From the NCBI GenBank assembly GCA_021821885.1, contig JAKARO010000008.1, positions 1 through 64,000 of the forward strand: a DNA stretch of 64,000 bases. The letters run 5' to 3'. The position numbers and the translations under genes are program-made. This DNA comes from Pseudomonadota bacterium (lineage in GTDB: Bacteria > Pseudomonadota > Gammaproteobacteria > Acidithiobacillales > Acidithiobacillaceae). Position 1 is the first letter of the stretch. Each line of letters begins with the position of its first letter. Below are positions 1 through 64,000 of the stretch, piece after piece. The notes beneath the pieces were generated by a model. The model was not told where the DNA came from. It ran no database searches and worked only from the letters and a program-made list of their open reading frames with translations.

Positions 1-2
1 AT

Positions 3-125
3 GAGAAATATTTCGAGAATACTGTCAGCGGATTGCTATCCAGTCTGCGGAAGGATCTGGAATTTGATCTCAAAAAAGTCCAGCAGGTGCTGCCAGGGAA
101 GAAAAAACGTGGGCCGGAGTTATAA
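3..125 (+). CDS. C-terminal end of an unidentified protein
   Basis: An open frame enters from the left edge and gives 40 residues, rich in Lys, Leu and Gln with a basic tail (KKKRGPEL), before a TAA. The composition looks like a genuine protein end rather than random sequence, but the family is not recognisable. It sits directly upstream of transposase debris, so it may itself belong to a mobile element. No start is visible inside the window. Confidence 0.35.
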   Translation, partial: EKYFENTVSGLLSSLRKDLEFDLKKVQQVLPGKKKRGPEL

Positions 126-182
126 TTCAAATTTGCGTTATAAACAGTGATAACATGCCATGTTTCTTGGGGGGGTCATGGC

Positions 183-460
183 ATGGCACGTCCGGCAGGT
201 GGAGTAGAGCATGTGGTGGCGGCACGGGAGTTGTTGCGCAGCGCGAAGACAGCTGAAGAACTGGGGCGGGCACAGGCGGTACTGCTGCCCCTGGATTTGG
301 GGTTGAGCCTGGAGCAGACGGCGCGGGCCATCGGACGCTCCGTGAACGCCACCTGTGCGATGCGCACGCGTTTCGCCAGGGCTGCCGAAGGAGTTATGGC
401 GCCGCCCCGGGCGAAAACCGCGTTGCGCAACCTTCGCTTGCGTGCTCTTTTTGCCACCGC
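183..460 (+). pseudogene. IS630-like transposase N-terminal fragment
   Basis: From the ATG at 183 the translation contains a helix-turn-helix segment (VVAARELLRSAKT, then QAVLLPLDLGLSLEQTARAI) typical of the DNA-binding N-terminus of IS630-family transposases. After about 95 residues (LRNLRLRALFATAEQ) family resemblance stops, and the frame continues to a stop near 677 in unrelated-looking sequence. No DDE catalytic region is present. I call it a truncated relic. The family assignment rests on remembered similarity of the HTH block. Confidence 0.55.
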
Positions 461-652
461 AGAGCAAGACAATGATCATGCAAATGGACGGGGATACTGC
501 TCGGACACGAACTGCACGAACGTGAGCAACAACACCGTTCAGCCAGTCAACGGCGCAAGGCGGGTATCCAGATTGAAAAACATTTGGGCGAATTTGGGTA
601 GCTCAGCTGCTGGACTTCCAATTCATCGACAATCGGCAGATGCGGATCCCGC

Positions 653-687
653 TGATTGTGAACACCGAATCCAGTGATCGTGAACAC
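653..687. repeat. Two 13-bp direct repeats, possible IS21-type end
   Basis: The 13-mer tgattgtgaacac at 653-665 recurs with one mismatch (tgatcgtgaacac) at 675-687, a 22-bp period. Closely spaced repeats of a TGTTCACGATCA-like word are characteristic of the ends of some IS21-family elements. No IstA or IstB gene is intact here, so this would be a leftover terminus. Confidence 0.3.
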
Positions 688-725
688 GTTTGAGACATGA
701 AGTGCTGGAGGTTTGATTTTTACCT

Positions 726-1526
726 CTATTCAGACTTGCCTGCTGAATGCGCAGAGGTTATATAACGCTCTTCCGGTACCTCTGGCAGAGATTCAAATCC
801 AGGCCTAGAAAAAAAATATCCCTGTAACAAATCAATGCCCTGCATCTTTAGCCAGCTGTATTCCCCAAGGGTTTCCACACCTTCTGCCAGGATGCCAATA
901 TTTAGTTCCCGGCAGGTAAGTTGTATACCATGTACAATGGCCTGACGGCGCTCATGGCGGTCAATATCAATAATCAACTCTCTGTCCAGCTTGATATAAT
1001 CGGGCAAGTAGTTCGCCAGCAAATTAAGCCCCGCATAACCAGCACCAAAATCGTCAATGGCCGTTCGAAACCCTAATTTCTGATAATAACCAATGATACG
1101 GCGAAGGTGTTCATGGTCTTGGATTTTCTCACCCTCGGTGACCTCGAAGACGATCTGTCTAATGGGAAACCCGTATTTTTCTGCAGTCCATAGGGTTGTG
1201 CGGATACACTGTTCAGGCTGATAAACGGCATTTGGGAAAAAGTTGATGTTCAGATCACAAGATATCCCCAGCTCTGCTGCAAGTTGTACAGCTTTTATCC
1301 GGCAATTCTGATCGAATCGATAGCGATTGGAATCGTTAAGTTTTTCCAAGATCGAAGACGCAGGCTCACCTTGCGGTCCGCGAACCAGCGCCTCGTAGGC
1401 AACTACCCGACGTTCCCCCACATGAACGATGGGTTGGAATGCAAAGGTAAATTCGAAGCCCAATGGCTCCTCCTCCTTGCAGCGGCTGCAAGAAGGTTGC
1501 AGAGAAAACGTATCTGGGGTGTGCAT
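726..1526 (-). CDS. EAL-domain cyclic-di-GMP phosphodiesterase
   Basis: A 266-residue stand-alone EAL protein expected to hydrolyse c-di-GMP to pGpG in the cytoplasm. The catalytic set is visible: EALVR at 45-49, Asn in LNIN (93-95), Glu128 in FEVTE, the DDFGAG pair at 158-159, Lys179 in YIKLDR, AEGVE (Glu215, Glu218) and Gln235 in LQGYFF. No GGDEF, PAS or membrane segment precedes it. A Cys-containing N-terminus (SCSRCKEEE, residues 12-20) could bind metal or be redox-sensitive; that is speculation. A good AGGAGG lies 10 bases before the ATG. It is transcribed alone, next to mobile debris. Confidence 0.9.
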   Translation of the reverse strand: MHTPDTFSLQPSCSRCKEEEPLGFEFTFAFQPIVHVGERRVVAYEALVRGPQGEPASSILEKLNDSNRYRFDQNCRIKAVQLAAELGISCDLNINFFPNAVYQPEQCIRTTLWTAEKYGFPIRQIVFEVTEGEKIQDHEHLRRIIGYYQKLGFRTAIDDFGAGYAGLNLLANYLPDYIKLDRELIIDIDRHERRQAIVHGIQLTCRELNIGILAEGVETLGEYSWLKMQGIDLLQGYFFSRPGFESLPEVPEERYITSAHSAGKSE

Positions 1527-2124
1527 GGATGGGTAGCCTCCTATCTTTAAAGCACTAAAACTTTAAAGCCATTTCGCTGAGTACATGCTTTTGATTCGTC
1601 GAGCCTGATTTCCAGAGTATGATCTCAAGGCTGTCGACTTGCTCTGGTACGAAACAAAAAACACAAAGATGTTAAGAATTATTGATTCTAAGGAATATTC
1701 TCGGCTGGCATCACGCATCTCCTTTCCTCTGGGACGGTTTAAGTATAATAATTTCCCGACAGAACAGAACGTCAGATTCTGTCGAGAGAACGTCAGGCAC
1801 AGAGAAGGAGGTCTTGGCAGGCAGTCACCCACCCACCAAGTCCGAACTCAATGCCATCGCCGGAGAAGGAGCTGCTGGCGGGGGAGATATGACACCAGCG
1901 AGCGAGACCCCGAGCGGGAATCTTTTTCGGGTCTGACAGTAGATGAAGAATCACAGCAGGAGTGAATGGGGGGCGCTACGCACGCCTGGGGCCGATAACC
2001 GGGATTAGAGAAAATGGCTATAACCTCAACTCCCGGTATGTCAGTAGTTGTTATGTATGTGAAGTGCATATAAGGCCTTGGAGGTAAGCCGGGAAGGGGC
2101 GCGGCTTGGGACTAAACAGGCTTT
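1527..2124. other. Gene-poor stretch between EAL gene and VapBC
   Basis: About 600 bases with no coding frame that looks like a protein. The right flank of the EAL gene (1570-1760) is locally AT-rich and probably holds its promoter. The remainder is G-rich, low in recognisable signals, and may be mobile-element residue. I searched by eye for a c-di-GMP riboswitch upstream of the EAL gene and saw none. Confidence 0.5.
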
Positions 2125-2499
2125 CTACCCGGGTGACTCCGGTGAGTACGCACAGCCAAGTTGGGTAGTCATAGCCATGAGACGTTTGTCGCGGGACCAT
2201 AAATTGGCCTGCACGAGTGCGGCGGAGGCCAGGATACTCGCGTCAATATAGCCTATACCGCGTCCCATCAGACCATGACACTCAATGAAAAACAGGGTTT
2301 CTTCTGGAGAGGTGGCGGTGCATCGGGGTAAGCAGGAGAGCAGATATAAGGTCTGCTGCCGGTTTTTGAAGTTGCCGCAGGCAATTTCTCCGATGATGGA
2401 ATCATGTGTTTGCACCAGGCCATGATCAAGCAGGGTAGAGAGGTGTGTGTCCCCAGAGCGGAAATGGTCGATCCAGACGGAGGTATCGACCAGAATCAA
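2125..2499 (-). CDS. vapC: VapC-type PIN-domain ribonuclease toxin
   Basis: A 124-residue PIN domain, the toxin half of a type II toxin-antitoxin pair. VapC toxins cleave RNA, often tRNA or rRNA, until neutralised by VapB. The four acidic metal ligands of the family are present: Asp5 (VDTSVWID), Glu38 (IIGEIA), Asp86 (YIDASIL) and Asp104 (SRDKRL). The start is a TTG whose bases overlap the vapB stop (TTGA), so translation is coupled to the antitoxin. Length and motif spacing are normal and nothing suggests inactivation. Confidence 0.9.
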   Translation of the reverse strand: MILVDTSVWIDHFRSGDTHLSTLLDHGLVQTHDSIIGEIACGNFKNRQQTLYLLSCLPRCTATSPEETLFFIECHGLMGRGIGYIDASILASAALVQANLWSRDKRLMAMTTQLGCAYSPESPG

Positions 2500-2693
2500 G
2501 CAGCAGGTTCCCGTCTGCGGGGGATGTTCTGCAATTGCGGCTCTGTTCCACCCAGACGAGCGAGGCGACGGGCACTTTCCCGTTCAATCAAAGCACGCAG
2601 GGCCTCTTTTAAGAGGGCGCCACGGTCTTCTACGCCGCAGAGCGTTTTGGCTTGGGCCAAGAGGTCATCATCCAGGTTGATCGTTGTTCGCAT
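2496..2693 (-). CDS. vapB: VapB-type antitoxin
   Basis: A 65-residue antitoxin beginning MRTTINLDDDLL, the ribbon-helix-helix start typical of VapB proteins paired with PIN toxins. The C-terminal half is charged (RALIERESARRLARL) and would wrap the toxin. A longer frame reaches upstream to 2756, but the RHH strand begins at the ATG at 2693, which has an AGG about nine bases upstream. The stop overlaps the toxin start by 4 bases. Such pairs normally autoregulate through VapB binding at their own promoter. Confidence 0.85.
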   Translation of the reverse strand: MRTTINLDDDLLAQAKTLCGVEDRGALLKEALRALIERESARRLARLGGTEPQLQNIPRRREPAA

Positions 2694-2856
2694 TAGCAGG
2701 AACCTCATTATGGCATCATCTGATGTCATTTTAGATGGTTGGTACTGGTTTGTCATTCCGGAGGATGGGTATTTGGCTCATCGGAAACCAATATGTACCA
2801 CCGCTCCTGGCAGGAACTGCTGGGCGAGATAGGCCATTGGGTTTAAGTGCAGGCTG

Positions 2857-2958
2857 TTAATTCAGTCTGTTCGGCGCGTTGCGCACGCGCACAACGCAGC
2901 GCGGGATTTCGTTGGCACGGCGCAATTCCTGGACCTCACGCTCCAGCGCCATGATCCG
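2857..2958 (-). pseudogene. IS3-family OrfA C-terminal fragment
   Basis: The minus-strand translation contains RIMALEREVQELRRANEI, the leucine-zipper-like end of IS3-family OrfA proteins, normally followed by a conserved Lys-Ala-Ser. Here it is followed by unrelated residues and a stop. The fragment lies immediately downstream of the truncated IscB frame in a different reading frame, so it is probably the product of a recombination that removed the rest of iscB. Confidence 0.6.
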
Positions 2959-3233
2959 TCCATACCCGGTATGGGGTGAACCGTTTCGCCCGTGGAGGCG
3001 TTCCCGGTTTCTTTTTCCCGCACCAGCGCGATGCCTGTGATCCTGCTGCCGGGATCCCGTTTCAGCCGTAGCGGCTGCAGGACGGAATCCGCCTGCAGCC
3101 GGTCCACCAGCCGGATCGTGAACGGGACCATGCGATGGACCCGCGCCCGGCCACGTTCCAGCAGCAGCCGCGCCCGTTTCTCCGAACACGGCATCAGCGG
3201 TTGGTGACGCCTGTCCAAAACCAGTACAGCCAT
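2862..3233 (-). pseudogene. iscB: Truncated IscB (OMEGA nuclease), 5' part only
   Basis: The first about 88 residues match the N-terminus of IscB, the RNA-guided nuclease ancestral to Cas9: the PLMP domain (residues 12-16, QPLMP, then KRARLLLERGRARV and PFTIRL) and the RuvC-I segment around residues 54-70 with the catalytic Asp in KRDPGSRITGIAL. Soon after RuvC-I the frame runs into sequence overlapping an IS3 OrfA relic and ends. The bridge helix, RuvC-II, HNH and RuvC-III are missing, so no nuclease can be made. The ATG has a strong AAAGGAG 8 bases upstream. IscB proteins are usually 400-500 residues, so this is about one fifth. Confidence 0.82.
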
Positions 3234-3535
3234 GGATACTGCTCCTTTGCCTTTACGGCATCAGTCCTTACGGACTACTTGTGACTCAGGCTTGCGCCTG
3301 TATCCCCCGGGAGTGTCTGCAACCGGCTCCTGCCATTGCTGGCAGCGAATGGAACCTTCGGGCCTTTACCTTTGCCTGGCAGGATCCCATTCTTCCAGTG
3401 TCCGGGACTGGGGAAGCATCCCGGAGTGGGTCTTAACGACCGGCTGCAAACGTCTGCACGTTACCGCCGTGCGCCCTGGGCAACCCAGCCTGCGTACTGC
3501 CTTGCAGGCTCCGTCCTTCAGGACGGGGTAGTTGA
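3234..3535 (-). ncRNA. Probable omega RNA (HEARO) of the IscB element
   Basis: The 300 bases directly upstream of the iscB start are non-coding and rich in hairpins, the position and size of HEARO/omega RNAs that guide IscB. The 5' edge (3526-3535, minus-strand tcaactaccc) is followed by a perfect 6-bp stem, CCGTCC/GGACGG, with a TGAA loop on the minus strand (3511-3526). Near the gene are AGTCC/GGACT (3263-3276) and a GCC/GGC hairpin (3249-3259) just before the ribosome-binding site. Identification rests on location, boundary motif and stems; no covariance search was possible. Confidence 0.6.
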
Positions 3536-3660
3536 CGCTGATGATGCGGCGAGCCTCGCCGCGCGGCGTCCAGACCATGACCACCATCCTGTCGTCCAGA
3601 CAGTAATGAATCGCGGCTCACCATAATCAAAACGGACATCTTCTGCAGTCGCATCCGGCA
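3536..3660 (-). pseudogene. brnT: BrnT toxin remnant interrupted by the IscB element
   Basis: Two minus-strand fragments resemble BrnT: DVRFDYGEPRFI (about 3609-3644) and, in another frame, HYCLDDRMVVMVWTPRGE followed by ARRIIS (3536-3608). BrnT is a type II ribonuclease toxin whose C-terminus normally reads RRIIS(M/A)RKA. Here the sequence changes exactly after RRIISV into the IscB element boundary. The frame change between the two pieces implies a small deletion. No BrnA antitoxin is seen. Confidence 0.5.
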
Positions 3661-3664
3661 GTTC

Positions 3665-4237
3665 TCAGGACATGTCCGCCATGCCGGTAATCATCGCGGC
3701 GATTTCGATGAGCTTTTTGCCCTGGTTCATGGCCACCCGCCGTAACCGCCGATAGGCTTCTTCCTCGTCGATCTGGAAATCACGCATCAGGATGCCTTTC
3801 GCTTTTTCAATGATCTTGCGTTCGCTCAGCGCCGCGCGGGTATCGGTGAGTTCCTGCCGCAGCTGGCGGTATTCGGCATAGCGCAGGGCCGCGACTTTCA
3901 GGATCGGAGCAATGTCGCGGGCAGCAATGCCGTGCGCCACATAGGCCGCAACTCCTGCGCGGATCGCCCGGCGCATGGTTTCTTCATCCTCTGGTGCGCC
4001 AAGCACCACCACCGGCAGTTCCAGGGTTTCACTCAGGAAGACGATGTGTTCCAGGACATCGCGCTCAGGAGAGCCGGCATCGGCGATAATGACTTCTGGC
4101 TGGCACTCCTCGATCCGCTGCCAGGACAGCGTCTTCCACGACAGCACCATGGCGATGCTGTGTCCCTCCTCACTGAGGGCGTTGCGCAAAATGGCCGCCC
4201 GTGCAGGATCGTCATCGATGAGGACGATACGGTACAT
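3665..4237 (-). CDS. nasT: NasT, ANTAR-domain antitermination response regulator
   Basis: 190 residues with a receiver-like N-terminus (MYRIVLIDDDPARAAIL) and a C-terminal ANTAR RNA-binding domain (about 128-186, from ALSERKIIEKAKGILMRDF to KKLIEIAAMI). In the NasS-NasT system, NasT released from NasS in the presence of nitrate or nitrite binds paired hairpins in nascent leaders and prevents termination. It is the last gene of the nirB operon, 4 bases after cbiX, so it probably amplifies its own synthesis. Its partner NasS is encoded separately at 15201-16364. A longer upstream frame exists, but the family start MYRI at 4237 is preferred. Confidence 0.9.
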   Translation of the reverse strand: MYRIVLIDDDPARAAILRNALSEEGHSIAMVLSWKTLSWQRIEECQPEVIIADAGSPERDVLEHIVFLSETLELPVVVLGAPEDEETMRRAIRAGVAAYVAHGIAARDIAPILKVAALRYAEYRQLRQELTDTRAALSERKIIEKAKGILMRDFQIDEEEAYRRLRRVAMNQGKKLIEIAAMITGMADMS

Positions 4238-4241
4238 GCGG

Positions 4242-4601
4242 TCAGGACAGGAAGCGGACGACGGCAGCGCGCACGGGTCCAGACTCTCCCGCCGGCAGAT
4301 CCACAGTGATGGAGCAGTCCGGGAGTTCCTGCAGCAGGCTGTCGACAGTTTCCGGCAAATCCTTTCGCAAATGGCGGCCTCTACTCCAGAACAGGGGCGA
4401 AATGCGGAAGCTCCGCGCACCCCGGGCGTAGGCGTCGCGCACAGCCTCCGCCAAAGCAGGAGCCCAAAGCTCCAGGTAGCACAGTATTACCACACGCCCA
4501 GGATCGGCCTTTTGCAGGTCGCTGGCAATCTGCTCAAAAGGCTCGCGCCATTCTGGATCGCGTGATCCGTGTGCGAGCAGGAGATGGACTGGGGCCTTCA
4601 T
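4242..4601 (-). CDS. cbiX: Short CbiX/SirB-type sirohydrochlorin chelatase
   Basis: 119 residues, a single-domain CbiX-like protein. Such chelatases insert Fe2+ or Co2+ into sirohydrochlorin. Visible landmarks are LLAHGSRDP with His11 near the N-terminus and the second metal-binding histidine in SPLFWSRGRHLRKDLP. The length corresponds to the short form found in archaea and some bacteria, not the two-repeat enzyme. The ATG overlaps the cobA stop by 4 bases. Its place behind nirB and cobA argues for siroheme iron insertion. No oxidase/ferrochelatase CysG N-domain gene is seen here, so the precorrin-2 oxidation step must come from elsewhere. Confidence 0.8.
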   Translation of the reverse strand: MKAPVHLLLAHGSRDPEWREPFEQIASDLQKADPGRVVILCYLELWAPALAEAVRDAYARGARSFRISPLFWSRGRHLRKDLPETVDSLLQELPDCSITVDLPAGESGPVRAAVVRFLS

Positions 4602-5389
4602 TGCTGGCAGCCTTGCCAGGCCTGGTTCTGCTGCCGTTCCCTGGGCAGCCACGCCAGAACCCCGGCAAGATCCACCACCGAACCGATGATCAGGACCGCG
4701 GGGCTGCCAATTCCGGCTCCCTGGATGGCGGCGGGCAGTTCCGCCAGCGTGGCCTGTACCTGCCGCTGGGCCAGGGTTGCCCACTGTACCGCCATGGCGG
4801 GAACGTCGGGAGACATGCCACCGGCGAGCAGGCCGGAACAGATCTTTGCGACCTGCGCAATGCCCATATAAATAACCAGTGTATCTGCTGCATCGGCATA
4901 CCGGGACCAGTCCGTGGCAAGGCTGCCGCGCGCTTCGTGACCTGTGCAGAAAAGCACGGAACGGCTGCGCTGGCGGTGTGTGAGGGGAACCCCCGCGTAC
5001 GCGGCGGCGGCCATGCCGCTGCTGATGCCAGGAACAATCTCATAATCGATGCCGGCCGCACGGAGTGCCAGACACTCCTCGCCACCACGCCCAAAGACCA
5101 GCGGATCGCCGCCTTTCAGGCGCACTACCCGCAGTCCCTGTCGCGCCGCGCGAACCAGGAGCCCGTGAATGCGCAACTGGGAAGTGGATTTCTGCCCACC
5201 CCGCTTGCCAACGTCGACCTGCCGGCAGGCCGGCGATGCCAGGGAGAGGATTTCCGGGTTGGCAAGCGCATCGTAGAAAACAATTTCGGCCTCTGCCAGC
5301 CGCCGGGCGGCGCGCAGGGTCAAAAGATCGGGATCGCCAGGGCCGGCGCCAACAATAGAGACAAAGGGGCGTGCAGGGAGGATCGTCAT
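4598..5389 (-). CDS. cobA: Uroporphyrinogen-III C-methyltransferase
   Basis: 263 residues. It transfers two methyl groups from S-adenosylmethionine to uroporphyrinogen III to make precorrin-2, the entry to siroheme. The SUMT signatures are clear: SIVGAGPGDPDLLTLRA near residue 12 and VVRLKGGDPLVFGRGGEE near residue 90. The enzyme is the single-function form without the CysG oxidase/ferrochelatase part. It lies between ybiB (13-base gap) and cbiX (4-base overlap) in the nitrate operon, supplying the cofactor of NirB. Confidence 0.92.
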   Translation of the reverse strand: MTILPARPFVSIVGAGPGDPDLLTLRAARRLAEAEIVFYDALANPEILSLASPACRQVDVGKRGGQKSTSQLRIHGLLVRAARQGLRVVRLKGGDPLVFGRGGEECLALRAAGIDYEIVPGISSGMAAAAYAGVPLTHRQRSRSVLFCTGHEARGSLATDWSRYADAADTLVIYMGIAQVAKICSGLLAGGMSPDVPAMAVQWATLAQRQVQATLAELPAAIQGAGIGSPAVLIIGSVVDLAGVLAWLPRERQQNQAWQGCQQ

Positions 5390-5402
5390 GGTGGAGTTCC
5401 GG

Positions 5403-6419
5403 TCAGGCGGCAATGCAGGAAAAGGAGGCATGCAGCAGAGCGTCTGCGGCACCAAGGTCTGGACAGCGGCCGCTGAGCACGAGCAGCGTCGCCGCCTGCC
5501 CGGCAATCGCTCCGGGTAGGGGACGGTGACCGCCCAGGACCGCCAGAACAAAATCACGGCAGTCTTCTGCGGTGCTGGCGGGCAGATCGGGGGTGTGCAG
5601 CAGGGGATGCGGATCTTTTTCCAGGAAAACCCAGGCATGGCCATCCTGGCACACACGCAGTTCCGGCCGTCTTTTCGGATTGGCGAATGCCTCCCCTTCT
5701 GTGGCGCGCAGACAGAGGGCTGTGATCCCCGCGCGTACGAAAAAATCTTCCAGGCGCTGCAGATAGGGGGGGTGGGTGACCGCCGCGCAGACGATGGGCT
5801 CGCCGGGGGCGAAGGGATGCAGGATTTTCAGGAGCGTGTGAACGCTGGAGCGGATCCCCATTTCTTCCCGCAACGCCAGAATTTTTGCCAGGCCCGGCTG
5901 CCAGGCAGAAAGCGGGAGATACGCCAGGCCCTGCAGATGCAGCAGCAGGTCCGCGTCCTGCAGTGTACTGGCCTGCGCAAGGCCCAGCTGGTCCAGGACC
6001 TGCACGGTATGCACCCGGCCTTTGGGAGGGTGGTCCTGCGTAGGGACGGCAGGAAGAGAACCGGTATCCGGGCCATGAATCAGAACGGGTACGCCGCAGC
6101 GGGTGAGCACAAGGGCAAGCAGGGGCAGGAGATTGGCCTGTCGCCGCGTGCCATTGTAACTTGCAAAGACGACCGGACGAAGGTGATGCGTTCGCGGCAG
6201 GGTGGGCATCCGGTGGCGAATGGCCTCGTGAAAACCCTGCAGCTCACCCGCACTCTCGCCCTTGATGCGGTAGGCTACCCAGAAGGCTCCGGCAAGCAGG
6301 TCCGGCAGCTCACCATCAAGCCAGGCGCCGAAAAGTTCCCGTGCCTCGTTCTGGTCCAGATCTTCGGCATGCTCCCGTCCGCGGGCCACCCGGCCGAGAT
6401 GGTTTGTCCACGTTTTCAT
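5403..6419 (-). CDS. ybiB: YbiB-like anthranilate phosphoribosyltransferase homolog
   Basis: 338 residues of the glycosyltransferase family 3 fold related to TrpD; the best fit is the YbiB/TrpD2 group, which binds nucleic acid in E. coli rather than making tryptophan. Visible landmarks are the helical N-terminus (LFGAWLDGELPDLLAGAFWVA), RPVVFASYNGTRRQANLLPLL and the region GVPVLIHGPDT. The ATG overlaps the nasA stop by 4 bases, so it is translationally coupled inside the nitrate operon. A role there is not established; conserved linkage would suggest help for the large molybdoenzyme or regulation. Confidence 0.75.
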   Translation of the reverse strand: MKTWTNHLGRVARGREHAEDLDQNEARELFGAWLDGELPDLLAGAFWVAYRIKGESAGELQGFHEAIRHRMPTLPRTHHLRPVVFASYNGTRRQANLLPLLALVLTRCGVPVLIHGPDTGSLPAVPTQDHPPKGRVHTVQVLDQLGLAQASTLQDADLLLHLQGLAYLPLSAWQPGLAKILALREEMGIRSSVHTLLKILHPFAPGEPIVCAAVTHPPYLQRLEDFFVRAGITALCLRATEGEAFANPKRRPELRVCQDGHAWVFLEKDPHPLLHTPDLPASTAEDCRDFVLAVLGGHRPLPGAIAGQAATLLVLSGRCPDLGAADALLHASFSCIAA

Positions 6420-9208
6420 GAAGCCTCCGCATATTCCCTGCGCAGCATCTGCTGAATCTCTGGCCGGCAGGAACCGCACTCGCTGCCAGCGCCACAGGCA
6501 GCCAGGACGGCCTCCAGGCTCCGGGCACCCGCATGGATGACCTGCCGGATAGTCTTTTCATCAATGCCCCTGCAGGCGCAGACGCCACGGGAGTGCTCCC
6601 GGCCACGCAAATCCCCGGGCACGCGCGGCGCCAGCAGGGCCAGACGAATGGGCTGTACCGGGTAGGCTTCCAGCAGAAGCTGCCGCAGCCAGTCCAGGGT
6701 CTGCAGGTCACCCCAGAGGCGCAGGCCATGCAGATGGCCCTCCCGGATTTGCAGGCGTTTGCTGATGCCATTGCCGGGGTCTTCATAGAGCAGCGTCTCG
6801 GGTCCGGCCAGACCCAGACACTGGTCCCATTCCCCGGCCAGGCCGGTGCGGGGCGCCTGCTCCGCCGCCACGCGCAGCAGGACGGCTTCCTGGTCCCCGG
6901 CGCCGAGACGGCAGAGACTGGCATAGGGAAAGTCCTTTGCCAGTTCGCGCAGTCCGGAAAGGCCTGTCCCATCGCCCATCCGCAAGAGAACGGCCGCCTC
7001 CCAGGGAAGCCCTGCCGCCTCAATCTGCACGGCGGTATGCTTGAACTCCGGTTCTCCGGAATAGGGGTCGATGGCAGACAGCGTAAGGGAATTGCAGAGC
7101 GCCGCCGGGGCATGGCGCTGACCAAAATGCATCGGCACGAACAGTAGCCCCGGCTGGAGAGATTCGTCCAGACGCAGGCGGTACAGGGCCTGCCCGCGCC
7201 TGCTGCGCACCCGCACCAGTTGTGCTTCCTGAAACCCCAGGCGCTGCGCATCGTGCGGATGGATATCGAGAAAGGCCTCCTCTGCACTGGCAAAGAGGCC
7301 CGCAACGCGCCCGCTGCGTGCCATGCCATGCCACTGGTCCCTCAGTCTGCCGGTGGTCAGGCGCCAGGGGTAGCGAACGTCGATTTCCTCGGCCACCCCA
7401 AGGTGCGCCGGGGCGTGAAAGCGCGCGTGGCCATCCTCCGTGGGGAAGATCCCGTCCCCATACAGACGGTTCAGTCCCTGTCGCGCTCCCGCGGGGAAAG
7501 GCCACTGCTGGGGACCGTCCTGGTCGAGGGTGACAATTTCGAGGCCCCCGATATCGAGGTCCTGGCCTACGGTGCAGCGCCGGTATTCGGCAAAAATGCT
7601 GGCGGTATCCTGGAAGGGGAACATGCGCGCCGCGCGCTGGCGCCACGAAGCATCCCGGGAATCGGGCAGCGCCGTCCCCAGACGGTCGAGAGCCGTGCCC
7701 AGGGCATGGGCAAAACCGCAAAAAATCTGCCAGTCGGGAATCGCCTCACCCGGGGGAGGGACAGCCGCCTGGAGATGCGAAATCCGGCGCTCGGAATTGG
7801 TCATCAGGGCCTCGCGTTCTCCCCAGCTGGCTGCGGGCAGAACCCAGTGCGCGAAGGGCATGGTCTCGCCGTCCAGATAGCTTTCCTGCAAAACGACCTG
7901 CTCCGCCCGCTGCAGGGCGCGTTCCACCTGCTGGCGGTCTGGCAGGGAGAGAACAGGATTGGTGCAGGTGATCCAGATGGCGGCAATCTCGCCCTGTTCC
8001 ATGGCCTGGAAGAGCGGCACGGCCGTGAGCCCGGGTTCCGGGTTCAGGGTATCAATCCCCCAGATCCCGGCGATGGTGGCCCGGTGCTCCGGATTGGCGA
8101 CTTCCCGGTGCCCGGGCAGCAGGGCGGGCATGCCGCCCGTCTCCCGGCCGCCCATGGCATTGGGCTGGCCGGTCAGGCTGAATGGTCCCGCGCCTGGACG
8201 GCCAATCTGTCCGGTTGCCAAATGGAGATTGATCAGGGCAACGTTGTTGTCGGTTCCGTGGGCAGACTGGTTCAGCCCCTGGCACCACAGGGAGAGGGCG
8301 GCCCGGGCAGTACCAAAATATTCGGCGGCCCGGTGCAGGTCGTCCGCGGAGATCTGGCAGATCTCCGCGACCCGCTGTGGCGTGTATTCCTGCACGAGCC
8401 GTTTCAGTTCCGTCCAGCCCGCGGTATGCTCCCGGATGAACGCCCCGTCCAGCCAGTTGTTCCAGACCAGCAGATGGAGCATGCCATGAAACAGGGCCAC
8501 ATCGGTTCCGGGAAGAATGGGCAGGTAGAGATCCGCGATGCCGGCCGTCGCCGTACGTCTGGGATCGACGACGATAATGCGCAAGTCTGGACGTTTGGCC
8601 CTGGCGGCCTCTATGCGCCGGAAAAGGATGGGATGGGCATAGGCAACGTTCGCCCCGACAATGAACAGGCAGTCCGCCGCTTCCAGGTCTTCATAGCTGC
8701 AGGGCACGGAATCCATGCCCAGACTCCGCTTGTAACCGGTGACCGCCGAGGCCATGCAGAGCCGTGAGTTGGTATCGATATGGTTGGTGCCGAGGAAGCC
8801 CTTGGCCAGTTTGTTGACGACATAATAGTCTTCGGTAGGCAGCTGCCCGGAAACGTAAAAGGCCAGGGCCTGGGGTCCCCGATCGTGGTAGAGTGTGGCC
8901 CAGTCCCCGGCGATCTGCTCCAGGGACTGATCCCACGACAGCGGTTGCCAGGTTCCTTCCTTCTGGCGCTGCAGCGGTGCGACGGCGCGGCCGGGCCCAT
9001 GCACGGTCTGGTGCAGCGTGTTTCCCTTGCTGCACAGCTGCCCGAAATTGGCGGGGTGGCCGGGATCCCCCCGTACGCCCAGAATCTGCGCGCCGTCGTG
9101 TTCGATGAGGACTCCGCAGCCGGTACCACAATAGGGACACACCGACCTGCACAGCCTGTGTGGCTGGCTGTACAGCGCCTGGCGGTCTTCTTCAGGGCTG
9201 GCGTTCAT
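6416..9208 (-). CDS. nasA: Assimilatory nitrate reductase, catalytic subunit
   Basis: 930 residues, a cytoplasmic molybdopterin enzyme reducing nitrate to nitrite. The N-terminal [4Fe-4S] ligands are Cys24, Cys27, Cys31 and Cys59 (SVCPYCGTGCG and QLCSKG). The molybdenum-site region SRLCMASAVTGYKRSLG follows, and the C-terminal molybdopterin-binding domain begins near LTTGRLRDQWHGM. The last 60 residues form an extra BFD-like [2Fe-2S] domain (VCACRGIDEKTIRQVI, ending SECGSC), as in NasA proteins that take electrons without a separate NasC. There is no Tat signal. It overlaps nirD and ybiB by 4 bases at each end. Confidence 0.92.
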   Translation of the reverse strand: MNASPEEDRQALYSQPHRLCRSVCPYCGTGCGVLIEHDGAQILGVRGDPGHPANFGQLCSKGNTLHQTVHGPGRAVAPLQRQKEGTWQPLSWDQSLEQIAGDWATLYHDRGPQALAFYVSGQLPTEDYYVVNKLAKGFLGTNHIDTNSRLCMASAVTGYKRSLGMDSVPCSYEDLEAADCLFIVGANVAYAHPILFRRIEAARAKRPDLRIIVVDPRRTATAGIADLYLPILPGTDVALFHGMLHLLVWNNWLDGAFIREHTAGWTELKRLVQEYTPQRVAEICQISADDLHRAAEYFGTARAALSLWCQGLNQSAHGTDNNVALINLHLATGQIGRPGAGPFSLTGQPNAMGGRETGGMPALLPGHREVANPEHRATIAGIWGIDTLNPEPGLTAVPLFQAMEQGEIAAIWITCTNPVLSLPDRQQVERALQRAEQVVLQESYLDGETMPFAHWVLPAASWGEREALMTNSERRISHLQAAVPPPGEAIPDWQIFCGFAHALGTALDRLGTALPDSRDASWRQRAARMFPFQDTASIFAEYRRCTVGQDLDIGGLEIVTLDQDGPQQWPFPAGARQGLNRLYGDGIFPTEDGHARFHAPAHLGVAEEIDVRYPWRLTTGRLRDQWHGMARSGRVAGLFASAEEAFLDIHPHDAQRLGFQEAQLVRVRSRRGQALYRLRLDESLQPGLLFVPMHFGQRHAPAALCNSLTLSAIDPYSGEPEFKHTAVQIEAAGLPWEAAVLLRMGDGTGLSGLRELAKDFPYASLCRLGAGDQEAVLLRVAAEQAPRTGLAGEWDQCLGLAGPETLLYEDPGNGISKRLQIREGHLHGLRLWGDLQTLDWLRQLLLEAYPVQPIRLALLAPRVPGDLRGREHSRGVCACRGIDEKTIRQVIHAGARSLEAVLAACGAGSECGSCRPEIQQMLRREYAEAS

Positions 9209-9525
9209 GGCTGCTCCCCTGGCAGCCCCAGCCAGATCTCTTCTCCTTCTGTCCGGACCGGGAAGGTGCGTACGCAACCCTGATCCGGTGGTAACGCCTC
9301 GCCGCTACAAAGATCGATCTGCCAGTTGTGCAGGGGGCAGAACACGGTCGTGCCGGACACAAAGCCCTCGGAGAGAGGGCCACCGCGATGGGGACAGCGG
9401 TTGTGTACGGCAAATAGCGTTCCCTCCTCGTTGCACAGGACCGCAATCTGGCCGGCAGGCGTCTCCACATAACGGCCGCCGCCCGGCGGAACTTCATTCA
9501 CCTTGCCCAGAGGAAACCATTGCAT
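9205..9525 (-). CDS. nirD: Nitrite reductase small subunit, Rieske type
   Basis: 106 residues with a Rieske [2Fe-2S] centre: Cys44 and His46 in RCPHRGGPLSEG, Cys63 and His66 in FCPLHNWQID. NirD partners NirB in cytoplasmic NADH-dependent reduction of nitrite to ammonium. It follows nirB by 12 bases and overlaps nasA by 4, so the three reductase proteins are made from one message. Length is typical of NirD. Confidence 0.92.
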   Translation of the reverse strand: MQWFPLGKVNEVPPGGGRYVETPAGQIAVLCNEEGTLFAVHNRCPHRGGPLSEGFVSGTTVFCPLHNWQIDLCSGEALPPDQGCVRTFPVRTEGEEIWLGLPGEQP

Positions 9526-9537
9526 TTCTTGTCCTCC

Positions 9538-11976
9538 TTACGCCGAAACACGCCGCAGGGGCGCAGCATGGATATCCAGCCGGCCCGCAACGGCTTCTGC
9601 CCATGGGTCCCGTTCCTGCAGGATGGCAAAGTCCAGCCGGGCCGCCAGCTCCTCTCTCTGCACGGGATCCTCGACCACCCGCTCCCGGATGCGGGCCATG
9701 CCCACGCGTTCGACCCACGGGGCCGTACGCTCCAGGTACTGCGCTTCTTCGCGGTACATCTGTAAAAAGGCCTTCGCGACCAGGATCACCTCGGCTTCGC
9801 TTTTAACCCTGGTGAGGAGATCTGCGGCACGCACCTTCATGCCGCCATTGCCACCGATATAGATTTCCCAGCCAGAATCGACACCAATCACGCCAAAGTC
9901 CTTGACAGTGCTTTCGGCGCAGTTGCGTGGACAGCCCGATGCCGCCAGCTTGACCTTGTGGGGTGCCCACATCCGTTCGAGATTTTTTTCCAGATCGATA
10001 GCGAGCCGTGTACTGTCCTGCACCCCAAAGCGGCAAAATTCCTGGCCCACGCAGGATTTCACCGTCCGCAGGGCTTTTCCGTAGGCATGTCCGGATGGCA
10101 TACCGAGTTCCGCCCAGATCGCCGGCAATTTCTCCTTGGGGACACCCAGCAGATCAAGACGCTGGCCGCCGGTAAATTTCACCATGGGGACGGCGTGACG
10201 TTCTGCCACTTCGGCAATCCGTTTCAGTTCTGCTGGCGTGGTCACGCCACCATAGATGCGGGGAATGACCGAGTAGGTGCCATCTTTCTGGATATTGGCA
10301 TGGGCGCGCTCGTTGATGAAACGTGCCGAGGCGTCATCGTACCCCTCGGCTGGCCATGCGGTACGTACATAGTAATTGACTGCCGGCCGGCAGCCCGCGC
10401 AGCCGCCGGGATTGCGCCAGTCCAGAAAACGGAAAACCTCGCGCACGGAGAGCAGCCTTTCTTGCTGGATGGCATCCCGTACTTCCTGATGGCTATAGTC
10501 GGTACAGCCACACAGGGCCTTTTTCCGTGCGCTGCTGCCGTATACGCCACCCAGGGTGCTGGCCAGAAGCTGCTCTACGAGTCCTGTACAGGAACCACAG
10601 GAAGCGCTGGCCTTGGTACATTTGCGCACTTCTTCCAGCGTAAAGAGGCCGTCGCGGATGGCGCTGATGATCTGCCCCTTGCTGATGCCATTACAGCCAC
10701 AGATCTCCGCCGTATCCGGAAGCCGTGCCACCTGGTTGGCCCCGGCATGCCCGGCGTCCCCCAAATGGGTCTCGCCAAAGAGGAGGTGATCGCGCAGGGC
10801 CGAAATATCGGTCTCTTCCCGCAGGTGCTCAAACAGCCATGGACCAATACTGGTATCGCCATAGAGGAGAATCCCCTTGATCCTGTGTTCCTGGAGAACA
10901 ACTTTTTTGTAGATACCCTGGTGCGCATCAAGGAGGGTGAGTTCTTCCGTGTTGTCCCCGCCGCGGAAGTCTCCGGCCGAAAACAGCTCGATTCCCGTTA
11001 CCTTCAGCTTGGTGCTGGTCACCGATCCCTCATATCGCATGCGTCCATACTCGGCCAGGTGATTGGCGGCCACTTTTGCCTGTTCGAAAAGCGGTGCAAC
11101 CAGACCATAGGTCATTCCCCGATGCTGCACACATTCGCCTACAGCGTAGATGCGTGGATCGTAGGTCTGCAGGGTGTCGTTGACCAGGATACCCTGTTCG
11201 CAGGCCACGCCTGCCGTCTGGGCAAGACCGGTCCGGGGCCGGATACCCACCGTCATGACCACGATCCGCGCCGGAATACTGCTGCCATCCTGGAAACGCA
11301 GGCCCTCTACACGCCCTTCGCCCAGCACGGCAGCGCTTTCCCGTTCCATCAGAAAGCGGATGCCGCGGGCTTCCATCGCCTCCTGCAGCATGGCTCCACC
11401 ACGCCCGTCCAGCTGCCTGTCCAGGGGCCAGGCCCGGCGGTGGACGACGGTTACCTGCATGCCGCGCGCATTCAGGCCGTGCGCCACCTCCAGACCCAGA
11501 AGACCGGCACCGATGATGACCGCCCCGCCGCCGCCAGTACTCACCTGGGTGAGTGCCTCGACGTCCCGCATGTCGCGATAGCTGTATACGCCGGGGAGAT
11601 CATTGCCGGGAATCGGAGCCATGGCCGCCGCGGCACCGGTCGCAAGCAGGAGGCGGTCGTAGGGTGCCGTTTCCCCGCTGGCGGTGATCACCCGGCGGTG
11701 AACACGGTCGATCTGCACTACCGGACTGCCGGTGCACAGCGTAATCCCATGCCCGGCGTACCAGTCGTAATCGTTCAGGATGGTTTCTTCCATCCGCATC
11801 TCGCCTGCGAGCACCGGAGTGAGCAGAATCCGGTTGTAGTTGGGATGGGGTTCATCCCCAAAGACCGTGATCTCGTAGAGATCGGGTGCCATCCGGAGCA
11901 GTTCCTCAACGGTGCGGATTCCCGCCATGCCGTTTCCCACCACCACCAAGCGCGCTTTTCGTGCCCTGTTGCCCAT
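9538..11976 (-). CDS. nirB: Nitrite reductase [NAD(P)H] large subunit
   Basis: 812 residues. The N-terminal half is an FAD/NAD(P)H oxidoreductase (VVVGNGMAGIRTVEELL; second dinucleotide fold VIIGAGLLGLEVAHG). A BFD-like [2Fe-2S] domain follows (ICGCNGISKGQI, KASASCGSC), and a siroheme/[4Fe-4S] domain carries the paired cysteines CVGQEFC and ASGCPRNC. It performs the six-electron reduction of nitrite to ammonium. First gene of the operon; its ATG lies about 20 bases after a leader terminator, with GGAG upstream. Expression therefore depends on readthrough of that terminator. Confidence 0.95.
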   Translation of the reverse strand: MGNRARKARLVVVGNGMAGIRTVEELLRMAPDLYEITVFGDEPHPNYNRILLTPVLAGEMRMEETILNDYDWYAGHGITLCTGSPVVQIDRVHRRVITASGETAPYDRLLLATGAAAAMAPIPGNDLPGVYSYRDMRDVEALTQVSTGGGGAVIIGAGLLGLEVAHGLNARGMQVTVVHRRAWPLDRQLDGRGGAMLQEAMEARGIRFLMERESAAVLGEGRVEGLRFQDGSSIPARIVVMTVGIRPRTGLAQTAGVACEQGILVNDTLQTYDPRIYAVGECVQHRGMTYGLVAPLFEQAKVAANHLAEYGRMRYEGSVTSTKLKVTGIELFSAGDFRGGDNTEELTLLDAHQGIYKKVVLQEHRIKGILLYGDTSIGPWLFEHLREETDISALRDHLLFGETHLGDAGHAGANQVARLPDTAEICGCNGISKGQIISAIRDGLFTLEEVRKCTKASASCGSCTGLVEQLLASTLGGVYGSSARKKALCGCTDYSHQEVRDAIQQERLLSVREVFRFLDWRNPGGCAGCRPAVNYYVRTAWPAEGYDDASARFINERAHANIQKDGTYSVIPRIYGGVTTPAELKRIAEVAERHAVPMVKFTGGQRLDLLGVPKEKLPAIWAELGMPSGHAYGKALRTVKSCVGQEFCRFGVQDSTRLAIDLEKNLERMWAPHKVKLAASGCPRNCAESTVKDFGVIGVDSGWEIYIGGNGGMKVRAADLLTRVKSEAEVILVAKAFLQMYREEAQYLERTAPWVERVGMARIRERVVEDPVQREELAARLDFAILQERDPWAEAVAGRLDIHAAPLRRVSA

Positions 11977-11997
11977 CGTGACGAGTCTCCAAAGAAA

Positions 11998-12069
11998 AAA
12001 GGCGTAGCCAGCCATAAATGCTGACGACGCCTTTGCCGTTTCACATGCGGACAACCAGTAAGGCTGTCC
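11998..12069 (-). terminator. Attenuator leader of the nirB operon
   Basis: The minus strand folds into AAAGGCGT/ACGCCTTT (12034-12027 with 12005-11998), with an inner CAGC/GCTG stem and a run of six T, an intrinsic terminator just upstream of the nirB ribosome-binding site. Preceding it are a GGACAGCC/GGTTGTCC hairpin with a TTACT loop (12069-12049) and an alternative stem using CCG/CGG (12050-12036). Its extension to CGGCAA shares 12033-12034 with the terminator arm. This arrangement suits NasT-dependent antitermination. The classic hexaloop with A1 and G4 is not obvious here, unlike in the narK leader. Confidence 0.7.
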
Positions 12070-12079
12070 CGCAAATAAA

Positions 12080-12095
12080 AGCAAATCCTATGCCA
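12080..12095 (-). promoter_or_regulatory. Sigma-54 promoter of nirB
   Basis: Minus-strand TGGCAT-AGGAT-TTGCT matches the RpoN consensus TGGCAC-N5-TTGCW at all but one position, with the invariant GG-N10-GC spacing (G12094/G12093 and G12082/C12081). Predicted initiation near 12069 falls at the first base of the leader hairpin, which supports the call independently. Confidence 0.75.
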
Positions 12096-12177
12096 CACAA
12101 GGGAATGATATAATACAGGGGGTTATAAGGTTGCGGACATCCGTCTGCGGCAATACAGTGCAATTCATGGGGCATCA

Positions 12178-12194
12178 GGCACCCATATGGTGCA
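12178..12194. promoter_or_regulatory. NtrC-like enhancer site upstream of nirB
   Basis: Minus-strand TGCACCATATGGGTGCC is a dyad of the form GCAC-N7-GTGC, the NtrC-binding pattern. It lies about 110-120 bases before the predicted nirB start, the usual enhancer distance for a sigma-54 promoter, between the porin stop codon and nirB. The same dyad could instead serve as a weak terminator for the porin gene, but no T-run follows. Confidence 0.5.
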
Positions 12195-12197
12195 TTT

Positions 12198-13439
12198 CTA
12201 GAAGGTCGCATTGACAAAGACCCATGCGCCAGCGGTATTCACGCCATAGTGGCTGCGACGGTAGTCGGCATACTGTACACCCGCAGTCCAGTGGCGTGAA
12301 AAACGGTGAATCGCGGAAAGGTCAATTTCATGCCCGTAGGACTGGCCATGATCCGCGCTGCGAAAATCGTAATAGGTGGCCTGCAGGGCAGTGCCCAGCA
12401 CCTTGCCGGCCAGGGTGAAATAGAGGCTGCGCAGGCCCGTGCGTGGTGTGGTCAGAAACACCTCGGCCCAGCCGTTGAAGGCATGCTTGGTGGCCAGGGG
12501 TGTCTGAAAGCCATAGCTGCCATTCCGGCTGCCCATGACCATGTAGTTGGCGGCAATCCCGGCCCAGGACCAGCGAATGCCGCTGCTGAGATGGTAATAC
12601 TGGGTATTGATCCGGGAACTTCCGCCATCGTAGGGCAGCTGCCGTGCATAGGTGAAGCCGTAGGGAATCTGGAGTCTGGCGCCCACAGGAATGCTGCCCT
12701 GCACCCGCATGCCAAGAGTCTGGCTGTTACAGACCTGGGCGCTGCCCTGCAGGAAACAGGCGGCCGCTCCCGGAATGGCACTTCTGGCCTGGTTTCCGTA
12801 CCAGTACCCAAAGGCCTGGACATGGAACAGGGATGAGGGCTGCCAGTGGACTTCTCCCAGGAAAGTCCGGCTGGGCACATTTTCGTCAAGGATATTTTTG
12901 ATGCGCCAGATATAGGCAGTATAGATACCCCAGGCACCAGGAAGACTTTCTCCCGCAGAAATGGCGTCGAAGCTTTGCGGGGTTTGCCGGAAGCCGACAG
13001 CGCCGACAAAGCGCTGGTCGTCCAGCGCGATCTCCTGGCGGCCAACCCGCAGATCCAGCCCGGCCACACCGTGATACTGCAGGAAAGCCTGGTTGATATT
13101 GGCTTCCTGCGGGTCGGGAATGACAGCGTATGCGGTTTTGCCGTTTTGGAGGCTGTTATAGTGGTTCACCATCCCGGCGACGTCGACAAACTGGAGATCG
13201 GCACTGAATCCGGCGATGGGCCTGCTGGCCAGACCCAGCAGGGTTTGTACAGTGAAGGCCTGGGCATTCCGCTTGCCGGTCTGGGACATGAACTCATACC
13301 GGGGGCGGAAACTGAGACTGACCTTGCCCTGGCCAAGGGCGGATGACAGGGGATCGCCCCAGGCGTCGGACTGGGAGAACGCTGCGGCTGCAATGGCGGC
13401 TAGCAGCACAGGAATACGGAGATGCGGGATTTTTGCCAT
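12198..13439 (-). CDS. Outer-membrane porin, alginate-export-like family
   Basis: 413 residues with a signal peptide (MAKIPHLRIPVLLAAIAAAAF, cleavage near 25-28) followed by alternating aromatic and polar strands and a C-terminal Phe (WVFVNATF), the hallmark of a beta-barrel. Segments such as FRPRYEFMSQTGKRNAQAFT and LRVGRQEIALDDQRFVGAVG match the alginate-export-type porin group. It follows narK by 74 bases, so it probably lets nitrate or nitrite cross the outer membrane; that role is inferred from context. The frame is open far upstream, but the signal peptide fixes the start. Confidence 0.8.
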   Translation of the reverse strand: MAKIPHLRIPVLLAAIAAAAFSQSDAWGDPLSSALGQGKVSLSFRPRYEFMSQTGKRNAQAFTVQTLLGLASRPIAGFSADLQFVDVAGMVNHYNSLQNGKTAYAVIPDPQEANINQAFLQYHGVAGLDLRVGRQEIALDDQRFVGAVGFRQTPQSFDAISAGESLPGAWGIYTAYIWRIKNILDENVPSRTFLGEVHWQPSSLFHVQAFGYWYGNQARSAIPGAAACFLQGSAQVCNSQTLGMRVQGSIPVGARLQIPYGFTYARQLPYDGGSSRINTQYYHLSSGIRWSWAGIAANYMVMGSRNGSYGFQTPLATKHAFNGWAEVFLTTPRTGLRSLYFTLAGKVLGTALQATYYDFRSADHGQSYGHEIDLSAIHRFSRHWTAGVQYADYRRSHYGVNTAGAWVFVNATF

Positions 13440-13513
13440 GATAGACTCCAGGGACAGGAGATCCGGACAGCGGCGGACTTGCCGCTGCGGGAGAATGACG
13501 GATTGACGGGGAA

Positions 13514-14914
13514 TTAGTCGGTGAGCATGGAGTAGCTGCGTTCCCCGGAAGTCCTCTGGATACCGGGTTCTGCCGCAATCCTGGCCCAGGGCAGCCAGTG
13601 GCGGCGCAGGGCCGAAACCAGCAGCAAGGCCGTGGCGCTGAGCACGGCAAAAATCCCGAAGCCCCAGTGATAGCTGCCTGTTTGTTCTTTCGCAATGCCC
13701 AGGATCACCGGCAGGTAGAAACCACCCACACCGCCCGCAGCCCCGACAATGCCGGTCATCAAGCCGGTTTTTTCTGGCCAGCGCAGAGGAACAAGCTGAA
13801 ACGTGGCGCCATTTCCCAGACCAAAAGCAGCGTACAGCACCAGAAAAAAGGCGATGCTCACGGCCAGGGTCGGGGTCCACAGGGCAAAGGTCCCATCAAT
13901 GAGACAGATCCCCGCAAGGAAGTATTGCAGGGCCCGGGCACCAGAAATGCGGTCTGCAATGTGCCCGCCCACAGGACGCAGGATGGCACCGGTCAGGGCA
14001 AAGATCCCCATCAGCATCCCCGCCTCCACTTTGGGCAGATGGTAGAGCGAGACCAGAAGCAGGCTCACGAAGGCCGACATGCCTACAAAACCGCCGAAAG
14101 TGATGGCATAGACCAGAACCAGTGCCCAGGTATCCCGCTCCGCAAGCACGCGGAAGTAGCGGGCCGGCAAAAAGACCAGGGATAGGAGCACTCCATATAC
14201 CGGCAGCATCAGCAGGGCCGCTTTTCCCTGCAATCCAAGCCAGCCTGAGGGTGCGGCGACGGCAAGAAAGGCCAGTCCCAGGAGTGTCAGTCCCCAGCCC
14301 CAGGCCGCCGGTCCCACCTTTCCGGTTTTTGGGGCACGGTCTTTTCCCCAGAACCAGAGCGCCAGTGCGGCCAGGCCGAGCAGGGGCAGAACGGCCCCTG
14401 CTGCGTGGGCCCAGCCAAAATGGCCAGCCAGGGGAGGGAAAAGGAAACCGTCAAGAACGGCGCCAATGTTCCCTGCAGCAGCAATGCCGAGAACCGTGCC
14501 CTGTATTTTTGGGGGATAGTTGCTGCCTGCCATGGGGAGGGCAACGGCAAAACTGGCGCCACCGACACCCAGCAGTATGCCCAGAAAAATCAGGGCGCCA
14601 TACCCCAGTGGCTGGGGATAGAGGAACAGGATGAGTGGAGGAATGGCAGAGACTGCAACGCCGGCCAGGGCTAGCCAGCGCCCATCCATGGCCTGATAGA
14701 GGTTGCCCATGCCAATACGCAAAATTGCGGCGGCCAGAACCGGGATGGCTACCAGGTACCCCTGCTGCATGGGAGAAAGATGCAGGCTCTGGATCATGTA
14801 GGGCGCGAGAGGGCCATACAGGAGCCAGACCGTGAAACCCGTATCAAAATAGAGAAAGCTGGCAAGCAGGGCACGCCAGTTTCCCGCCCGCAGTTGGGAG
14901 AGCATGGATCGCAT
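13514..14914 (-). CDS. narK: Nitrate/nitrite MFS transporter
   Basis: 466 residues, 12 predicted membrane helices, NNP family. Both nitrate-signature regions are present: GGASFAVALPMAGSNYPPK near 118-136 and GLGNGATFQLVPLRWPEKTG near 360, each rich in glycine. It imports nitrate, or exchanges it for nitrite, across the inner membrane. First gene of a unit with its own sigma-54 promoter and leader terminator, followed by the porin. The cytoplasmic assimilatory reductase downstream makes uptake the likely direction. Confidence 0.9.
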   Translation of the reverse strand: MRSMLSQLRAGNWRALLASFLYFDTGFTVWLLYGPLAPYMIQSLHLSPMQQGYLVAIPVLAAAILRIGMGNLYQAMDGRWLALAGVAVSAIPPLILFLYPQPLGYGALIFLGILLGVGGASFAVALPMAGSNYPPKIQGTVLGIAAAGNIGAVLDGFLFPPLAGHFGWAHAAGAVLPLLGLAALALWFWGKDRAPKTGKVGPAAWGWGLTLLGLAFLAVAAPSGWLGLQGKAALLMLPVYGVLLSLVFLPARYFRVLAERDTWALVLVYAITFGGFVGMSAFVSLLLVSLYHLPKVEAGMLMGIFALTGAILRPVGGHIADRISGARALQYFLAGICLIDGTFALWTPTLAVSIAFFLVLYAAFGLGNGATFQLVPLRWPEKTGLMTGIVGAAGGVGGFYLPVILGIAKEQTGSYHWGFGIFAVLSATALLLVSALRRHWLPWARIAAEPGIQRTSGERSYSMLTD

Positions 14915-14944
14915 AAGGGGCTCCTCAGGCAGTCAAAAACAGAA

Positions 14945-15011
14945 AAGGCGTTCCCGACCGTTACCGGTCAGGAACGCCTTCGTTCCACGAAATCCCCCGT
15001 CATTGGGAGAT
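14945..15011 (-). terminator. NasT-type antiterminator leader of narK
   Basis: On the minus strand a 7-bp stem ATCTCCC/GGGGGAT encloses the hexaloop AATGAC (15011-14992), with A at position 1 and G at position 4 as in ANTAR-binding hairpins. A second stem TTTCG/CGAAG (14992-14978) shares 14978-14980 with the following terminator AAGGCGTTCC/GGAACGCCTT (14980-14945), which is trailed by TTCTGTTTTT. The two structures are therefore mutually exclusive, the layout expected for antitermination. Confidence 0.75.
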
Positions 15012-15027
15012 GTCCTGGCTATGCCAA

Positions 15028-15042
15028 GCAGAAATCATGCCA
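15028..15042 (-). promoter_or_regulatory. Sigma-54 promoter of narK
   Basis: Minus-strand TGGCAT-GATTT-CTGC keeps GG-N10-GC spacing (G15041/G15040, G15029/C15028) and differs from consensus TGGCAC-N5-TTGC at two positions. Predicted initiation near 15016 lies five bases before the first leader hairpin. Confidence 0.65.
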
Positions 15043-15200
15043 TTGACAGGGGGCCGGGCTGGGGATTCGGGTTGCAACCAGCACGGACGGTCTGTTGTGC
15101 CAGTCCGGCAGCCAGAATTGCGTGATCGGTGAAAGCCTGCTGCTGGTGCATCTGCCCTGTTTTGGGGCCCCAAAATGGACGCTGGACCATTCCCGGGCAA

Positions 15201-16364
15201 TCAGGAGCAGTCGCCAAACGGGCTGCCATCGAAGATCTCCGTGCGTCCCATGGCAATGTCGCAAGGCGTGCCCGGCAACATCCAGGGTTGGGAATGGGGG
15301 CGCATCGCTTCTTCCTGCAAGGGCAAAACGCCATCGACCGCCGCGGCCGCTCGACGGTACAGGTCGGTCCGATAGACCCGTGCTACCACTTCCCCGACGC
15401 TGGTTCCTGCTGGCCACTGTCCGGCACCCCGCATTTGCTGCGCCAGCCAGTGCCCATGCCTGCGCCAGGGATACTGCGCTGCATACCGGTAAAAGACATG
15501 AAAATCCGCCTGTTCCGGCAGGCCGGGAACCCGGCCACGCAGGGCCGCCGTTACCGCCTCTGCCGGGACATCGATGGCCCTGGCGATCCACGGTGCCGCC
15601 TCCAGACGCTGCTGCGGATGGTCCAGCCAGCGCCCAGCCGCCAGCAGGGCGCGCAGGAGCGCCTGGTGCAGTTCGGGCTCGCGTTCTGCCCAGTCCTCGC
15701 GCACGGCCAGGACCTTCTCCATGACGTTGGTCCACAGCGCATAACTGCTGAGGATAGGCTGTCCGACCCCCTCCATGGCCGCCAAACTGCCCCAGGGCTC
15801 ACCAACACAGAAAGCGTCGATCTCACCGTTGCGCAGGGCATCCACCATGTAGCGCGGCGGCACTACACAGATTTCCGCCTCGCTGTCGATCTGTACACCC
15901 GCGACACGCAACCAGTGACATAACTGGTAGTGATGGTTGGACACTGGGGAAACTACCGCAAAACGCAGGCGCTGCGGTTTTTCCCCGGTCAGCAGGGCAC
16001 GCAGGGCCCGGCCCGCCGCCCTTGGCTGGTCGGGGTTCTGCAGGCCGGCGTCGCGCAGGCGTTCATAAAGCCGGCGGCTCACGGTGATGGTGTTGCCGTT
16101 CAAGGAAAGAACCAGGCCGGTGATCACGGGGATTTTGGGGGCGGCAATCCCGAGGGTCGCCGCCATGGGCAGTGGAGCCAGGGCGTGTGCGGCCGTGAGC
16201 CCACCAAAAAGCAGATGGTCACGCAGGCTCGCCCAGGAAGGCTCCCGTTGCAGGCGAACCTGCAGGCCCTCCCGGGCAAACAGATTGAGCTCCCGGGCAA
16301 CGATCAGCGGCGCACTGTCTACCAGTGCCACATAGCCCAGTGAAAGTTCTGCATCATGCTTCAT
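15201..16364 (-). CDS. nasS: NasS, cytoplasmic nitrate/nitrite sensor
   Basis: 387 residues of the NrtA/NasS substrate-binding fold (LGYVALVDSAPLIVARELNL at the N-terminus; FCVGEPWGSLAAMEGVG near 210). There is no signal peptide, so it is cytoplasmic, as expected of NasS, and not the periplasmic NrtA of an ABC transporter; no permease or ATPase gene is nearby. NasS sequesters NasT until nitrate or nitrite binds. The start at 16364 is chosen because the fold begins there; upstream in-frame sequence lies in the leader terminator. It is the only gene of its unit. Confidence 0.85.
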   Translation of the reverse strand: MKHDAELSLGYVALVDSAPLIVARELNLFAREGLQVRLQREPSWASLRDHLLFGGLTAAHALAPLPMAATLGIAAPKIPVITGLVLSLNGNTITVSRRLYERLRDAGLQNPDQPRAAGRALRALLTGEKPQRLRFAVVSPVSNHHYQLCHWLRVAGVQIDSEAEICVVPPRYMVDALRNGEIDAFCVGEPWGSLAAMEGVGQPILSSYALWTNVMEKVLAVREDWAEREPELHQALLRALLAAGRWLDHPQQRLEAAPWIARAIDVPAEAVTAALRGRVPGLPEQADFHVFYRYAAQYPWRRHGHWLAQQMRGAGQWPAGTSVGEVVARVYRTDLYRRAAAAVDGVLPLQEEAMRPHSQPWMLPGTPCDIAMGRTEIFDGSPFGDCS

Positions 16365-16400
16365 CCTGCTTTCCTCATCTCGGTCCGGCGTCCAAAAAAA

Positions 16401-16442
16401 TCCTCGCGTCCGCCGGTGGGCGGAGGCGAGGACGTCGTTGTC
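16401..16442 (-). terminator. Leader terminator upstream of nasS
   Basis: Minus strand: TCCTCGC-C-TCCGCC / GGCGGA-C-GCGAGGA followed by seven T (16432-16394), a strong intrinsic terminator before the nasS start. Immediately before it, GAC-AACGAC-GTC (16442-16431) offers a hexaloop with A1 and G4, nearly identical to the narK loop, though its stem is only 3 bp and overlaps the terminator base. This suggests nasS itself is under NasT control. Confidence 0.65.
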
Positions 16443-16453
16443 AATCTGGCAAA

Positions 16454-16468
16454 GCAAAAATCGTGCAG
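16454..16468 (-). promoter_or_regulatory. Sigma-54-like promoter of nasS
   Basis: Minus-strand CTGCAC-GATTT-TTGC matches TGGCAC-N5-TTGC except for the first two bases of the -24 element, so the GG pair reads TG. Spacing to GC is correct and predicted initiation (about 16442) coincides with the leader hairpin. It is weaker than the other two. Confidence 0.5.
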
Positions 16469-16589
16469 TTTTCCTGGCAAGTCCGGCGTCCACTCCGGTG
16501 GAATGGTAGACCACCGGGGCCGCAGGACGCGGACACAGCCTGAGCCAGCCTTTCAGGAATGCATCGGGATCAACTGCTGTCCGGACATC

Positions 16590-17315
16590 TCATTCGTGCC
16601 CGCCAAGAATTTTGTGAACACAGGTTAGCCGGACAGGGCGGCCGATCTCCGTGGCGTAGATTGTGGTATCCACCTGGTCATAGACGTGAAATCCGAAACG
16701 CCGGTAGACAATCTCCGGGCGTCTTCCAGGACAGGAAAAGAATTCACCGAAATAGTGGGAGATCTCCGCCTGCTGCAAAGCCGTCTCAAAAGCGCGCCAT
16801 AAGGCCAACCCAATACCGTGGCCACGATATGGGGCCGCTACGTTGAAATGCATGTGGGCTGCCCCTGGGGGGTGTTTGGGCCGTTCCCGGAAGCTTCTGG
16901 TCAGGAGCCAGTGAACGTAGCTCCGGCTGCGATAGTGGTCATAAAAGCCTTTCAGGCTGCGGGACCACATCCTCAGGGCAGTAAAGGAGCATTCGTAGAC
17001 AAATAGCCAGGGAAAATCCTGGCGCACCGAACCGAGCAGATAACCGACCAGGTCGCCGTCCGATTCGGCGACGAAGGCCCATTCCTGTTCGTAATCAAGG
17101 TAGGGCGTCGTATGGAGGTCAGAAAAAAGTTCGCGGTCACAAAAAATGCGGTCTATTGGATTTCCAAGAAAACCGGTATCACAGCACAGGCGACGGACGC
17201 CATCCCTGTCCGAGGGCTGGTAGGGTCGTATCCGGAACAGCTTCGGCCTGGACTGGTTCGCGAACATCCCTGCGTAACTGCCATGGTTCTGGCCAGAAAT
17301 TTCTGAAATGGTCAT
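16590..17315 (-). CDS. GNAT-family N-acetyltransferase
   Basis: About 241 residues of the GNAT fold. The acetyl-CoA motif is visible as APYRGHGIGLALWRAFETAL near 160-180, preceded by FVAESDGDLVGYLLGSV. The substrate is unknown. A TTG at 17336 could extend it by seven residues; the ATG at 17315 is preferred. It stands between the nasS unit and galU with gaps over 200 bases on both sides, so it is probably transcribed alone. Confidence 0.75.
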   Translation of the reverse strand: MTISEISGQNHGSYAGMFANQSRPKLFRIRPYQPSDRDGVRRLCCDTGFLGNPIDRIFCDRELFSDLHTTPYLDYEQEWAFVAESDGDLVGYLLGSVRQDFPWLFVYECSFTALRMWSRSLKGFYDHYRSRSYVHWLLTRSFRERPKHPPGAAHMHFNVAAPYRGHGIGLALWRAFETALQQAEISHYFGEFFSCPGRRPEIVYRRFGFHVYDQVDTTIYATEIGRPVRLTCVHKILGGHE

Positions 17316-17524
17316 GGTAATGTCGGGTCCGGTCAAAATATTCCGTTATCCGGGAAATGGGCGGTTTGCAGGGCTGCAAACCGGTTTTTCCTTGAATGCG
17401 GGAACATGTGGCAATAAATCTGCTGCGCAGAAATATCTGGAGGCCGGGAAATGGACGTCCCAGAATTGGGGTGCGATGCCTGTGTGGCGCCAGATTCCCG
17501 GTAGAATTGTCTAAAACGGGCGCG

Positions 17525-18394
17525 CTAACCAAAAAGATCCCGCGCAAACTCCTCAAAAGCCGGTCCGACTTCAGGGTGGCGCCGCGCAAAAGCCATGGTC
17601 GCCTGGAGATACCCAAGCTTGTCCCCACAGTCGAAACGCTGGCCAGTAAAACGGTAGGCAAGCATCTGCCGTTCGCCAAGCAGCCCGGAAATGGCATCGG
17701 TCAGCTGGATTTCTCCCCCGGCGCCTGCCTGCGTATTTTCCAGAAAGTGGAAAATGCGTGCAGGCAGAATATAGCGGCCTACGACACCGAGATTGGATGG
17801 TGCGAGGTCCGGACCGGGTTTTTCGACAATGCATTCGATCTGGTAGAGATTTTCATCCCAGGGGCGGGCATCAATAACCCCGTAGCGGGTACTGTACTCA
17901 GGAGGAATCTCCTCTACGCCCAGAATTCCTGACTGGTAGCGCTGGTATTGGTCGACCATCTGGTTCAGGACAGGATCATCGGCCAGCATCAGGTCATCCG
18001 CGAGCAGTACGGCAAATGGCTCGTTTTCAATGACCGGTTTTGCCATCAGCACCGCGTGCCCCAAACCGAGAGGGTAGGGCTGGCGCAGAACTATCGTACT
18101 GACATGGGAAGGAAGCACGGCACGCACCTGCTCCAGCAGTGCTGTTTTCCCTTTCTTTTCCAGTTCACTTTCCAGCTCGTAGGAAACATCGAAATGGTCG
18201 GCTATGGCCCTTTTCCCCCGCCCGGTAATAAAAATCAGCTGGTTACAGCCAGCCGCAACGGCTTCCTCAACGGCGTACTGGATGAGCGGTTTATCCACCA
18301 CCGGCAGCATTTCCTTTGGGCTGGCTTTGGTGGCCGGCAGGAATCGGGTTCCAAGCCCGGCTACCGGGAATACGGCTTTGCGAATTTTGTCCAC
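17525..18394 (-). CDS. galU: UTP-glucose-1-phosphate uridylyltransferase
   Basis: 289 residues. It makes UDP-glucose from UTP and glucose-1-phosphate. The nucleotide-binding signature [19 protein letters not shown] (residues 13-31) and [20 protein letters not shown] are diagnostic, and length is normal. It is the last gene of the exopolysaccharide operon, 54 bases after opgH, and supplies that glucosyltransferase with its donor. Confidence 0.95.
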
Positions 18395-18448
18395 ATTTCC
18401 TCCTGGAAATTGCTATGGGTGAAGAGAGACGCCGGGGTCTGCGCGCCG

Positions 18449-20644
18449 TCAGCGCAACGCCGCCAGAAATTCGGCAGCGGCATCGGAAAGCAGATACTGC
18501 TGAAACTGTCGACTGCCTAATAGAAGAATCCATTCCCGCTGGGAAAGATTGCCCCGGGCGACCGCTTTGTCCCGTAGACGGTGGTACAGGCGGGTCTTGG
18601 CATGGCGGTGCGGCAGCTCGACCAGAATTGCCTGCTGTGCTGTGACAATGCGCCTGAGCGCTGGCAGGAATTCTGCCGGATTGTCCGTATCCGGGACCTG
18701 CCACCATGAACGGAACCGTTTTTCCAGGGTACGGACATCCAGAAGTACCCTGGGCGGCTCCAGCTCCTCGGGGATGGCGAACCAGCGCAGGCGGTTGATC
18801 ACGGGAAAGGTCCGGCTTGTCCATTGCACCAGGAATACGCTAAGGGTCCAGCCGGCCAGAATGGGTGCATACCACATCAGCATGCTGCCAGGCCGGACCC
18901 AGCCATCTGTCATGGATTCCAGCAGCATGGCATGCGGGGACTGGATGGCTCCATGCAACAGTGCCAGCAGGGACGCCCATCCTGCGATGCCCAGGGCCAT
19001 TACCCCGCGAAACGATTCCCATGCATCTTTCCAGGCCAGGGGCTGGTCATCCCGCTGCTGCTGTCCCCATAAAACGGTCCGGCGCTTGACCCACCCCCAG
19101 AAAAAATAGCTGATCATTACCATCAGGAGTGGCGCATAAAAAAAGGAAAGGACCGTATCGACAAGCACGGACCATATCAGCTTGATCCGTCCGCCATACA
19201 TGGAGGCCTTGTGGGAGCTCATGTGCATAAGAATGGCCAGGATGCGGGGGAGAAACAGGAATACCACGGAGGCCGCCAGCAATAGTCCCATGGGAACCGT
19301 CAGCAGCTGGAAAGAGCCAACAGACAGATGAAAGGAACTCAGGAAATGCACCATGGAATATGCGGATACGAGCAGGAAAATGAACCAGATGGGGGATGTG
19401 ACGTAGCCCATGGCGCCATTGAGAAAAAATTCCCGGTGCATCCACCGCAGGCCATGGATAAACAGTAGCCGCAGATGCTGGAGGTTCCCCTGCATCCATC
19501 GCCTTTCCCGGATCAGGAAGGCCATGATGTTGGCGGGCACTTCCTCATACGATCCAGGGAGCTCGGGGACAAACCATACCTCATATCCCGCCCGGCACAT
19601 CATGGCGGCTTCAACGAAATCGTGGCTTAGAGGTTTTCCGCCCCATGGCTTTGGCCCAGGAAGCCTGGGCAGGATGCAGTAATCCATGAAGGCCTGTGTA
19701 CGGATCAGGGCATTGTGGCCGATATATCCCGCATAGCCCATTTGCATGACCATCAGTGCGTAGGAAAATACGGAGCCGTAAAGATGGCCAGAAAACTGCA
19801 GCATGCGCCCGAAGAAACTTTCCCTGAATACCGGGCGGGGATTGGTCTGCAGGATCCCGATACCTGGGTGCGCAGCCATGGCCCGCCACAGCTCAATACA
19901 GGTTTCCCCATCCATGACCGAGTCGGCATCCATGACGAGCGTATAGGCATAATGCCGGCCATAACGCCGGAAAAAATCCGCAAGGTTGCCCATTTTCTGG
20001 TTGAGATTGATGGGCCGGTGCCGATAGAAGAGCGGAAGGTCCGGACGTTCCTGCCTGAGCCGCTGTATGGTCATGGCCTCATGGGCAACCAGAACCGGAC
20101 GGCGGCTGTCCGAAAGAAAGAACACGTGGACGCGGGGCGCAAGATCCGGACGGTAGGCACGGATCGCATCCCAGGTGGCGACCAGTCCCGCCATGACCCG
20201 GGCTACGTCCTCCTGGTAAACCGGGAAGACAAGAGCCATTGTCTCCCCTTCCGGAGGATCTGCCCGTCTGTGCAGCGGGTGATAGGGATTGCCGGCGATC
20301 CCCCGGGAAACATGCCAGGTACCGACAAGAATGTTGTAGAAACTGTAAATCATAAAGAAGGACATCAGCCCGTAGCAGGACAGGTACAGTACCTGCCAGA
20401 TGGGCTCCAGTGCCTGTTCCCCCAGGATGTTCTTCACCAGCAGGAGCAGGGCCGCTACGGTCACTATGGTTAGCGCCAGAACGCTCCGCCGGCGATGGCG
20501 GACATGGCGCACCCACGGGGCCTCCGGTAAGGTTTTTTCCCTGGGGTCCCCTATGGGACGCATGAAACGTCGACGGAAAGCACCTTTCCATGAACGGTTC
20601 CAGATAGCGGGGGATAGCGGATACCTGTTATGCAGGCGGAACAT
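18449..20644 (-). CDS. opgH: OpgH-type membrane glucosyltransferase
   Basis: 731 residues, family 2 glycosyltransferase with several membrane helices on both sides of the catalytic domain. Acidic motifs FFLSDSR, VMDADSVMDG and LSHDFVEAA, plus the acceptor motif IRERRWMQGN (QxxRW-like), are in order. OpgH polymerises UDP-glucose into beta-1,2-linked osmoregulated periplasmic glucan in enterobacteria, normally with OpgG. No opgG is present; instead the gene follows a Wza-like lipoprotein by 2 bases, so the product may be an exported glucan. It lacks the long N-terminal extension of E. coli OpgH. Confidence 0.85.
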   Translation of the reverse strand: MFRLHNRYPLSPAIWNRSWKGAFRRRFMRPIGDPREKTLPEAPWVRHVRHRRRSVLALTIVTVAALLLLVKNILGEQALEPIWQVLYLSCYGLMSFFMIYSFYNILVGTWHVSRGIAGNPYHPLHRRADPPEGETMALVFPVYQEDVARVMAGLVATWDAIRAYRPDLAPRVHVFFLSDSRRPVLVAHEAMTIQRLRQERPDLPLFYRHRPINLNQKMGNLADFFRRYGRHYAYTLVMDADSVMDGETCIELWRAMAAHPGIGILQTNPRPVFRESFFGRMLQFSGHLYGSVFSYALMVMQMGYAGYIGHNALIRTQAFMDYCILPRLPGPKPWGGKPLSHDFVEAAMMCRAGYEVWFVPELPGSYEEVPANIMAFLIRERRWMQGNLQHLRLLFIHGLRWMHREFFLNGAMGYVTSPIWFIFLLVSAYSMVHFLSSFHLSVGSFQLLTVPMGLLLAASVVFLFLPRILAILMHMSSHKASMYGGRIKLIWSVLVDTVLSFFYAPLLMVMISYFFWGWVKRRTVLWGQQQRDDQPLAWKDAWESFRGVMALGIAGWASLLALLHGAIQSPHAMLLESMTDGWVRPGSMLMWYAPILAGWTLSVFLVQWTSRTFPVINRLRWFAIPEELEPPRVLLDVRTLEKRFRSWWQVPDTDNPAEFLPALRRIVTAQQAILVELPHRHAKTRLYHRLRDKAVARGNLSQREWILLLGSRQFQQYLLSDAAAEFLAALR

Positions 20645-20646
20645 GG

Positions 20647-21813
20647 CTAATTCGCTGCCTGGGCAGGGATGCTTATGGCAGCCGCCTGCTGGGTAAAGAT
20701 AGCCTTGAATACCTGGACAGGGAGAGCGACATTCAGCAGCAGGTTCAGGGCCCTGTTCAGCTTCACGATTGGCTGGCTAGAGACATAGAGCACACTGTTG
20801 TTTCGTACCAGATACCGCTGTGCCGCCAGAAATCCCCCGCTACTGCCCCAATGGAACACGGCCAGCTGCGTGCGGCCACTGGACTCCGGGTGATAAAGAA
20901 GAACGTAGCGATAGTTCGCCGTGTTGCCATTGAGTCCCCCCGCCCTGGCCAGCACTTCGCTAACCGGCACGTTGCCGGAAAAACCATATACGTCAGGCCT
21001 GCGCATTCCCGAGCCCAGGACACTGACCTGAACCGGAGCACCGCTAATCTCTACCAGCCGCTCTCCCGGGGCCAGGGGAATGTGCCTGCGGAGTGCCTGG
21101 GCGACCGGCAGGCTGGCCAGCATCTGGCCCCGGGCCATGACATGGACCGTGGTACTGTGATGCATGGCGCTTGATGCCCGCTCTGGTCCTGTGCTGTTGC
21201 CGTTGGCACCGCTTACTCCAGACAGGGCCTGTGCCAGCGTCCACCCACGGGGAGTCCAGGGCAGGAAATGGTGGTTCCCGGCCCCGTAAACCCATACTCC
21301 CTGTGCGTGATGGACGACATGTACCTGTGCCTGCGGCCCCTCCATGATCTGCCTCCTGGTGTAGGCCTGTTCGATCGCCTGCGCGGCCATTGCCGGTGTT
21401 TTTCCGGCAACCCGGAGAAGCGGCAGATAGGGCAAACCTATCTGCCCTGCCGGATCCACGGTTACGGGACCCAATCGGGTGGCTACCAGTCCGTTTCCAC
21501 TGGCTGCACCGGGGTTGAGCCCTGAATAGGACCAGAGGCGGATCTGCAGTTCATCACCAGCGAGAAGAACCCCGGAGTAAGGATGTTTTTTTGCGTACTG
21601 CTTCAGCCTGGCGACGGCCCGGGCGATTGCCAGCCGCTGCTGATGATGCAGGTTTTTGGCTTCAGCCATGGCCCTTTCCCGGGTTTCGGTCTGGATGTGC
21701 TCGCCAGTGGACCGGTGCATCAGGGTTTCACTTCCTGGACCACCGGAAGGAAATTCTGCGCATCCGCCCATCGCTGCCGCCAGTAAGGGAAGAGAGAGAA
21801 AGATCTTCTTCAT
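20647..21813 (-). CDS. Polysaccharide-export outer-membrane lipoprotein (Wza/KpsD-like)
   Basis: 388 residues with a lipoprotein signal (MKKIFLSLPLLAAAMGGC, lipidated Cys18). The polysaccharide-export domain lies near 85-160 (LLAGDELQIRLWSYSG, VTVDPAGQIGLPYLPLLRVAGKT) and SLBB-like segments follow (SVLGSGMRRPDVYGFSGNVP, VSEVLARAGGL). Such proteins form the outer-membrane channel for capsule or exopolysaccharide. The ATG at 21813 has GGAG upstream and overlaps the KpsE-like gene stop by 4 bases. Its C-terminus is hydrophobic. It is larger and more divergent than typical Wza. Confidence 0.8.
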   Translation of the reverse strand: MKKIFLSLPLLAAAMGGCAEFPSGGPGSETLMHRSTGEHIQTETRERAMAEAKNLHHQQRLAIARAVARLKQYAKKHPYSGVLLAGDELQIRLWSYSGLNPGAASGNGLVATRLGPVTVDPAGQIGLPYLPLLRVAGKTPAMAAQAIEQAYTRRQIMEGPQAQVHVVHHAQGVWVYGAGNHHFLPWTPRGWTLAQALSGVSGANGNSTGPERASSAMHHSTTVHVMARGQMLASLPVAQALRRHIPLAPGERLVEISGAPVQVSVLGSGMRRPDVYGFSGNVPVSEVLARAGGLNGNTANYRYVLLYHPESSGRTQLAVFHWGSSGGFLAAQRYLVRNNSVLYVSSQPIVKLNRALNLLLNVALPVQVFKAIFTQQAAAISIPAQAAN

Positions 21814-22847
21814 CGCAAAATGCTCCAAAGCAGCAGGGTGCCAACCAGAACCCAGAATATCCAGGCCTTGCGGTCCGGCCCGGAGGGGCCAAGAGGTTTT
21901 TGCGCGGGACTCAGCACATGCAGCGTGTACCAGGGGCGGACAGAAGCAATCTGGGCCTGTATGTAGGCAGCATCGGCAAGTTTCAGCTGCTCCTGTAACG
22001 AATGGGCCTGCATCTGCAAAATACGGTAGTGTCCAAAAATTGCGGATAGTTTGGGGACCTGAAGCCGCAGGCGATGGATGCGCTGCTGAATGGCCGCAGA
22101 TTCAGCGTCCAGATTGCCGATCAGTGGACTGTGCGCAGCACCACGGGCAAGTGCCTCGCGCTGTGCGGCAATTTTTGCGGATTCCGCCTCCAGGGTGTTC
22201 ATCAGGCGAATGGCTGCGGAATCCACCGCACCGGGGTACAGGCTCTTTTGCTTCTGCAGGTAGCTATCGCTGGCCTGTTGGGCAATTGTCAGGCTGGCAC
22301 TCAAAGTGTGAACCAGATGGCGTGCCTGACCCAGCTGGGCAATGGACTGCTGCCGATGCATGCGCAACAGGCGTTTTTCGGCAACGGCCGTAGCACGCTG
22401 CAGGACCGCCAGGCTGTCTGGAGCGGTATAGGCGTCAGAATGTACGGACAATACACCGCTTTTGGGGTTTACATGGAAGTGCAGATGATCCCGGTAGGTG
22501 GATAGCAGACCTTTTGGGCCACAGGACCACAAATCCGAGGCGCTGCAATATCCGTACAGTATCCCCCGATGGTAGATCCGGCCAAGATGCAGTTTGTTTT
22601 CTGCGGCCCTCTAGGTACTGTTGGCCCTCAGGAGGGCGGCCAGTACACGGCCAGCACCGCTGTCGGCTCCACCGGCGTTTCCCTGCAGGACACCGGAAAA
22701 GCTGGTACCGGAACTTCGCCGGTACACGAGCAGGCTGGTGGTGGCCGTATACAGATCGGGATGGGCAATCCAGTAAGCTGCATTGATCAGATTGGGCACC
22801 AGCACTACCCCAAACAGAAGTTTATGGCGTGAAGCCCATGAACTCAT
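21810..22847 (-). pseudogene. KpsE-like polysaccharide export inner-membrane protein, amber-interrupted
   Basis: One continuous frame from MSSWASRHKLLFGVVLVPNL (membrane helix 1) to a C-terminal helix (AWIFWVLVGTLLLWSIL), with a long coiled-coil centre (GQARHLVHTLSAS through ALARGAAH). This is the layout of KpsE and related chain-length or export adaptors. A single TAG at 22613-22611 (residue 79) interrupts it after LLRANST; RAAENKLHLGRIYHRG continues in the same frame. Everything else looks intact, so the stop is recent, a sequencing error, or suppressed. GGAGA precedes the ATG. It overlaps the lipoprotein gene by 4 bases. Confidence 0.8.
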
Positions 22848-22875
22848 CGTGATTCTCCGTTCCAGTTTCTCTGTT

Positions 22876-23130
22876 TCATCTGCGACAAAAAGCGGCATCG
22901 GCACATGCAACTCTCCACCTCACTGGCGCTGGTGTCCTGTGTCCGGTTCCCATCTGCGCCCTGCGCTGCTTCTCCTGCTCCACCTGGGTATCCAGATCTT
23001 CAAGAACTTCCAGTGCATCGCGTAGTGCTATGCGCAATTCCTCGGTATAGCCAGATGCAAGACACGGGTTGGGTACATGCCGCAAAAGGGAACGCCAGTA
23101 GGTCATGCGGGTTTCCATTGTAATAGCCAT
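22876..23130 (-). CDS. Small hypothetical protein in the exopolysaccharide locus
   Basis: 84 residues, no recognised family. It has an aromatic/basic start (METRMTYWRSLLRHVPNP) and a helical, acidic middle (EELRIALRDALEVLEDLDTQVEQEKQRR) likely to form a coiled coil; the tail contains two cysteines. GGAG lies eight bases before the ATG, which supports translation. It precedes the KpsE-like gene by 28 bases in the same direction. No signal peptide or membrane helix is visible. Confidence 0.5.
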   Translation of the reverse strand: MAITMETRMTYWRSLLRHVPNPCLASGYTEELRIALRDALEVLEDLDTQVEQEKQRRAQMGTGHRTPAPVRWRVACADAAFCRR

Positions 23131-23205
23131 ATTTTCGACTCCATGTGTCAGCCAGCGTAAAAAATTCCTGGTACGGGAGATTCCGGTAAACCTTTTCTGA
23201 AAAGC

Positions 23206-23313
23206 CTATCCTGCACGCATTTCTCTGTCCTGGAAGATTTCTGCGGGACTGCAGGCTACCCTGTTCATGCGGTCACCACGCCAGAAATCGTGTGCCATAA
23301 TAGCCTGATCCAT
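23206..23313 (-). CDS. 35-residue small ORF with strong ribosome-binding site
   Basis: The ORF MDQAIMAHDFWRGDRM... (35 codons, stop TAG at 23208-23206) is preceded by GGAGG with six bases to the ATG, the best Shine-Dalgarno sequence in this locus. It lies directly downstream of the AT-rich region that probably holds the operon promoter, so it would be the first translated product. Family unknown; it could be a leader peptide or a microprotein. Confidence 0.45.
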   Translation of the reverse strand: MDQAIMAHDFWRGDRMNRVACSPAEIFQDREMRAG

Positions 23314-24172
23314 AATGGACCTCCGTTTGTTTCCCGGTAAACGGTAAACGGTAAAGTATTCAAAGCGGACATTTATCGGGAGACTTCCTGTTAAAAAATT
23401 ATTCTAATATTACGAAAACACGGGAATGAAAAATTCATTTTCTGGTTAGCATTTGTTGTGCCATTAATCATAACTATTTAATATATTTATGATTTAAATA
23501 TTTTTACTTTAACATGCAACAGGAAAATATTTCCCGGCAGGAGAATTTTTTAATTTATTGTCGCCGTAAAACGACGGCGCTCAATCTCCAGGTTCCCGCG
23601 ATAGGGCGGAGAGCCTAATTTGTGCTGTTCTTAATGGGAGAAAAATCTTGCGTGGCAGCATGGCTACACATTCGCATTAATTATTAAAAAGAAGGGCCAG
23701 TAAATCCCTGTGAAGAATCACTGGTTGTGATGCAGGTATAGCCTGTTAGCGGGAGGGGGCATTTCCATGCAGATGGCCTTCAGAAACTCCACGCAATATG
23801 CCCTGAACAGAAAGGCAGGGCGATGTTATGGCGTGGTCCGCCGCGGGCGGACATCGGGGCCGGGGATCATGGGCGGTTCCGGTTTTTCTGTGCCATGGCA
23901 GATGGTCGCGCAGCGTTGCGTGTACCGGTTCCAGGAGGCGTTCGGCCTTCTGCCACTGCTGCCGCAGATCTTCGGGAAATTCTGGACGGCAGACCGCAAC
24001 GCAATTCCCGTCACGCATCCAGCGGGCCCGAGGCCTCGGGCCAGAAACGGACATGGCCGCCAAACCGGTTACCTCTGGCCTGACGGGAAGCTTTGAAGGT
24101 CGCAAGCGAGGAGTCAGCGCGTAGTAGCCGGGCAACCAGTCAAGGGCCAGACGAGAAGGCGGGCTGGAAGTC
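23314..24172. other. AT-rich promoter region and unidentified sequence
   Basis: 23330-23540 is markedly AT-rich compared with everything around it, with many TAATATT and ATTTAAAT words; it probably contains the promoter of the leftward exopolysaccharide operon. A small hairpin cgccgtaaaacgacggcg lies at about 23563-23580. From about 23740 to 24170 GC content returns to normal. Minus-strand residues such as RQQWQKAERLLEPVHATLR may be a protein relic, and the right part probably belongs to the group II intron RNA. No intact gene is visible. Confidence 0.5.
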
Positions 24173-24760
24173 GTGTCTCCTGGAAATGCATCGCATCAGA
24201 AGCTGGAGCAAACCGGGCGTAGCGCCGGGGGCGACGGTGAAGCCTTCGTCGCCACGGGACGTGATGAAGCAACTCTGGCGGGAGACGGACAGGAAGGCTC
24301 AGGGCGAGACGGCCTGCTCCGGCAGGCCCTATCGCGCGGGAATATGGTCACGGCGTGGAAACGCGTCAAGGCCAACAAGGGAAGCGCAGGCTTTGCTGGA
24401 TTGTCCATCGGGCAGACCCAAGAATATCTCAAGACCTGTTGGCCGCGCATCCGGTCCGGAAACACGGTCAAGATTGCGGTGGCTCCCAAGGCCCTCGACA
24501 CATTCAAGCAGCGCATCAGGGATATCACCAGACGTGCCGGTGGCAAGAGCATGACGCAGGTTGCGGAGCAGCTGCGGGAATATCTGCCGGGATAGAAGAC
24601 ATACTTCAGTCTCGCCCAGACTCCTGCGGTGTTCAGGAACCTCGACTCATGGACTCGGCACCGACTCCGGGCTATCCAGCTCAAGCAATGGCGAACCGGG
24701 ACGGCTGCTTACAGCCGGCGGAACCGGCGCCTGGTGGGGTCATGGCGAGGCAGGACTGAA
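24173..24760 (+). pseudogene. ltrA: Group II intron reverse transcriptase/maturase, internally deleted
   Basis: The N-terminal portion LLRQALSRGNMVTAWKRVKA and GFAGLSIGQTQEYLKTCWPR matches the start of LtrA-type intron-encoded proteins. It then jumps to the C-terminal region VAPKALDTFKQRIRDITRR, REYLPG, then stop, KTYFSLAQTPAVFRNLDSW, HRLRAIQLKQWRTG. The reverse transcriptase core with its YxDD motif is missing, and the Trp of the usual PGWK motif is a TAG (24593-24595). The rest is in the same frame. It cannot encode an active protein. Confidence 0.75.
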
Positions 24761-24825
24761 TCACATCCTCACGGTCAAATACTTCGGCGGCCCTGGTTTC
24801 CCCGGGCTCACATGACCTTGATTTC

Positions 24826-24900
24826 TCGAACCGCCCGGCGCGGACCCGCATGCCGGGTGGTGTGGCAGGGGCGCAGCCTTGCGCTGCCCCCTATGCCGAT
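24826..24900 (+). mobile_element. 3' end of a degraded group II intron (domains V and VI)
   Basis: A CCCGGC/GCCGGG stem with an inner GCG/CGC (24834-24857), followed by a GGGGC-rich hairpin (about 24868-24890) and the ending ctatgccgat, resembles the terminal domains of bacterial group II introns. It lies in the expected place behind the maturase relic. The apparent 3' end coincides with the last base of the stop codon of the convergent lysR gene at 24900. Confidence 0.55.
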
Positions 24901-25820
24901 CACACCGAAGAACCACCCTGCAACAGAAGGGTTTCGAGGTGCGCAAGGAAAATTCTGGTCTTGGCCGGCAGGTACCGGCGGATGGGCATAACCGCCCAGG
25001 CGGGCATTGCCGGAAACTCCCAGTCTGCAAGGATGCGCACCAGCCGCCCTCTCCTGGTATCTTCCAGGGCAAAGCTTTCCGGGAGCATTCCAATTCCGGT
25101 ACCGTCCAGCAGCAGCTCCTGGATCATGCCAAACGAATTGACCGTAACCTGTCCAGCCGGATGTCCTTCCCAGGTGTTTTCTCTCTGGGCCAGCCGCCAG
25201 GGCCCCGGTTTCCCCTGGGCGGGGAGAAGATGGATTACATGGTGCAGTGCCAGCTCCTCCGGGTGCCGTGGCATGGCGTGGAGGCCAAGATAGACGGGGC
25301 TGGCATAGATTCCGAAGCGCTGCTCGCCGATCCTGCGGGCAACCAGGGTCGAATCGCTTTCCAGTGTGCCCATGCGGATGGCGAGATCATAGTGTTCCCC
25401 GATCAGGTCGACGCGTCGCGAACTCATATCCAGCTCCAGATGGATTTCCGGATACTGCGCAATGAAAGTGGCGATGGCATGGGATAGGGGAAAACTGCGC
25501 CCGTATTCGGCGGGCATGGATACCCGCAACCGTCCATGGGGTTTTATCTGCAGGCTGTTGACAAGGTCATGGGTTCCGGCCACTTCCTCGGCAATATGCT
25601 GGCAGTGCACCAGGAATTCCCGGCCAAACTCGGTGAGCGCCATCCGCCGTGTGGTGCGTACCAGAAGCTTCTGCCGGATGCCGGCTTCCAGGGAGACCAG
25701 TCGCCGCGAAACCGTTGCCTTGGGCAGGCCAAGGTGGTTTGCGGCGCGCACAAGACTTCCCTGTTCGACAATCGTGGCAAACAGCAGCATGTCATCCGCG
25801 GAAAGACTATATTGTTCCAT
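24900..25820 (-). CDS. LysR-family transcriptional regulator
   Basis: 306 residues. The N-terminal winged helix (MLLFATIVEQGSLVRAANHL, PKATVSRRLVSLE) is followed by a LysR substrate-binding domain (LRVSMPAEYGRSFPLSHAIA, DLIGEHYDLAIRMGTLESDS). It diverges from the pirin gene with 96 bases between the starts, so it probably regulates pirin-doxX and itself. This pairing is common for LysR-pirin-DoxX groups responding to quinones or redox stress, but the inducer here is unknown. The C-terminus meets the group II intron end. Confidence 0.88.
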   Translation of the reverse strand: MEQYSLSADDMLLFATIVEQGSLVRAANHLGLPKATVSRRLVSLEAGIRQKLLVRTTRRMALTEFGREFLVHCQHIAEEVAGTHDLVNSLQIKPHGRLRVSMPAEYGRSFPLSHAIATFIAQYPEIHLELDMSSRRVDLIGEHYDLAIRMGTLESDSTLVARRIGEQRFGIYASPVYLGLHAMPRHPEELALHHVIHLLPAQGKPGPWRLAQRENTWEGHPAGQVTVNSFGMIQELLLDGTGIGMLPESFALEDTRRGRLVRILADWEFPAMPAWAVMPIRRYLPAKTRIFLAHLETLLLQGGSSV

Positions 25821-25916
25821 AAATGGAATACTCCATGTCCAGAAATGCCGTTTATGTATTCCACGGAAATATATAGCATGGTTCCACCATATGCCGGAAA
25901 TGAAAAGGAGACCGCC

Positions 25917-26789
25917 ATGGAAACCCGGATGACACCTGATACGGTAAACCGGCCCCGCACCGTCGAACAGGTTGTGCAGGGTACCGCAACCAGCGATGGG
26001 GCCGGAGTGAAACTCACCCGTGTGCTCATGCCCCATCTGCAGCAGCGGCTGGATCCCTTCCTGATGCTGGACGTCTTCCGCAGCGACGAGCCCGGAGACT
26101 ATCTGGCCGGATTCCCGGACCATCCGCACCGCGGATTCGAGACGGTGACCTACATGCTGGCCGGGCGCATGCGCCACCGTGACAGCGCGGGGCACGAGGG
26201 CCTGCTGCAGAATGGGGACGTGCAGTGGATGAACGCTGGCCGCGGCATTGTCCATTCGGAAATGCCCGAGCAGGAAGACGGGCTGATGGAAGGATTCCAG
26301 CTCTGGATCAACCTGCCGGCGCGGCACAAGATGGACGCGCCCGGATACCGCGATATCCCGCATGCGGCCATCCCTGCCTACACTGCCCCGGAAGGGGCTG
26401 TAGTGCGGGTGATTGCCGGGCAGAGCAATGGCGTGAAAGGCGCTGTTCACCGGGAAACGACGGAGCCGGTATACCTGGATATCCAGCTTCCCGCGCGCTC
26501 CGCTTTCGTGACCGCCATCCCATCCTCCCATAATGCCTTTGTCTATGTGTACCGGGGTGCGCTGCAGGTCGGCGGACGTCTCGTGGAATCTGGCAGAATG
26601 GCCGTACTGGACAGTGATGCGCAGGCAGACGGGGTGAGGCTGGTGGCCGTGGAAGAGCCGGCAGGAGCCATTCTGGTGGCAGGAAAACCGCTACGGGAAC
26701 CCATTGTGCAGTATGGACCATTTGTCATGAACAGCAGGGAAGAGATCTACCAGGCACTTGCCGACTTTCGGGAAGGACATTTTTCCTGA
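25917..26789 (+). CDS. Pirin-family cupin protein
   Basis: 290 residues, bicupin. The metal-binding histidines of pirin lie in GFPDHPHRGFETVTYML (HxH), with a later His in GRGIVHSEMP and a Glu in MEGFQLWINLP. Bacterial pirins include quercetin dioxygenases and redox-linked regulators; the substrate cannot be told here. AAAAGGAG sits six bases before the ATG. It is followed by doxX after 49 bases and is divergent from a LysR regulator. Confidence 0.88.
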   Translation: METRMTPDTVNRPRTVEQVVQGTATSDGAGVKLTRVLMPHLQQRLDPFLMLDVFRSDEPGDYLAGFPDHPHRGFETVTYMLAGRMRHRDSAGHEGLLQNGDVQWMNAGRGIVHSEMPEQEDGLMEGFQLWINLPARHKMDAPGYRDIPHAAIPAYTAPEGAVVRVIAGQSNGVKGAVHRETTEPVYLDIQLPARSAFVTAIPSSHNAFVYVYRGALQVGGRLVESGRMAVLDSDAQADGVRLVAVEEPAGAILVAGKPLREPIVQYGPFVMNSREEIYQALADFREGHFS

Positions 26790-26838
26790 ATTTTTCTGGA
26801 CTGGCGGAAACCCCCGAAGCGGGAAATGGAGGTGGTAT

Positions 26839-27294
26839 ATGGATCTGAAAAAATCGTGTACAGGGCACAACAGCCGTGATGCCATACTGGTGGCCTCGCG
26901 CGTTCTCATCGCCCTGCTTTTTGTGATTTTTGGCTGGGGGAAGCTCATGAACTTCCAGGGAACCGTACAGTACATGACCCAGGTCGGAGCACCGATACCG
27001 ACGGTTGCGACTATTGTAGCCATTGTCATGGAATTTTTTGTGGGACTGGCCATTGTCCTTGGGGTTTTTACCCGGCCCCTGGCGCTGCTGCTGGCACTCT
27101 ATACCCTGGGTACCGCGCTGATTGGCCACCATTACTGGACCATGACCGGGATGGCCCAGTTTGAGAACGAGATCAACTTCTACAAAAATATCAGCATCAT
27201 CGGAGGGCTTCTTGCCCTCTGGGTGGCCGGCCCGGGACAGTATTCCGTGGATGCCCGGCTCCGGGGATCCGGCTGCCGGCCGCCGGCTGCCTGA
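26839..27294 (+). CDS. DoxX-family membrane protein
   Basis: 151 residues, four predicted membrane helices (ILVASRVLIALLFVIFGWGK, ATIVAIVMEFFVGLAIVLGV, LALLLALYTLGTALIGHH, SIIGGLLALWVAG). The SRVLxALLFxxxGxxKLxNF pattern and the His-rich loop HHYWT are typical of the DoxX/YphA family. Members may move electrons or protect against thiol stress; a defined activity is not known for this branch. GGAGG precedes the ATG by six bases. Partner of the upstream pirin gene. Confidence 0.85.
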   Translation: MDLKKSCTGHNSRDAILVASRVLIALLFVIFGWGKLMNFQGTVQYMTQVGAPIPTVATIVAIVMEFFVGLAIVLGVFTRPLALLLALYTLGTALIGHHYWTMTGMAQFENEINFYKNISIIGGLLALWVAGPGQYSVDARLRGSGCRPPAA

Positions 27295-28130
27295 ACCTGG
27301 CCGCCAGGAAGGGGGAATCCTGCCCCCGATCCTTGGCGGCCACGGCTGTTTCCTCCACCAGGCAGGAAAGACGCCGTGTACAAGAAATCCGGTTTGCGTC
27401 GCAGCACCCGGATTTTTCTGGCCGGTTCCATCGCCATTCTGGGAGATGGGCCTGCGGTGCATGCCACCGGCCTTCTGCCTGGAGGAACGCCCTATGTCAG
27501 CATGGGAACGGGTGTCCTCAATGCCACGGGGATGTCCGGGACGATGGATATAACCGGACTCCTGCGGAGCTTGATGCCGAGCCCCAGTCCGGGTTCCGGT
27601 ATGCGGGCGTGGATGGCCATGCCGGTTTCCATGGGGATACTGCCCTGACCCGCCGTCTGCTGCCGGAACCGGCGGCCGCGGTCAGCGGATACAGCCGGGC
27701 CGGAAGCGAAAGGATGGGGAGCAGTGTCCTGTTGCGGCCGGAGCCGGGCCTGTCCTGCCAGAGGGCAGACGGGGACCGGATCGGCCTGCAGATTGCGCAC
27801 CTGTTCAAGGGAGACCCGTACGGACGCAGCCAGGGAGAAAACTGGGCCGTGGTTTTCTGTTCCGTTCCCGTCGGCTGAAACGTTTCCCGTGAGAATCTGC
27901 CTCGGCAGTCCGGCGCCAGGCCACGTCTCCGTGGCGCCATCCGTTTCCCCCAGAAACCGGGGTTTCCGCACGCCCGGCCCAGATCCTGCCGGATTTTTCC
28001 CAGGGCATGCTGCCGCAAAGGTGGGGCTGCCAGCAACCAGCCAGAACGGCCTCCCGGAGGTTTTCCCCGCTCCTCCCATTCATATTCTATGATTAACCTG
28101 AGGGTTCCAGATTTGGAGAGCAGGGATTTC
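27295..28130 (+). other. Possible exported small protein with frameshift, otherwise non-coding
   Basis: From a GTG at 27376 the frame gives a signal-peptide-like start (MYKKSGLRRSTRIFLAGSIA, then VHATG) and continues GGTPYVSMGTGVLNATGMSG. After about residue 70 coding character seems to move to the next frame (FRYAGVDGHAGFHGDTALTRR to NWAVVFCSVPVG, ending 27878). This could be a roughly 165-residue exported protein broken by a frameshift, or chance. From 27880 to the glucoamylase start I see no gene; a promoter for the downstream operon must lie here. Confidence 0.3.
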
Positions 28131-30488
28131 ATGGACAGAAACAGGGCTCCATCCGCGGCCTGGCGCCATCCTGTGTGGGCTACGGCCAGGAAGGCCTGTG
28201 TGGGGGTGGCTCCCGGGAAAAGCCGCGTATGGTTCACTGTCGGAAGCGGCATACTGACGGAAGTGTTCTATCCCCGCATCGATATTCCGCAGATCCGGGA
28301 TCTGGGATTCATCATCGCCGATGGCAAGGGTTTCTGGGTGGAGCTGAAAGGGCTGCCTGAGCCCCGTCTGGAGCTCGAAAGCACCCAGGTTCCCCTTCCC
28401 GGTTTCTGTCACGAACACGAACGGTTCCAGTTCCGTTTCCGGGTCTGCACAGATCCCCACCGGGATGTGCTGCTGCTGGACTATGAGCTGGCCGGAGATC
28501 CCGCCCTGCGCCCCTACCTCCTGTGTGCTGCCCGTCTGGGCGGGGATGCGGGCGGGAACTGTGCGTGGAGGGGGATCTGGGAAGGCCGTGAACTGCTCTG
28601 GGCAGAACAGGGCCCTTTTGGTCTCGCGATCCTCTGCAGGGACGGAAATGGAATGCCGGCCCTGGGAAAATCCTCCGTGGGCGAGGTCGGGGCCAGTGAC
28701 CTCTGGCAGGATTTTCACCGGAATGGCCGGATGGAGTGGGAATACGATGAGGCGGGCCCTGGCGAGGTTGCGCTGGGCGCCGAAGTCCCGCGCCTGGGCA
28801 CGGTTGCTCTGGGTCTTGGCAGCAGCAGGGAAGCCGCTGCCACGAATTCCTGGGCCACCCTCGCCTGCGGTTTTGGCAGCATACGCGAGGAATATGTCCA
28901 CGCATGGACAGGATGGCATCGCGGCCATCGCCAGGAGCCCGATTTTGCGCGGCGGATTCCGGAAGCGTCGCAGATCCTGTATGCGCGTTCGGTCAACGTA
29001 CTCAAGGTACATGAGGACCATACCTTTCCTGGAGCCCGTGTCGCCAGTCTTTCGGTTCCATGGGGTGAGACCAGCGACAGCCGGGGCGGATACCACCTCG
29101 TCTGGTCGCGGGACCTGGTGGAAAGTGCGGGTGCCCTGGTCGCTATCGGTGCCCTGCAGGATGCCCGTCAGGTGCTGGCCTACCTGATCAGTACCCAGCA
29201 GGGCGATGGCCACTGGCTGCAGAACCAGTGGCTGGGCGGCAAGGCCTTCTGGCAGGGTATCCAGCTGGACGAGGCCGGTTTCCCGGTCCTGCTGGCCAGC
29301 CTTCTGCGGGAGAGGGAAGCCCTTGGCGAGATGGTGGTACAGGATATGGTGCGCAGGGCCCTGCAGTTTGTTGCCCGTGAAGGACCCGTTACGGGCGAGG
29401 ACCGCTGGGAGGAAGATGGCGGGGTCAATGCCTTTACCCTGGCGGTGGCCATAGCCGCCCTGGTGGAAGGGGCCGCCTTCCTGGAAGGGAAGGCGGCAGA
29501 ATGTGCCCTCATGCTTGCAGATTACTGGAATGCCCATATCGAGGAGTGGACCTTCGTGCGCGATACTGGCCTGGCCAGGCGTTTCCAGGTAATGGGCTAC
29601 TATCTGCGCATCGCGCCACCAGAAGTGCTCTGCCACGATGGTGCAAAGAATGAATGGATGCTAATCAAGAACCGCGCGCACGATCCGCATCTTCCGGCGA
29701 GCGAGCAGGTTGCCACCGACTTCCTGCAGCTTGTCCGCTATGGCCTTCGGGCGCCAGACGATCCCCATGTCCGTGCTTCCGTGCAGGTGATGGATGCCCT
29801 GCTCCGGAGTGACACCCCGAATGGACCGGTATGGCACCGGTACAACGGCGACGGCTATGGTGAACACGCCGATGGCCGTCCTTTCGATGGGACCGGGACT
29901 GGCCGGGGCTGGCCCCTGCTTACAGGGGAACGCGGGCACTATGCCCTGGCCGCGGGAGAGGATCCCCTGCCCTACCTTGCGGCCATGACCGCGATGGCCG
30001 GCCGGGGAGGACTGCTGCCGGAGCAGGTCTGGGACAGGGATCCCATTCCGGGGCAGGGACTTTTTCCCGGGCAGCCAAGCGGCTCTGCGATGCCCCTTGT
30101 GTGGGCACACGGGGAATTCATCAAGCTCTGCCACAGTATTCTCAGGGGCAGTCCGGTGGACCGCCCTGCCGAAACCTGGAAACGCTATCGGGGCCGGCGG
30201 CCGGATCCGGGCTACCGGATCTGGCGGCTGAGGCACCGCCCGAAAACGCTACGGGCCGGGCAGGCGTTCCATCTGCTGCTGGCCGCCTCCTTTTCCGTCC
30301 ACTGGGGGATCAATGGGTGGCAGAAGGTCCGGGACACGGAATCGGAAGACTGGGGCCTGGCCCATGTGGCCTCCCTGCCCACGGAAGGGCTTCTTCCTGG
30401 AGACACTCTCCAGTTTACGCTGTACTGGCACGACCGTGAGGCGTGGCAGGGCGAGGATTTCCAGATCGGGATTACGGGGGAACCATGA
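28131..30488 (+). CDS. Glycoside hydrolase family 15 glucoamylase
   Basis: 785 residues from the ATG at 28131, chosen because AGGG lies just upstream; an earlier ATG at 28089 lacks one. Family GH15 landmarks: the N-terminal beta-sandwich (WFTVGSGILTEVFYP), GYHLVWSRDLVESAGA, DRWEEDGGVNAFTLA with the first catalytic Glu region, and GLLPEQVWD with the second. It releases glucose from starch, glycogen or maltodextrin. No signal peptide is visible, so the substrate is intracellular, perhaps glycogen. The stop overlaps the next gene's ATG (ATGA). Confidence 0.9.
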   Translation: MDRNRAPSAAWRHPVWATARKACVGVAPGKSRVWFTVGSGILTEVFYPRIDIPQIRDLGFIIADGKGFWVELKGLPEPRLELESTQVPLPGFCHEHERFQFRFRVCTDPHRDVLLLDYELAGDPALRPYLLCAARLGGDAGGNCAWRGIWEGRELLWAEQGPFGLAILCRDGNGMPALGKSSVGEVGASDLWQDFHRNGRMEWEYDEAGPGEVALGAEVPRLGTVALGLGSSREAAATNSWATLACGFGSIREEYVHAWTGWHRGHRQEPDFARRIPEASQILYARSVNVLKVHEDHTFPGARVASLSVPWGETSDSRGGYHLVWSRDLVESAGALVAIGALQDARQVLAYLISTQQGDGHWLQNQWLGGKAFWQGIQLDEAGFPVLLASLLREREALGEMVVQDMVRRALQFVAREGPVTGEDRWEEDGGVNAFTLAVAIAALVEGAAFLEGKAAECALMLADYWNAHIEEWTFVRDTGLARRFQVMGYYLRIAPPEVLCHDGAKNEWMLIKNRAHDPHLPASEQVATDFLQLVRYGLRAPDDPHVRASVQVMDALLRSDTPNGPVWHRYNGDGYGEHADGRPFDGTGTGRGWPLLTGERGHYALAAGEDPLPYLAAMTAMAGRGGLLPEQVWDRDPIPGQGLFPGQPSGSAMPLVWAHGEFIKLCHSILRGSPVDRPAETWKRYRGRRPDPGYRIWRLRHRPKTLRAGQAFHLLLAASFSVHWGINGWQKVRDTESEDWGLAHVASLPTEGLLPGDTLQFTLYWHDREAWQGEDFQIGITGEP

Positions 30489-31270
30489 TTTCCATTGACC
30501 TGCAGGGACGGAATGTTCTCGTAACCGGGGGCAGCGGTGGTCTCGGCCGCGCCATGAGCGAAATGTTTGCTGCTGCCGGAGCCCGGGTGGCGGTACATTA
30601 TCACCAGGGCCAGAAAGAGGCAGAAGAAGCGGTCGGCGCAATTGGGGAGGCCGGCGGTATGGCCAGGGCCTTTCCGGCCGACCTGTCCGATCCGGCGGCG
30701 GCCGGGCATCTGGTGGAGAATGTGGAATCGGCCCTGGGGAGCCTCGATGTCCTCGTCAACAACGCGGGCATGGATGGCCGTCGGGCGCTGGTGGGCAGTG
30801 ATGATCCGGCGGCCTGGGAAAAAGTACTCCATGTGGATCTTCTGGGGCCCTACTATTGTGCCCGTGCCGCCATCCCGAGCATGGAAAAGAATGGCCGGGG
30901 CGTAATCGTGAACGTCACGTCGGTGCACGAATTCATCCCGTGGGAAGGATATAGCGCCTATACCAGTGCCAAGGCGGGGCTGTCCATGTTTACCAAAACC
31001 CTGGCACAGGAAACGGCCGGCCGGGGCATTCGGGTGGTGGCAGTAGCTCCGGGCGCGATCAGGACTCCGATCAACGAGGCAGTCTGGAACGATCCGGCCC
31101 TCCTCAGGGATCTGGACCAGAAGATCTCCATGGGAAGACTGGGGAAGCCGGAGGAAATTGCCCGGGCCGTGGTCTTTCTCGCCAGCGACCTGGCCAGCTA
31201 CATCACGGGGACGACGCTGGCGGTGGACGGAGGGATGCTGATCTACCCGGACTTCCGTCATGGCGGCTGA
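30485..31270 (+). CDS. SDR-family oxidoreductase, probably glucose 1-dehydrogenase
   Basis: 261 residues, the length of classical bacterial glucose 1-dehydrogenases. Cofactor motif TGGSGGLG (14-21), NNAG (92-95), and catalytic Ser146, Tyr159 and Lys163 (YTSAK) are all present; C-terminal VDGGMLIYPDF is also typical of this group. It would oxidise glucose to gluconolactone with NAD(P)+. Translational coupling to the glucoamylase (4-base overlap) makes glucose the natural substrate; this is inference. Confidence 0.85.
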   Translation: MISIDLQGRNVLVTGGSGGLGRAMSEMFAAAGARVAVHYHQGQKEAEEAVGAIGEAGGMARAFPADLSDPAAAGHLVENVESALGSLDVLVNNAGMDGRRALVGSDDPAAWEKVLHVDLLGPYYCARAAIPSMEKNGRGVIVNVTSVHEFIPWEGYSAYTSAKAGLSMFTKTLAQETAGRGIRVVAVAPGAIRTPINEAVWNDPALLRDLDQKISMGRLGKPEEIARAVVFLASDLASYITGTTLAVDGGMLIYPDFRHGG

Positions 31271-32786
31271 ATCTGTAGATGCGGACGTTGTTATTGTGGG
31301 CAGCGGTGCCGGTGGTGGTACCCTGGCCCGCGCCCTGGCCAGATCGGGCCTCCGGATTCTCATTCTGGAGCGTGGGGGATATCTGCCGCGGGAATGGGGA
31401 AACTGGGATCCGCAGGCCGTGTTCGGCGCACACCGCTACCACACCGGCGAACAGTGGTTGGACGGGGAAGGACGGCCTTTTTCTCCGGTAACCGGATATC
31501 ATGTCGGCGGCAACACGAAATTTTATGGGGCTGCCGTGCTGCGGCGCCGTCCCTCGGACTTCCGGCCCCGTCACCATGTAGATGGCAGTACGCCCGCATG
31601 GCCTTTCGGCTACGACGAACTTGCCCCCTATTATGCCCGGGCAGAAGAGTGGTATTTCGCCCATGGCGAGGCCGGCCGGGATCCGACAGAGGGTCCCCGC
31701 GAAGCCTATCCCTATCCGCCACTGGCCCACGAGGAAGAGATTGCCCTGGTGGAATCGGTGCTGCAGGGTATGGGTCTGCATCCCTTCCCGTTGCCCCTTG
31801 CCCTGCATTTTCTGGAGGGAGACCCGGAACACAGCCCCTGTGTGCGCTGTCCTACCTGTGATGGATTCCCCTGCCTGCTGCACGCCAAAGGGGATGCCGA
31901 GATTTGTGGCATACAGCCTGCGCTGGAATCGCCTGATGTGCGTCTCTTGACCGGGCAGCGTGTCCGGAAGATTCTGCTGCACGCGGACGGCCAGACAGTG
32001 GAAGGGGTAGAAACGGATTCCGCCCGCTATCGCGCCCGCCTCGTGGTACTGGCCGCCGGAGCGGTCAACAGCGCCGCACTGCTCCTCGCCTCGGCCAGCG
32101 AACCGTTTCCCGAGGGGCTGGCCAACCGCAGCGGCCAGGTGGGACGCAACTATATGTGCCATCTCAACAGCGCCTGCATGGCCCTGAAACCCCATCAGGA
32201 AAACCGCGCCATTTTCCAGAAAACCCTGGCCCTCAATGATTTTTATGAAGAATCCGGGGATCCGGAATATCCCTATCCGCTGGGGCACATTCAGGGTCTG
32301 GGAAAAGTCACTCCATCCCTGCTCCACGCACAGCGGCCCCGATGGCCGGTCCCGGTGAGTGCCTGGGCGGCCAGCCATTCGGTCGACTGGTGGCTGACCA
32401 CGGAAGATCTTCCCGATCCGGACAATCGCGTTACACTGGACAGGTCAGGACGTATCCACCTGAACTGGCATCCCAAAAACCGAGAAAGCCATGAACGTCT
32501 CTGCAGACGGTGGCGGAGCATCCTGCACCAGGCCGGATTTCCGGCAGTTTTTTTTCAGGCCATGGATATTTCTGCCACTGCCCATCAGGTGGGGACCTGC
32601 CGCTTTGGTGAAGACCCCCGGACGAGTGTCCTGGATCCCAGCTGCAGGGCCCACGATCTCGGCAATCTTTATGTGGTGGATGCCAGCTTCATGCCATCAA
32701 TCAGCGCGGTTAACCCGTCGCTGACAATCATGGCCAACGCGCTGCGGGTTGGTGGATATATTGAGCGGCAGCTGGGGGCGTCCTGA
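31260..32786 (+). CDS. GMC-family FAD-dependent oxidoreductase
   Basis: 508 residues. The FAD-binding Rossmann motif VIVGSGAGGGTLARALARSG (12-31) and the C-terminal GMC block (TAHQVGTCRFGEDPRTS with the catalytic His, then NLYVVDASFMPSISAVNPSL with the Asn) are clear. GMC enzymes oxidise sugars and alcohols. A cysteine cluster (SPCVRCPTCDGFPCLLHAKG near residue 195) is reminiscent of related gluconate or cellobiose dehydrogenase-type subunits. No Tat signal is present. It overlaps the SDR gene by 11 bases. Confidence 0.87.
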   Translation: MAAESVDADVVIVGSGAGGGTLARALARSGLRILILERGGYLPREWGNWDPQAVFGAHRYHTGEQWLDGEGRPFSPVTGYHVGGNTKFYGAAVLRRRPSDFRPRHHVDGSTPAWPFGYDELAPYYARAEEWYFAHGEAGRDPTEGPREAYPYPPLAHEEEIALVESVLQGMGLHPFPLPLALHFLEGDPEHSPCVRCPTCDGFPCLLHAKGDAEICGIQPALESPDVRLLTGQRVRKILLHADGQTVEGVETDSARYRARLVVLAAGAVNSAALLLASASEPFPEGLANRSGQVGRNYMCHLNSACMALKPHQENRAIFQKTLALNDFYEESGDPEYPYPLGHIQGLGKVTPSLLHAQRPRWPVPVSAWAASHSVDWWLTTEDLPDPDNRVTLDRSGRIHLNWHPKNRESHERLCRRWRSILHQAGFPAVFFQAMDISATAHQVGTCRFGEDPRTSVLDPSCRAHDLGNLYVVDASFMPSISAVNPSLTIMANALRVGGYIERQLGAS

Positions 32787-32787
32787 C

Positions 32788-33936
32788 ATGCGGCGAGGGA
32801 CAGTGGCGCTGTTTGCGGCCGGCTTTCTGCAGGGGGCGTCCTTTGTCCTTGTCCCGGCCCTCGGCACCATCCTCCGCAGCGCTCCGTATGGCATGGGCAA
32901 CACGACCTACGGGATACTCTATTTTCCGGAAATTGCCGGTGCGGTGCTTGCAGCCCTCAGCGCGGGTGCCCTCTACCGGAGGGTGGGATCCGGGGGGCTT
33001 TTCCGTCTGGGCGCCAGCAGCAACGCCGTGGCCATGGTCCTTCTGGTACTGGTGTCCTTTTCCGGGTCGCTGGCTTTCTTTCTGCTGCTCGGAGAAACGC
33101 TCATGCTGGGTATCGGCTTTGGGTTGACCAATGCCGCCATCAACCGTGGTGCCTCACTGCTCTTTCCCGGAAGTGCGGCGGCTGCGGTGACACTGCTGAA
33201 TGCGGTCATTGGCGGGGCAACCGCCGTGTCGCCGATGATCCTGGATGGCCTGCAGGTCTGGCTATCCTGGGCTCTCTGGCCGGCGGCCCTGCTTCTTGGG
33301 TGGCTGGTTCTCCTTGCGGTGCCCCAGGCCATGGAGGCGGTGCGCAGCGAACTGGGCGGGCTTCGTGCCTGGAAACTGTCCATGCTCCCTTTTGCCCTGG
33401 CCGTTCTGGTATACGCCATCTGTGAGGGCAGTTTCGGCAGCTGGGCCAATGTGCTGGTGAGTGTCGACCACCATCTGCCGGCGGCAGATGGTGGCCTCGC
33501 CCTTTCCCTGTTCTGGGGCGGGATGACGGCGGCCCGCTTTGTCCTTGGTGCCCTTCCAGGTTCCTGGGTCCCCCGCCGCCCCATATATCTGGCGGCCCCC
33601 GGCGTGATGGCGGTCTGCTTCCTGCTGCTCCCCCATTTTTATGGAGCTGTCGCCCTTCTGGCCCTTTTTGCCGCGGCAGGGGCTGCCTGTGGCATTTTTT
33701 ACCCCTACAGCATGGCCTATGGGGTTGCCAGCCATGGCGCGGAAGGGACACAGATGGCAGGACTGCTCGTTGGTGCCCTGATGGTCGGGGAAGGCATCGG
33801 CTCCACTGGCCTGGGTCTGTTGCAGCAGTATGTCTCCCTGAACCGGATATACACCTTTTCTGCTCTTTGGGCCCTACCCCTCATCTGGCTGGCCTGGCGC
33901 AACAGCCATTCTTCACAGGCAGGGCGGCAGGTCTGA
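32788..33936 (+). CDS. MFS transporter
   Basis: 382 residues, about 12 membrane helices, major facilitator fold similar to sugar permeases of the FucP-like type (GMGNTTYGILYFPEIAGAVLA, GFGLTNAAINRGASLLFP). It starts one base after the GMC stop and ends 24 bases inside the convergent antiporter gene. Position in the glucoamylase-SDR-GMC operon suggests import or export of a sugar or sugar acid; direction and substrate are not readable. Confidence 0.8.
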   Translation: MRRGTVALFAAGFLQGASFVLVPALGTILRSAPYGMGNTTYGILYFPEIAGAVLAALSAGALYRRVGSGGLFRLGASSNAVAMVLLVLVSFSGSLAFFLLLGETLMLGIGFGLTNAAINRGASLLFPGSAAAAVTLLNAVIGGATAVSPMILDGLQVWLSWALWPAALLLGWLVLLAVPQAMEAVRSELGGLRAWKLSMLPFALAVLVYAICEGSFGSWANVLVSVDHHLPAADGGLALSLFWGGMTAARFVLGALPGSWVPRRPIYLAAPGVMAVCFLLLPHFYGAVALLALFAAAGAACGIFYPYSMAYGVASHGAEGTQMAGLLVGALMVGEGIGSTGLGLLQQYVSLNRIYTFSALWALPLIWLAWRNSHSSQAGRQV

Positions 33937-35835
33937 CCCGCCCTCTGCATGTGGAGGAGATTGGCCATCGCCGGGATGCATTGTCCCATGGTGCATCCCG
34001 GGCAGTGGCCCGCCCCTGGCCGCGACCAGCGACATCACCTTGTCGCCCGGGACCGGGATGGTCTCTTCCGCCTGGATTCCGGACACGAACGCCAGCAGCT
34101 TTTCCTCCCGCAAGACAAAAAGGGGCAGAAAACCTGTCCCGGAAAACTGCCGGCGATAGTCTTCCCAGGTGAATTGTGGGGTGATGCTGGTGATTTTGAC
34201 GGTCCAGCCCTTATCAATGCGGGCAAGGAGCTCCGCCGCGGTCGCCCCGGCGGAAAACAGGCTGTTCTGGCGGTGACGGCGGGCTATGCGAAGGCGTGCA
34301 CTTTTTTCCCGGTGGCTGCCATCGGAAAGGGTGTATACCGCGCGATAGCCGAATTCCGGGGCATACCGGAGTGTGGCGATGAGATTGCGCGCCGGATCGG
34401 ACGAGAGGGCAAGCAGGTACCCGAACCCGTCCAGACCCAGCTTTCTGTCCGCGGCTTCGGAAACAGGGGAACCAAAGAATGTCCTGATGCCCAGCATGCG
34501 CGCCTGCTGCAGCTGGCGGAAATCGTCGTTGATGAGCAGGGGATGGAAACCCCACTTCTGCAGTTTGTCCGCAACGGCAATGGCAAAAGGATTGGCACCG
34601 ATAATCAGCACGCCGCGGGGACTGGTTTCTGCCACGCCCAGCAGAAGTGCAAGCGGGCGTGTGCTGAAACTCGCACTCAGCACGGTTAGCAGGATCACCG
34701 CGAAGGTCAGGGGGACAAAAAGGCTGGCCTGTGGATACCCGTGGGCTTCCAGCTGGATGGCGTAAATGGGGGCGCCGGCTGCCGCGACAATGCCCCTGGG
34801 CGCGACCCACGCTGTCAGGAAACGCTCACGCCAGTTCATTTCCCGGCCATCGCTGGCGAGGAGTACCTTGACAGGCTGGGCCACAAGCTGGATGGCAAGA
34901 AAGATGGCCAGACCCCAGGGAAGTACTTCTTCCAGGGCTTCCAGCTGCAGACGTGCGGCGAGCAGCAGGAAAAGCAGGGAAATGAGCAGAATGGACAGGC
35001 TCTCCTTGAAGTTCAGGATGTTGTCGAGAGGGACGTCCTGCATGTTGGCCAGCCAGATGCCCATCAGGGTCACGGCCAGCAGCCCGGAATCCACGGCCAC
35101 GCTGTTGGCAGCGGCGAAGACCATGAATACGGTTCCCAGGGCTACGACCCCATGCAGGTAGTCGGGAATGGCCCGCTTGCGCAGGAGCCAGCCCAGTCCA
35201 TAGCCGCCGGTGAAACCCGTGACAAAACCGGTAGCTATGGCACGCAGAAAAATTTCCACGGTGGAAGACAGCGCGCTGCCGCCGTGGCGGGAAACAATGC
35301 CCTCAAAAACCAGGACAGAAAGCAGGGCACCTATGGGATCCAGCAGGATGCCTTCCCACTGCAGGACGTTGCGGATCCGCTCGTTCGGGCGGGCTGCACG
35401 GAGGATGGGACCGATGACCGTGGGGCCGGAAACGACGATGACGGCGCCGAACAGAACCGACATGGGCCAGCGGAATCCGGTGATCCAGTGGGTGGCGACT
35501 GCGAGGATCAGCCAGCTGCTGATTGCTCCGAGGCCGACGATGCGGCGCACGACCCTGCCCAGTTTTCCCAGTTCCTTCAGCTTGAGATTGAGAGCGCCTT
35601 CAAAAAGAATGACCGCGACGGCCAGTGACACTCCCGGAAACAGCAGGGCGCCAAAGAGCTTACCCGGATGGAGAATGCCCAGGACCGGCCCGGAGAGAAT
35701 CCCAAGGCCCAAAAGAAAGAGGATGGCCGGCAGCTTGAGCCGCCAGGCCAGCCACTGGCTGGCAGCCCCAAGAATGATCAGGGCTGCCAGGATCAGCATG
35801 ACATCCATAGGCCAGATTCCCTGTGGTTGGTCCAT
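33913..35835 (-). CDS. Sodium/proton antiporter with C-terminal TrkA-N domain
   Basis: 640 residues. About 12 helices of the CPA1 NhaP-type exchanger come first (LPAILFLLGLGILSGPVLG, VSLAVAVILFEGALNL, VVSGPTVIGPIL, with the ion-binding Asp probably in LLDPIGALL), then a NAD-binding regulatory domain (RGVLIIGANPFAIAVADKLQ). It exports Na+ or K+ in exchange for protons and contributes to pH and salt balance. A TTG one codon earlier is possible; the ATG is preferred. It overlaps the MFS gene tail to tail by 24 bases. Confidence 0.88.
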   Translation of the reverse strand: MDQPQGIWPMDVMLILAALIILGAASQWLAWRLKLPAILFLLGLGILSGPVLGILHPGKLFGALLFPGVSLAVAVILFEGALNLKLKELGKLGRVVRRIVGLGAISSWLILAVATHWITGFRWPMSVLFGAVIVVSGPTVIGPILRAARPNERIRNVLQWEGILLDPIGALLSVLVFEGIVSRHGGSALSSTVEIFLRAIATGFVTGFTGGYGLGWLLRKRAIPDYLHGVVALGTVFMVFAAANSVAVDSGLLAVTLMGIWLANMQDVPLDNILNFKESLSILLISLLFLLLAARLQLEALEEVLPWGLAIFLAIQLVAQPVKVLLASDGREMNWRERFLTAWVAPRGIVAAAGAPIYAIQLEAHGYPQASLFVPLTFAVILLTVLSASFSTRPLALLLGVAETSPRGVLIIGANPFAIAVADKLQKWGFHPLLINDDFRQLQQARMLGIRTFFGSPVSEAADRKLGLDGFGYLLALSSDPARNLIATLRYAPEFGYRAVYTLSDGSHREKSARLRIARRHRQNSLFSAGATAAELLARIDKGWTVKITSITPQFTWEDYRRQFSGTGFLPLFVLREEKLLAFVSGIQAEETIPVPGDKVMSLVAARGGPLPGMHHGTMHPGDGQSPPHAEGGSDLPPCL

Positions 35836-36302
35836 CAAGTATAGTCAACGGCCCCGGCCTTTAGGCCGGCCTCCATTGCGGTTGCGCATGCCTTGGCTGG
35901 TGTGCGGCATGGGCCCCGTTGCCGGACGGTTCAGCGCCTGGGCACCGCTCCGTTCTCCTGCAAGTATTTGCAATATGGCTTTGCCGCCAGGGCTTCTGCC
36001 CGGAGAATTTCTGGGCCGCCGGAGGAATTCTGGATGCCGAACCGGGCTGCCGGCTATTGCCGGTTGGCTGGGCTCCACGGAATCACCGGCCCAGGGGCTG
36101 GCAGCCCGCCACCAGAGCCGGTTACGGGAAACCGCTGGCGTACACCGAAAAAAGGATGGCTATCCCACCAGAAGCCGGGAGATCCTCTCCCTGTGGACGC
36201 TTGCCCAACGTCCGGCAGGAAAGGCGGAGAAGCCAGCCCACGAGCCGTGGTCCAGGCCGGATCCTGAAAGGCAGCGGACCATCCGCTGTACACGCTGCCT
36301 GC
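35836..36302. other. Intergenic region with a perfect hairpin
   Basis: There is no credible gene in these 467 bases. Just upstream of the antiporter start, GTCAAC is followed by a perfect stem, CCGGCC/GGCCGG, within 35854-35869. This layout, GTCAAC then a G/C stem, recalls the ends of IS200/IS605-type elements and the IscB element boundary at 3526-3535. It may be a relic terminus or simply a terminator. The rest shows nothing I recognise. Confidence 0.35.
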
Positions 36303-37208
36303 TCAGGCGTGACAGGTTTGCGAAAGCGGCGCCAGAACCCCGCCCCACTGCTGGTGGAGCGCACAGCTGCGGAACCACCCCGGTACCTCTTCCGCAGGCA
36401 TGGGCCGTGCAATCGCATAGCCCTGCAGTCTGGCACATGCCATCTGGGAAAGCAGCGATACCTGGCTGGGGCTCTCCACACCCGCGGCCACCATTTCCAG
36501 GCCAGCCATCCGCCCGGTATCCACCATGCCGGAAACAATCGCATGACTCCGTGGATCATGGGGCATCTCGCGGACAAAGCTCCGGTCTATCTTGACCGTT
36601 TCTGCTGGCAGCTTCTGCAGCCAGGTGAGTGGGGCGTTCCCCGTACCAAAATCGTCGAGGGCTACGCCGACCCCCAGTCTGCCACACGCCAGAAGAGCCT
36701 GTTTTGTGCGCTGGAAATCCAGCATTGGTGCCGTTTCCGTAATTTCGACCATCAGCCGGGAAGGTGGAATCTCGGGATGGGCGTTCAGGGCCTCGCAAAG
36801 ATCCCCGGGGAAACCGGTCTCAAGGAGATGCCGCGGACCAATATTGACAGAGATCCGGAGATCCAGGCCCTGACGCTGCCAGAGCTCCGCCTGGGTCATT
36901 GCCATGTCCAGTACCAGGCGTCCAATCCTCTTCCCCAGCGTAGGATGGTCCAGGGAACGGGAAAATGCGGCCGGCAGAAGCACCCCGCGTTTCGGATGAT
37001 GCAGGCGGATCAGGGCCTCAACGCCAACAGGACCGCGCTCCAGATCGAGCACTGGCTGGTAATGCAGCAGCAGCATCTGTCCCGTGTCCAAAAGTTTTTC
37101 CTCTCTGGAGACTCTTCCTCTTCCGCGCGGCCTGGATCCATCCATCCTGTCCTGGCCTGGATTTCCTTTCTGGAGCAGGTTATAGATGATATCCGGAATT
37201 CTGCACAT
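36303..37208 (-). CDS. EAL-domain cyclic-di-GMP phosphodiesterase
   Basis: 301 residues from the longest start; an ATG at 37145 with AGGACAGG directly before it may be the true start and loses 21 residues. Catalytic residues are intact: EALIR (Glu64), Asn122 in SVNIGP, Glu155 in VEITE, Asp185/Asp186 in DDFGTG, Lys206 in VKIDRS, Glu245 in AAGVE, and Gln262 in LQGYAIARP. No sensory or GGDEF domain. This is the second stand-alone EAL protein in the window; the two are only distantly alike. Confidence 0.88.
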   Translation of the reverse strand: MCRIPDIIYNLLQKGNPGQDRMDGSRPRGRGRVSREEKLLDTGQMLLLHYQPVLDLERGPVGVEALIRLHHPKRGVLLPAAFSRSLDHPTLGKRIGRLVLDMAMTQAELWQRQGLDLRISVNIGPRHLLETGFPGDLCEALNAHPEIPPSRLMVEITETAPMLDFQRTKQALLACGRLGVGVALDDFGTGNAPLTWLQKLPAETVKIDRSFVREMPHDPRSHAIVSGMVDTGRMAGLEMVAAGVESPSQVSLLSQMACARLQGYAIARPMPAEEVPGWFRSCALHQQWGGVLAPLSQTCHA

Positions 37209-37401
37209 TTTTCACGGAGAAGGTGGGGCAGACCGGCTCCTGCCGTACTGCCACCCGTGCCCGTCCGGAGTTGCGGCCGGTGGAGAACCCGCCGGAAGTC
37301 GTGGGTCCGGGGGCCGAGGATGGGCAGGGGGTTCCCCCCTGGACTAGCCCTCTCTGCCGGACATGTGGTATAAAGGCCCCCTTTTTCAGGGGGATACTGC
37401 A

Positions 37402-37638
37402 ATGTCCAGAGTTTGCAAGGTCACGGGCAAGAAGCCCATGGCAGGAAACAATGTTTCTCATGCCAACAACAAGACCCGGCGGCGTTTTCTGCCCAATCTC
37501 CAGTACCACCGTTTCTGGGTGGAGAGCGAGAAAAGGTGGGTACGCCTGAGGGTGAGTACCCAGGGAATCCGTACCATTGACAAGAAGGGGATTGACGCCG
37601 TTCTTGCCGAACTTCGCGCTGCTGGCGAGAAAATCTGA
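37402..37638 (+). CDS. rpmB: 50S ribosomal protein L28
   Basis: 78 residues, the full length of L28 ([40 protein letters not shown]). Component of the large ribosomal subunit. A C5/G5 hairpin (ccccctttttcaggggg, 37377-37393) lies just before the start and may be a leader or regulatory structure. It is followed by rpmG after 11 bases. Confidence 0.95.
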
Positions 37639-37649
37639 GGAGATGCTCC

Positions 37650-37805
37650 ATGCGTGACAAGATCAAGCTGGTTTCTACTGCGGGTACCGGGCACTTCTAT
37701 ACGACGACCAAAAACAAGAAGACCACACCCGACAAGCTCGAATTCATGAAGTACGATCCCAAGGCCCGCAAGCACGTGGCCTATCGGGAAGACAAGATCA
37801 AGTAA
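37650..37805 (+). CDS. rpmG: 50S ribosomal protein L33
   Basis: 51 residues beginning [20 protein letters not shown] and ending [11 protein letters not shown], a standard bacterial L33. The zinc-type cysteines are absent, as in the C-minus form. The ATG at 37650 lies ten bases after a GAGGAG. The rpmB-rpmG pair is a conserved two-gene operon. Confidence 0.95.
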
Positions 37806-37815
37806 CAGCCTGTCC

Positions 37816-37842
37816 CCTGCCTCCTTTGCCAAAGAGGGCAGG
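37816..37842 (+). terminator. Possible terminator after rpmG
   Basis: CCTGCC and GGCAGG flank an inner CTTTG/CAAAG pairing, forming a hairpin 11 bases after the rpmG stop. No clear T-run follows, so it is either a weak terminator or an mRNA-stabilising end. It separates the ribosomal pair from the CIRCE-controlled promoter. Confidence 0.4.
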
Positions 37843-37855
37843 CTCTGCTAGCTTA

Positions 37856-37882
37856 TTGGCGCTCCCGGATGTGGAGTGCTAA
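37856..37882 (+). promoter_or_regulatory. CIRCE operator upstream of hrcA
   Basis: TTGGCGCTC-N9-GAGTGCTAA. The right arm is a perfect match to the CIRCE consensus TTAGCACTC-N9-GAGTGCTAA, the spacer is exactly nine, and the left arm has two substitutions. HrcA binds this dyad and represses the downstream heat-shock genes. It lies 62 bases before the hrcA start. Confidence 0.88.
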
Positions 37883-37944
37883 CGCTCTGCCGTGCCTCCC
37901 GTACGGGGAGAATTGGGTTTCTTTGGCGGAATTCAGGGGCGGGT

Positions 37945-38991
37945 ATGGATGCGCGTGCAAGGCATCTGCTCAGGTCGCTCATCGAGCAGCATATCAGTAG
38001 TGGACATCCTGTGGGCAGCCGCCAGCTGGCCCGCGATGCGGGCCTGCAGATCAGCCCTGCGACGGTACGCAATGTTATTGCCGAGCTCGAGGAAGAGGGC
38101 TATGTCATGGCCCCGCATACCTCGGCCGGGCGGGTGCCGACCCGGTTTGGATACCGGTTTTTTGTGGACTCCCTTCTGAGGGTGGTGCCCCTTCCCGAAT
38201 CTTCCTCCCGTTTTCTGCTGCAGCGTATCGGTGCGCGTATCCCGGATGCCGATGAGGTGCTGCACGCGGCTACCGAGGTGCTTTCCGAGCTCACGCGCAT
38301 GGTCGGGTTCATCCGGGTTCCGCGCCGGGCGACAAGGGCACTGCGCCATGTGGATTTCATTGCCCTGCGCGAGCGCGAGGTTCTGGCCATTTTTGTGACG
38401 GACAAGGGGGATGTGGAAAACCGCCTGATCCGTCTGGAAACGCCCCTGTCCCCGGCTACCATCACCCAGGCGGCCAACTATTTCAACGAGTGCTATGGTG
38501 GACGCTCCCTCCAGGAGGTCATGGGTGGTCTGGAAGAGGATCTGCGCCAGTCCCGCAGCGAAATGGAGCGCATCCTCCGCAGCGCCATGGAGCTGGGGCA
38601 GGAAATGCTGGCGGCCGACCAGGAGAGGATGCTTTTTGAAGGGGAGTTCCAGCTGCTGGATCTCCCGGATTTCACCGGAAGTGACCGTCTCCGCGAGCTT
38701 TTTTCCGCCGTTCGGCAGAAGCGGGAACTGGTGCTGCTGCTGGACCAGACCATGCGGGGCAGCGACGTCCGGCTGTTTATCGGCGAGGAGTCGGGGTTTG
38801 CCCCCCTGAGTGATTTCAGTGTGGTTTCGGCACCGTACCAGATGGATGGTGAACCGGTCGGCGTCATCGGCGTCATCGGTCCCATGCGCATGCCCTACCA
38901 GGACATCATACCCCTGGTGGACGGCGTGGCCCGCCTTCTGGGCCAGGCTCTGTCGCAGGAAGATAGCGCCACACTTGAAAAGATCTTCTGA
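37945..38991 (+). CDS. hrcA: Heat-inducible transcription repressor HrcA
   Basis: 348 residues. N-terminal winged helix (RARHLLRSLIEQHISSGHPV, LQISPATVRNVIAELEEEGY) followed by the GAF-like HrcA domain (SAPYQMDGEPVGVIGVIGP). It represses transcription from CIRCE sites and is itself stabilised by GroEL. It starts just downstream of a CIRCE site, so it is autoregulated. First gene of the run hrcA-grpE-dnaK-dnaJ. Confidence 0.95.
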   Translation: MDARARHLLRSLIEQHISSGHPVGSRQLARDAGLQISPATVRNVIAELEEEGYVMAPHTSAGRVPTRFGYRFFVDSLLRVVPLPESSSRFLLQRIGARIPDADEVLHAATEVLSELTRMVGFIRVPRRATRALRHVDFIALREREVLAIFVTDKGDVENRLIRLETPLSPATITQAANYFNECYGGRSLQEVMGGLEEDLRQSRSEMERILRSAMELGQEMLAADQERMLFEGEFQLLDLPDFTGSDRLRELFSAVRQKRELVLLLDQTMRGSDVRLFIGEESGFAPLSDFSVVSAPYQMDGEPVGVIGVIGPMRMPYQDIIPLVDGVARLLGQALSQEDSATLEKIF

Positions 38992-39036
38992 CCCCCCCAT
39001 ATCGAGGCTAGTCAACGGTTAAGGAAGCGCTGAGAC

Positions 39037-39591
39037 ATGAGTGACGTAGACAATACCGAACCGCAGGAACCCGGGGCTGGTGCTGCTCCCGGAGAAGGCT
39101 CCTCCTCCCGGCCCACCGAAAGCGGTCCGGACCTCGAGGAACAGCTGGAGGGCGTGCGCAATGACTATCTGCGTGCTCTCGCGGATATGGAAAACCTTCG
39201 CAGGCGTCATGAAAAGCAGATGGAGGATGCCCGCAACTATGCGGTCGAACGGTTTGCCCGTGACCTCCTTCCGGTGGTGGACAGTCTGGAAATGGCCCTG
39301 GGCACACCCGTTGCCGGAGAAGAGGCGGTGGCCCAGCTCCGGCAGGGTCTGGAAAATACCCTGAACCTTTTTTTCCAGACGCTGGGCAAGGCGGGCATCA
39401 CGGCGGTCGGGGTTGAAGAAGGGCGTTTTGACCCCCATCTGCACCAGGCCATCGCCATGGTTGAAAGTGATGGGCAGCCGAACCGGGTGCTGGCCGTTCA
39501 CCAGAAGGGCTACCTGATCCATGACCGCCTGCTCCGTCCCAGCATGGTCTCGGTTTCGAGGCCGGGCCAGGGTGGGCAGGCCTCGGGATAG
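39037..39591 (+). CDS. grpE: Nucleotide exchange factor GrpE
   Basis: 184 residues. An acidic disordered start, a long helix ([20 protein letters not shown]) and the beta-wing domain ([20 protein letters not shown]) define GrpE. It promotes ADP release from DnaK. It follows hrcA by 45 bases and precedes dnaK by 41, in the chaperone operon. Confidence 0.95.
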
Positions 39592-39632
39592 GCGCGCACG
39601 ACAGGATTTTCAGAAATTCAAGGAGAGCAATA

Positions 39633-41555
39633 ATGGCAAAAGTTATCGGAATCGATCTGGGAACCACCAACTCCTGTGTTGCCGTCATGGAAGGCGACAA
39701 GGTGAAGGTTATCGAGAACAGTGAAGGCAAGCGGACAACCCCTTCGATCGTCGGATTTACTGAGGACGGGGAAATTCTGGTAGGCGAGGCGGCCAAACGG
39801 CAGGCGGTTACCAACCCGGAAAATACCGTCTACGAGGTAAAACGCCTGATTGGCCGGAAGTTTGATGATCCCGAGGTACAGAAGGACATGAAGCATGTCC
39901 CCTACCGGATCGCCAAGGCCGACAACGGCGATGCCTGGGTGGAGGTCCGTGGCAAAAGCTATTCTCCGCAGCAGATTTCGGCCTACATTCTCCAGAAAAT
40001 GAAAAAAACCGCAGAAGACTACCTCGGCGAAACCGTGGCCGAGGCAGTGATTACTGTGCCCGCCTATTTCAACGATGCCCAGAGGCAGGCGACCAAGGAT
40101 GCCGGCCGTATCGCCGGGCTGGAGGTCAAACGCATCATCAACGAGCCGACGGCGGCTGCGCTGGCCTTCGGCGAGGACAAGAATCCTGGGGACAGCAAGA
40201 TCGCCGTCTATGACCTCGGGGGTGGCACCTTCGACATTTCCATTATCGAAATTGCCGAGATGGAGGGAGAGCACCAGTTTGAGGTGCTTTCCACCAACGG
40301 AGACACGTTTCTCGGCGGCGGAGATTTCGACAGCCGGGTCATCAACTATCTGGCCGACTCCTTCAAGGCGGAATCCGGAATTGACCTGCGCGGTGACCGG
40401 CTGGCGATGCAGCGCCTCAAGGAAGCCGCGGAAAAGGCCAAGATTGAGCTTTCCTCTTCGGCACAGACCGATGTGAACCTGCCATTTATCACGGCAGACC
40501 AGTCGGGTCCCAAGCATCTCAACATGAAGGTGACCCGGGCCAAGCTCGAGACGCTGGTGGAAGATCTTATCGACCGGAGCATGGCCCCATGCCGGGTGGC
40601 CATGAAGGATGCGGAACTGTCTACCAGCCAGGTCACGGATGTGATTCTGGTTGGCGGGCAGACGCGGATGCCCAAGGTCCAGGATAAGGTCAAGGACTTT
40701 TTTGGCCGCGAACCCCGCAAGGATGTCAATCCCGACGAGGCGGTCGCCATTGGTGCGGCCGTTCAGGGAGCGGTGCTTTCCGGGGCGAAAAAAGATGTCC
40801 TGCTCATGGATGTAACCCCGCTTTCCCTGGGCATTGAGACCCTGGGGGGTGTGATGACCAAGCTGATCGAGAAGAATACGACCATTCCGACCCGCAAGTC
40901 CCAGGTCTTCTCGACGGCCGAGGACAACCAGTCTGCCGTGACCGTTCATGTGCTCCAGGGAGAGCGTGAGCTGGCGCGGGACAACAAGTCCCTGGCCCGC
41001 TTTGATCTGGCAGACCTCCCTGCGGCGCCGCGCGGCATGCCCCAGATTGAGGTGACCTTCGACATTGACGCGAATGGCATCCTGCACGTTTCAGCCAAGG
41101 ACATGCAGACCAACAAGGAGCAGTCCATCAAGATCACGGCAAGTTCCGGTCTCTCGGAAGCCGAGATCCAGCGCATGATCCAGGAGGCCGAGGCAAACGC
41201 GGCCGAAGATAAAAAAGCCCGGGCGCTGATCGAGGCCCGCAACGAGGCAGATGCCAGTCTTCATGGCGCACGCAAAGCGCTCGACGAACATGCTTCTGCG
41301 CCTGAAGGCGACCGGAACCGTGTCAGCGAGGCCATACAGGCCGTGGAGTCGGCAGTCAAGGGTGACGATGCCGAGGCGATAAAGGGGGCTGTGGCTACCC
41401 TGATGGCGGCGATGTCCACCCTGCTCCAGAGCGCTGCGGCGGCCGCTGCCCAGACCCAGGGCGCAGGGGGGGATGCCCGGGGAGGCGCCCATGGCGGCAG
41501 TTCGCGTCCGGATGATGTGGTGGAAGCGGAGTTCGAGGAAGTGGACAAGAAGTAG
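39633..41555 (+). CDS. dnaK: Chaperone DnaK (Hsp70)
   Basis: 640 residues, full length. ATPase signatures [16 protein letters not shown] (6-21), [15 protein letters not shown] (near 194) and [14 protein letters not shown] (near 335), a substrate-binding domain from about 390, and an Ala/Gly-rich tail ending EEVDKK. ATP-driven folding chaperone working with DnaJ and GrpE. GGAG precedes the ATG. Expression is presumably controlled by HrcA from the CIRCE promoter. Confidence 0.97.
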
Positions 41556-41624
41556 GATTGGACCTGTATCGCGCAGAGCCAGGAGATTTCTCCTGGCCTT
41601 CGCCTGTTTTCTGGAAGAATATTG

Positions 41625-42746
41625 ATGGCCAAGCGGGATTATTACGAGATTTTGGAAGTCAGCCGTACGGTAGATGACGGGGAGCTGAAAAAGGCCTACC
41701 GCCGTCTGGCCATGCGCTATCACCCGGACCGGAATCCTGGGGATGCGGAAGCCGAGGAGCGGTTCAAGGAAATCAGCGAGGCGTACGAAGTCCTGTCCGA
41801 TCCCCAGAAACGGCAGGGGTACGACCGTTTTGGCCATGCCGGTGCCCAGGGGAGCGGAGGGGGAAATCAGGGCTTTGGTGGATTCGCCGGTGGTTTCGGA
41901 GACATTTTCAGCGACCTGTTTGAGCAGTTTGGACGGGGTTTCGGCGGCCAGGAGCCTGGCCGCGGCAGTGACCTGCGCTACCGTCTGGACCTGACCCTCG
42001 AAGAGGCGGCCGCCGGAAAGGCAGTGACCATAGAGATCCCCAGTTCGGCGATCTGTGAAGCCTGCCAGGGGACGGGCGCCACACCCGGAAGCCGGGTGGA
42101 GGACTGCACGACCTGCGGTGGCCATGGGCAGGTGCGGATGGTCCAGGGGATTTTTTCGGTAACGAGGCCATGCCCCCAGTGTGGTGGGACAGGGAAGATG
42201 GTGAAGGATCCCTGCCGGGAGTGCCGAGGACAGGGCCGGGTCCGGAAAAACCGCCAGCTGGAGGTCAAAATCCCTGCCGGCGTGGATACCGGTGACCGTA
42301 TCCGCCTCGATGGAGAAGGGGAGGCCGGGGAGCGGGGTGCTCCGGCTGGAGACCTGTACGTGGAAATCCAGGTCAGACCCCATTCCCTCTTCGAGCGGGA
42401 TGGGGACGACCTGCACTGTGCTGTCCCGGTCAGCTTTACGACCCTGGCCCTGGGAGGGGAGCTGGAAGTACCCACCCTTACCGGGCAGGCCAAAATCCAG
42501 ATTGCGGCCGGGACCCAGTCGGGATCTGTGTTCCGGCTGCGGGGCAAGGGGGTTAAGGGCGTACGGAGCCGGTCGGCTGGGGATCTCCACTGCCGCCTGC
42601 AGGTTGAGATTCCTGTCCACCTTTCCGACCACCAGAGGGAGATCCTGGAAGAATTTGCCAGTGAGCGGGGGGAGACCGTACAGCATCCGCAGCAGGAAAA
42701 CTGGTGGAACCGGGTCAGGGATTTTGTTGAGCGGTTGGGATCCTGA
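41625..42746 (+). CDS. dnaJ: Chaperone DnaJ (Hsp40)
   Basis: 373 residues. J-domain with the HPD tripeptide (MRYHPDRNPGD), a Gly/Phe-rich region (GGNQGFGGFAGGFGDIF), and four zinc-binding repeats CEACQGTG, CTTCGGHG, CPQCGGTG and CRECRGQG, followed by the substrate-binding domain. It stimulates DnaK ATP hydrolysis and delivers substrates. The ATG at 41625 is the conserved start. Confidence 0.96.
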   Translation: MAKRDYYEILEVSRTVDDGELKKAYRRLAMRYHPDRNPGDAEAEERFKEISEAYEVLSDPQKRQGYDRFGHAGAQGSGGGNQGFGGFAGGFGDIFSDLFEQFGRGFGGQEPGRGSDLRYRLDLTLEEAAAGKAVTIEIPSSAICEACQGTGATPGSRVEDCTTCGGHGQVRMVQGIFSVTRPCPQCGGTGKMVKDPCRECRGQGRVRKNRQLEVKIPAGVDTGDRIRLDGEGEAGERGAPAGDLYVEIQVRPHSLFERDGDDLHCAVPVSFTTLALGGELEVPTLTGQAKIQIAAGTQSGSVFRLRGKGVKGVRSRSAGDLHCRLQVEIPVHLSDHQREILEEFASERGETVQHPQQENWWNRVRDFVERLGS

Positions 42747-42748
42747 CC

Positions 42749-43585
42749 GTGGAACCACCAGTTGCCGTCGCGGTTGCCGCTGTAGCTGGACGGATGGGAA
42801 AGGCCCTGGTTTCTGCCATGGCGGAGCATCCGGAACTGCAGCTTGCTGCCGCTGTTGGCCGGGAGGGAGCAGAATATCTGGGCCAGGACGCCGGGATACT
42901 GGCGGGGGGGCTGGCCACGGGGGTTCGCATAGGCGGAAATCTGGAGGATGCCCTTGGCGGTGTCCAGGTGCTGGTCGAGTTCAGTCCTGCGGATGTGGCG
43001 CTCGCCCATGTCCGCCTGGCGGCAGAGGCCGGTGTGGCTACCGTTCTGGGCAGCACCGGATTTTCTTCCGGCCAGATGCAGGAACTGCAGCATCTGGGAC
43101 GGAAAATTCCCATGGTGGTGGCCCCCAACATGAGCGTGGGCGTGAATGTGCTTCTGGCGTTTCTGCCGGCCATCACGGCGGCCATGGGGCCGGGTTACGA
43201 CATTGAAATTTTGGAGGCCCATCACGGGCAGAAGCGGGATGCGCCTTCAGGAACGGCGCTGGCGCTGGGACGCGCAGCGGCTGCCGGAAGGGGGGCAGAG
43301 CTGGATGAGATAGCCTGTCTCGACCGCAACTCCATTCCGGGCCCACGGGAGAAGGGAAGCATCGGGTTTGCTACCCTCCGCGCAGCCGATGTGGTGGGAG
43401 AGCACAGTGTCTGGATCGCCGGGGCCGGGGAGCGCCTGGAACTGGTACACCGGGCGGGAAGCCGCAGGAATTTTGCCGAGGGCGCACTGCGTGCCGCAGG
43501 ATGGATCGCCGCCGGACGCCGGCCAGGTCTATACGATATGCAGGATGTGCTTGGCCTGCATTCCGCCCCTTCCCGAAAAGAATAG
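42749..43585 (+). CDS. dapB: 4-hydroxy-tetrahydrodipicolinate reductase
   Basis: 278 residues. It makes tetrahydrodipicolinate for lysine and diaminopimelate synthesis using NAD(P)H. The catalytic block EAHHGQKRDAPSGTAL and GEHSVWIAGAGERLEL are diagnostic. The N-terminal dinucleotide loop reads AAVAGRMG, where the family has G-x-x-G-R-M-G, so the first glycine is Ala. The GTG start lies two bases after the dnaJ stop, tying it to the heat-shock operon. Confidence 0.93.
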   Translation: MEPPVAVAVAAVAGRMGKALVSAMAEHPELQLAAAVGREGAEYLGQDAGILAGGLATGVRIGGNLEDALGGVQVLVEFSPADVALAHVRLAAEAGVATVLGSTGFSSGQMQELQHLGRKIPMVVAPNMSVGVNVLLAFLPAITAAMGPGYDIEILEAHHGQKRDAPSGTALALGRAAAAGRGAELDEIACLDRNSIPGPREKGSIGFATLRAADVVGEHSVWIAGAGERLELVHRAGSRRNFAEGALRAAGWIAAGRRPGLYDMQDVLGLHSAPSRKE

Positions 43586-43612
43586 GTTAACGCTGCTCAG
43601 GAGAAGACATCT

Positions 43613-43918
43613 ATGAAATATGTGGTTGCCAACCGGGTGCCGGTAAAGCCGGCGTGGCGGGAAGCGTTTGAGGAACGGTTCCGCCAGCGTGCCGGAGAAG
43701 TGGAAAAACAGCCCGGCTTCGTGCGCATGGAGGTGCTGCGTCCGACGGAAGAGAATGGTTTCTATGTGGTTCTGACCCACTGGAAGGACCAGGCCGCTTT
43801 TGAGCAGTGGGTCGCAAGTGACGATTTTCGGACGGCCCACCAGAACCCCCTGCCCAGGGAGGCCTTTGGCGAAGGTGGAAGTCTTGAGCGCCATGAGGTC
43901 ATTATTGCCGCAGGGTGA
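43613..43918 (+). CDS. Antibiotic-biosynthesis-monooxygenase-like (ABM) protein
   Basis: 101 residues of the dimeric ferredoxin-like ABM fold (KYVVANRVPVKPAWREAFEE, QPGFVRMEVLRP, FYVVLTHWKDQAAFEQWVAS). Relatives include HmoA/IsdG-type haem-degrading enzymes and small monooxygenases; the Asn/Arg positions near the start (NRV) and the central Trp (HWKD) fit the haem-oxygenase-like branch, but the function is unproven. It sits between dapB and mrp in the same direction. Confidence 0.75.
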   Translation: MKYVVANRVPVKPAWREAFEERFRQRAGEVEKQPGFVRMEVLRPTEENGFYVVLTHWKDQAAFEQWVASDDFRTAHQNPLPREAFGEGGSLERHEVIIAAG

Positions 43919-43965
43919 GGCCGTACCGGTCCGGCCGGCGGCGGGTGAGAAAGGAGTATCTCCAT

Positions 43966-45045
43966 ATGAGTGAACTGAGCAGGGAGCTGGTGGAGCAGGT
44001 GCTGCAGAAGATCCAGGATCCCTACCTGGGAAAGGATCTTGCCAGTGCCGGGGTGCTGAAATCGGTTCAGGGGGGGCGGGTGGAAATTGAGCTTCCCTAT
44101 CCGTCTGCTGGCGTGGCGCCGCAGCTGTCCCGGGATATTGCGGAAGCCGTAGGGAAGATTGCGGGCAAGCATCCACCTGAAATACAGGTTGGCCACCACA
44201 TCCAGACACACCAGGCACAGCGCGGGGTCAAGCTTCTGGAGGGAATCCGGAATGTTGTTGCCGTTGCCTCCGGCAAGGGCGGGGTGGGAAAGTCGACGAC
44301 GTCCGTCAACCTCGCGCTCGCACTGTCCCGTGAAGGGGCCAGGGTGGGGATTCTGGATGCCGATATCTATGGGCCAAGCCAGCCACGGATGCTCGGCATT
44401 ACCGGAAAGCCGACCAGCAAGGATGGCAAGAAAATGGAGCCGATGGAGGGCCACGGGATCCGGGCCATGTCCATCGGGTTCCTCGTGGATGAGGAAACGC
44501 CCATGGTCTGGCGTGGCCCCATGGTCATGCAGGCGCTGGAGCAGCTGCTATCGGATACCCGGTGGGGAGAGCTGGACTATCTGGTCATCGACCTGCCACC
44601 GGGTACCGGGGATACCCAGCTGACCCTCGCACAGAAAGTGCCGGTGTCGGGTGCGGTTATCGTCACGACTCCCCAGGACATTGCCCTGCTGGATGCCCGC
44701 AAGGGGCTCAAGATGTTTGAAAAGGTGGGCGTGCCGATCCTGGGCATCATTGAAAACATGAGTTTTTATATTTGCCCGAAATGTGGCAATGAGGACGATA
44801 TTTTCGGTCACGGCGGCGGGGCCATGATGGCCGAGCAGTATGGGGTTGAATTCCTGGGCGCGGTGCCGCTGGACCGCCGGATCCGGGATGAGGCGGACAG
44901 CGGTGCGCCCACCGTGGTGGCCGAACCCGATTCGCAGCTTGCCAGGATCTACAGGGAGCTTGCGCGGCATGTAGCTGGGCGGATTGCCCTGCAGGCGGTG
45001 GACCACACACACCGTTTTCCAAAGATTGTGGTTCAGAACCGCTAG
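43966..45045 (+). CDS. mrp: Mrp/ApbC iron-sulfur cluster carrier ATPase
   Basis: 359 residues. N-terminal MIP18-like domain ([20 protein letters not shown]), deviant Walker [10 protein letters not shown] (near 104), [15 protein letters not shown], and a CPKC motif (YICPKCG near 268) for cluster binding. It transfers [4Fe-4S] clusters to target proteins. The start at 43966 is supported by GGAG eleven bases upstream; a longer frame from 43915 is unlikely. It precedes dcd by 19 bases, a common gammaproteobacterial pairing. Confidence 0.95.
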
Positions 45046-45064
45046 TGCGCGAGGGAGGCGCCTG

Positions 45065-45631
45065 ATGCCCATCAAATCCGACCGGTGGATCCGCACAATG
45101 GCGGAAAACGAGGGGATGATCGAGCCGTTTTCACCCCAGCAGATCCGCCATGTGGAAGGGCGGCCGATTATTTCGTATGGACTGTCGTCCTATGGGTACG
45201 ATATTCGCTGTGCTGGCGAATTCAAGGTATTTACCAACGTGCGCAGCGCTATCGTGGATCCCAAGAACTTCAGCGAGGATTCTTTCGTGGATTTCAGCGG
45301 GGATACATGCATTATCCCGCCAAATTCCTTTGCGCTGGCGCGAACCGTAGAGTATTTCCGTATTCCCCGCAGTGTCCTGACGGTCTGTCTCGGAAAGTCC
45401 ACCTATGCCCGCTGCGGCATTATTGTGAACGTAACACCCTTTGAGCCCGAATGGGAAGGTTATGTAACGCTGGAGTTTTCCAATACCACACCGCTACCGG
45501 CCAAAATCTACGCAAACGAAGGGGTTGCGCAGGTCCTCTTCCTGGAATCGGACGAAGTCTGCGAGGTGTCCTATGCCGACCGTGGGGGAAAGTATCAAGG
45601 CCAGCATGGCGTGACGCTCCCCCGGACCTGA
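45065..45631 (+). CDS. dcd: dCTP deaminase
   Basis: 188 residues, full length. It converts dCTP to dUTP, the precursor of thymidylate. Characteristic blocks are [39 protein letters not shown] (catalytic Glu in FEPEWEG) and [13 protein letters not shown]. Dut, which uses its product, is convergent 170 bases away. GGAGG lies seven bases before the ATG. Confidence 0.96.
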
Positions 45632-45800
45632 CGGGGTGCCCCCGGCCAGCAGGGGAGGCATGACCGTCTACCAACTGGCTGGCGAAGCAGGCGATGGCCA
45701 CGGGCCGGCTGGTAATGACCGCGCGAAGAATGGCAAAACCGGAATTCCGTAGAATCTCTCCAAAAGGATCCGGCGGCTTCTGCAGCACTGGCCAGCCCTT

Positions 45801-46253
45801 TCAGTGCTGGCCAGTGCTTCCGAATCCCCCTTCTCCCCTGTGGCTGGGGGCAAAGCTCTCGACCATCTCCAGACGCGGGCGCAGTACCGGCACGAGAACC
45901 ATCTGCGCTATCCGCTCTCCAACAGCAATTTCCATGGATTCGTGGCTCCGGTTCCAGCAGGAAATTTTTACGGTCCCCTGATAGTCGGCATCAATCAGTC
46001 CGACCAGATTTCCGAGGACAAGCCCCCGGTGCCCCAGACCGGACCGGGGCAGCAGAAGCGCTGCAACACCCGTATTGCCAATGTGCATGGCAAATCCGGC
46101 TGAAATTAGCGCTGTTCCGCCTGGAGCCAGATGCAGGGGGGTCTCAAGACAGGCCCGGAGATCCATGCCTGCTGCGCCATCGCTGGCAAAATGGGGGAGG
46201 GGCCATTCGGCGCCAAGCCTGGGATCCAGGATGCGGATTTGCAGCGTTTCCAT
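45801..46253 (-). CDS. dut: Deoxyuridine 5'-triphosphate nucleotidohydrolase
   Basis: 150 residues. It hydrolyses dUTP to dUMP and pyrophosphate. The five trimeric dUTPase motifs are in order: [48 protein letters not shown] and the glycine-rich arm [10 protein letters not shown] at the C-terminus. It starts two bases after the coaBC stop, in the same direction. Confidence 0.96.
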
Positions 46254-46255
46254 GG

Positions 46256-47458
46256 TTACTCCCTGTTCAGCCATCCAGCCAGATGATGCATCATGGAGCG
46301 CGCAAGGTCGAGCTTTGGGGCTGGCCCCAGAGGCAGCCGCTCCTCGCCAAAAAACAGGGTAAAGGCATTGTCGGTGCCGCCCATGGCCCCCATGCGCAGG
46401 TCATTCACGGCCGCCAGGTCGGCACCCTTCCGGTACAGCTTTTCGGCCGCCCTCTGCTCCTCTCCATGGGTTTCGGCCGCAAAGGCGGCGATCCATCGGG
46501 GGCGGTTCCTGTGCGCGTGGAGCAAGGCCACAATGTCGGGGTTGGGTGCCAGGGAAAGGGTGCGAATGTGGTCTTTGGGCGTTTTCCGTTCGGATGCGGT
46601 TTCTGGCCGGTGGTCCGCCACGGCAGCATTGGCGATGAAAAGGTCCACAGGGGGAGACTGTTCGAGTCTCCCAATGCAGGCCTCCAGCATGTCCCTGGCT
46701 GAAACGGTGTCTACCCGCACTACTCCGGCCGGTGCAGGCAGGCAGGTAGGACCACTGACAAGTGTTACGTTGGCCCCCAGTTCCGCGGCGGACTGGGCCA
46801 GGGCATATCCCTGGCGGCCGCTGGCGCGGTTGCTGATGCCGCGTACGGGATCCCACGCCTCCCACGTCGGTCCTGCCGTTACCAGGACCTCCCATCCCTG
46901 CCAGGGATGGGATCCGGCCGCCAGGCGCAGCTCTGCAACGATGTCCCCGGGGGCTATCATCCGGCCACTGCCTTCTTCTCCACAGGCGAGAGAACCGGCG
47001 GCGGGCCCGAGAATGTGGCACCCATCGGACTGGAGCCTGGCAAGATTGCGCCGGGTGGCCGGATGGTCCCACATGGCGCCGTTCATGGCAGGGGCCAGAT
47101 AGCGGGGAGCCCGGCTCGCCAGGGCAATTGTGCCGGTCAGGTCGTCTGCCAGGCCCTGCGCCAGGCGCGCCATGCCACTGGCGGAGACGGGTGCAAACAG
47201 GAGGATGTCCGCCCATCGCGCCAGCCGGATATGGTCCATGGCGGCTTCCTCGGAGGCCGCGAACAGGTCCTGGCGTACCGGTTCTCCACTGAGTGCCTGC
47301 AGGGCCAGCGGAGTAACGAACCGTGCCGCTGCCTCCCCCAGAACCACCCGCACAGTGGCCCCGGCGGCACGCAGGAGCCGGATGGTTTCCGGTATCTTGT
47401 ACGCGGCAATGCTGCCACCGACAAGAAGCAGGATTTTTTTCCCCTGGAGGGGGTCCAT
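46256..47458 (-). CDS. coaBC: Bifunctional phosphopantothenoylcysteine synthetase/decarboxylase
   Basis: 400 residues from the ATG at 47458. The decarboxylase half (CoaC) has the FMN site [14 protein letters not shown], the active-site His in [27 protein letters not shown], and the Cys loop [11 protein letters not shown]. The synthetase half (CoaB) begins near [20 protein letters not shown]. Together they make 4'-phosphopantetheine for coenzyme A. In-frame starts at 47485 and 47503 exist and none has a convincing ribosome-binding site. It is followed by dut after two bases, a conserved pair. Confidence 0.93.
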
Positions 47459-47638
47459 GAAGGTCTGGTCTGTTGTGGCATGCATGGCTGTAAGGATACG
47501 CAAAAGAGGGCCCGTGTGGCTATCCGGGAGACAGTCCAGTCCGGCGGATAGAGCCCCGGGGGCACCGCGTTTTGCCGCGGGACGAGGAACGGGTTATAGT
47601 TTCAGGAGTGGGGCAGACAGATCCGGGGCCAGACCACC

Positions 47639-47992
47639 ATGGGCATTGATGCATCACTCACCATTATTGCCATTTCCTTCCTGTGCATACTGCTGGTCCT
47701 GGCAGTCATGGCTGCCGTGGTGATCCGCACCTTTCTGCGCCTGGAGCGGGTTCTGGCCCTTGTGGAACAGGATATTGCGCCGCTGGTGTTGGATGCCAGG
47801 GAGATCCTGCACGATGTGCAGAGGATGGTCCGGGCGGGGGGTGACCAGGTGGAACGGGTGGATGCCACCATCCGCTATCTCGACCGTGAACTGCGTGACA
47901 GTATGGACACACTGGTCCTGCCTGTCCGGGAAATCGGCCTGTGGTACCGGTCAGTTCGCGCCGGGTGGCGCTATTTTTTCCGGAGGCGATAA
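47639..47992 (+). CDS. DUF948-type membrane-anchored protein
   Basis: 117 residues: one N-terminal membrane helix (LTIIAISFLCILLVLAVMAAVV) followed by a coiled coil (LERVLALVEQDIAPLVLDAR, YLDRELRDSMDTLV) and a basic tail (WRYFFRRR). This is the layout of DUF948/YtxG-like general-stress proteins, which are often paired with YtxH proteins, as here. The role is unknown, probably envelope-associated. Confidence 0.7.
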   Translation: MGIDASLTIIAISFLCILLVLAVMAAVVIRTFLRLERVLALVEQDIAPLVLDAREILHDVQRMVRAGGDQVERVDATIRYLDRELRDSMDTLVLPVREIGLWYRSVRAGWRYFFRRR

Positions 47993-48033
47993 CAGATTCG
48001 GACGCCAGTACCGGCGGGCCGTGGAGGACGCTC

Positions 48034-48402
48034 ATGAGAAACAGTACGGCAGGTTTTATTATGGGATTGCTGGTCGGGGCGGTCGGTGGCCTGCTTCTTG
48101 CCCCTGCCAGCGGAGCCGAGACGCGCGAAGAACTCCGCCGCGGCATCCAGCGCGGCCGTGAGCAGCTGCGTGAACTGGAAATCGCCGCCGAGGAGCGCCT
48201 GGGTTTTCTCCTTGAGGAAATCCAGGAGAAAACCCAGAGTCTGATTTCGGCTGGCAGTGAAATCGTCGAATCCAGACGCCAGGACCTGCAGGAAGCCATT
48301 CAGGTGGCCAAGCGGGCCCTTGCCGAGGAGCGGGAAATCCTGATGCGTACCAGACAGGAGGTTTCCCGGCTACCGGCAGGGGAGGAGAAAAACGCCTCCT
48401 GA
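48034..48402 (+). CDS. YtxH-family protein
   Basis: 122 residues. The N-terminal glycine-rich membrane segment STAGFIMGLLVGAVGGLLLAP followed by TREELRRGIQRGREQLRELE is the YtxH signature; the rest is a long charged coiled coil. Function unknown, linked to general stress in Firmicutes. It follows the DUF948 protein by 41 bases and is likely co-transcribed. GGAGG precedes the ATG. Confidence 0.8.
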   Translation: MRNSTAGFIMGLLVGAVGGLLLAPASGAETREELRRGIQRGREQLRELEIAAEERLGFLLEEIQEKTQSLISAGSEIVESRRQDLQEAIQVAKRALAEEREILMRTRQEVSRLPAGEEKNAS

Positions 48403-48520
48403 AATCCGCGCCCCCCTGTCTTCCGTACACCTTTCTTTATGGTGTAATCAATCAATTCATGGCGCGGAAGCTGGGGACGACAGATTAACATAGGGGGCGC
48501 TTTCTTCTGAGGAGATCGAA

Positions 48521-48898
48521 ATGGCAGAAAAACTGTTGATGGTTATGGTGAACACCGATCCGGCTAACCCCCAGGAGCTGGGAGCACCCTTTTTCCAGGC
48601 GACCGTGGCGGCAGCCATGGATTTTGAGGTAGAGGTGGTGCTGACCGCCCGTGCCGGTGAACTGGCCAAAAAGGGCGTGGCGGAGAAGATGCATGTAACA
48701 CCTGGAAGTCCAAAGAGTGTCTATGATTTTATCAAGGATGCCCATGAGGCTGGTGTGAAATTCTCTGTGTGCACCCCTACCCTGGAACTCTGGGACTGCA
48801 CCAAGGATGACCTGATCCCCGAGGTGCAGGATGTGGTTGGCGGCGCCTATGTGATTGAACAGGCCATGGATGATGATGTGGTCACTTTTACCTACTGA
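48521..48898 (+). CDS. DsrE-family protein
   Basis: 125 residues of the DsrE/TusD fold (MVMVNTDPANPQELGAPFFQ, VLTARAGELAKKGVAEKMH). It keeps cysteines in FSVCTPTLELWDCTKDD, near where sulfur-carrying Cys residues lie in relatives. DsrE-like proteins bind or transfer sulfane sulfur in sulfur oxidisers, but many are uncharacterised. It is followed after 8 bases by a purine phosphoribosyltransferase and then an MTA-type phosphorylase. Confidence 0.8.
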   Translation: MAEKLLMVMVNTDPANPQELGAPFFQATVAAAMDFEVEVVLTARAGELAKKGVAEKMHVTPGSPKSVYDFIKDAHEAGVKFSVCTPTLELWDCTKDDLIPEVQDVVGGAYVIEQAMDDDVVTFTY

Positions 48899-48906
48899 CC
48901 GTCACG

Positions 48907-49452
48907 ATGAAGCCTAGCCATCTGGGACCCGCTGAGCAGCTCTTCAGCGCAGAGGCGGTGGAGGCGGCCATCCAGCGGATGGCCGTTGCCATTAATGCGG
49001 ACATGGAGCCGCTGGTCCCCCACCGGCCTGTCGTCGTGCTCTGTGTTCTCTCCGGAGCCATTGTCATGGTCGGAAAACTTCTGCCCCATCTCCATTTTCC
49101 TCTCCATCTGGACTGCGTCCAGGTTGGCCGGTATGGTTCTGCCACCAAAGGCGGAGACCTGCAGTGGCGTGTCCGTCCAAGGGAAAGTCTTTCTGGGGCA
49201 ACCGTCCTGCTGGTGGATGACATTCTTGATGAGGGCGTGACACTGGGCGCGCTGCAGCAGTTCTGCCGCGACGAAGGCGCGACTGCCGTCTATTCTGCGG
49301 TAATGGTGCGAAAAAACCGGCCACGGGTGGAAGATGTGCCTGTGGACTATGTCGGGCTGGAAGTCCCGGACCGCTTTGTCTTTGGTTATGGTCTGGATGC
49401 CCGCGAACTGGGCAGGAATGCCCCCGGAATTTTTGCTCTTATGGAGGGCTAG
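48907..49452 (+). CDS. hpt: Hypoxanthine/guanine phosphoribosyltransferase
   Basis: 181 residues. The PRPP-binding motif VLLVDDILDEGVTLGAL (near 101-117) is unmistakable, with the family-specific VLCVLSGAIVMVGKLLPHL and a C-terminal loop (VGLEVPDRFVFGYGLD). It salvages hypoxanthine or guanine to IMP or GMP. It precedes the methylthiopurine phosphorylase by 5 bases; hypoxanthine released from methylthioinosine could be its substrate. Confidence 0.92.
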   Translation: MKPSHLGPAEQLFSAEAVEAAIQRMAVAINADMEPLVPHRPVVVLCVLSGAIVMVGKLLPHLHFPLHLDCVQVGRYGSATKGGDLQWRVRPRESLSGATVLLVDDILDEGVTLGALQQFCRDEGATAVYSAVMVRKNRPRVEDVPVDYVGLEVPDRFVFGYGLDARELGRNAPGIFALMEG

Positions 49453-49457
49453 CGGGC

Positions 49458-50336
49458 ATGGGTATTGCCGGGATCATAGGTGGCAGCGGCCTGACGCGTC
49501 TTGAAAATCTGGAAATCCTGTACCAGCGGATTATCCGTACGCCGTTCGGAGAGGCTTCAGGACCCCTGACGTTCGGGCGGCTGGAAGGCCATGAAGTGGT
49601 TTTCCTCGCCAGACATGGCTATGGGCATACCATCCCTCCGCACAGGGTGAACTACCGCGCCAATATCTGGGCACTGCACCATGTAGGGGTCAGTCATGTG
49701 GTTGCAGTGGCAGCCGTAGGCGGCATTGGCGCCCGGATGCCCTCCGGAAGCCTCTGTGCCCCTGACCAGCTCATCGACTACACCCACGGCCGCCCCAGCA
49801 CTTTCTTTGAAGGAGGCGAAGAGCCGGTTGTCCATATCGATTTTACCGATCCCTACTGTCCGAATATCCGGAGCCGGCTTTTGCAGGCGGCAGGGCTGCA
49901 GGGCCTTGGAATGGTCGATGGAGGAACCTATGCGGCCACGCAGGGACCGCGGCTGGAAACGGCAGCCGAAGTCCGCCGCATTGAGCGGGATGGGGGAGAT
50001 GTTGTGGGCATGACCGGGGCTCCCGAGGCGGTTCTGGCACGGGAAATCGGGATGTGCTATGCCCCTCTTGCCCTCGTGGTCAACCCGGCAGCGGGAAAAT
50101 CTTGCGAACCCATTACCATGCAGGCCATTAATGACGTGATGCACGAAGGCATGGAGCGGGTACGCCAGGTACTCGCGTCGACAGTACCGCTCCTGGGCGA
50201 CTGCCCTCCCTGCGCGTGCGGTGCGGCAGTGGGTCCGGATGTGCTCCGGGCCCTCCGGTCTGGGCAGGAGCTGGCCTGGAAACGCCGTGCTCCTGCGAAG
50301 CAGGAGGCAGACTTGGCCGGGTCCGGTTCCTCCTAG
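49458..50336 (+). CDS. mtnP: S-methyl-5'-thioinosine/thioadenosine phosphorylase
   Basis: 292 residues, nucleoside phosphorylase superfamily. The phosphate loop GIIGGSGLTRL, then RHGYGHTIPPHRVNYRANIW, and MTGAPEAVLAREIGMCYAPL are conserved. HTIPPHRVNYRANI fits the methylthioinosine-preferring branch, which would release hypoxanthine for the upstream Hpt. The C-terminal 40 residues (CPPCACGAAVGPDVLRALRS onward) extend beyond typical family length. Substrate preference is inferred from neighbourhood and motif. Confidence 0.87.
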   Translation: MGIAGIIGGSGLTRLENLEILYQRIIRTPFGEASGPLTFGRLEGHEVVFLARHGYGHTIPPHRVNYRANIWALHHVGVSHVVAVAAVGGIGARMPSGSLCAPDQLIDYTHGRPSTFFEGGEEPVVHIDFTDPYCPNIRSRLLQAAGLQGLGMVDGGTYAATQGPRLETAAEVRRIERDGGDVVGMTGAPEAVLAREIGMCYAPLALVVNPAAGKSCEPITMQAINDVMHEGMERVRQVLASTVPLLGDCPPCACGAAVGPDVLRALRSGQELAWKRRAPAKQEADLAGSGSS

Positions 50337-50346
50337 CTCCTGGCTC

Positions 50347-51705
50347 CTAGCGCAGGGTTACCAGCTCCTCAGCGCTGGTGGGGTGGATGGCGAGGGTATC
50401 GTCGAAGTCTTTTTTCGTGGCACCCATCCGGATGGCCACGGTAAAACCCTGCAGAATTTCCTCCACGCCGTCGCCAATGGCGTGAAGTCCCACAACCTTT
50501 TCGTCCGGTCCCGCCGTGACCAGTTTCATGGCGGTCCGCTCGGGGTCGGCGTCCAGCACTCTTAGGAGTGGAGTAAAACAGGTGCTATAGGACCGGACGC
50601 TGTCCGGGCCATAGCGTTCCTGGGCTTCGCTCTCGGTCATGCCCACCGTGGCTATGGGCGGATGGCTAAAAATAACGGTAGGAACAGGCTGGGCATCCAG
50701 ATGCCTTTCTTCCTGTCCGCCAAACAGCCGGTCGGCCAGGCGCCGTCCCGCGGCAATCGCAACCGGCGTAAGGGCCGGAGCCCGGGTGATGTCGCCCACG
50801 GCATGGATGCCTTCTGCCGAGGTATTCTGGAACCGGTCAACGGCAACAAAGCCGCTGCTATCGGCTTCGACCCCCGCCGATTCCAGCCCGAGATCGCCCG
50901 TCCGCGGGGTCCGGCCGATTGCCCAGAGAACGGTATCCAGTCCACCAAGATACTCGCCATCCGAAAAATGCAGACAGAGACCATCTTCCCTTCTTTCTAG
51001 CTGGAGGACATGGCGCCCCGCGAGAAGGTTGATTCCCTGACGAACCATGGCGTCCATCAGGTGCTCCCGCAGCATTGTCTCAAATCCATCAAGAAAATGG
51101 TTGCGACGCATGACCAGCGTGGTGTCGCTTCCCAGGGAATGCAGCACCCCGGCAAGTTCCACGGCAATATAGCCTGCACCGACCACTGCTACCCTGCGTG
51201 GCTGCTGCTCCAGCGCAAAAAAACCGTCAGAGACGGTACCATGGCTGGCCCCGGGGATTTCCGGCCAGAGCGGGATTCCTCCGGTAGCGAGAAGAATATG
51301 GGGTGCGGCAAGAACCCGGTCTTTATCCACTGTGACACGCTGGGCCCCTTCGAGCCGACCATGCCCCCGGAAAAGAGTAACCCCATTTCTGGCAAGGCCC
51401 TCGGCGTAGCGGCCGTTCAGGCGCTGAATATATGCGTCACGCCGGGATTTGAGGATTTCCCAGTGGAACTGTAGCGGTGTGCCGGTATGGCCGTGGCTGG
51501 CGGCCAGTGCCTGTCCGGAGGAAAGGCTGGCGGCATTCCAGAAGATTTTTTTGGGAACGCAGCCAGCATTGACACAGGTACCGCCCAGTGGCCCGTCCGC
51601 GACGAGGGCGACCCGGGCCCCATAGTTCGCGGCCCGGTTGGCACAGGCGATGCCACCACTGCCACCACCAATGACAACAAGATCAAAAGATCGCACGGTT
51701 GCCAT
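50347..51705 (-). CDS. gor: Glutathione-disulfide reductase
   Basis: 452 residues. FAD motif VVIGGGSGGIACANRAA, redox-active GGTCVNAGCVPKK (Cys42 and Cys47 region), NADPH-binding VVGAGYIAVELAGVLHSLG, and the dimer-interface C-terminus with the catalytic His (LAIHPTSAEELVTL) define glutathione reductase. It regenerates GSH. It lies 68 bases after a peroxiredoxin-glutaredoxin hybrid that consumes GSH, in the same direction. Confidence 0.93.
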   Translation of the reverse strand: MATVRSFDLVVIGGGSGGIACANRAANYGARVALVADGPLGGTCVNAGCVPKKIFWNAASLSSGQALAASHGHTGTPLQFHWEILKSRRDAYIQRLNGRYAEGLARNGVTLFRGHGRLEGAQRVTVDKDRVLAAPHILLATGGIPLWPEIPGASHGTVSDGFFALEQQPRRVAVVGAGYIAVELAGVLHSLGSDTTLVMRRNHFLDGFETMLREHLMDAMVRQGINLLAGRHVLQLERREDGLCLHFSDGEYLGGLDTVLWAIGRTPRTGDLGLESAGVEADSSGFVAVDRFQNTSAEGIHAVGDITRAPALTPVAIAAGRRLADRLFGGQEERHLDAQPVPTVIFSHPPIATVGMTESEAQERYGPDSVRSYSTCFTPLLRVLDADPERTAMKLVTAGPDEKVVGLHAIGDGVEEILQGFTVAIRMGATKKDFDDTLAIHPTSAEELVTLR

Positions 51706-51773
51706 GCGTTTTTTCCTTTTGGGACTTTGGGACAGCCCGACCTTCCGGTACCTTCCTCCGGGTGGACCAGACA

Positions 51774-52517
51774 TTACCGGACACCGAGATGCCGCGCCAG
51801 ATCGTCGGCCCCACCGATATGCCTGCCGCCAATGAAGATCTGGGGGACGGTAGAGCGCCCGCTGACCGCACGCAGGCTCCTGGAGGTAACACCTGTTCCC
51901 ATTCCAGTGCGGATTTCCTCATATTCCAGGCCCTGTTCCTGCAGCATGGATTTGGCCCGGGCGCAATGCGGGCAGCCATCCCGGGTGAAGAGGGTGATAA
52001 ACTCGGGATCCTTGGCCTCGGGATTGATATGGCGGAGCATGGTGTCCGCATCTGAAACCTCAAAGGGATCCCCGGGCCTGTCGGGCTCAACGTACATTTT
52101 TTCGATAATTCCATCCCGGACCAGCATGGAATATCGCCAGGAACGCCGGCCAAAGCCAAGGTCACTCTTGTCTACCAGCATTCCCATGCCGGCAGTGAAT
52201 TCGGCGTTTCCATCGGGCACCAGACGGACATGGCTGACAGCAAGTTCCTGGGCCCAAGCCTCCATGACAAAGGCGTCATTCACGGAAATGCAGAGTATGC
52301 TGTCCACTCCGTTTTCACGGAAGGTCGGGGCAAGTTCATTGTATCGGGGAAGGTGGCTGGAAGAGCAGGTGGGAGTAAAGGCCCCGGGCAGGGAAAAGAC
52401 GATGACGGTTTTCCCCCCAAAAAGCTCGCGACTGGTGACATCCCGCCACTGGCTGTTTTCCCGCGTCCGAAAAGTGACCTGGGGAATTTTTTTTCCTTCC
52501 ATATTGGCAAGTTTCAT
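51774..52517 (-). CDS. Peroxiredoxin-glutaredoxin hybrid (GSH peroxidase)
   Basis: 247 residues: an N-terminal Prx5-type domain with the peroxidatic Cys in LPGAFTPTCSSSHLPRYNEL, then a glutaredoxin domain with CPHC (FTRDGCPHCARAKSML) and TVPQIFIGGRHIGG. The fused protein reduces hydroperoxides with glutathione directly, as in Haemophilus. It is located just before gor, so the pair forms a complete GSH-linked peroxidase cycle. Confidence 0.93.
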   Translation of the reverse strand: MKLANMEGKKIPQVTFRTRENSQWRDVTSRELFGGKTVIVFSLPGAFTPTCSSSHLPRYNELAPTFRENGVDSILCISVNDAFVMEAWAQELAVSHVRLVPDGNAEFTAGMGMLVDKSDLGFGRRSWRYSMLVRDGIIEKMYVEPDRPGDPFEVSDADTMLRHINPEAKDPEFITLFTRDGCPHCARAKSMLQEQGLEYEEIRTGMGTGVTSRSLRAVSGRSTVPQIFIGGRHIGGADDLARHLGVR

Positions 52518-52617
52518 GCGTTTGCTCCTTGGATTCAGTGGCCCAGTTATTTTACTAGAAATAATTTTATATTATGTCTAAATTTGGCGCAAGGACCCCA
52601 GTCCCGGGGCTGGAGGA

Positions 52618-53730
52618 TCAGGCAAGTCCCAGATAGAAAGCGGCTGTTTCAAGCCCTCCATGCCGGATCTGGAAATCCGCCTGTGCCCGGACCGTATTTT
52701 TGGCATGATAGGCAATGCCAGCACCCGCACGCCGAAGCATGGGCAGGTCGTTGGCGCCATCGCCTATGGCGACACAGTGCCCTGCATCAGTCCCGGCGGC
52801 AATCGCCAGAAGATCCAGAATGTCGGCCTTGGCATCCGCATCAATGATGTCTCCAACTATCTGGCCGGTGATCCGGCCGTCCCGGATTTCCAGAGTGTTG
52901 GCGAAGGCGTAGTCCAGATCCAGCTGCTCCTGGATGTGCCGTGTAAACTGGGTAAAACCTCCAGAAACAACCCCGGTTTCCATGCCGGCACGCCTGGCGG
53001 CTGCAATGAGCTCCCTCGCGCCGGGACTCAGGGCCAGGCGCTCGCGGATGACGGCCCCAATGGCACTTTCCGGGGTTCCAGCAAGGAGACGTACCCGTTC
53101 CCGCAGGGAACTGCGGAAATCCAGTTCACCCGCCATGGAGCGTTCCGTAATGGCTGCAATCTGTTTCTTGAGGCCGAGATGGGCGCCAAGTTCGTCTATG
53201 CACTCAATGCTGATCAGTGTAGAGTCCATGTCGCTTAGCAGCAGGCGGAAATGCCCGCTGTCCCACCTGGGTGTCAGGGCAGCATCAATGGCCAGTCCCT
53301 CCAGGGCTTCCGCCAGCTGGTGGTTCCCCAAGGGCAGCAGGAGTTCCGGTCCAAAAATTTCCAGAACCAGAGTTTTCCCCTGGGTGGCAAGAACCTTGCC
53401 GGGCACGAATCCCTGCAGACGGAGGGTTGTCAGGGCACGGCGCAGCACCTCTTCCCCACCATCTCCGTGCAGTACCAGACGGCGGGGCGTCGTCTGGTGA
53501 TCTGAAGGTGCCCAAAGTATTTCCCGTCCCTGGGCGATTCCCTGGCGGGAAAGTTCCTCAAGAAAAGGGAGCAGTTCCCGGGTGGCGATGGGAAGTTCCC
53601 AGTCCTGCAGCCAGAGGCCCCAGATCTCCCTCTGTTCAGTTTCTCCCGAAACGATCTGCCCCATGCTGGGAGGCAGGGGCATGCGGCCACAGCGACTGGG
53701 GCTGAGAATGGCAAGTCTGGTGCTGCCCAT
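52618..53730 (-). CDS. serB: Phosphoserine phosphatase
   Basis: 370 residues. HAD-family signature LLSDMDSTLISIECIDELG with the nucleophile Asp, VVSGGFTQFTRHIQEQL, and VAIGDGANDLPMLRRAGAG. It dephosphorylates phosphoserine to serine. The N-terminal part (about 1-160) is an ACT-like regulatory region, longer than in E. coli SerB. It starts 16 bases after the mfd stop in the same direction. Confidence 0.93.
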   Translation of the reverse strand: MGSTRLAILSPSRCGRMPLPPSMGQIVSGETEQREIWGLWLQDWELPIATRELLPFLEELSRQGIAQGREILWAPSDHQTTPRRLVLHGDGGEEVLRRALTTLRLQGFVPGKVLATQGKTLVLEIFGPELLLPLGNHQLAEALEGLAIDAALTPRWDSGHFRLLLSDMDSTLISIECIDELGAHLGLKKQIAAITERSMAGELDFRSSLRERVRLLAGTPESAIGAVIRERLALSPGARELIAAARRAGMETGVVSGGFTQFTRHIQEQLDLDYAFANTLEIRDGRITGQIVGDIIDADAKADILDLLAIAAGTDAGHCVAIGDGANDLPMLRRAGAGIAYHAKNTVRAQADFQIRHGGLETAAFYLGLA

Positions 53731-53746
53731 TGCAGAATCCTCGAAG

Positions 53747-56700
53747 TTAAATATGCAGGGAACGGATGATGTCCAGCATGGCCTCACAGCGGGCCTCGCC
53801 ATCTGGCAGGGTCTTCCGGATGCGGAGGGAGCGTTCCCCCTCCAGCTGGTATACTCCGCCCGGCTGCTGGATCAGGGCGATAACCTTCTCGGGAGCAACC
53901 TGATGGTTCTCGCCAAATTCCAGCCGGGCTCCCTGGGGCCCGGCATCAATGCGCTCGATGCCGATGGCCTGGGCCTTCAGGCGCAGATGGGTCTGGCACA
54001 GCAGGGTTTTTACCGCGTCCGGCAGTGGGCCAAAACGGTCCACCATCTCGACCATGATTTCTCCGATGCCCCGGATATCCCGGAGATTGGCCAGTCGCTT
54101 GTATAGCTGCAGGCGGAGATGGACGTCGGGCAGATAGACGGAAGGGATCAGGGCCGGTGTGTTGAGATGGATCTGCGGACCTTCCTGGCGTTTTTCGGCA
54201 AGGCTGTGGGGATCCCGGCCGTTCCGGATAGCCGCCACGGCCTCGTTCAGCCAGTCCATGAAAAGGGTAAACCCGACTTCATCCAGATGCCCGCTCTGGG
54301 CATCTCCCAGAAGCTCGCCAGCCCCCCGGATTTCCAGGTCGTGACTTGCCAGGGCAAAGCCCACACCCAGATCCTCCAGGGACTGTATGGCATCCAGGCG
54401 CCGGCGTGCGTCTTCTGTCATTGCCCTCGGATCGGGTGTAAAGAGATAGCAGTAGGCCCGCTGGTGGGCGCGGCCCACTCTTCCACGCAGCTGGTGGAGC
54501 TGGGCCAGGCCAAACCGGTCGGCGCGGTCGATCAGCATGGTGTTCGCGTGGGGGTTGTCGATTCCGGATTCGATGATGGTAGTGCAGAGCAGCAGGTCAA
54601 AGCGCTGGTGGTAAAAATCCAGCATGACTGCCTCCAGTTCATTCTCGGGCATCTGGCCATGGGCCACTCTCAGCCGGATGTCGGGGACCAGACGGCGAAG
54701 CATCGCGGCACTGCGTTCAATGTCCCGGACTTCATTGTGCAGGAAGTAAATCTGTCCTGCCCGATGGATCTCGCGCTGGCAGGCTTCGCGAATGCTCTCT
54801 TCCGAAAAAGTCTGGACAAAGGTGCGCACTGGCTGCCGCCGTTGGGGGGGGGTGGCAATGATGGAAAGATCCCGCAGGCCGGCCAGGGAAAGATTGAGGG
54901 TACGCGGGATCGGGGTGGCGGTGAGCGTGAGGACGTCCACTTCGCTCCGCAGGGCCTTGATCTGTTCCTTCTGGCGGACACCAAACCGGTGCTCCTCATC
55001 CAGGATCAGGAGACCCAAATCCTGGAAAACGACATCTTTCTGCAGGAGGCGGTGGGTACCGATGAGAATCCGTATCTCGCCGGTGGCAATCGCCCGGAGG
55101 ATGTCCGCACGTTCCCTGGGTTTCTGGAAGCGGGACAGGACAGAGACACGGAAGGGCAGACCGGCAAAACGGTCCCGAAAATTTTCGTGGTGCTGCTGGG
55201 CCAGGAGGGTGGTTGGAACCAGAACGGCCACCTGGGCACCGCCCCGGACAGCAAGAAAGGCGGCACGGAGGGCCACTTCCGTTTTTCCGAAGCCGACATC
55301 GCCACAGATCAGCCGGTCCATGGGATGTGGCCGGGTCATGTCTGCAATCACGGAATCAATGGCCGTCTGCTGGTCAGGTGTTTCCTCAAAAGGAAAACGC
55401 GAGACAAAGTCCCAGTAGGATTCATCCGGTGGGGGAAAGGCACGGCCGGGACGGGCAGCCCGCCGGGCATAGATGTCCAGCAGCTCACTTGCGGCATCAA
55501 TGGCCTTCTGCCTTGCACGGGCTTTGGCCCGGTCCCACTGGTGCCCGCCAAGGCGCGACAGTTCCGGTTCGACCTGCGTATTGCTGACATAGCGGGCAAT
55601 CCGGTCCATCTGCTCCACCGGCACATAGACCAGATCTCCACCAGCGTATTCCAGGGTTACATATTCGTTGACATCCCCTTGCCCGGCAAAAGGGGTATCC
55701 AGGGACCGGAAGCGGCCAATGCCATAATCCTCATGGGTTACAGGATCGCCGGGCTGCAGCTCCCCAAGATCGCGCAGCAGGCCTTCCATGCTCCGCTGCC
55801 GGGCTTTTCCGCTGCGTCGCTGCGCAAAGATGCGGTCGCCAAAAATTTGTGCCTCGGAAATGAGTGCAAGATCAATGCGTCCGCGGGTCCGGTGCAGCAG
55901 GCCCCGCTCCAGGGGGGTGACGGCGAGGGAGAGCCGGGCATTTCCTCCTGCGAAATCTGGCCAGTCCCGTACTCTTGCAGGCGACATCCCATGCTGGGAA
56001 AGGTGTTCTGACAGGGCTTCCGCACGCCCGAGGGATTCAGCGGCAATAAGGGTGCGGGCGTCGTGGGGCAACTGGAGCAGAAACTGTTCCAGGCCCCGGA
56101 GGGGGGCGTCGGTGCTGCCCTGGAGTGCGGGCGGGGGCGGAAAGGATAATCCGTCTCCCACGTCTCCATCCTGGACCTCAACCACACCGTGCCTACCGAG
56201 AAACTGTTCCCATGCATCTGCGCCCAGCAGCAGCTCTTCAGGACGGAGAATGGGGTGGCTGGGATCGCTGGCCCGCTCCCCATGCCGTTCCTGCCAGTCC
56301 CTGCGGATCCCGGAAATGGCTGTTCCGAGGCCTGGCCCCACAAAAATGCAGGTATCAGAAGGCAGGTAGTCGCTGAAATGGCTGCATTCCGGAAAAAACA
56401 GGGGAAGGTAGTGCTCGGCGCCGGCAGGTACGGTTCCCCGGCTCGCCGCCCGGTAGATTTCTGCCCGTTGCGGATCCCCGGAAAACCGGGCGCGGAAAGC
56501 GGCACGGAATGTCTGCAGGGCACCACTGTCGACGGGCACTTCCCGTGCGGGAAGAAGCCCAATTTTGTCCACTTTCCCGAGACCGCGCTGGGTTTCAGGA
56601 TCGAAAGCCCGGATGCTCTCCACCTGTATGTCAAAAAGTTCGATACGGAATGGGGTCGTGCTGCCACCGGGGAACAGGTCGATGATGCCGCCACGCCAGG

Positions 56701-57199
56701 CAATATCGCCGGGTTCCGCGACCTCGCTGACACTGCTGTATCCGGCATCAATCAGGCGCTGGCGGAACTCTTCCGGATGCAGGGTGTCTCCTACCCGTAG
56801 CAGGAGGGCATGGCGGTCCAGGAAAGTGCGTGGGGGAAGCTTCTGCAGCAGCGCCGCCACAGGAGAAAGACAAAGACCGCGCCATCGGGGAAGCGCTGCG
56901 AGGGTGGCCAGACGGGTTGTGCTAGCCTCACTGGGCGGACTGAGGCGGTCGTAGGGCAGGATATCCCGGTCGGGGAATACCAGGGGAGGTTGCAGGTCCG
57001 GAGCAAAAAACTGCCATTCCCGCTGCCATTCCTCCAGTTCCCGGCTGCTGTTCAGAATGACCAGCACGGGCCTGTTCCAGGACCGCTGCGCCTCCGCGAT
57101 CCAGAGTGCCTGCGCGGCCCCGTGAAGCTGGGTCAGAACCCGTCTTGTCCCGGGACGTGGCGCCTGGTTCCCGGCCATCTCTGTCAGCAAAACCGTCAC
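53747..57199 (-). CDS. mfd: Transcription-repair coupling factor
   Basis: 1150 residues, full length. Order: UvrB-like N-terminus (PLVFPDRDILPYDRLSPP), RNA-polymerase interaction domain (GDPVTHEDYGIGRFRSLDTP, LVYVPVEQMDRIARYVS), and a RecG-like translocase with GDVGFGKTEVALRAAFLA (Walker A), LLILDEEHRFG (DEEH box), LTATPIPRTLNLSL and GRVGRAHQRAY. It releases stalled RNA polymerase and recruits UvrA. The GTG start at 57199 is likely; an ATG seven codons later is possible. Confidence 0.96.
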   Translation of the reverse strand: MTVLLTEMAGNQAPRPGTRRVLTQLHGAAQALWIAEAQRSWNRPVLVILNSSRELEEWQREWQFFAPDLQPPLVFPDRDILPYDRLSPPSEASTTRLATLAALPRWRGLCLSPVAALLQKLPPRTFLDRHALLLRVGDTLHPEEFRQRLIDAGYSSVSEVAEPGDIAWRGGIIDLFPGGSTTPFRIELFDIQVESIRAFDPETQRGLGKVDKIGLLPAREVPVDSGALQTFRAAFRARFSGDPQRAEIYRAASRGTVPAGAEHYLPLFFPECSHFSDYLPSDTCIFVGPGLGTAISGIRRDWQERHGERASDPSHPILRPEELLLGADAWEQFLGRHGVVEVQDGDVGDGLSFPPPPALQGSTDAPLRGLEQFLLQLPHDARTLIAAESLGRAEALSEHLSQHGMSPARVRDWPDFAGGNARLSLAVTPLERGLLHRTRGRIDLALISEAQIFGDRIFAQRRSGKARQRSMEGLLRDLGELQPGDPVTHEDYGIGRFRSLDTPFAGQGDVNEYVTLEYAGGDLVYVPVEQMDRIARYVSNTQVEPELSRLGGHQWDRAKARARQKAIDAASELLDIYARRAARPGRAFPPPDESYWDFVSRFPFEETPDQQTAIDSVIADMTRPHPMDRLICGDVGFGKTEVALRAAFLAVRGGAQVAVLVPTTLLAQQHHENFRDRFAGLPFRVSVLSRFQKPRERADILRAIATGEIRILIGTHRLLQKDVVFQDLGLLILDEEHRFGVRQKEQIKALRSEVDVLTLTATPIPRTLNLSLAGLRDLSIIATPPQRRQPVRTFVQTFSEESIREACQREIHRAGQIYFLHNEVRDIERSAAMLRRLVPDIRLRVAHGQMPENELEAVMLDFYHQRFDLLLCTTIIESGIDNPHANTMLIDRADRFGLAQLHQLRGRVGRAHQRAYCYLFTPDPRAMTEDARRRLDAIQSLEDLGVGFALASHDLEIRGAGELLGDAQSGHLDEVGFTLFMDWLNEAVAAIRNGRDPHSLAEKRQEGPQIHLNTPALIPSVYLPDVHLRLQLYKRLANLRDIRGIGEIMVEMVDRFGPLPDAVKTLLCQTHLRLKAQAIGIERIDAGPQGARLEFGENHQVAPEKVIALIQQPGGVYQLEGERSLRIRKTLPDGEARCEAMLDIIRSLHI

Positions 57200-57295
57200 C
57201 CCTGAGTAAAGGCAGACAGTCTATAAGGGGAGGACAAAAACTGCAAAATCTCCTGGATCAGGCTATCATGCCCGAAAAACCGACCTGGAGACAGC

Positions 57296-58009
57296 ATGGT
57301 GGAACGAGTGTGGGCCTTGGTTCCTGCAGGGGGGCGTGGCCAGCGTTTTGGTACGGCACAGGCAAAACAGTATCTGCCGCTTCTGGACCGGCCGGTTCTG
57401 GCCCATGCCATGGAGCCCTTCCTGATGGAAGGGCGCATCAGCGGCCTGCAGCTGGTACTTCCAGGAACGGACCTGGAAACAGGTGCGTGGCACGCGATGG
57501 TGGAGCCGGTATCCGGACGGTTTCTTCCCCCGGTGATGGGGGGTGCAGAACGTGTGGATTCCGTCCGTCTGGGGCTTGAAGCCCTTCTGGCTCAGGGGGC
57601 GCTTCCCCAGGACTGGGTGCTGGTACACGATGCGGCACGCCCGTGCCTGCGCCGGGAAGACCTGTACCGGCTGCTGGATGCGCTGCCTTGCTGTCCGCAG
57701 GGGGCGCTGCTGGCTGTGCCCCTGGCTGATACCCTGAAACGGGGGGAGCAGGACCGTGTTGTAGGGACCGTGGACCGGGCAGGTCTCTGGCGGGCGCTTA
57801 CCCCACAGGCCTTTCCGATAGGCAGTCTGCTGGAGGCCATCACAGAAGCCCAGTCGCAGGGTCTTTCTGTCACCGATGAGGCTTCTGCGCTGGAACAGCG
57901 CGGGTGGCGTCCGCGACTTGTGCTGGGTCATTCGGACAACATCAAGGTGACTTTTCCGGAGGATCTGGATCTGGCCGCAGCCATACTGGCTGCCCGAAAA
58001 AGCAGTTGA
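57296..58009 (+). CDS. ispD: 2-C-methyl-D-erythritol 4-phosphate cytidylyltransferase
   Basis: 237 residues. It couples CTP to MEP in the non-mevalonate isoprenoid route. Family motifs: ALVPAGGRGQRFG, KQYLPLLDRPVLAHAMEPF, VLVHDAARPCLRREDL and TDEASALEQRG near the C-terminus. Followed by ispF after 18 bases; divergent from mfd. Confidence 0.95.
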   Translation: MVERVWALVPAGGRGQRFGTAQAKQYLPLLDRPVLAHAMEPFLMEGRISGLQLVLPGTDLETGAWHAMVEPVSGRFLPPVMGGAERVDSVRLGLEALLAQGALPQDWVLVHDAARPCLRREDLYRLLDALPCCPQGALLAVPLADTLKRGEQDRVVGTVDRAGLWRALTPQAFPIGSLLEAITEAQSQGLSVTDEASALEQRGWRPRLVLGHSDNIKVTFPEDLDLAAAILAARKSS

Positions 58010-58027
58010 GGCAGCAGGAGAGCAGCA

Positions 58028-58507
58028 ATGGAGATGCGAATTGGGCAGGGATTTGATGTGCATGCGCTTGTGGAAGGCCGGACCCTCGTTCTGGGGGGGG
58101 TCCACGTGCCCTTCCCCCGTGGTTTGGCCGGACATTCGGACGCCGATGTCCTGGTACATGCCATCTGTGATGCCCTGCTGGGTGCCGTCTCTCTCGGAGA
58201 TATAGGCGGGCACTTTCCGGACTCGGATCCTGCCTACGCAGGTGCCGATTCCCGGGCACTGCTCCGCCACTGTACCGCGCTCCTGCGTGCGAAGGGGTAT
58301 ATCCCGGTCAATATTGACTCCACCCTGATCTGCCAGCGCCCAAAACTCGCCCCCTTTATCCCCGAAATGCGCCACAATCTTGCGAAGGATGCGGGACTTC
58401 CAGTAGAGGCCATGAGCATCAAGGCCACGACCACGGAGCATCTGGGATTTGCCGGCCGGGAAGAGGGGATCGCTGCCCAGGCGGTCTGTCTCGTCCGGCA
58501 TGTCTGA
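58028..58507 (+). CDS. ispF: 2-C-methyl-D-erythritol 2,4-cyclodiphosphate synthase
   Basis: 159 residues, full length. Metal-binding start [30 protein letters not shown] and [18 protein letters not shown] are the family hallmarks, and the C-terminal [20 protein letters not shown] is present. Forms MEcPP in the isoprenoid pathway. It overlaps truD by 8 bases. Confidence 0.96.
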
Positions 58508-59609
58508 CCCCCTGCGCCGCGTCTATCCCGTTCCCGGTATTCCGGTTACGGCAGTCCTGCGCCCGGACCCGGAAGACTTCGAGGTCACGGAACTGCTGCC
58601 CTTCGGGCCTTCCGGGGATGGGGAGCATGTTTGGCTCCGGATAGAGAAATCCGGGTTGAACACGGAGGAGGTCGCGAAACATCTGGCCCGTCTTGCGGGT
58701 TTGCCCCTCCGGGACATTGGCTATGCGGGCCTGAAGGATCGCCATGCGGTGGCCCGGCAGGTTTTCACCCTGCCAGTACCCCCGGGGCGGGAGCCGGACT
58801 GGCAGAATCTGGAAGGAGAACGGCTCAAAATTCTGGAGGTGGGCCGGCACCACCGGAAGCTGCGGCGGGGAATCCTGCAGGGGAACCGCTTTCGTCTCCG
58901 TCTGCGGGAGGTCAGCGGGAGCCGTGCGGACTGGGAAGTGGTGCTATCCCGGCTGGGTCAGGTGGGCTTCCCAAACTATTTCGGTGCCCAGCGGTTTGGC
59001 CGGGACAATCTGGCTTCTGCCGGACGGATGCTGAAGGGGGACAGGAGAGGGCGCATGGCCCACCATCTTCGGTCGCTACTCTGGTCGGCTGCCCGCTCTG
59101 CCCTGTTCAACCTGGTGCTTGCGCGGAGAGTGGAACAGGACAGCTGGAACTGCATCCTGCCAGGAGAGATCGTCCAGCTTGCGGGGAGTCGTAGCCAGTT
59201 CCCTGCGGATCCAGAAGATGGGAAGGATCTCCAGACCCGGCTGGACATGTGGGATGTTCATCCTACCGGACCACTGCCGGGGAAAGCCGCCATGGCCCCT
59301 TCCGGGGTGGCAGGACTGCTGGAGCAGGAAGTGCTGGAGGCGTGGCCGGGCTTCCAGGATTCTCCAGGGAATGGAGTCGCCTGGGCGCAGGCGCTGGCTG
59401 CGCAAGGCCTGGAGGCGTCCCGCCGCGCACTGCGCAGCCGTCCTGAGGACATGCAGGTCCAGTGGACGCCCGGCCAAGAGCTGGTTCTGGATTTTTTTCT
59501 GCCATCTGGAGCATTCGCCACCGTCTGTCTGGAGGCCATGGGCGTTTCATGCCGTCCTGCCCGTGACGGAAGGCTTTTGTGCGCGCCGCAACCTTACGGT
59601 AAAGTATAG
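58500..59609 (+). CDS. truD: tRNA pseudouridine(13) synthase
   Basis: 369 residues. [14 protein letters not shown] carries the catalytic Asp, preceded by [20 protein letters not shown] and followed by [12 protein letters not shown], all diagnostic of TruD. It isomerises uridine 13 in tRNA-Glu. The ATG lies within the end of ispF (8-base overlap), the usual ispD-ispF-truD arrangement. Confidence 0.94.
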
Positions 59610-59644
59610 CCTCGACAGTTGGGGCAGGTGCAGGAAGCTTAAAG

Positions 59645-60106
59645 ATGCAGAACCGGATGACCATCGGACGTCTGGCCCGGGATGCGGGCCTGGCAACGGA
59701 AACGCTCAGATACTATGAGCGTCTGGGACTGATCCGGCCTGCGCAGCGTACTGAGTCCAATTACCGGCTCTATGATGCCGAGGCCGAGGCGCGCCTCCGT
59801 TTTGTCCGCCGGGCCCAGCAGCTGGGATTTTCCCTTGCCGAAATACGGGAGCTTCTGGATTTCCGGTGCCATCCTGAAACGGATATGGGTGTGGTACGGG
59901 ATGCTGCCAGAGAAAAAATTGCCGATATTGACCGGAAAATGGCGGATCTCAAGCGCATGCGGGACGCTCTCGCGCTGGTAACGGACCAGTGTCCGGGGCA
60001 CGGACCAATAGACCAGTGTCCCATCCTTGCTTCCCTTTCCGACTCTCCGGGGGATTCCCCCGGATACGGCGACCGGGAAACCGCCACAGCCAGCCAGGAG
60101 GAATGA
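59645..60106 (+). CDS. MerR-family metal-responsive regulator
   Basis: 153 residues. MerR DNA-binding head (MTIGRLARDAGLATETLRYY, RTESNYRLYDAEAEARLRFV) and a coiled-coil dimerisation helix. Three cysteines in metal-site positions (FRCHPETD; then DQCPGHGPIDQCPI) resemble MerR/ZntR/CueR sensors; the C-x8-C spacing leaves the metal undecided, and copper is likely from the adjacent chaperone gene. Its TGA lies in the ATGA just before copZ, so the two are co-translated. Confidence 0.88.
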   Translation: MQNRMTIGRLARDAGLATETLRYYERLGLIRPAQRTESNYRLYDAEAEARLRFVRRAQQLGFSLAEIRELLDFRCHPETDMGVVRDAAREKIADIDRKMADLKRMRDALALVTDQCPGHGPIDQCPILASLSDSPGDSPGYGDRETATASQEE

Positions 60107-60108
60107 AC

Positions 60109-60318
60109 ATGGAAACGGTTGTACTGTCTGTAGGAGGAATGACGTGCCAGCACTGCGTGCGTGCTGTTGAAGAAGCTGTCCGCAGGATCGGGGGGGTGGC
60201 TTTGGTTCGTGTAGATCTGGCTTCAGGCCGGGTAGAAATCGAGGGAGATGGCCTTGACACCGGACTTCTGCTGGCGGCTGTCCGGGAAGAGGGCTATGAG
60301 GCGGTTATTGCTGCGTGA
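60109..60318 (+). CDS. copZ: Copper chaperone, heavy-metal-associated domain
   Basis: 69 residues. The MTCQHC motif (GGMTCQHCVRAVEEAV) of the ferredoxin-like HMA fold binds Cu(I). Of two in-frame ATGs, 60109 has the proper seven-base distance from GGAGG; the one at 60103 is only a base away from it. It follows the MerR regulator directly. No copper ATPase is adjacent, so its client lies elsewhere. Confidence 0.9.
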   Translation: METVVLSVGGMTCQHCVRAVEEAVRRIGGVALVRVDLASGRVEIEGDGLDTGLLLAAVREEGYEAVIAA

Positions 60319-60343
60319 TCTGCCGGCCGGTGAGGGTACGGGA

Positions 60344-60952
60344 TCATTTTCTGTGCTTTTCCCGGCCCAGCAGTACGCGCATGGCACCGCTCCCACCCTC
60401 TGCAGGCCTCGCCTGGCTGAAGGCGAGAACCTCCCGGTAATGCTGGAGCCAGTGGCCTACCAGCCTTTTGAGGACTGGGATCTGGCCGGGAGAACCCAGG
60501 CCTTTCCCATGGATAATGCGGACACAGGTCCAGTGCTGGCGGCGGGCTTCCTGCAGGAACCGCGCGAGGGCCAATCGTGCCTCATCTGCCGTGTGGCCAT
60601 GCAGGTCAAGATCTCCCTGGATACGGAACTGTCCCCGGCGCAGGTCCCGTAAAAGGCGTTCCGGGAGCCCGGGCCGGATATGCAGCCACTCATCCCCGGT
60701 CAGCCAGGCCTCTTCTTCACCGACAGGTTCCCTCAGGGCGGCAAGCACCTCCCGCTGGTCCTGCCTGCTCTGGTGCGGAAAAGCGGGCGGTGCGTCCGGG
60801 CGGGGAGGCAGTGGGATTTCCGGGAAAGCCCGTACCCCCTCAATGGCCTGGTGAAAAAGTTCCCGATCTTCCTCGCCGACCGGACTTCCCCTGGAATCCA
60901 GGACTGGTCGCGGGGGGCGCCCCGAAGCTGGTGACCGGGGATGTCGGGGCAC
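60344..60952 (-). CDS. Smr-domain endonuclease-like protein
   Basis: 202 residues from a GTG. A charged, Pro-rich N-terminus, then the Smr domain with DLDLHGHTADEARLALARFL and CVRIIHGKGLGSP, the LDxHG and HGxG motifs of MutS2-type and SmrA-like nucleases. These nick or cut DNA or RNA; the role of stand-alone proteins is not fixed. It begins three bases after the trxB stop, in the same direction. Confidence 0.87.
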   Translation of the reverse strand: MPRHPRSPASGRPPRPVLDSRGSPVGEEDRELFHQAIEGVRAFPEIPLPPRPDAPPAFPHQSRQDQREVLAALREPVGEEEAWLTGDEWLHIRPGLPERLLRDLRRGQFRIQGDLDLHGHTADEARLALARFLQEARRQHWTCVRIIHGKGLGSPGQIPVLKRLVGHWLQHYREVLAFSQARPAEGGSGAMRVLLGREKHRK

Positions 60953-60955
60953 GGT

Positions 60956-62026
<1,071 letters not shown>

Positions 62027-62110
62027 CTATTACCGGAATGGCTAACTCAAGGTTTTTCTTCTGGAACCTGCCATCTTGACAGCCCGTTCACCCTCGTTTA
62101 GCGTGCCGCT

Positions 62111-64000
62111 ATGTCCCGATCCCATCCTGAATCCGCGCGAAGCAGATCCCGCGCAAGCCTGCCATCCTCCGGTCCGGAAACGGGAAAAAAGGGGTCAAGA
62201 CCCTGGAGGACCGAGATTTTTTTTCTTCTGCTGGTTGCGCTGGCACTTTTTGCAGCCCTTTCCCTTGCCAGTTTCCATCCCCTTGATCCCAGCTGGTTTA
62301 ACAGTGGGCGGGGGCAGAAAGTACAGAACTGGGGTGGGGTGGCCGGAGCCCAGCTGGCGGATTTTCTGGTCCAGTTTTTCGGGGCTGCGGCCTGGCTGCT
62401 GCCCCCCGCGATGGGATTCTGTGCCTGGGCTCTGGCGCGCGGAATTCTGGGGCATGGAAAAATGGGGCTGCGCCGCCCGGCTGGCGGAATCCTTCTTGTG
62501 CCGGTGACAGCCTCCCTGGCTGGGGAAATCTGGCCAGCCAGCTGGTGGCCAGTCAGGGGACGGGGTCCTGGAGGGGTGGTCGGTGGGGGTGTGGTACACC
62601 TTCTTGATCCGGTGCTTGGTCCTGGTGGAAGCGTGCTGGCCCTTCTGCTCCTGTTCTTTGCGGGCCTCGCCTTTCTGACCGGTACGGGACCCCAGCAGTG
62701 GCTGGAATGGCGGCTCCGCCTCGCAGTTCCTCAGGTCCGCCTGCCCCATTTTTCGGGACTGCCATGGCGGAGGAGGCATCCCCCTGCCGGTCCGGCAGCG
62801 GCCGGAGAGCCGACGGTGGCGTCTTCCGTGGTGGCCTGCCCTGTGGTACAGGGGCCTACGGCCACTCCAAATCCTGTGTCTGGGCTCCCCCGCGCTGTCC
62901 GGTCCGGAAAGACCCTGCGGGAGCGTCAGCTCCCCCTGCCGGCGCCAGTTGGTCCTCCCGGTGCGGATGGCCTCCCTCTCCTGTCCCTGCTGGATCCTGC
63001 AGAACCCCAGGAAAGCCACGGTTTCGCCCAGCCTGAGGAACTGCAGGCAAGATCAGCATTTCTGGAAGAGAAGCTCGGTGATTTTGGTGTCCAGGCAAAA
63101 GTGGTCGCTGCCCACCCCGGTCCAGTCATCACCCGCTTCGAGATTGAGCCGGCCCCTGGGGTCAAGGTCAGCCAGGTCGCCGGGCTCAGCAAGGATCTGG
63201 CCCGGGTGCTGACAGCCCGGGTCCGGGTGGTGGAGGCGATTCCCGGAAAGGCCACCATGGGCATTGAGGTGCCCAATCCCAGACGCCGGACCGTGCGCCT
63301 TTCTGAAATCCTGGACAGCCCGGCATTTACCCAGGGCCGGAGTCTGCTGACGCTAGCCTTGGGCCAGGATATCAGCGGCCAGCCGGTTACGGCGGATCTC
63401 GCACGCATGCCACACCTTCTTGTGGCGGGTACGACTGGTGCGGGGAAATCCGTCGGTGTCAACGCGATGATCCTGAGCATCCTGTACAAGGCAACCGCCC
63501 AGGAAGTCCGGCTGATCCTGGTTGATCCCAAAATGCTGGAGCTCTCGGTCTATGAAGGAATTCCCCATCTGCTGGCACCGGTGGTCACGGACATGAAAGA
63601 GGCGGCCAATGCCCTGCGCTGGTGTGTCGCCGAGATGGAACGGCGGTACCGATGGATGGCTGCCGCTGGCGTTCGCAACCTCTCAGGCTATAACCAGAAA
63701 CTGCATGAGGCAGAAAAGCGGGGAGAGGTCCTGCCGGGTCCTGACCGCGATGGAGAGGGTCAGCCCCTGCCACTAAAATCCCTTCCTGCCATTGTGGTCG
63801 TCATTGACGAATTTGCTGATCTTATGATGGTGGTTGGAAAACAGGTGGAGACGCTTATCACCCGCCTTGCACAGAAGGCACGTGCTGCCGGACTCCACCT
63901 TGTCATGGCAACGCAGCGTCCTTCGGTTGATGTCATTACCGGACTTATCAAGGCGAATATCCCGACCCGTATCGCCTTTCAGGTATCTTCCCGGATTGAT
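62111..64000 (+). CDS. ftsK: DNA translocase FtsK, N-terminal 630 residues
   Basis: A frame open from the ATG at 62111 to the window end. Four membrane helices lie within residues 40-190 ([68 protein letters not shown]), then a short Pro-rich linker (about 210-310), then the motor domain. Walker A is GTTGAGKS at 440-447, preceded by [20 protein letters not shown]; Walker B is [13 protein letters not shown]. FtsK pumps DNA and aids XerCD at the division septum. The gamma domain lies outside. Its linker is short for the family. Confidence 0.93.

Follow-up and report, generated by a model that had tools for sequence, protein, structure and literature searches.

Organization of the nitrate assimilation locus

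The analysed window, a 64,000-nucleotide stretch of an Acidithiobacillaceae genome, contains a nitrate assimilation (nas) operon, whose genes and regulatory features are listed in Table 1. The gene order nasS-leader-narK-porin-leader-nirB-nirD-nitrate reductase-trpD2-like-SUMT-cbiX-like-nasT is maintained within the family, with nirD verified for the window alone. The narK leader lies between the nasS stop (15201) and the narK start (14914) on the minus strand, and nasT, which begins 4 nt after the cbiX-like gene, is located 11 kb downstream of this leader, behind both leaders. In genome G004, about 6 kb of extra DNA separate the porin gene from the nirB leader (L034 5571-11640).

Table 1. Genes and regulatory features of the nas locus (window coordinates)
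Feature	Position	Strand	Basis
nasS, cytoplasmic nitrate/nitrite sensor, NrtA family, upstream of narK leader	15201-16364	minus	NMT1_2 E 2e-68; NrtA/NrtC-like in PDB
Sigma54 -24/-12 promoter of narK leader, 16 bases, TGGCATGATTTCTGCT (TGGCATG-ATTT-CTGCT)	15042-15027	minus	box in 17/17 orthologous leaders; RpoN in genome
narK leader P1 hairpin, ATCTCCC-AATGAC-GGGGGAT, 7 bp, hexaloop AAUGAC (A1, G4)	15011-14992	minus	comparative
narK leader P2 hairpin, GGAAC-GAAGGC-GUUCC (G1 not A1, G4 kept), antiterminator arm	14986-14971	minus	comparative
narK leader intrinsic terminator with U tract, strong, mutually exclusive with P2	14981-14934	minus	fold and covariation
narK, MFS nitrate/nitrite transporter	13514-14914	minus	TIGR00886 E 2e-76, below model cut-off; orthologues
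Porin, Alginate_exp family	12198-13439	minus	PF13372; conserved position
NtrC-like site, GCACCATATGGGTGC, GCAC-N7-GTGC	12179-12193	minus	same place in 10/15 family members, window counted
Second sigma54 box, TGGCATAGGATTTGCT	12080-12095	minus	sigma54-box scan
nirB leader, whole	12095-11994	minus	sigma54-box scan
nirB leader first hairpin; covarying stem, non-A1/G4 loop	12047-12072	minus	comparative
nirB leader P2 hairpin, ACGGC-AAAGGC-GUCGU, canonical A1/G4	12024-12039	minus	invariant in 15 family members
nirB leader terminator, overlaps P2	11994-12034	minus	
nirB	9538-11976	minus	TIGR02374
nirD	9205-9525	minus	TIGR02378
Assimilatory nitrate reductase (NasC/NarB-like)	6416-9208	minus	
TrpD2/YbiB-like gene	5403-6419	minus	PF02885
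Uroporphyrinogen-III C-methyltransferase (SUMT)	4598-5389	minus	TIGR01469
CbiX/SirB-like chelatase	4242-4601	minus	
nasT, REC-ANTAR antiterminator, last gene of operon	3665-4237	minus	PF03861 E 8.5e-21

The original prediction named NasT as encoded in the same region as the narK leader, and nasT indeed belongs to this cluster; in the genome, which is 91% complete, no ANTAR protein other than its product was detected. Among PDB structures, NasT is best matched by EutV (6wsh), whose RNA-contacting residues R142, K143, K147, Y164, and M172 (PMC8934654) are all identical in NasT. In one genus of the family (L061 and L066), a histidine (EDDAHHRM) takes the place of the ANTAR tyrosine whose EutV counterpart stacks on G4; a narK leader from the same genus (L018) has canonical A1 and G4 in both loops.

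In Acidithiobacillus thiooxidans, an 'nrtA' gene without ABC partners was described as atypical (PMC2607301). Because NasS is NrtA-like in sequence and the starts of its orthologues (MKTDAELSLGYVAL / MAHEHSLSIGYVAL) contain no signal-peptide-like stretch as judged by eye, the orphan 'nrtA' of the Acidithiobacillus nitrate clusters is most simply explained, and most likely, as the sensor NasS.

Anatomy and conservation of the narK leader

The RNA switch upstream of narK is real and of the NasT-controlled antitermination type; it had been read correctly from a single sequence, except for one anatomical error. The first hairpin, P1, has exactly the predicted stem, hexaloop, A1, and G4, and the strong terminator with its U tract was likewise confirmed, at 14981-14944 on the minus strand. 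The error concerns the second hairpin, proposed as the stem TTTCGT/ACGAAG (14992-14978) sharing bases 14978-14980 with the terminator. Among 17 relatives only 62% of cells in this stem are paired, no more than in shuffles, nor does its covariation exceed that of shuffles, and we rejected it. Conserved instead is hairpin P2, separated from P1 by a 5-nt linker. The 3' half of P2 doubles as the 5' arm of the terminator, forming the first ~10 nt of this arm (14981-14971). The right border proposed for the element, 15011, is exact for P1, whereas the predicted transcription start lies further out, at about 15016, approximately 12 nt past the sigma54 motif and 5 nt ahead of P1, as judged from the motif. 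A scan for sigma70 promoters found no promoter-like site, in agreement with transcription from the sigma54 box.

Folding of the leader segment is more stable than that of all 200 shuffled sequences (200/200, z -5.1). In simulated co-transcriptional folding of growing transcripts, P1 forms first, P2 appears from about nt 48, and the terminator displaces P2 at nt 68-72. The full leader fold has -45.8 kcal/mol versus -29.9 kcal/mol when P2 is forced; since the terminator fold is the more stable one, termination is the default outcome and an antiterminator must hold P2.

P1 by itself is uninformative, because hexaloop hairpins with A1 and G4 and a stem of 6 bp or more number 31 in the window, both strands counted, and the evidence for the reality of the element is comparative. 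Orthologues of narK were collected from 17 other genomes of the family (64-86% identity), which was assigned to Acidithiobacillaceae because named matches to narK belong to Acidithiobacillus; 17 complete family leaders, including that of the window, were aligned. The proposed comparison of leaders among relatives yielded covariation both in P1, where 6 of 9 pairs are altered at both positions, and in the terminator (5 of 15 pairs); P2 shows one-side changes only in the family, its pairing being retained in 97.6% of cells. A class-wide set was composed of the family leaders and leaders from other taxonomic orders found with the Rfam narK RNA model. In this set, 93.9% of P1 and P2 cells are paired, which is reached in none of 500 shuffles, and the covariation score is 0.72 versus 0.26 in shuffles, where the counts should not be taken as probabilities, since the family sequences are related and the shuffle tests therefore inflated. 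Both-side changes occur class-wide in 6 of 7 pairs of P1 and 3 of 5 pairs of P2. In a control preserving kinship, in which partner columns were slid, pairing falls to 31-56%.

A terminator located between nasS and narK would also stop read-through from nasS, and A1/G4 hexaloop hairpins of similar size often occur by chance, so that one might regard the terminator merely as the end of nasS transcription and the upstream hairpin as incidental. However, P1 covaries and retains its loop, P2 pairs with the terminator arm, and the sigma54 promoter stands between nasS and the terminator in every orthologous leader aligned, which makes this explanation very improbable. Both findings that would have spoken against an ANTAR target failed to appear: A1 and G4 are not lost from the P1 loop, and the conserved sigma54 box predicts a start just ahead of P1 rather than within or after the terminator.

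Association with ANTAR proteins and a second leader upstream of nirB

We constructed a covariance model of P1 and P2 (R1) and scanned 369 genomes of the class, accepting matches with E up to 1e-3. The window's genome has a single site, the narK leader (44.7 bits). Matches were found in 45 of the 369 genomes, and 42 of these 45 encode an ANTAR protein, compared with 114 in the full set of 369 (Fisher p 5e-21), an association that is not fully separable from shared residence in nas clusters. Within the Acidithiobacillaceae, a genome has either both the narK orthologue and the ANTAR gene or neither, incomplete assemblies aside. When an ANTAR gene lies within 20 kb of a leader, it is situated upstream in 40 of 42 cases, usually at a distance of up to 350 nt. 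The two exceptions are the narK leader of the window and a leader from one further genome, which has two. In G030, a relative from the same taxonomic order, nasT comes first, and these gene orders suggest that the shift of nasT to the terminal position of its operon is a trait of the family.

An alternative, in which the leader acts as an attenuator that binds a ligand or serves as the target of some protein besides NasT, draws on the Rfam entry for narK RNA, whose listing gives only a cis-regulatory element without an assigned protein. It has to be set against the dual hexaloop with G4 in both loops of all 49 leaders and against ANTAR genes being strongly associated with the motif and in most cases no more than 350 nt distant, and we consider it highly unlikely. 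The ANTAR antiterminator reading is supported instead, and the element upstream of narK is very probably a NasT-dependent antitermination leader of the Acidithiobacillaceae nas operon.

A scan for sigma54 boxes led to a second leader, upstream of nirB, which is new here and appears from its sequence to be of the NasT type. The model R1, built on both hairpins, missed it because its first loop is not A1/G4. Nevertheless, the first stem is paired in 100% of cells, with both-side changes in 3 of 6 pairs. The leader also matches Rfam narK RNA with E 0.002, below the gathering score. An NtrC-like palindrome is located about 100 bases upstream of its sigma54 box, from which transcription is predicted to begin near 12069; no clear NtrC site was found upstream of the narK leader in the window. 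A model of the nirB leader (R2) detects it once in the window's genome and once, with a strong match, in each of 17 relatives from two genera, and a diverged nirB leader was seen by eye in a third genus of the family. The original prediction mentioned neither this leader, nor the sigma54 promoters, nor the position of nasT. In another genome, G029 (L180 6192), a canonical P2, GCGC-AAAGGC-GCGT, follows a non-A1/G4 hairpin between nasT and narK, resembling the nirB leader. On the operon strand, sigma54-like boxes inside the operon occur only before narK and nirB; a further sigma54-like box, TGGCACAACAAATGCT, is found at window position 23463 on the minus strand.

At the first position of the P2 hexaloop, the narK leader departs from a rule regarded as fixed. 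A1 and G4 were reported as conserved in both loops (PMC3369931, PMC8934654), and mutations of A1 weaken EutV binding (PMC3369931). In P1, A1 is present in 17 of 18 family leaders and in 31 of 31 outside the family. In P2, all 31 leaders outside the family have A1, compared with 2 of 18 within it, the other 16 having G1 (Fisher p 5e-11, a value that ignores descent, which may bring the count down to one or two changes). Of the two family leaders that keep A1 in P2, one has G1 in P1. The G1 of P2 can pair with C6 to leave a four-base loop, which is more stable by about 2 kcal/mol. Each leader of the window contains exactly one fully canonical hexaloop, P1 before narK and P2 before nirB. Such an arrangement seems to fit the model in which one hexaloop is the minimal motif (PMC8934654), as opposed to the view that both hairpins are essential (PMC3369931), and these natural variants bear on the need for A1 and for both hexaloops, where the two studies differ.

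Proposed regulation and comparison with known systems

Promoter motifs, covarying hairpins, their overlap, gene order, and co-occurrence are read directly from the sequences, and the following mechanism is suggested on their basis. Nitrogen limitation would activate the sigma54 promoter, probably via NtrC; the genome contains several NtrC homologues, none above the model cut-off. The RNA would begin about 5 nt ahead of P1. Without nitrate, NasS would keep NasT bound, P2 would be transient and ousted by the stabler terminator, and RNA polymerase would halt after about 80 nt. Nitrate frees NasT from NasS in Paracoccus (PMC3795266); here, nitrate or nitrite would presumably act likewise through NasS, and the released NasT, binding the hairpins through its ANTAR dimer, would hold P2 and block the terminator, so that narK is transcribed. 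The nirB leader, having the same design, would gate nirBD, the nitrate reductase, the cofactor genes, and nasT itself.

Since nasT is the last gene, behind both leaders, and NasS is made separately, this gene order predicts positive feedback: both gates would act back positively on nasT, with the inhibitor NasS produced outside. We tentatively suggest, with somewhat less than even confidence, that NasT opens two leaders with one canonical A1/G4 hexaloop each, and that the terminal position of nasT creates a positive-feedback, possibly all-or-none, nitrate switch. If true, this would be natural evidence that a single canonical hexaloop suffices and that the purine at position 1 can be G. The feedback part has a competitor, in which NasT antitermination holds but nasT is expressed from a constitutive promoter of its own. 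Promoters within cbiX may exist; however, nasT follows cbiX almost immediately, this order is kept in all family members read, and the only sigma54-like boxes within the operon on its strand precede narK and nirB. An independent constitutive promoter is therefore rather unlikely, and the feedback arrangement remains the reading we favour.

Among known systems, the closest is NalA, which a review (PMC12830290), drawing on Romeo 2012 and Nie 2024, describes as a leader of nirBD in Pseudomonas that has a sigma54 promoter and depends on NasT, and which is probably the Rfam family P11 (RF00625). The two leaders share a sigma54 promoter, a first hexaloop hairpin, an overlapping terminator, and control by NasT, the last being established for NalA and proposed here; the P2 loop given there for NalA is AAAGGC, whereas that of the narK leader has G1. 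Unlike NalA/P11, the narK leader lacks an additional hairpin separating P1 from P2, and it gates narK, with nasT inside the gated operon.

A scan of the whole window with Rfam models at gathering scores found nothing. The narK leader matches the full-length P11 model below its threshold (E 1e-5, 31.3 bits versus gathering 70). Family relatives match narK RNA (RF03032) at 36 bits versus gathering 43.2, and the narK leader of the window itself has no match to this model. The likeness to RF03032 includes location before narK in some relatives, the sigma54 box, the P1 loop AACGGC, and the P2 sequence; the difference is G1 in P2 of the narK leader. Both Rfam models start with the bases of the sigma54 -24/-12 promoter (GGCaC...UUGCU), as seen in the Rfam alignments of window positions 15053-14947 and 12094-12024 and of L006 and L018. 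Promoter DNA is thus treated as RNA in the two models, and each family resembles NasT leaders. A search of the literature collection used here found no paper on the narK RNA motif.

In Klebsiella, a nas operon is likewise controlled by ANTAR antitermination in response to nitrate, through the nasF leader and NasR; that regulator is a one-component NIT-ANTAR protein, in contrast to the REC-ANTAR NasT plus NasS found here. The eut leaders of Enterococcus faecalis and their regulator EutV (PMC3369931, PMC8934654) resemble the present system in the dual hexaloop, the inclusion of P2 in the terminator arm, the presence of several leaders per gene cluster, and the conserved RNA-contact residues. They differ in that EutV is controlled by phosphorylation and NasT probably by release from NasS, and in the G1 of P2 and the sigma54 promoters observed here. 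Given the matches to P11 and narK RNA and the description of NalA, the kind of leader is already known, and that of the window is a variant of it. With this variant, acidophilic sulfur oxidisers join the bacteria with NasT antitermination, and two RNA families of Rfam are suggested to be NasT leaders with a DNA promoter included in their models.
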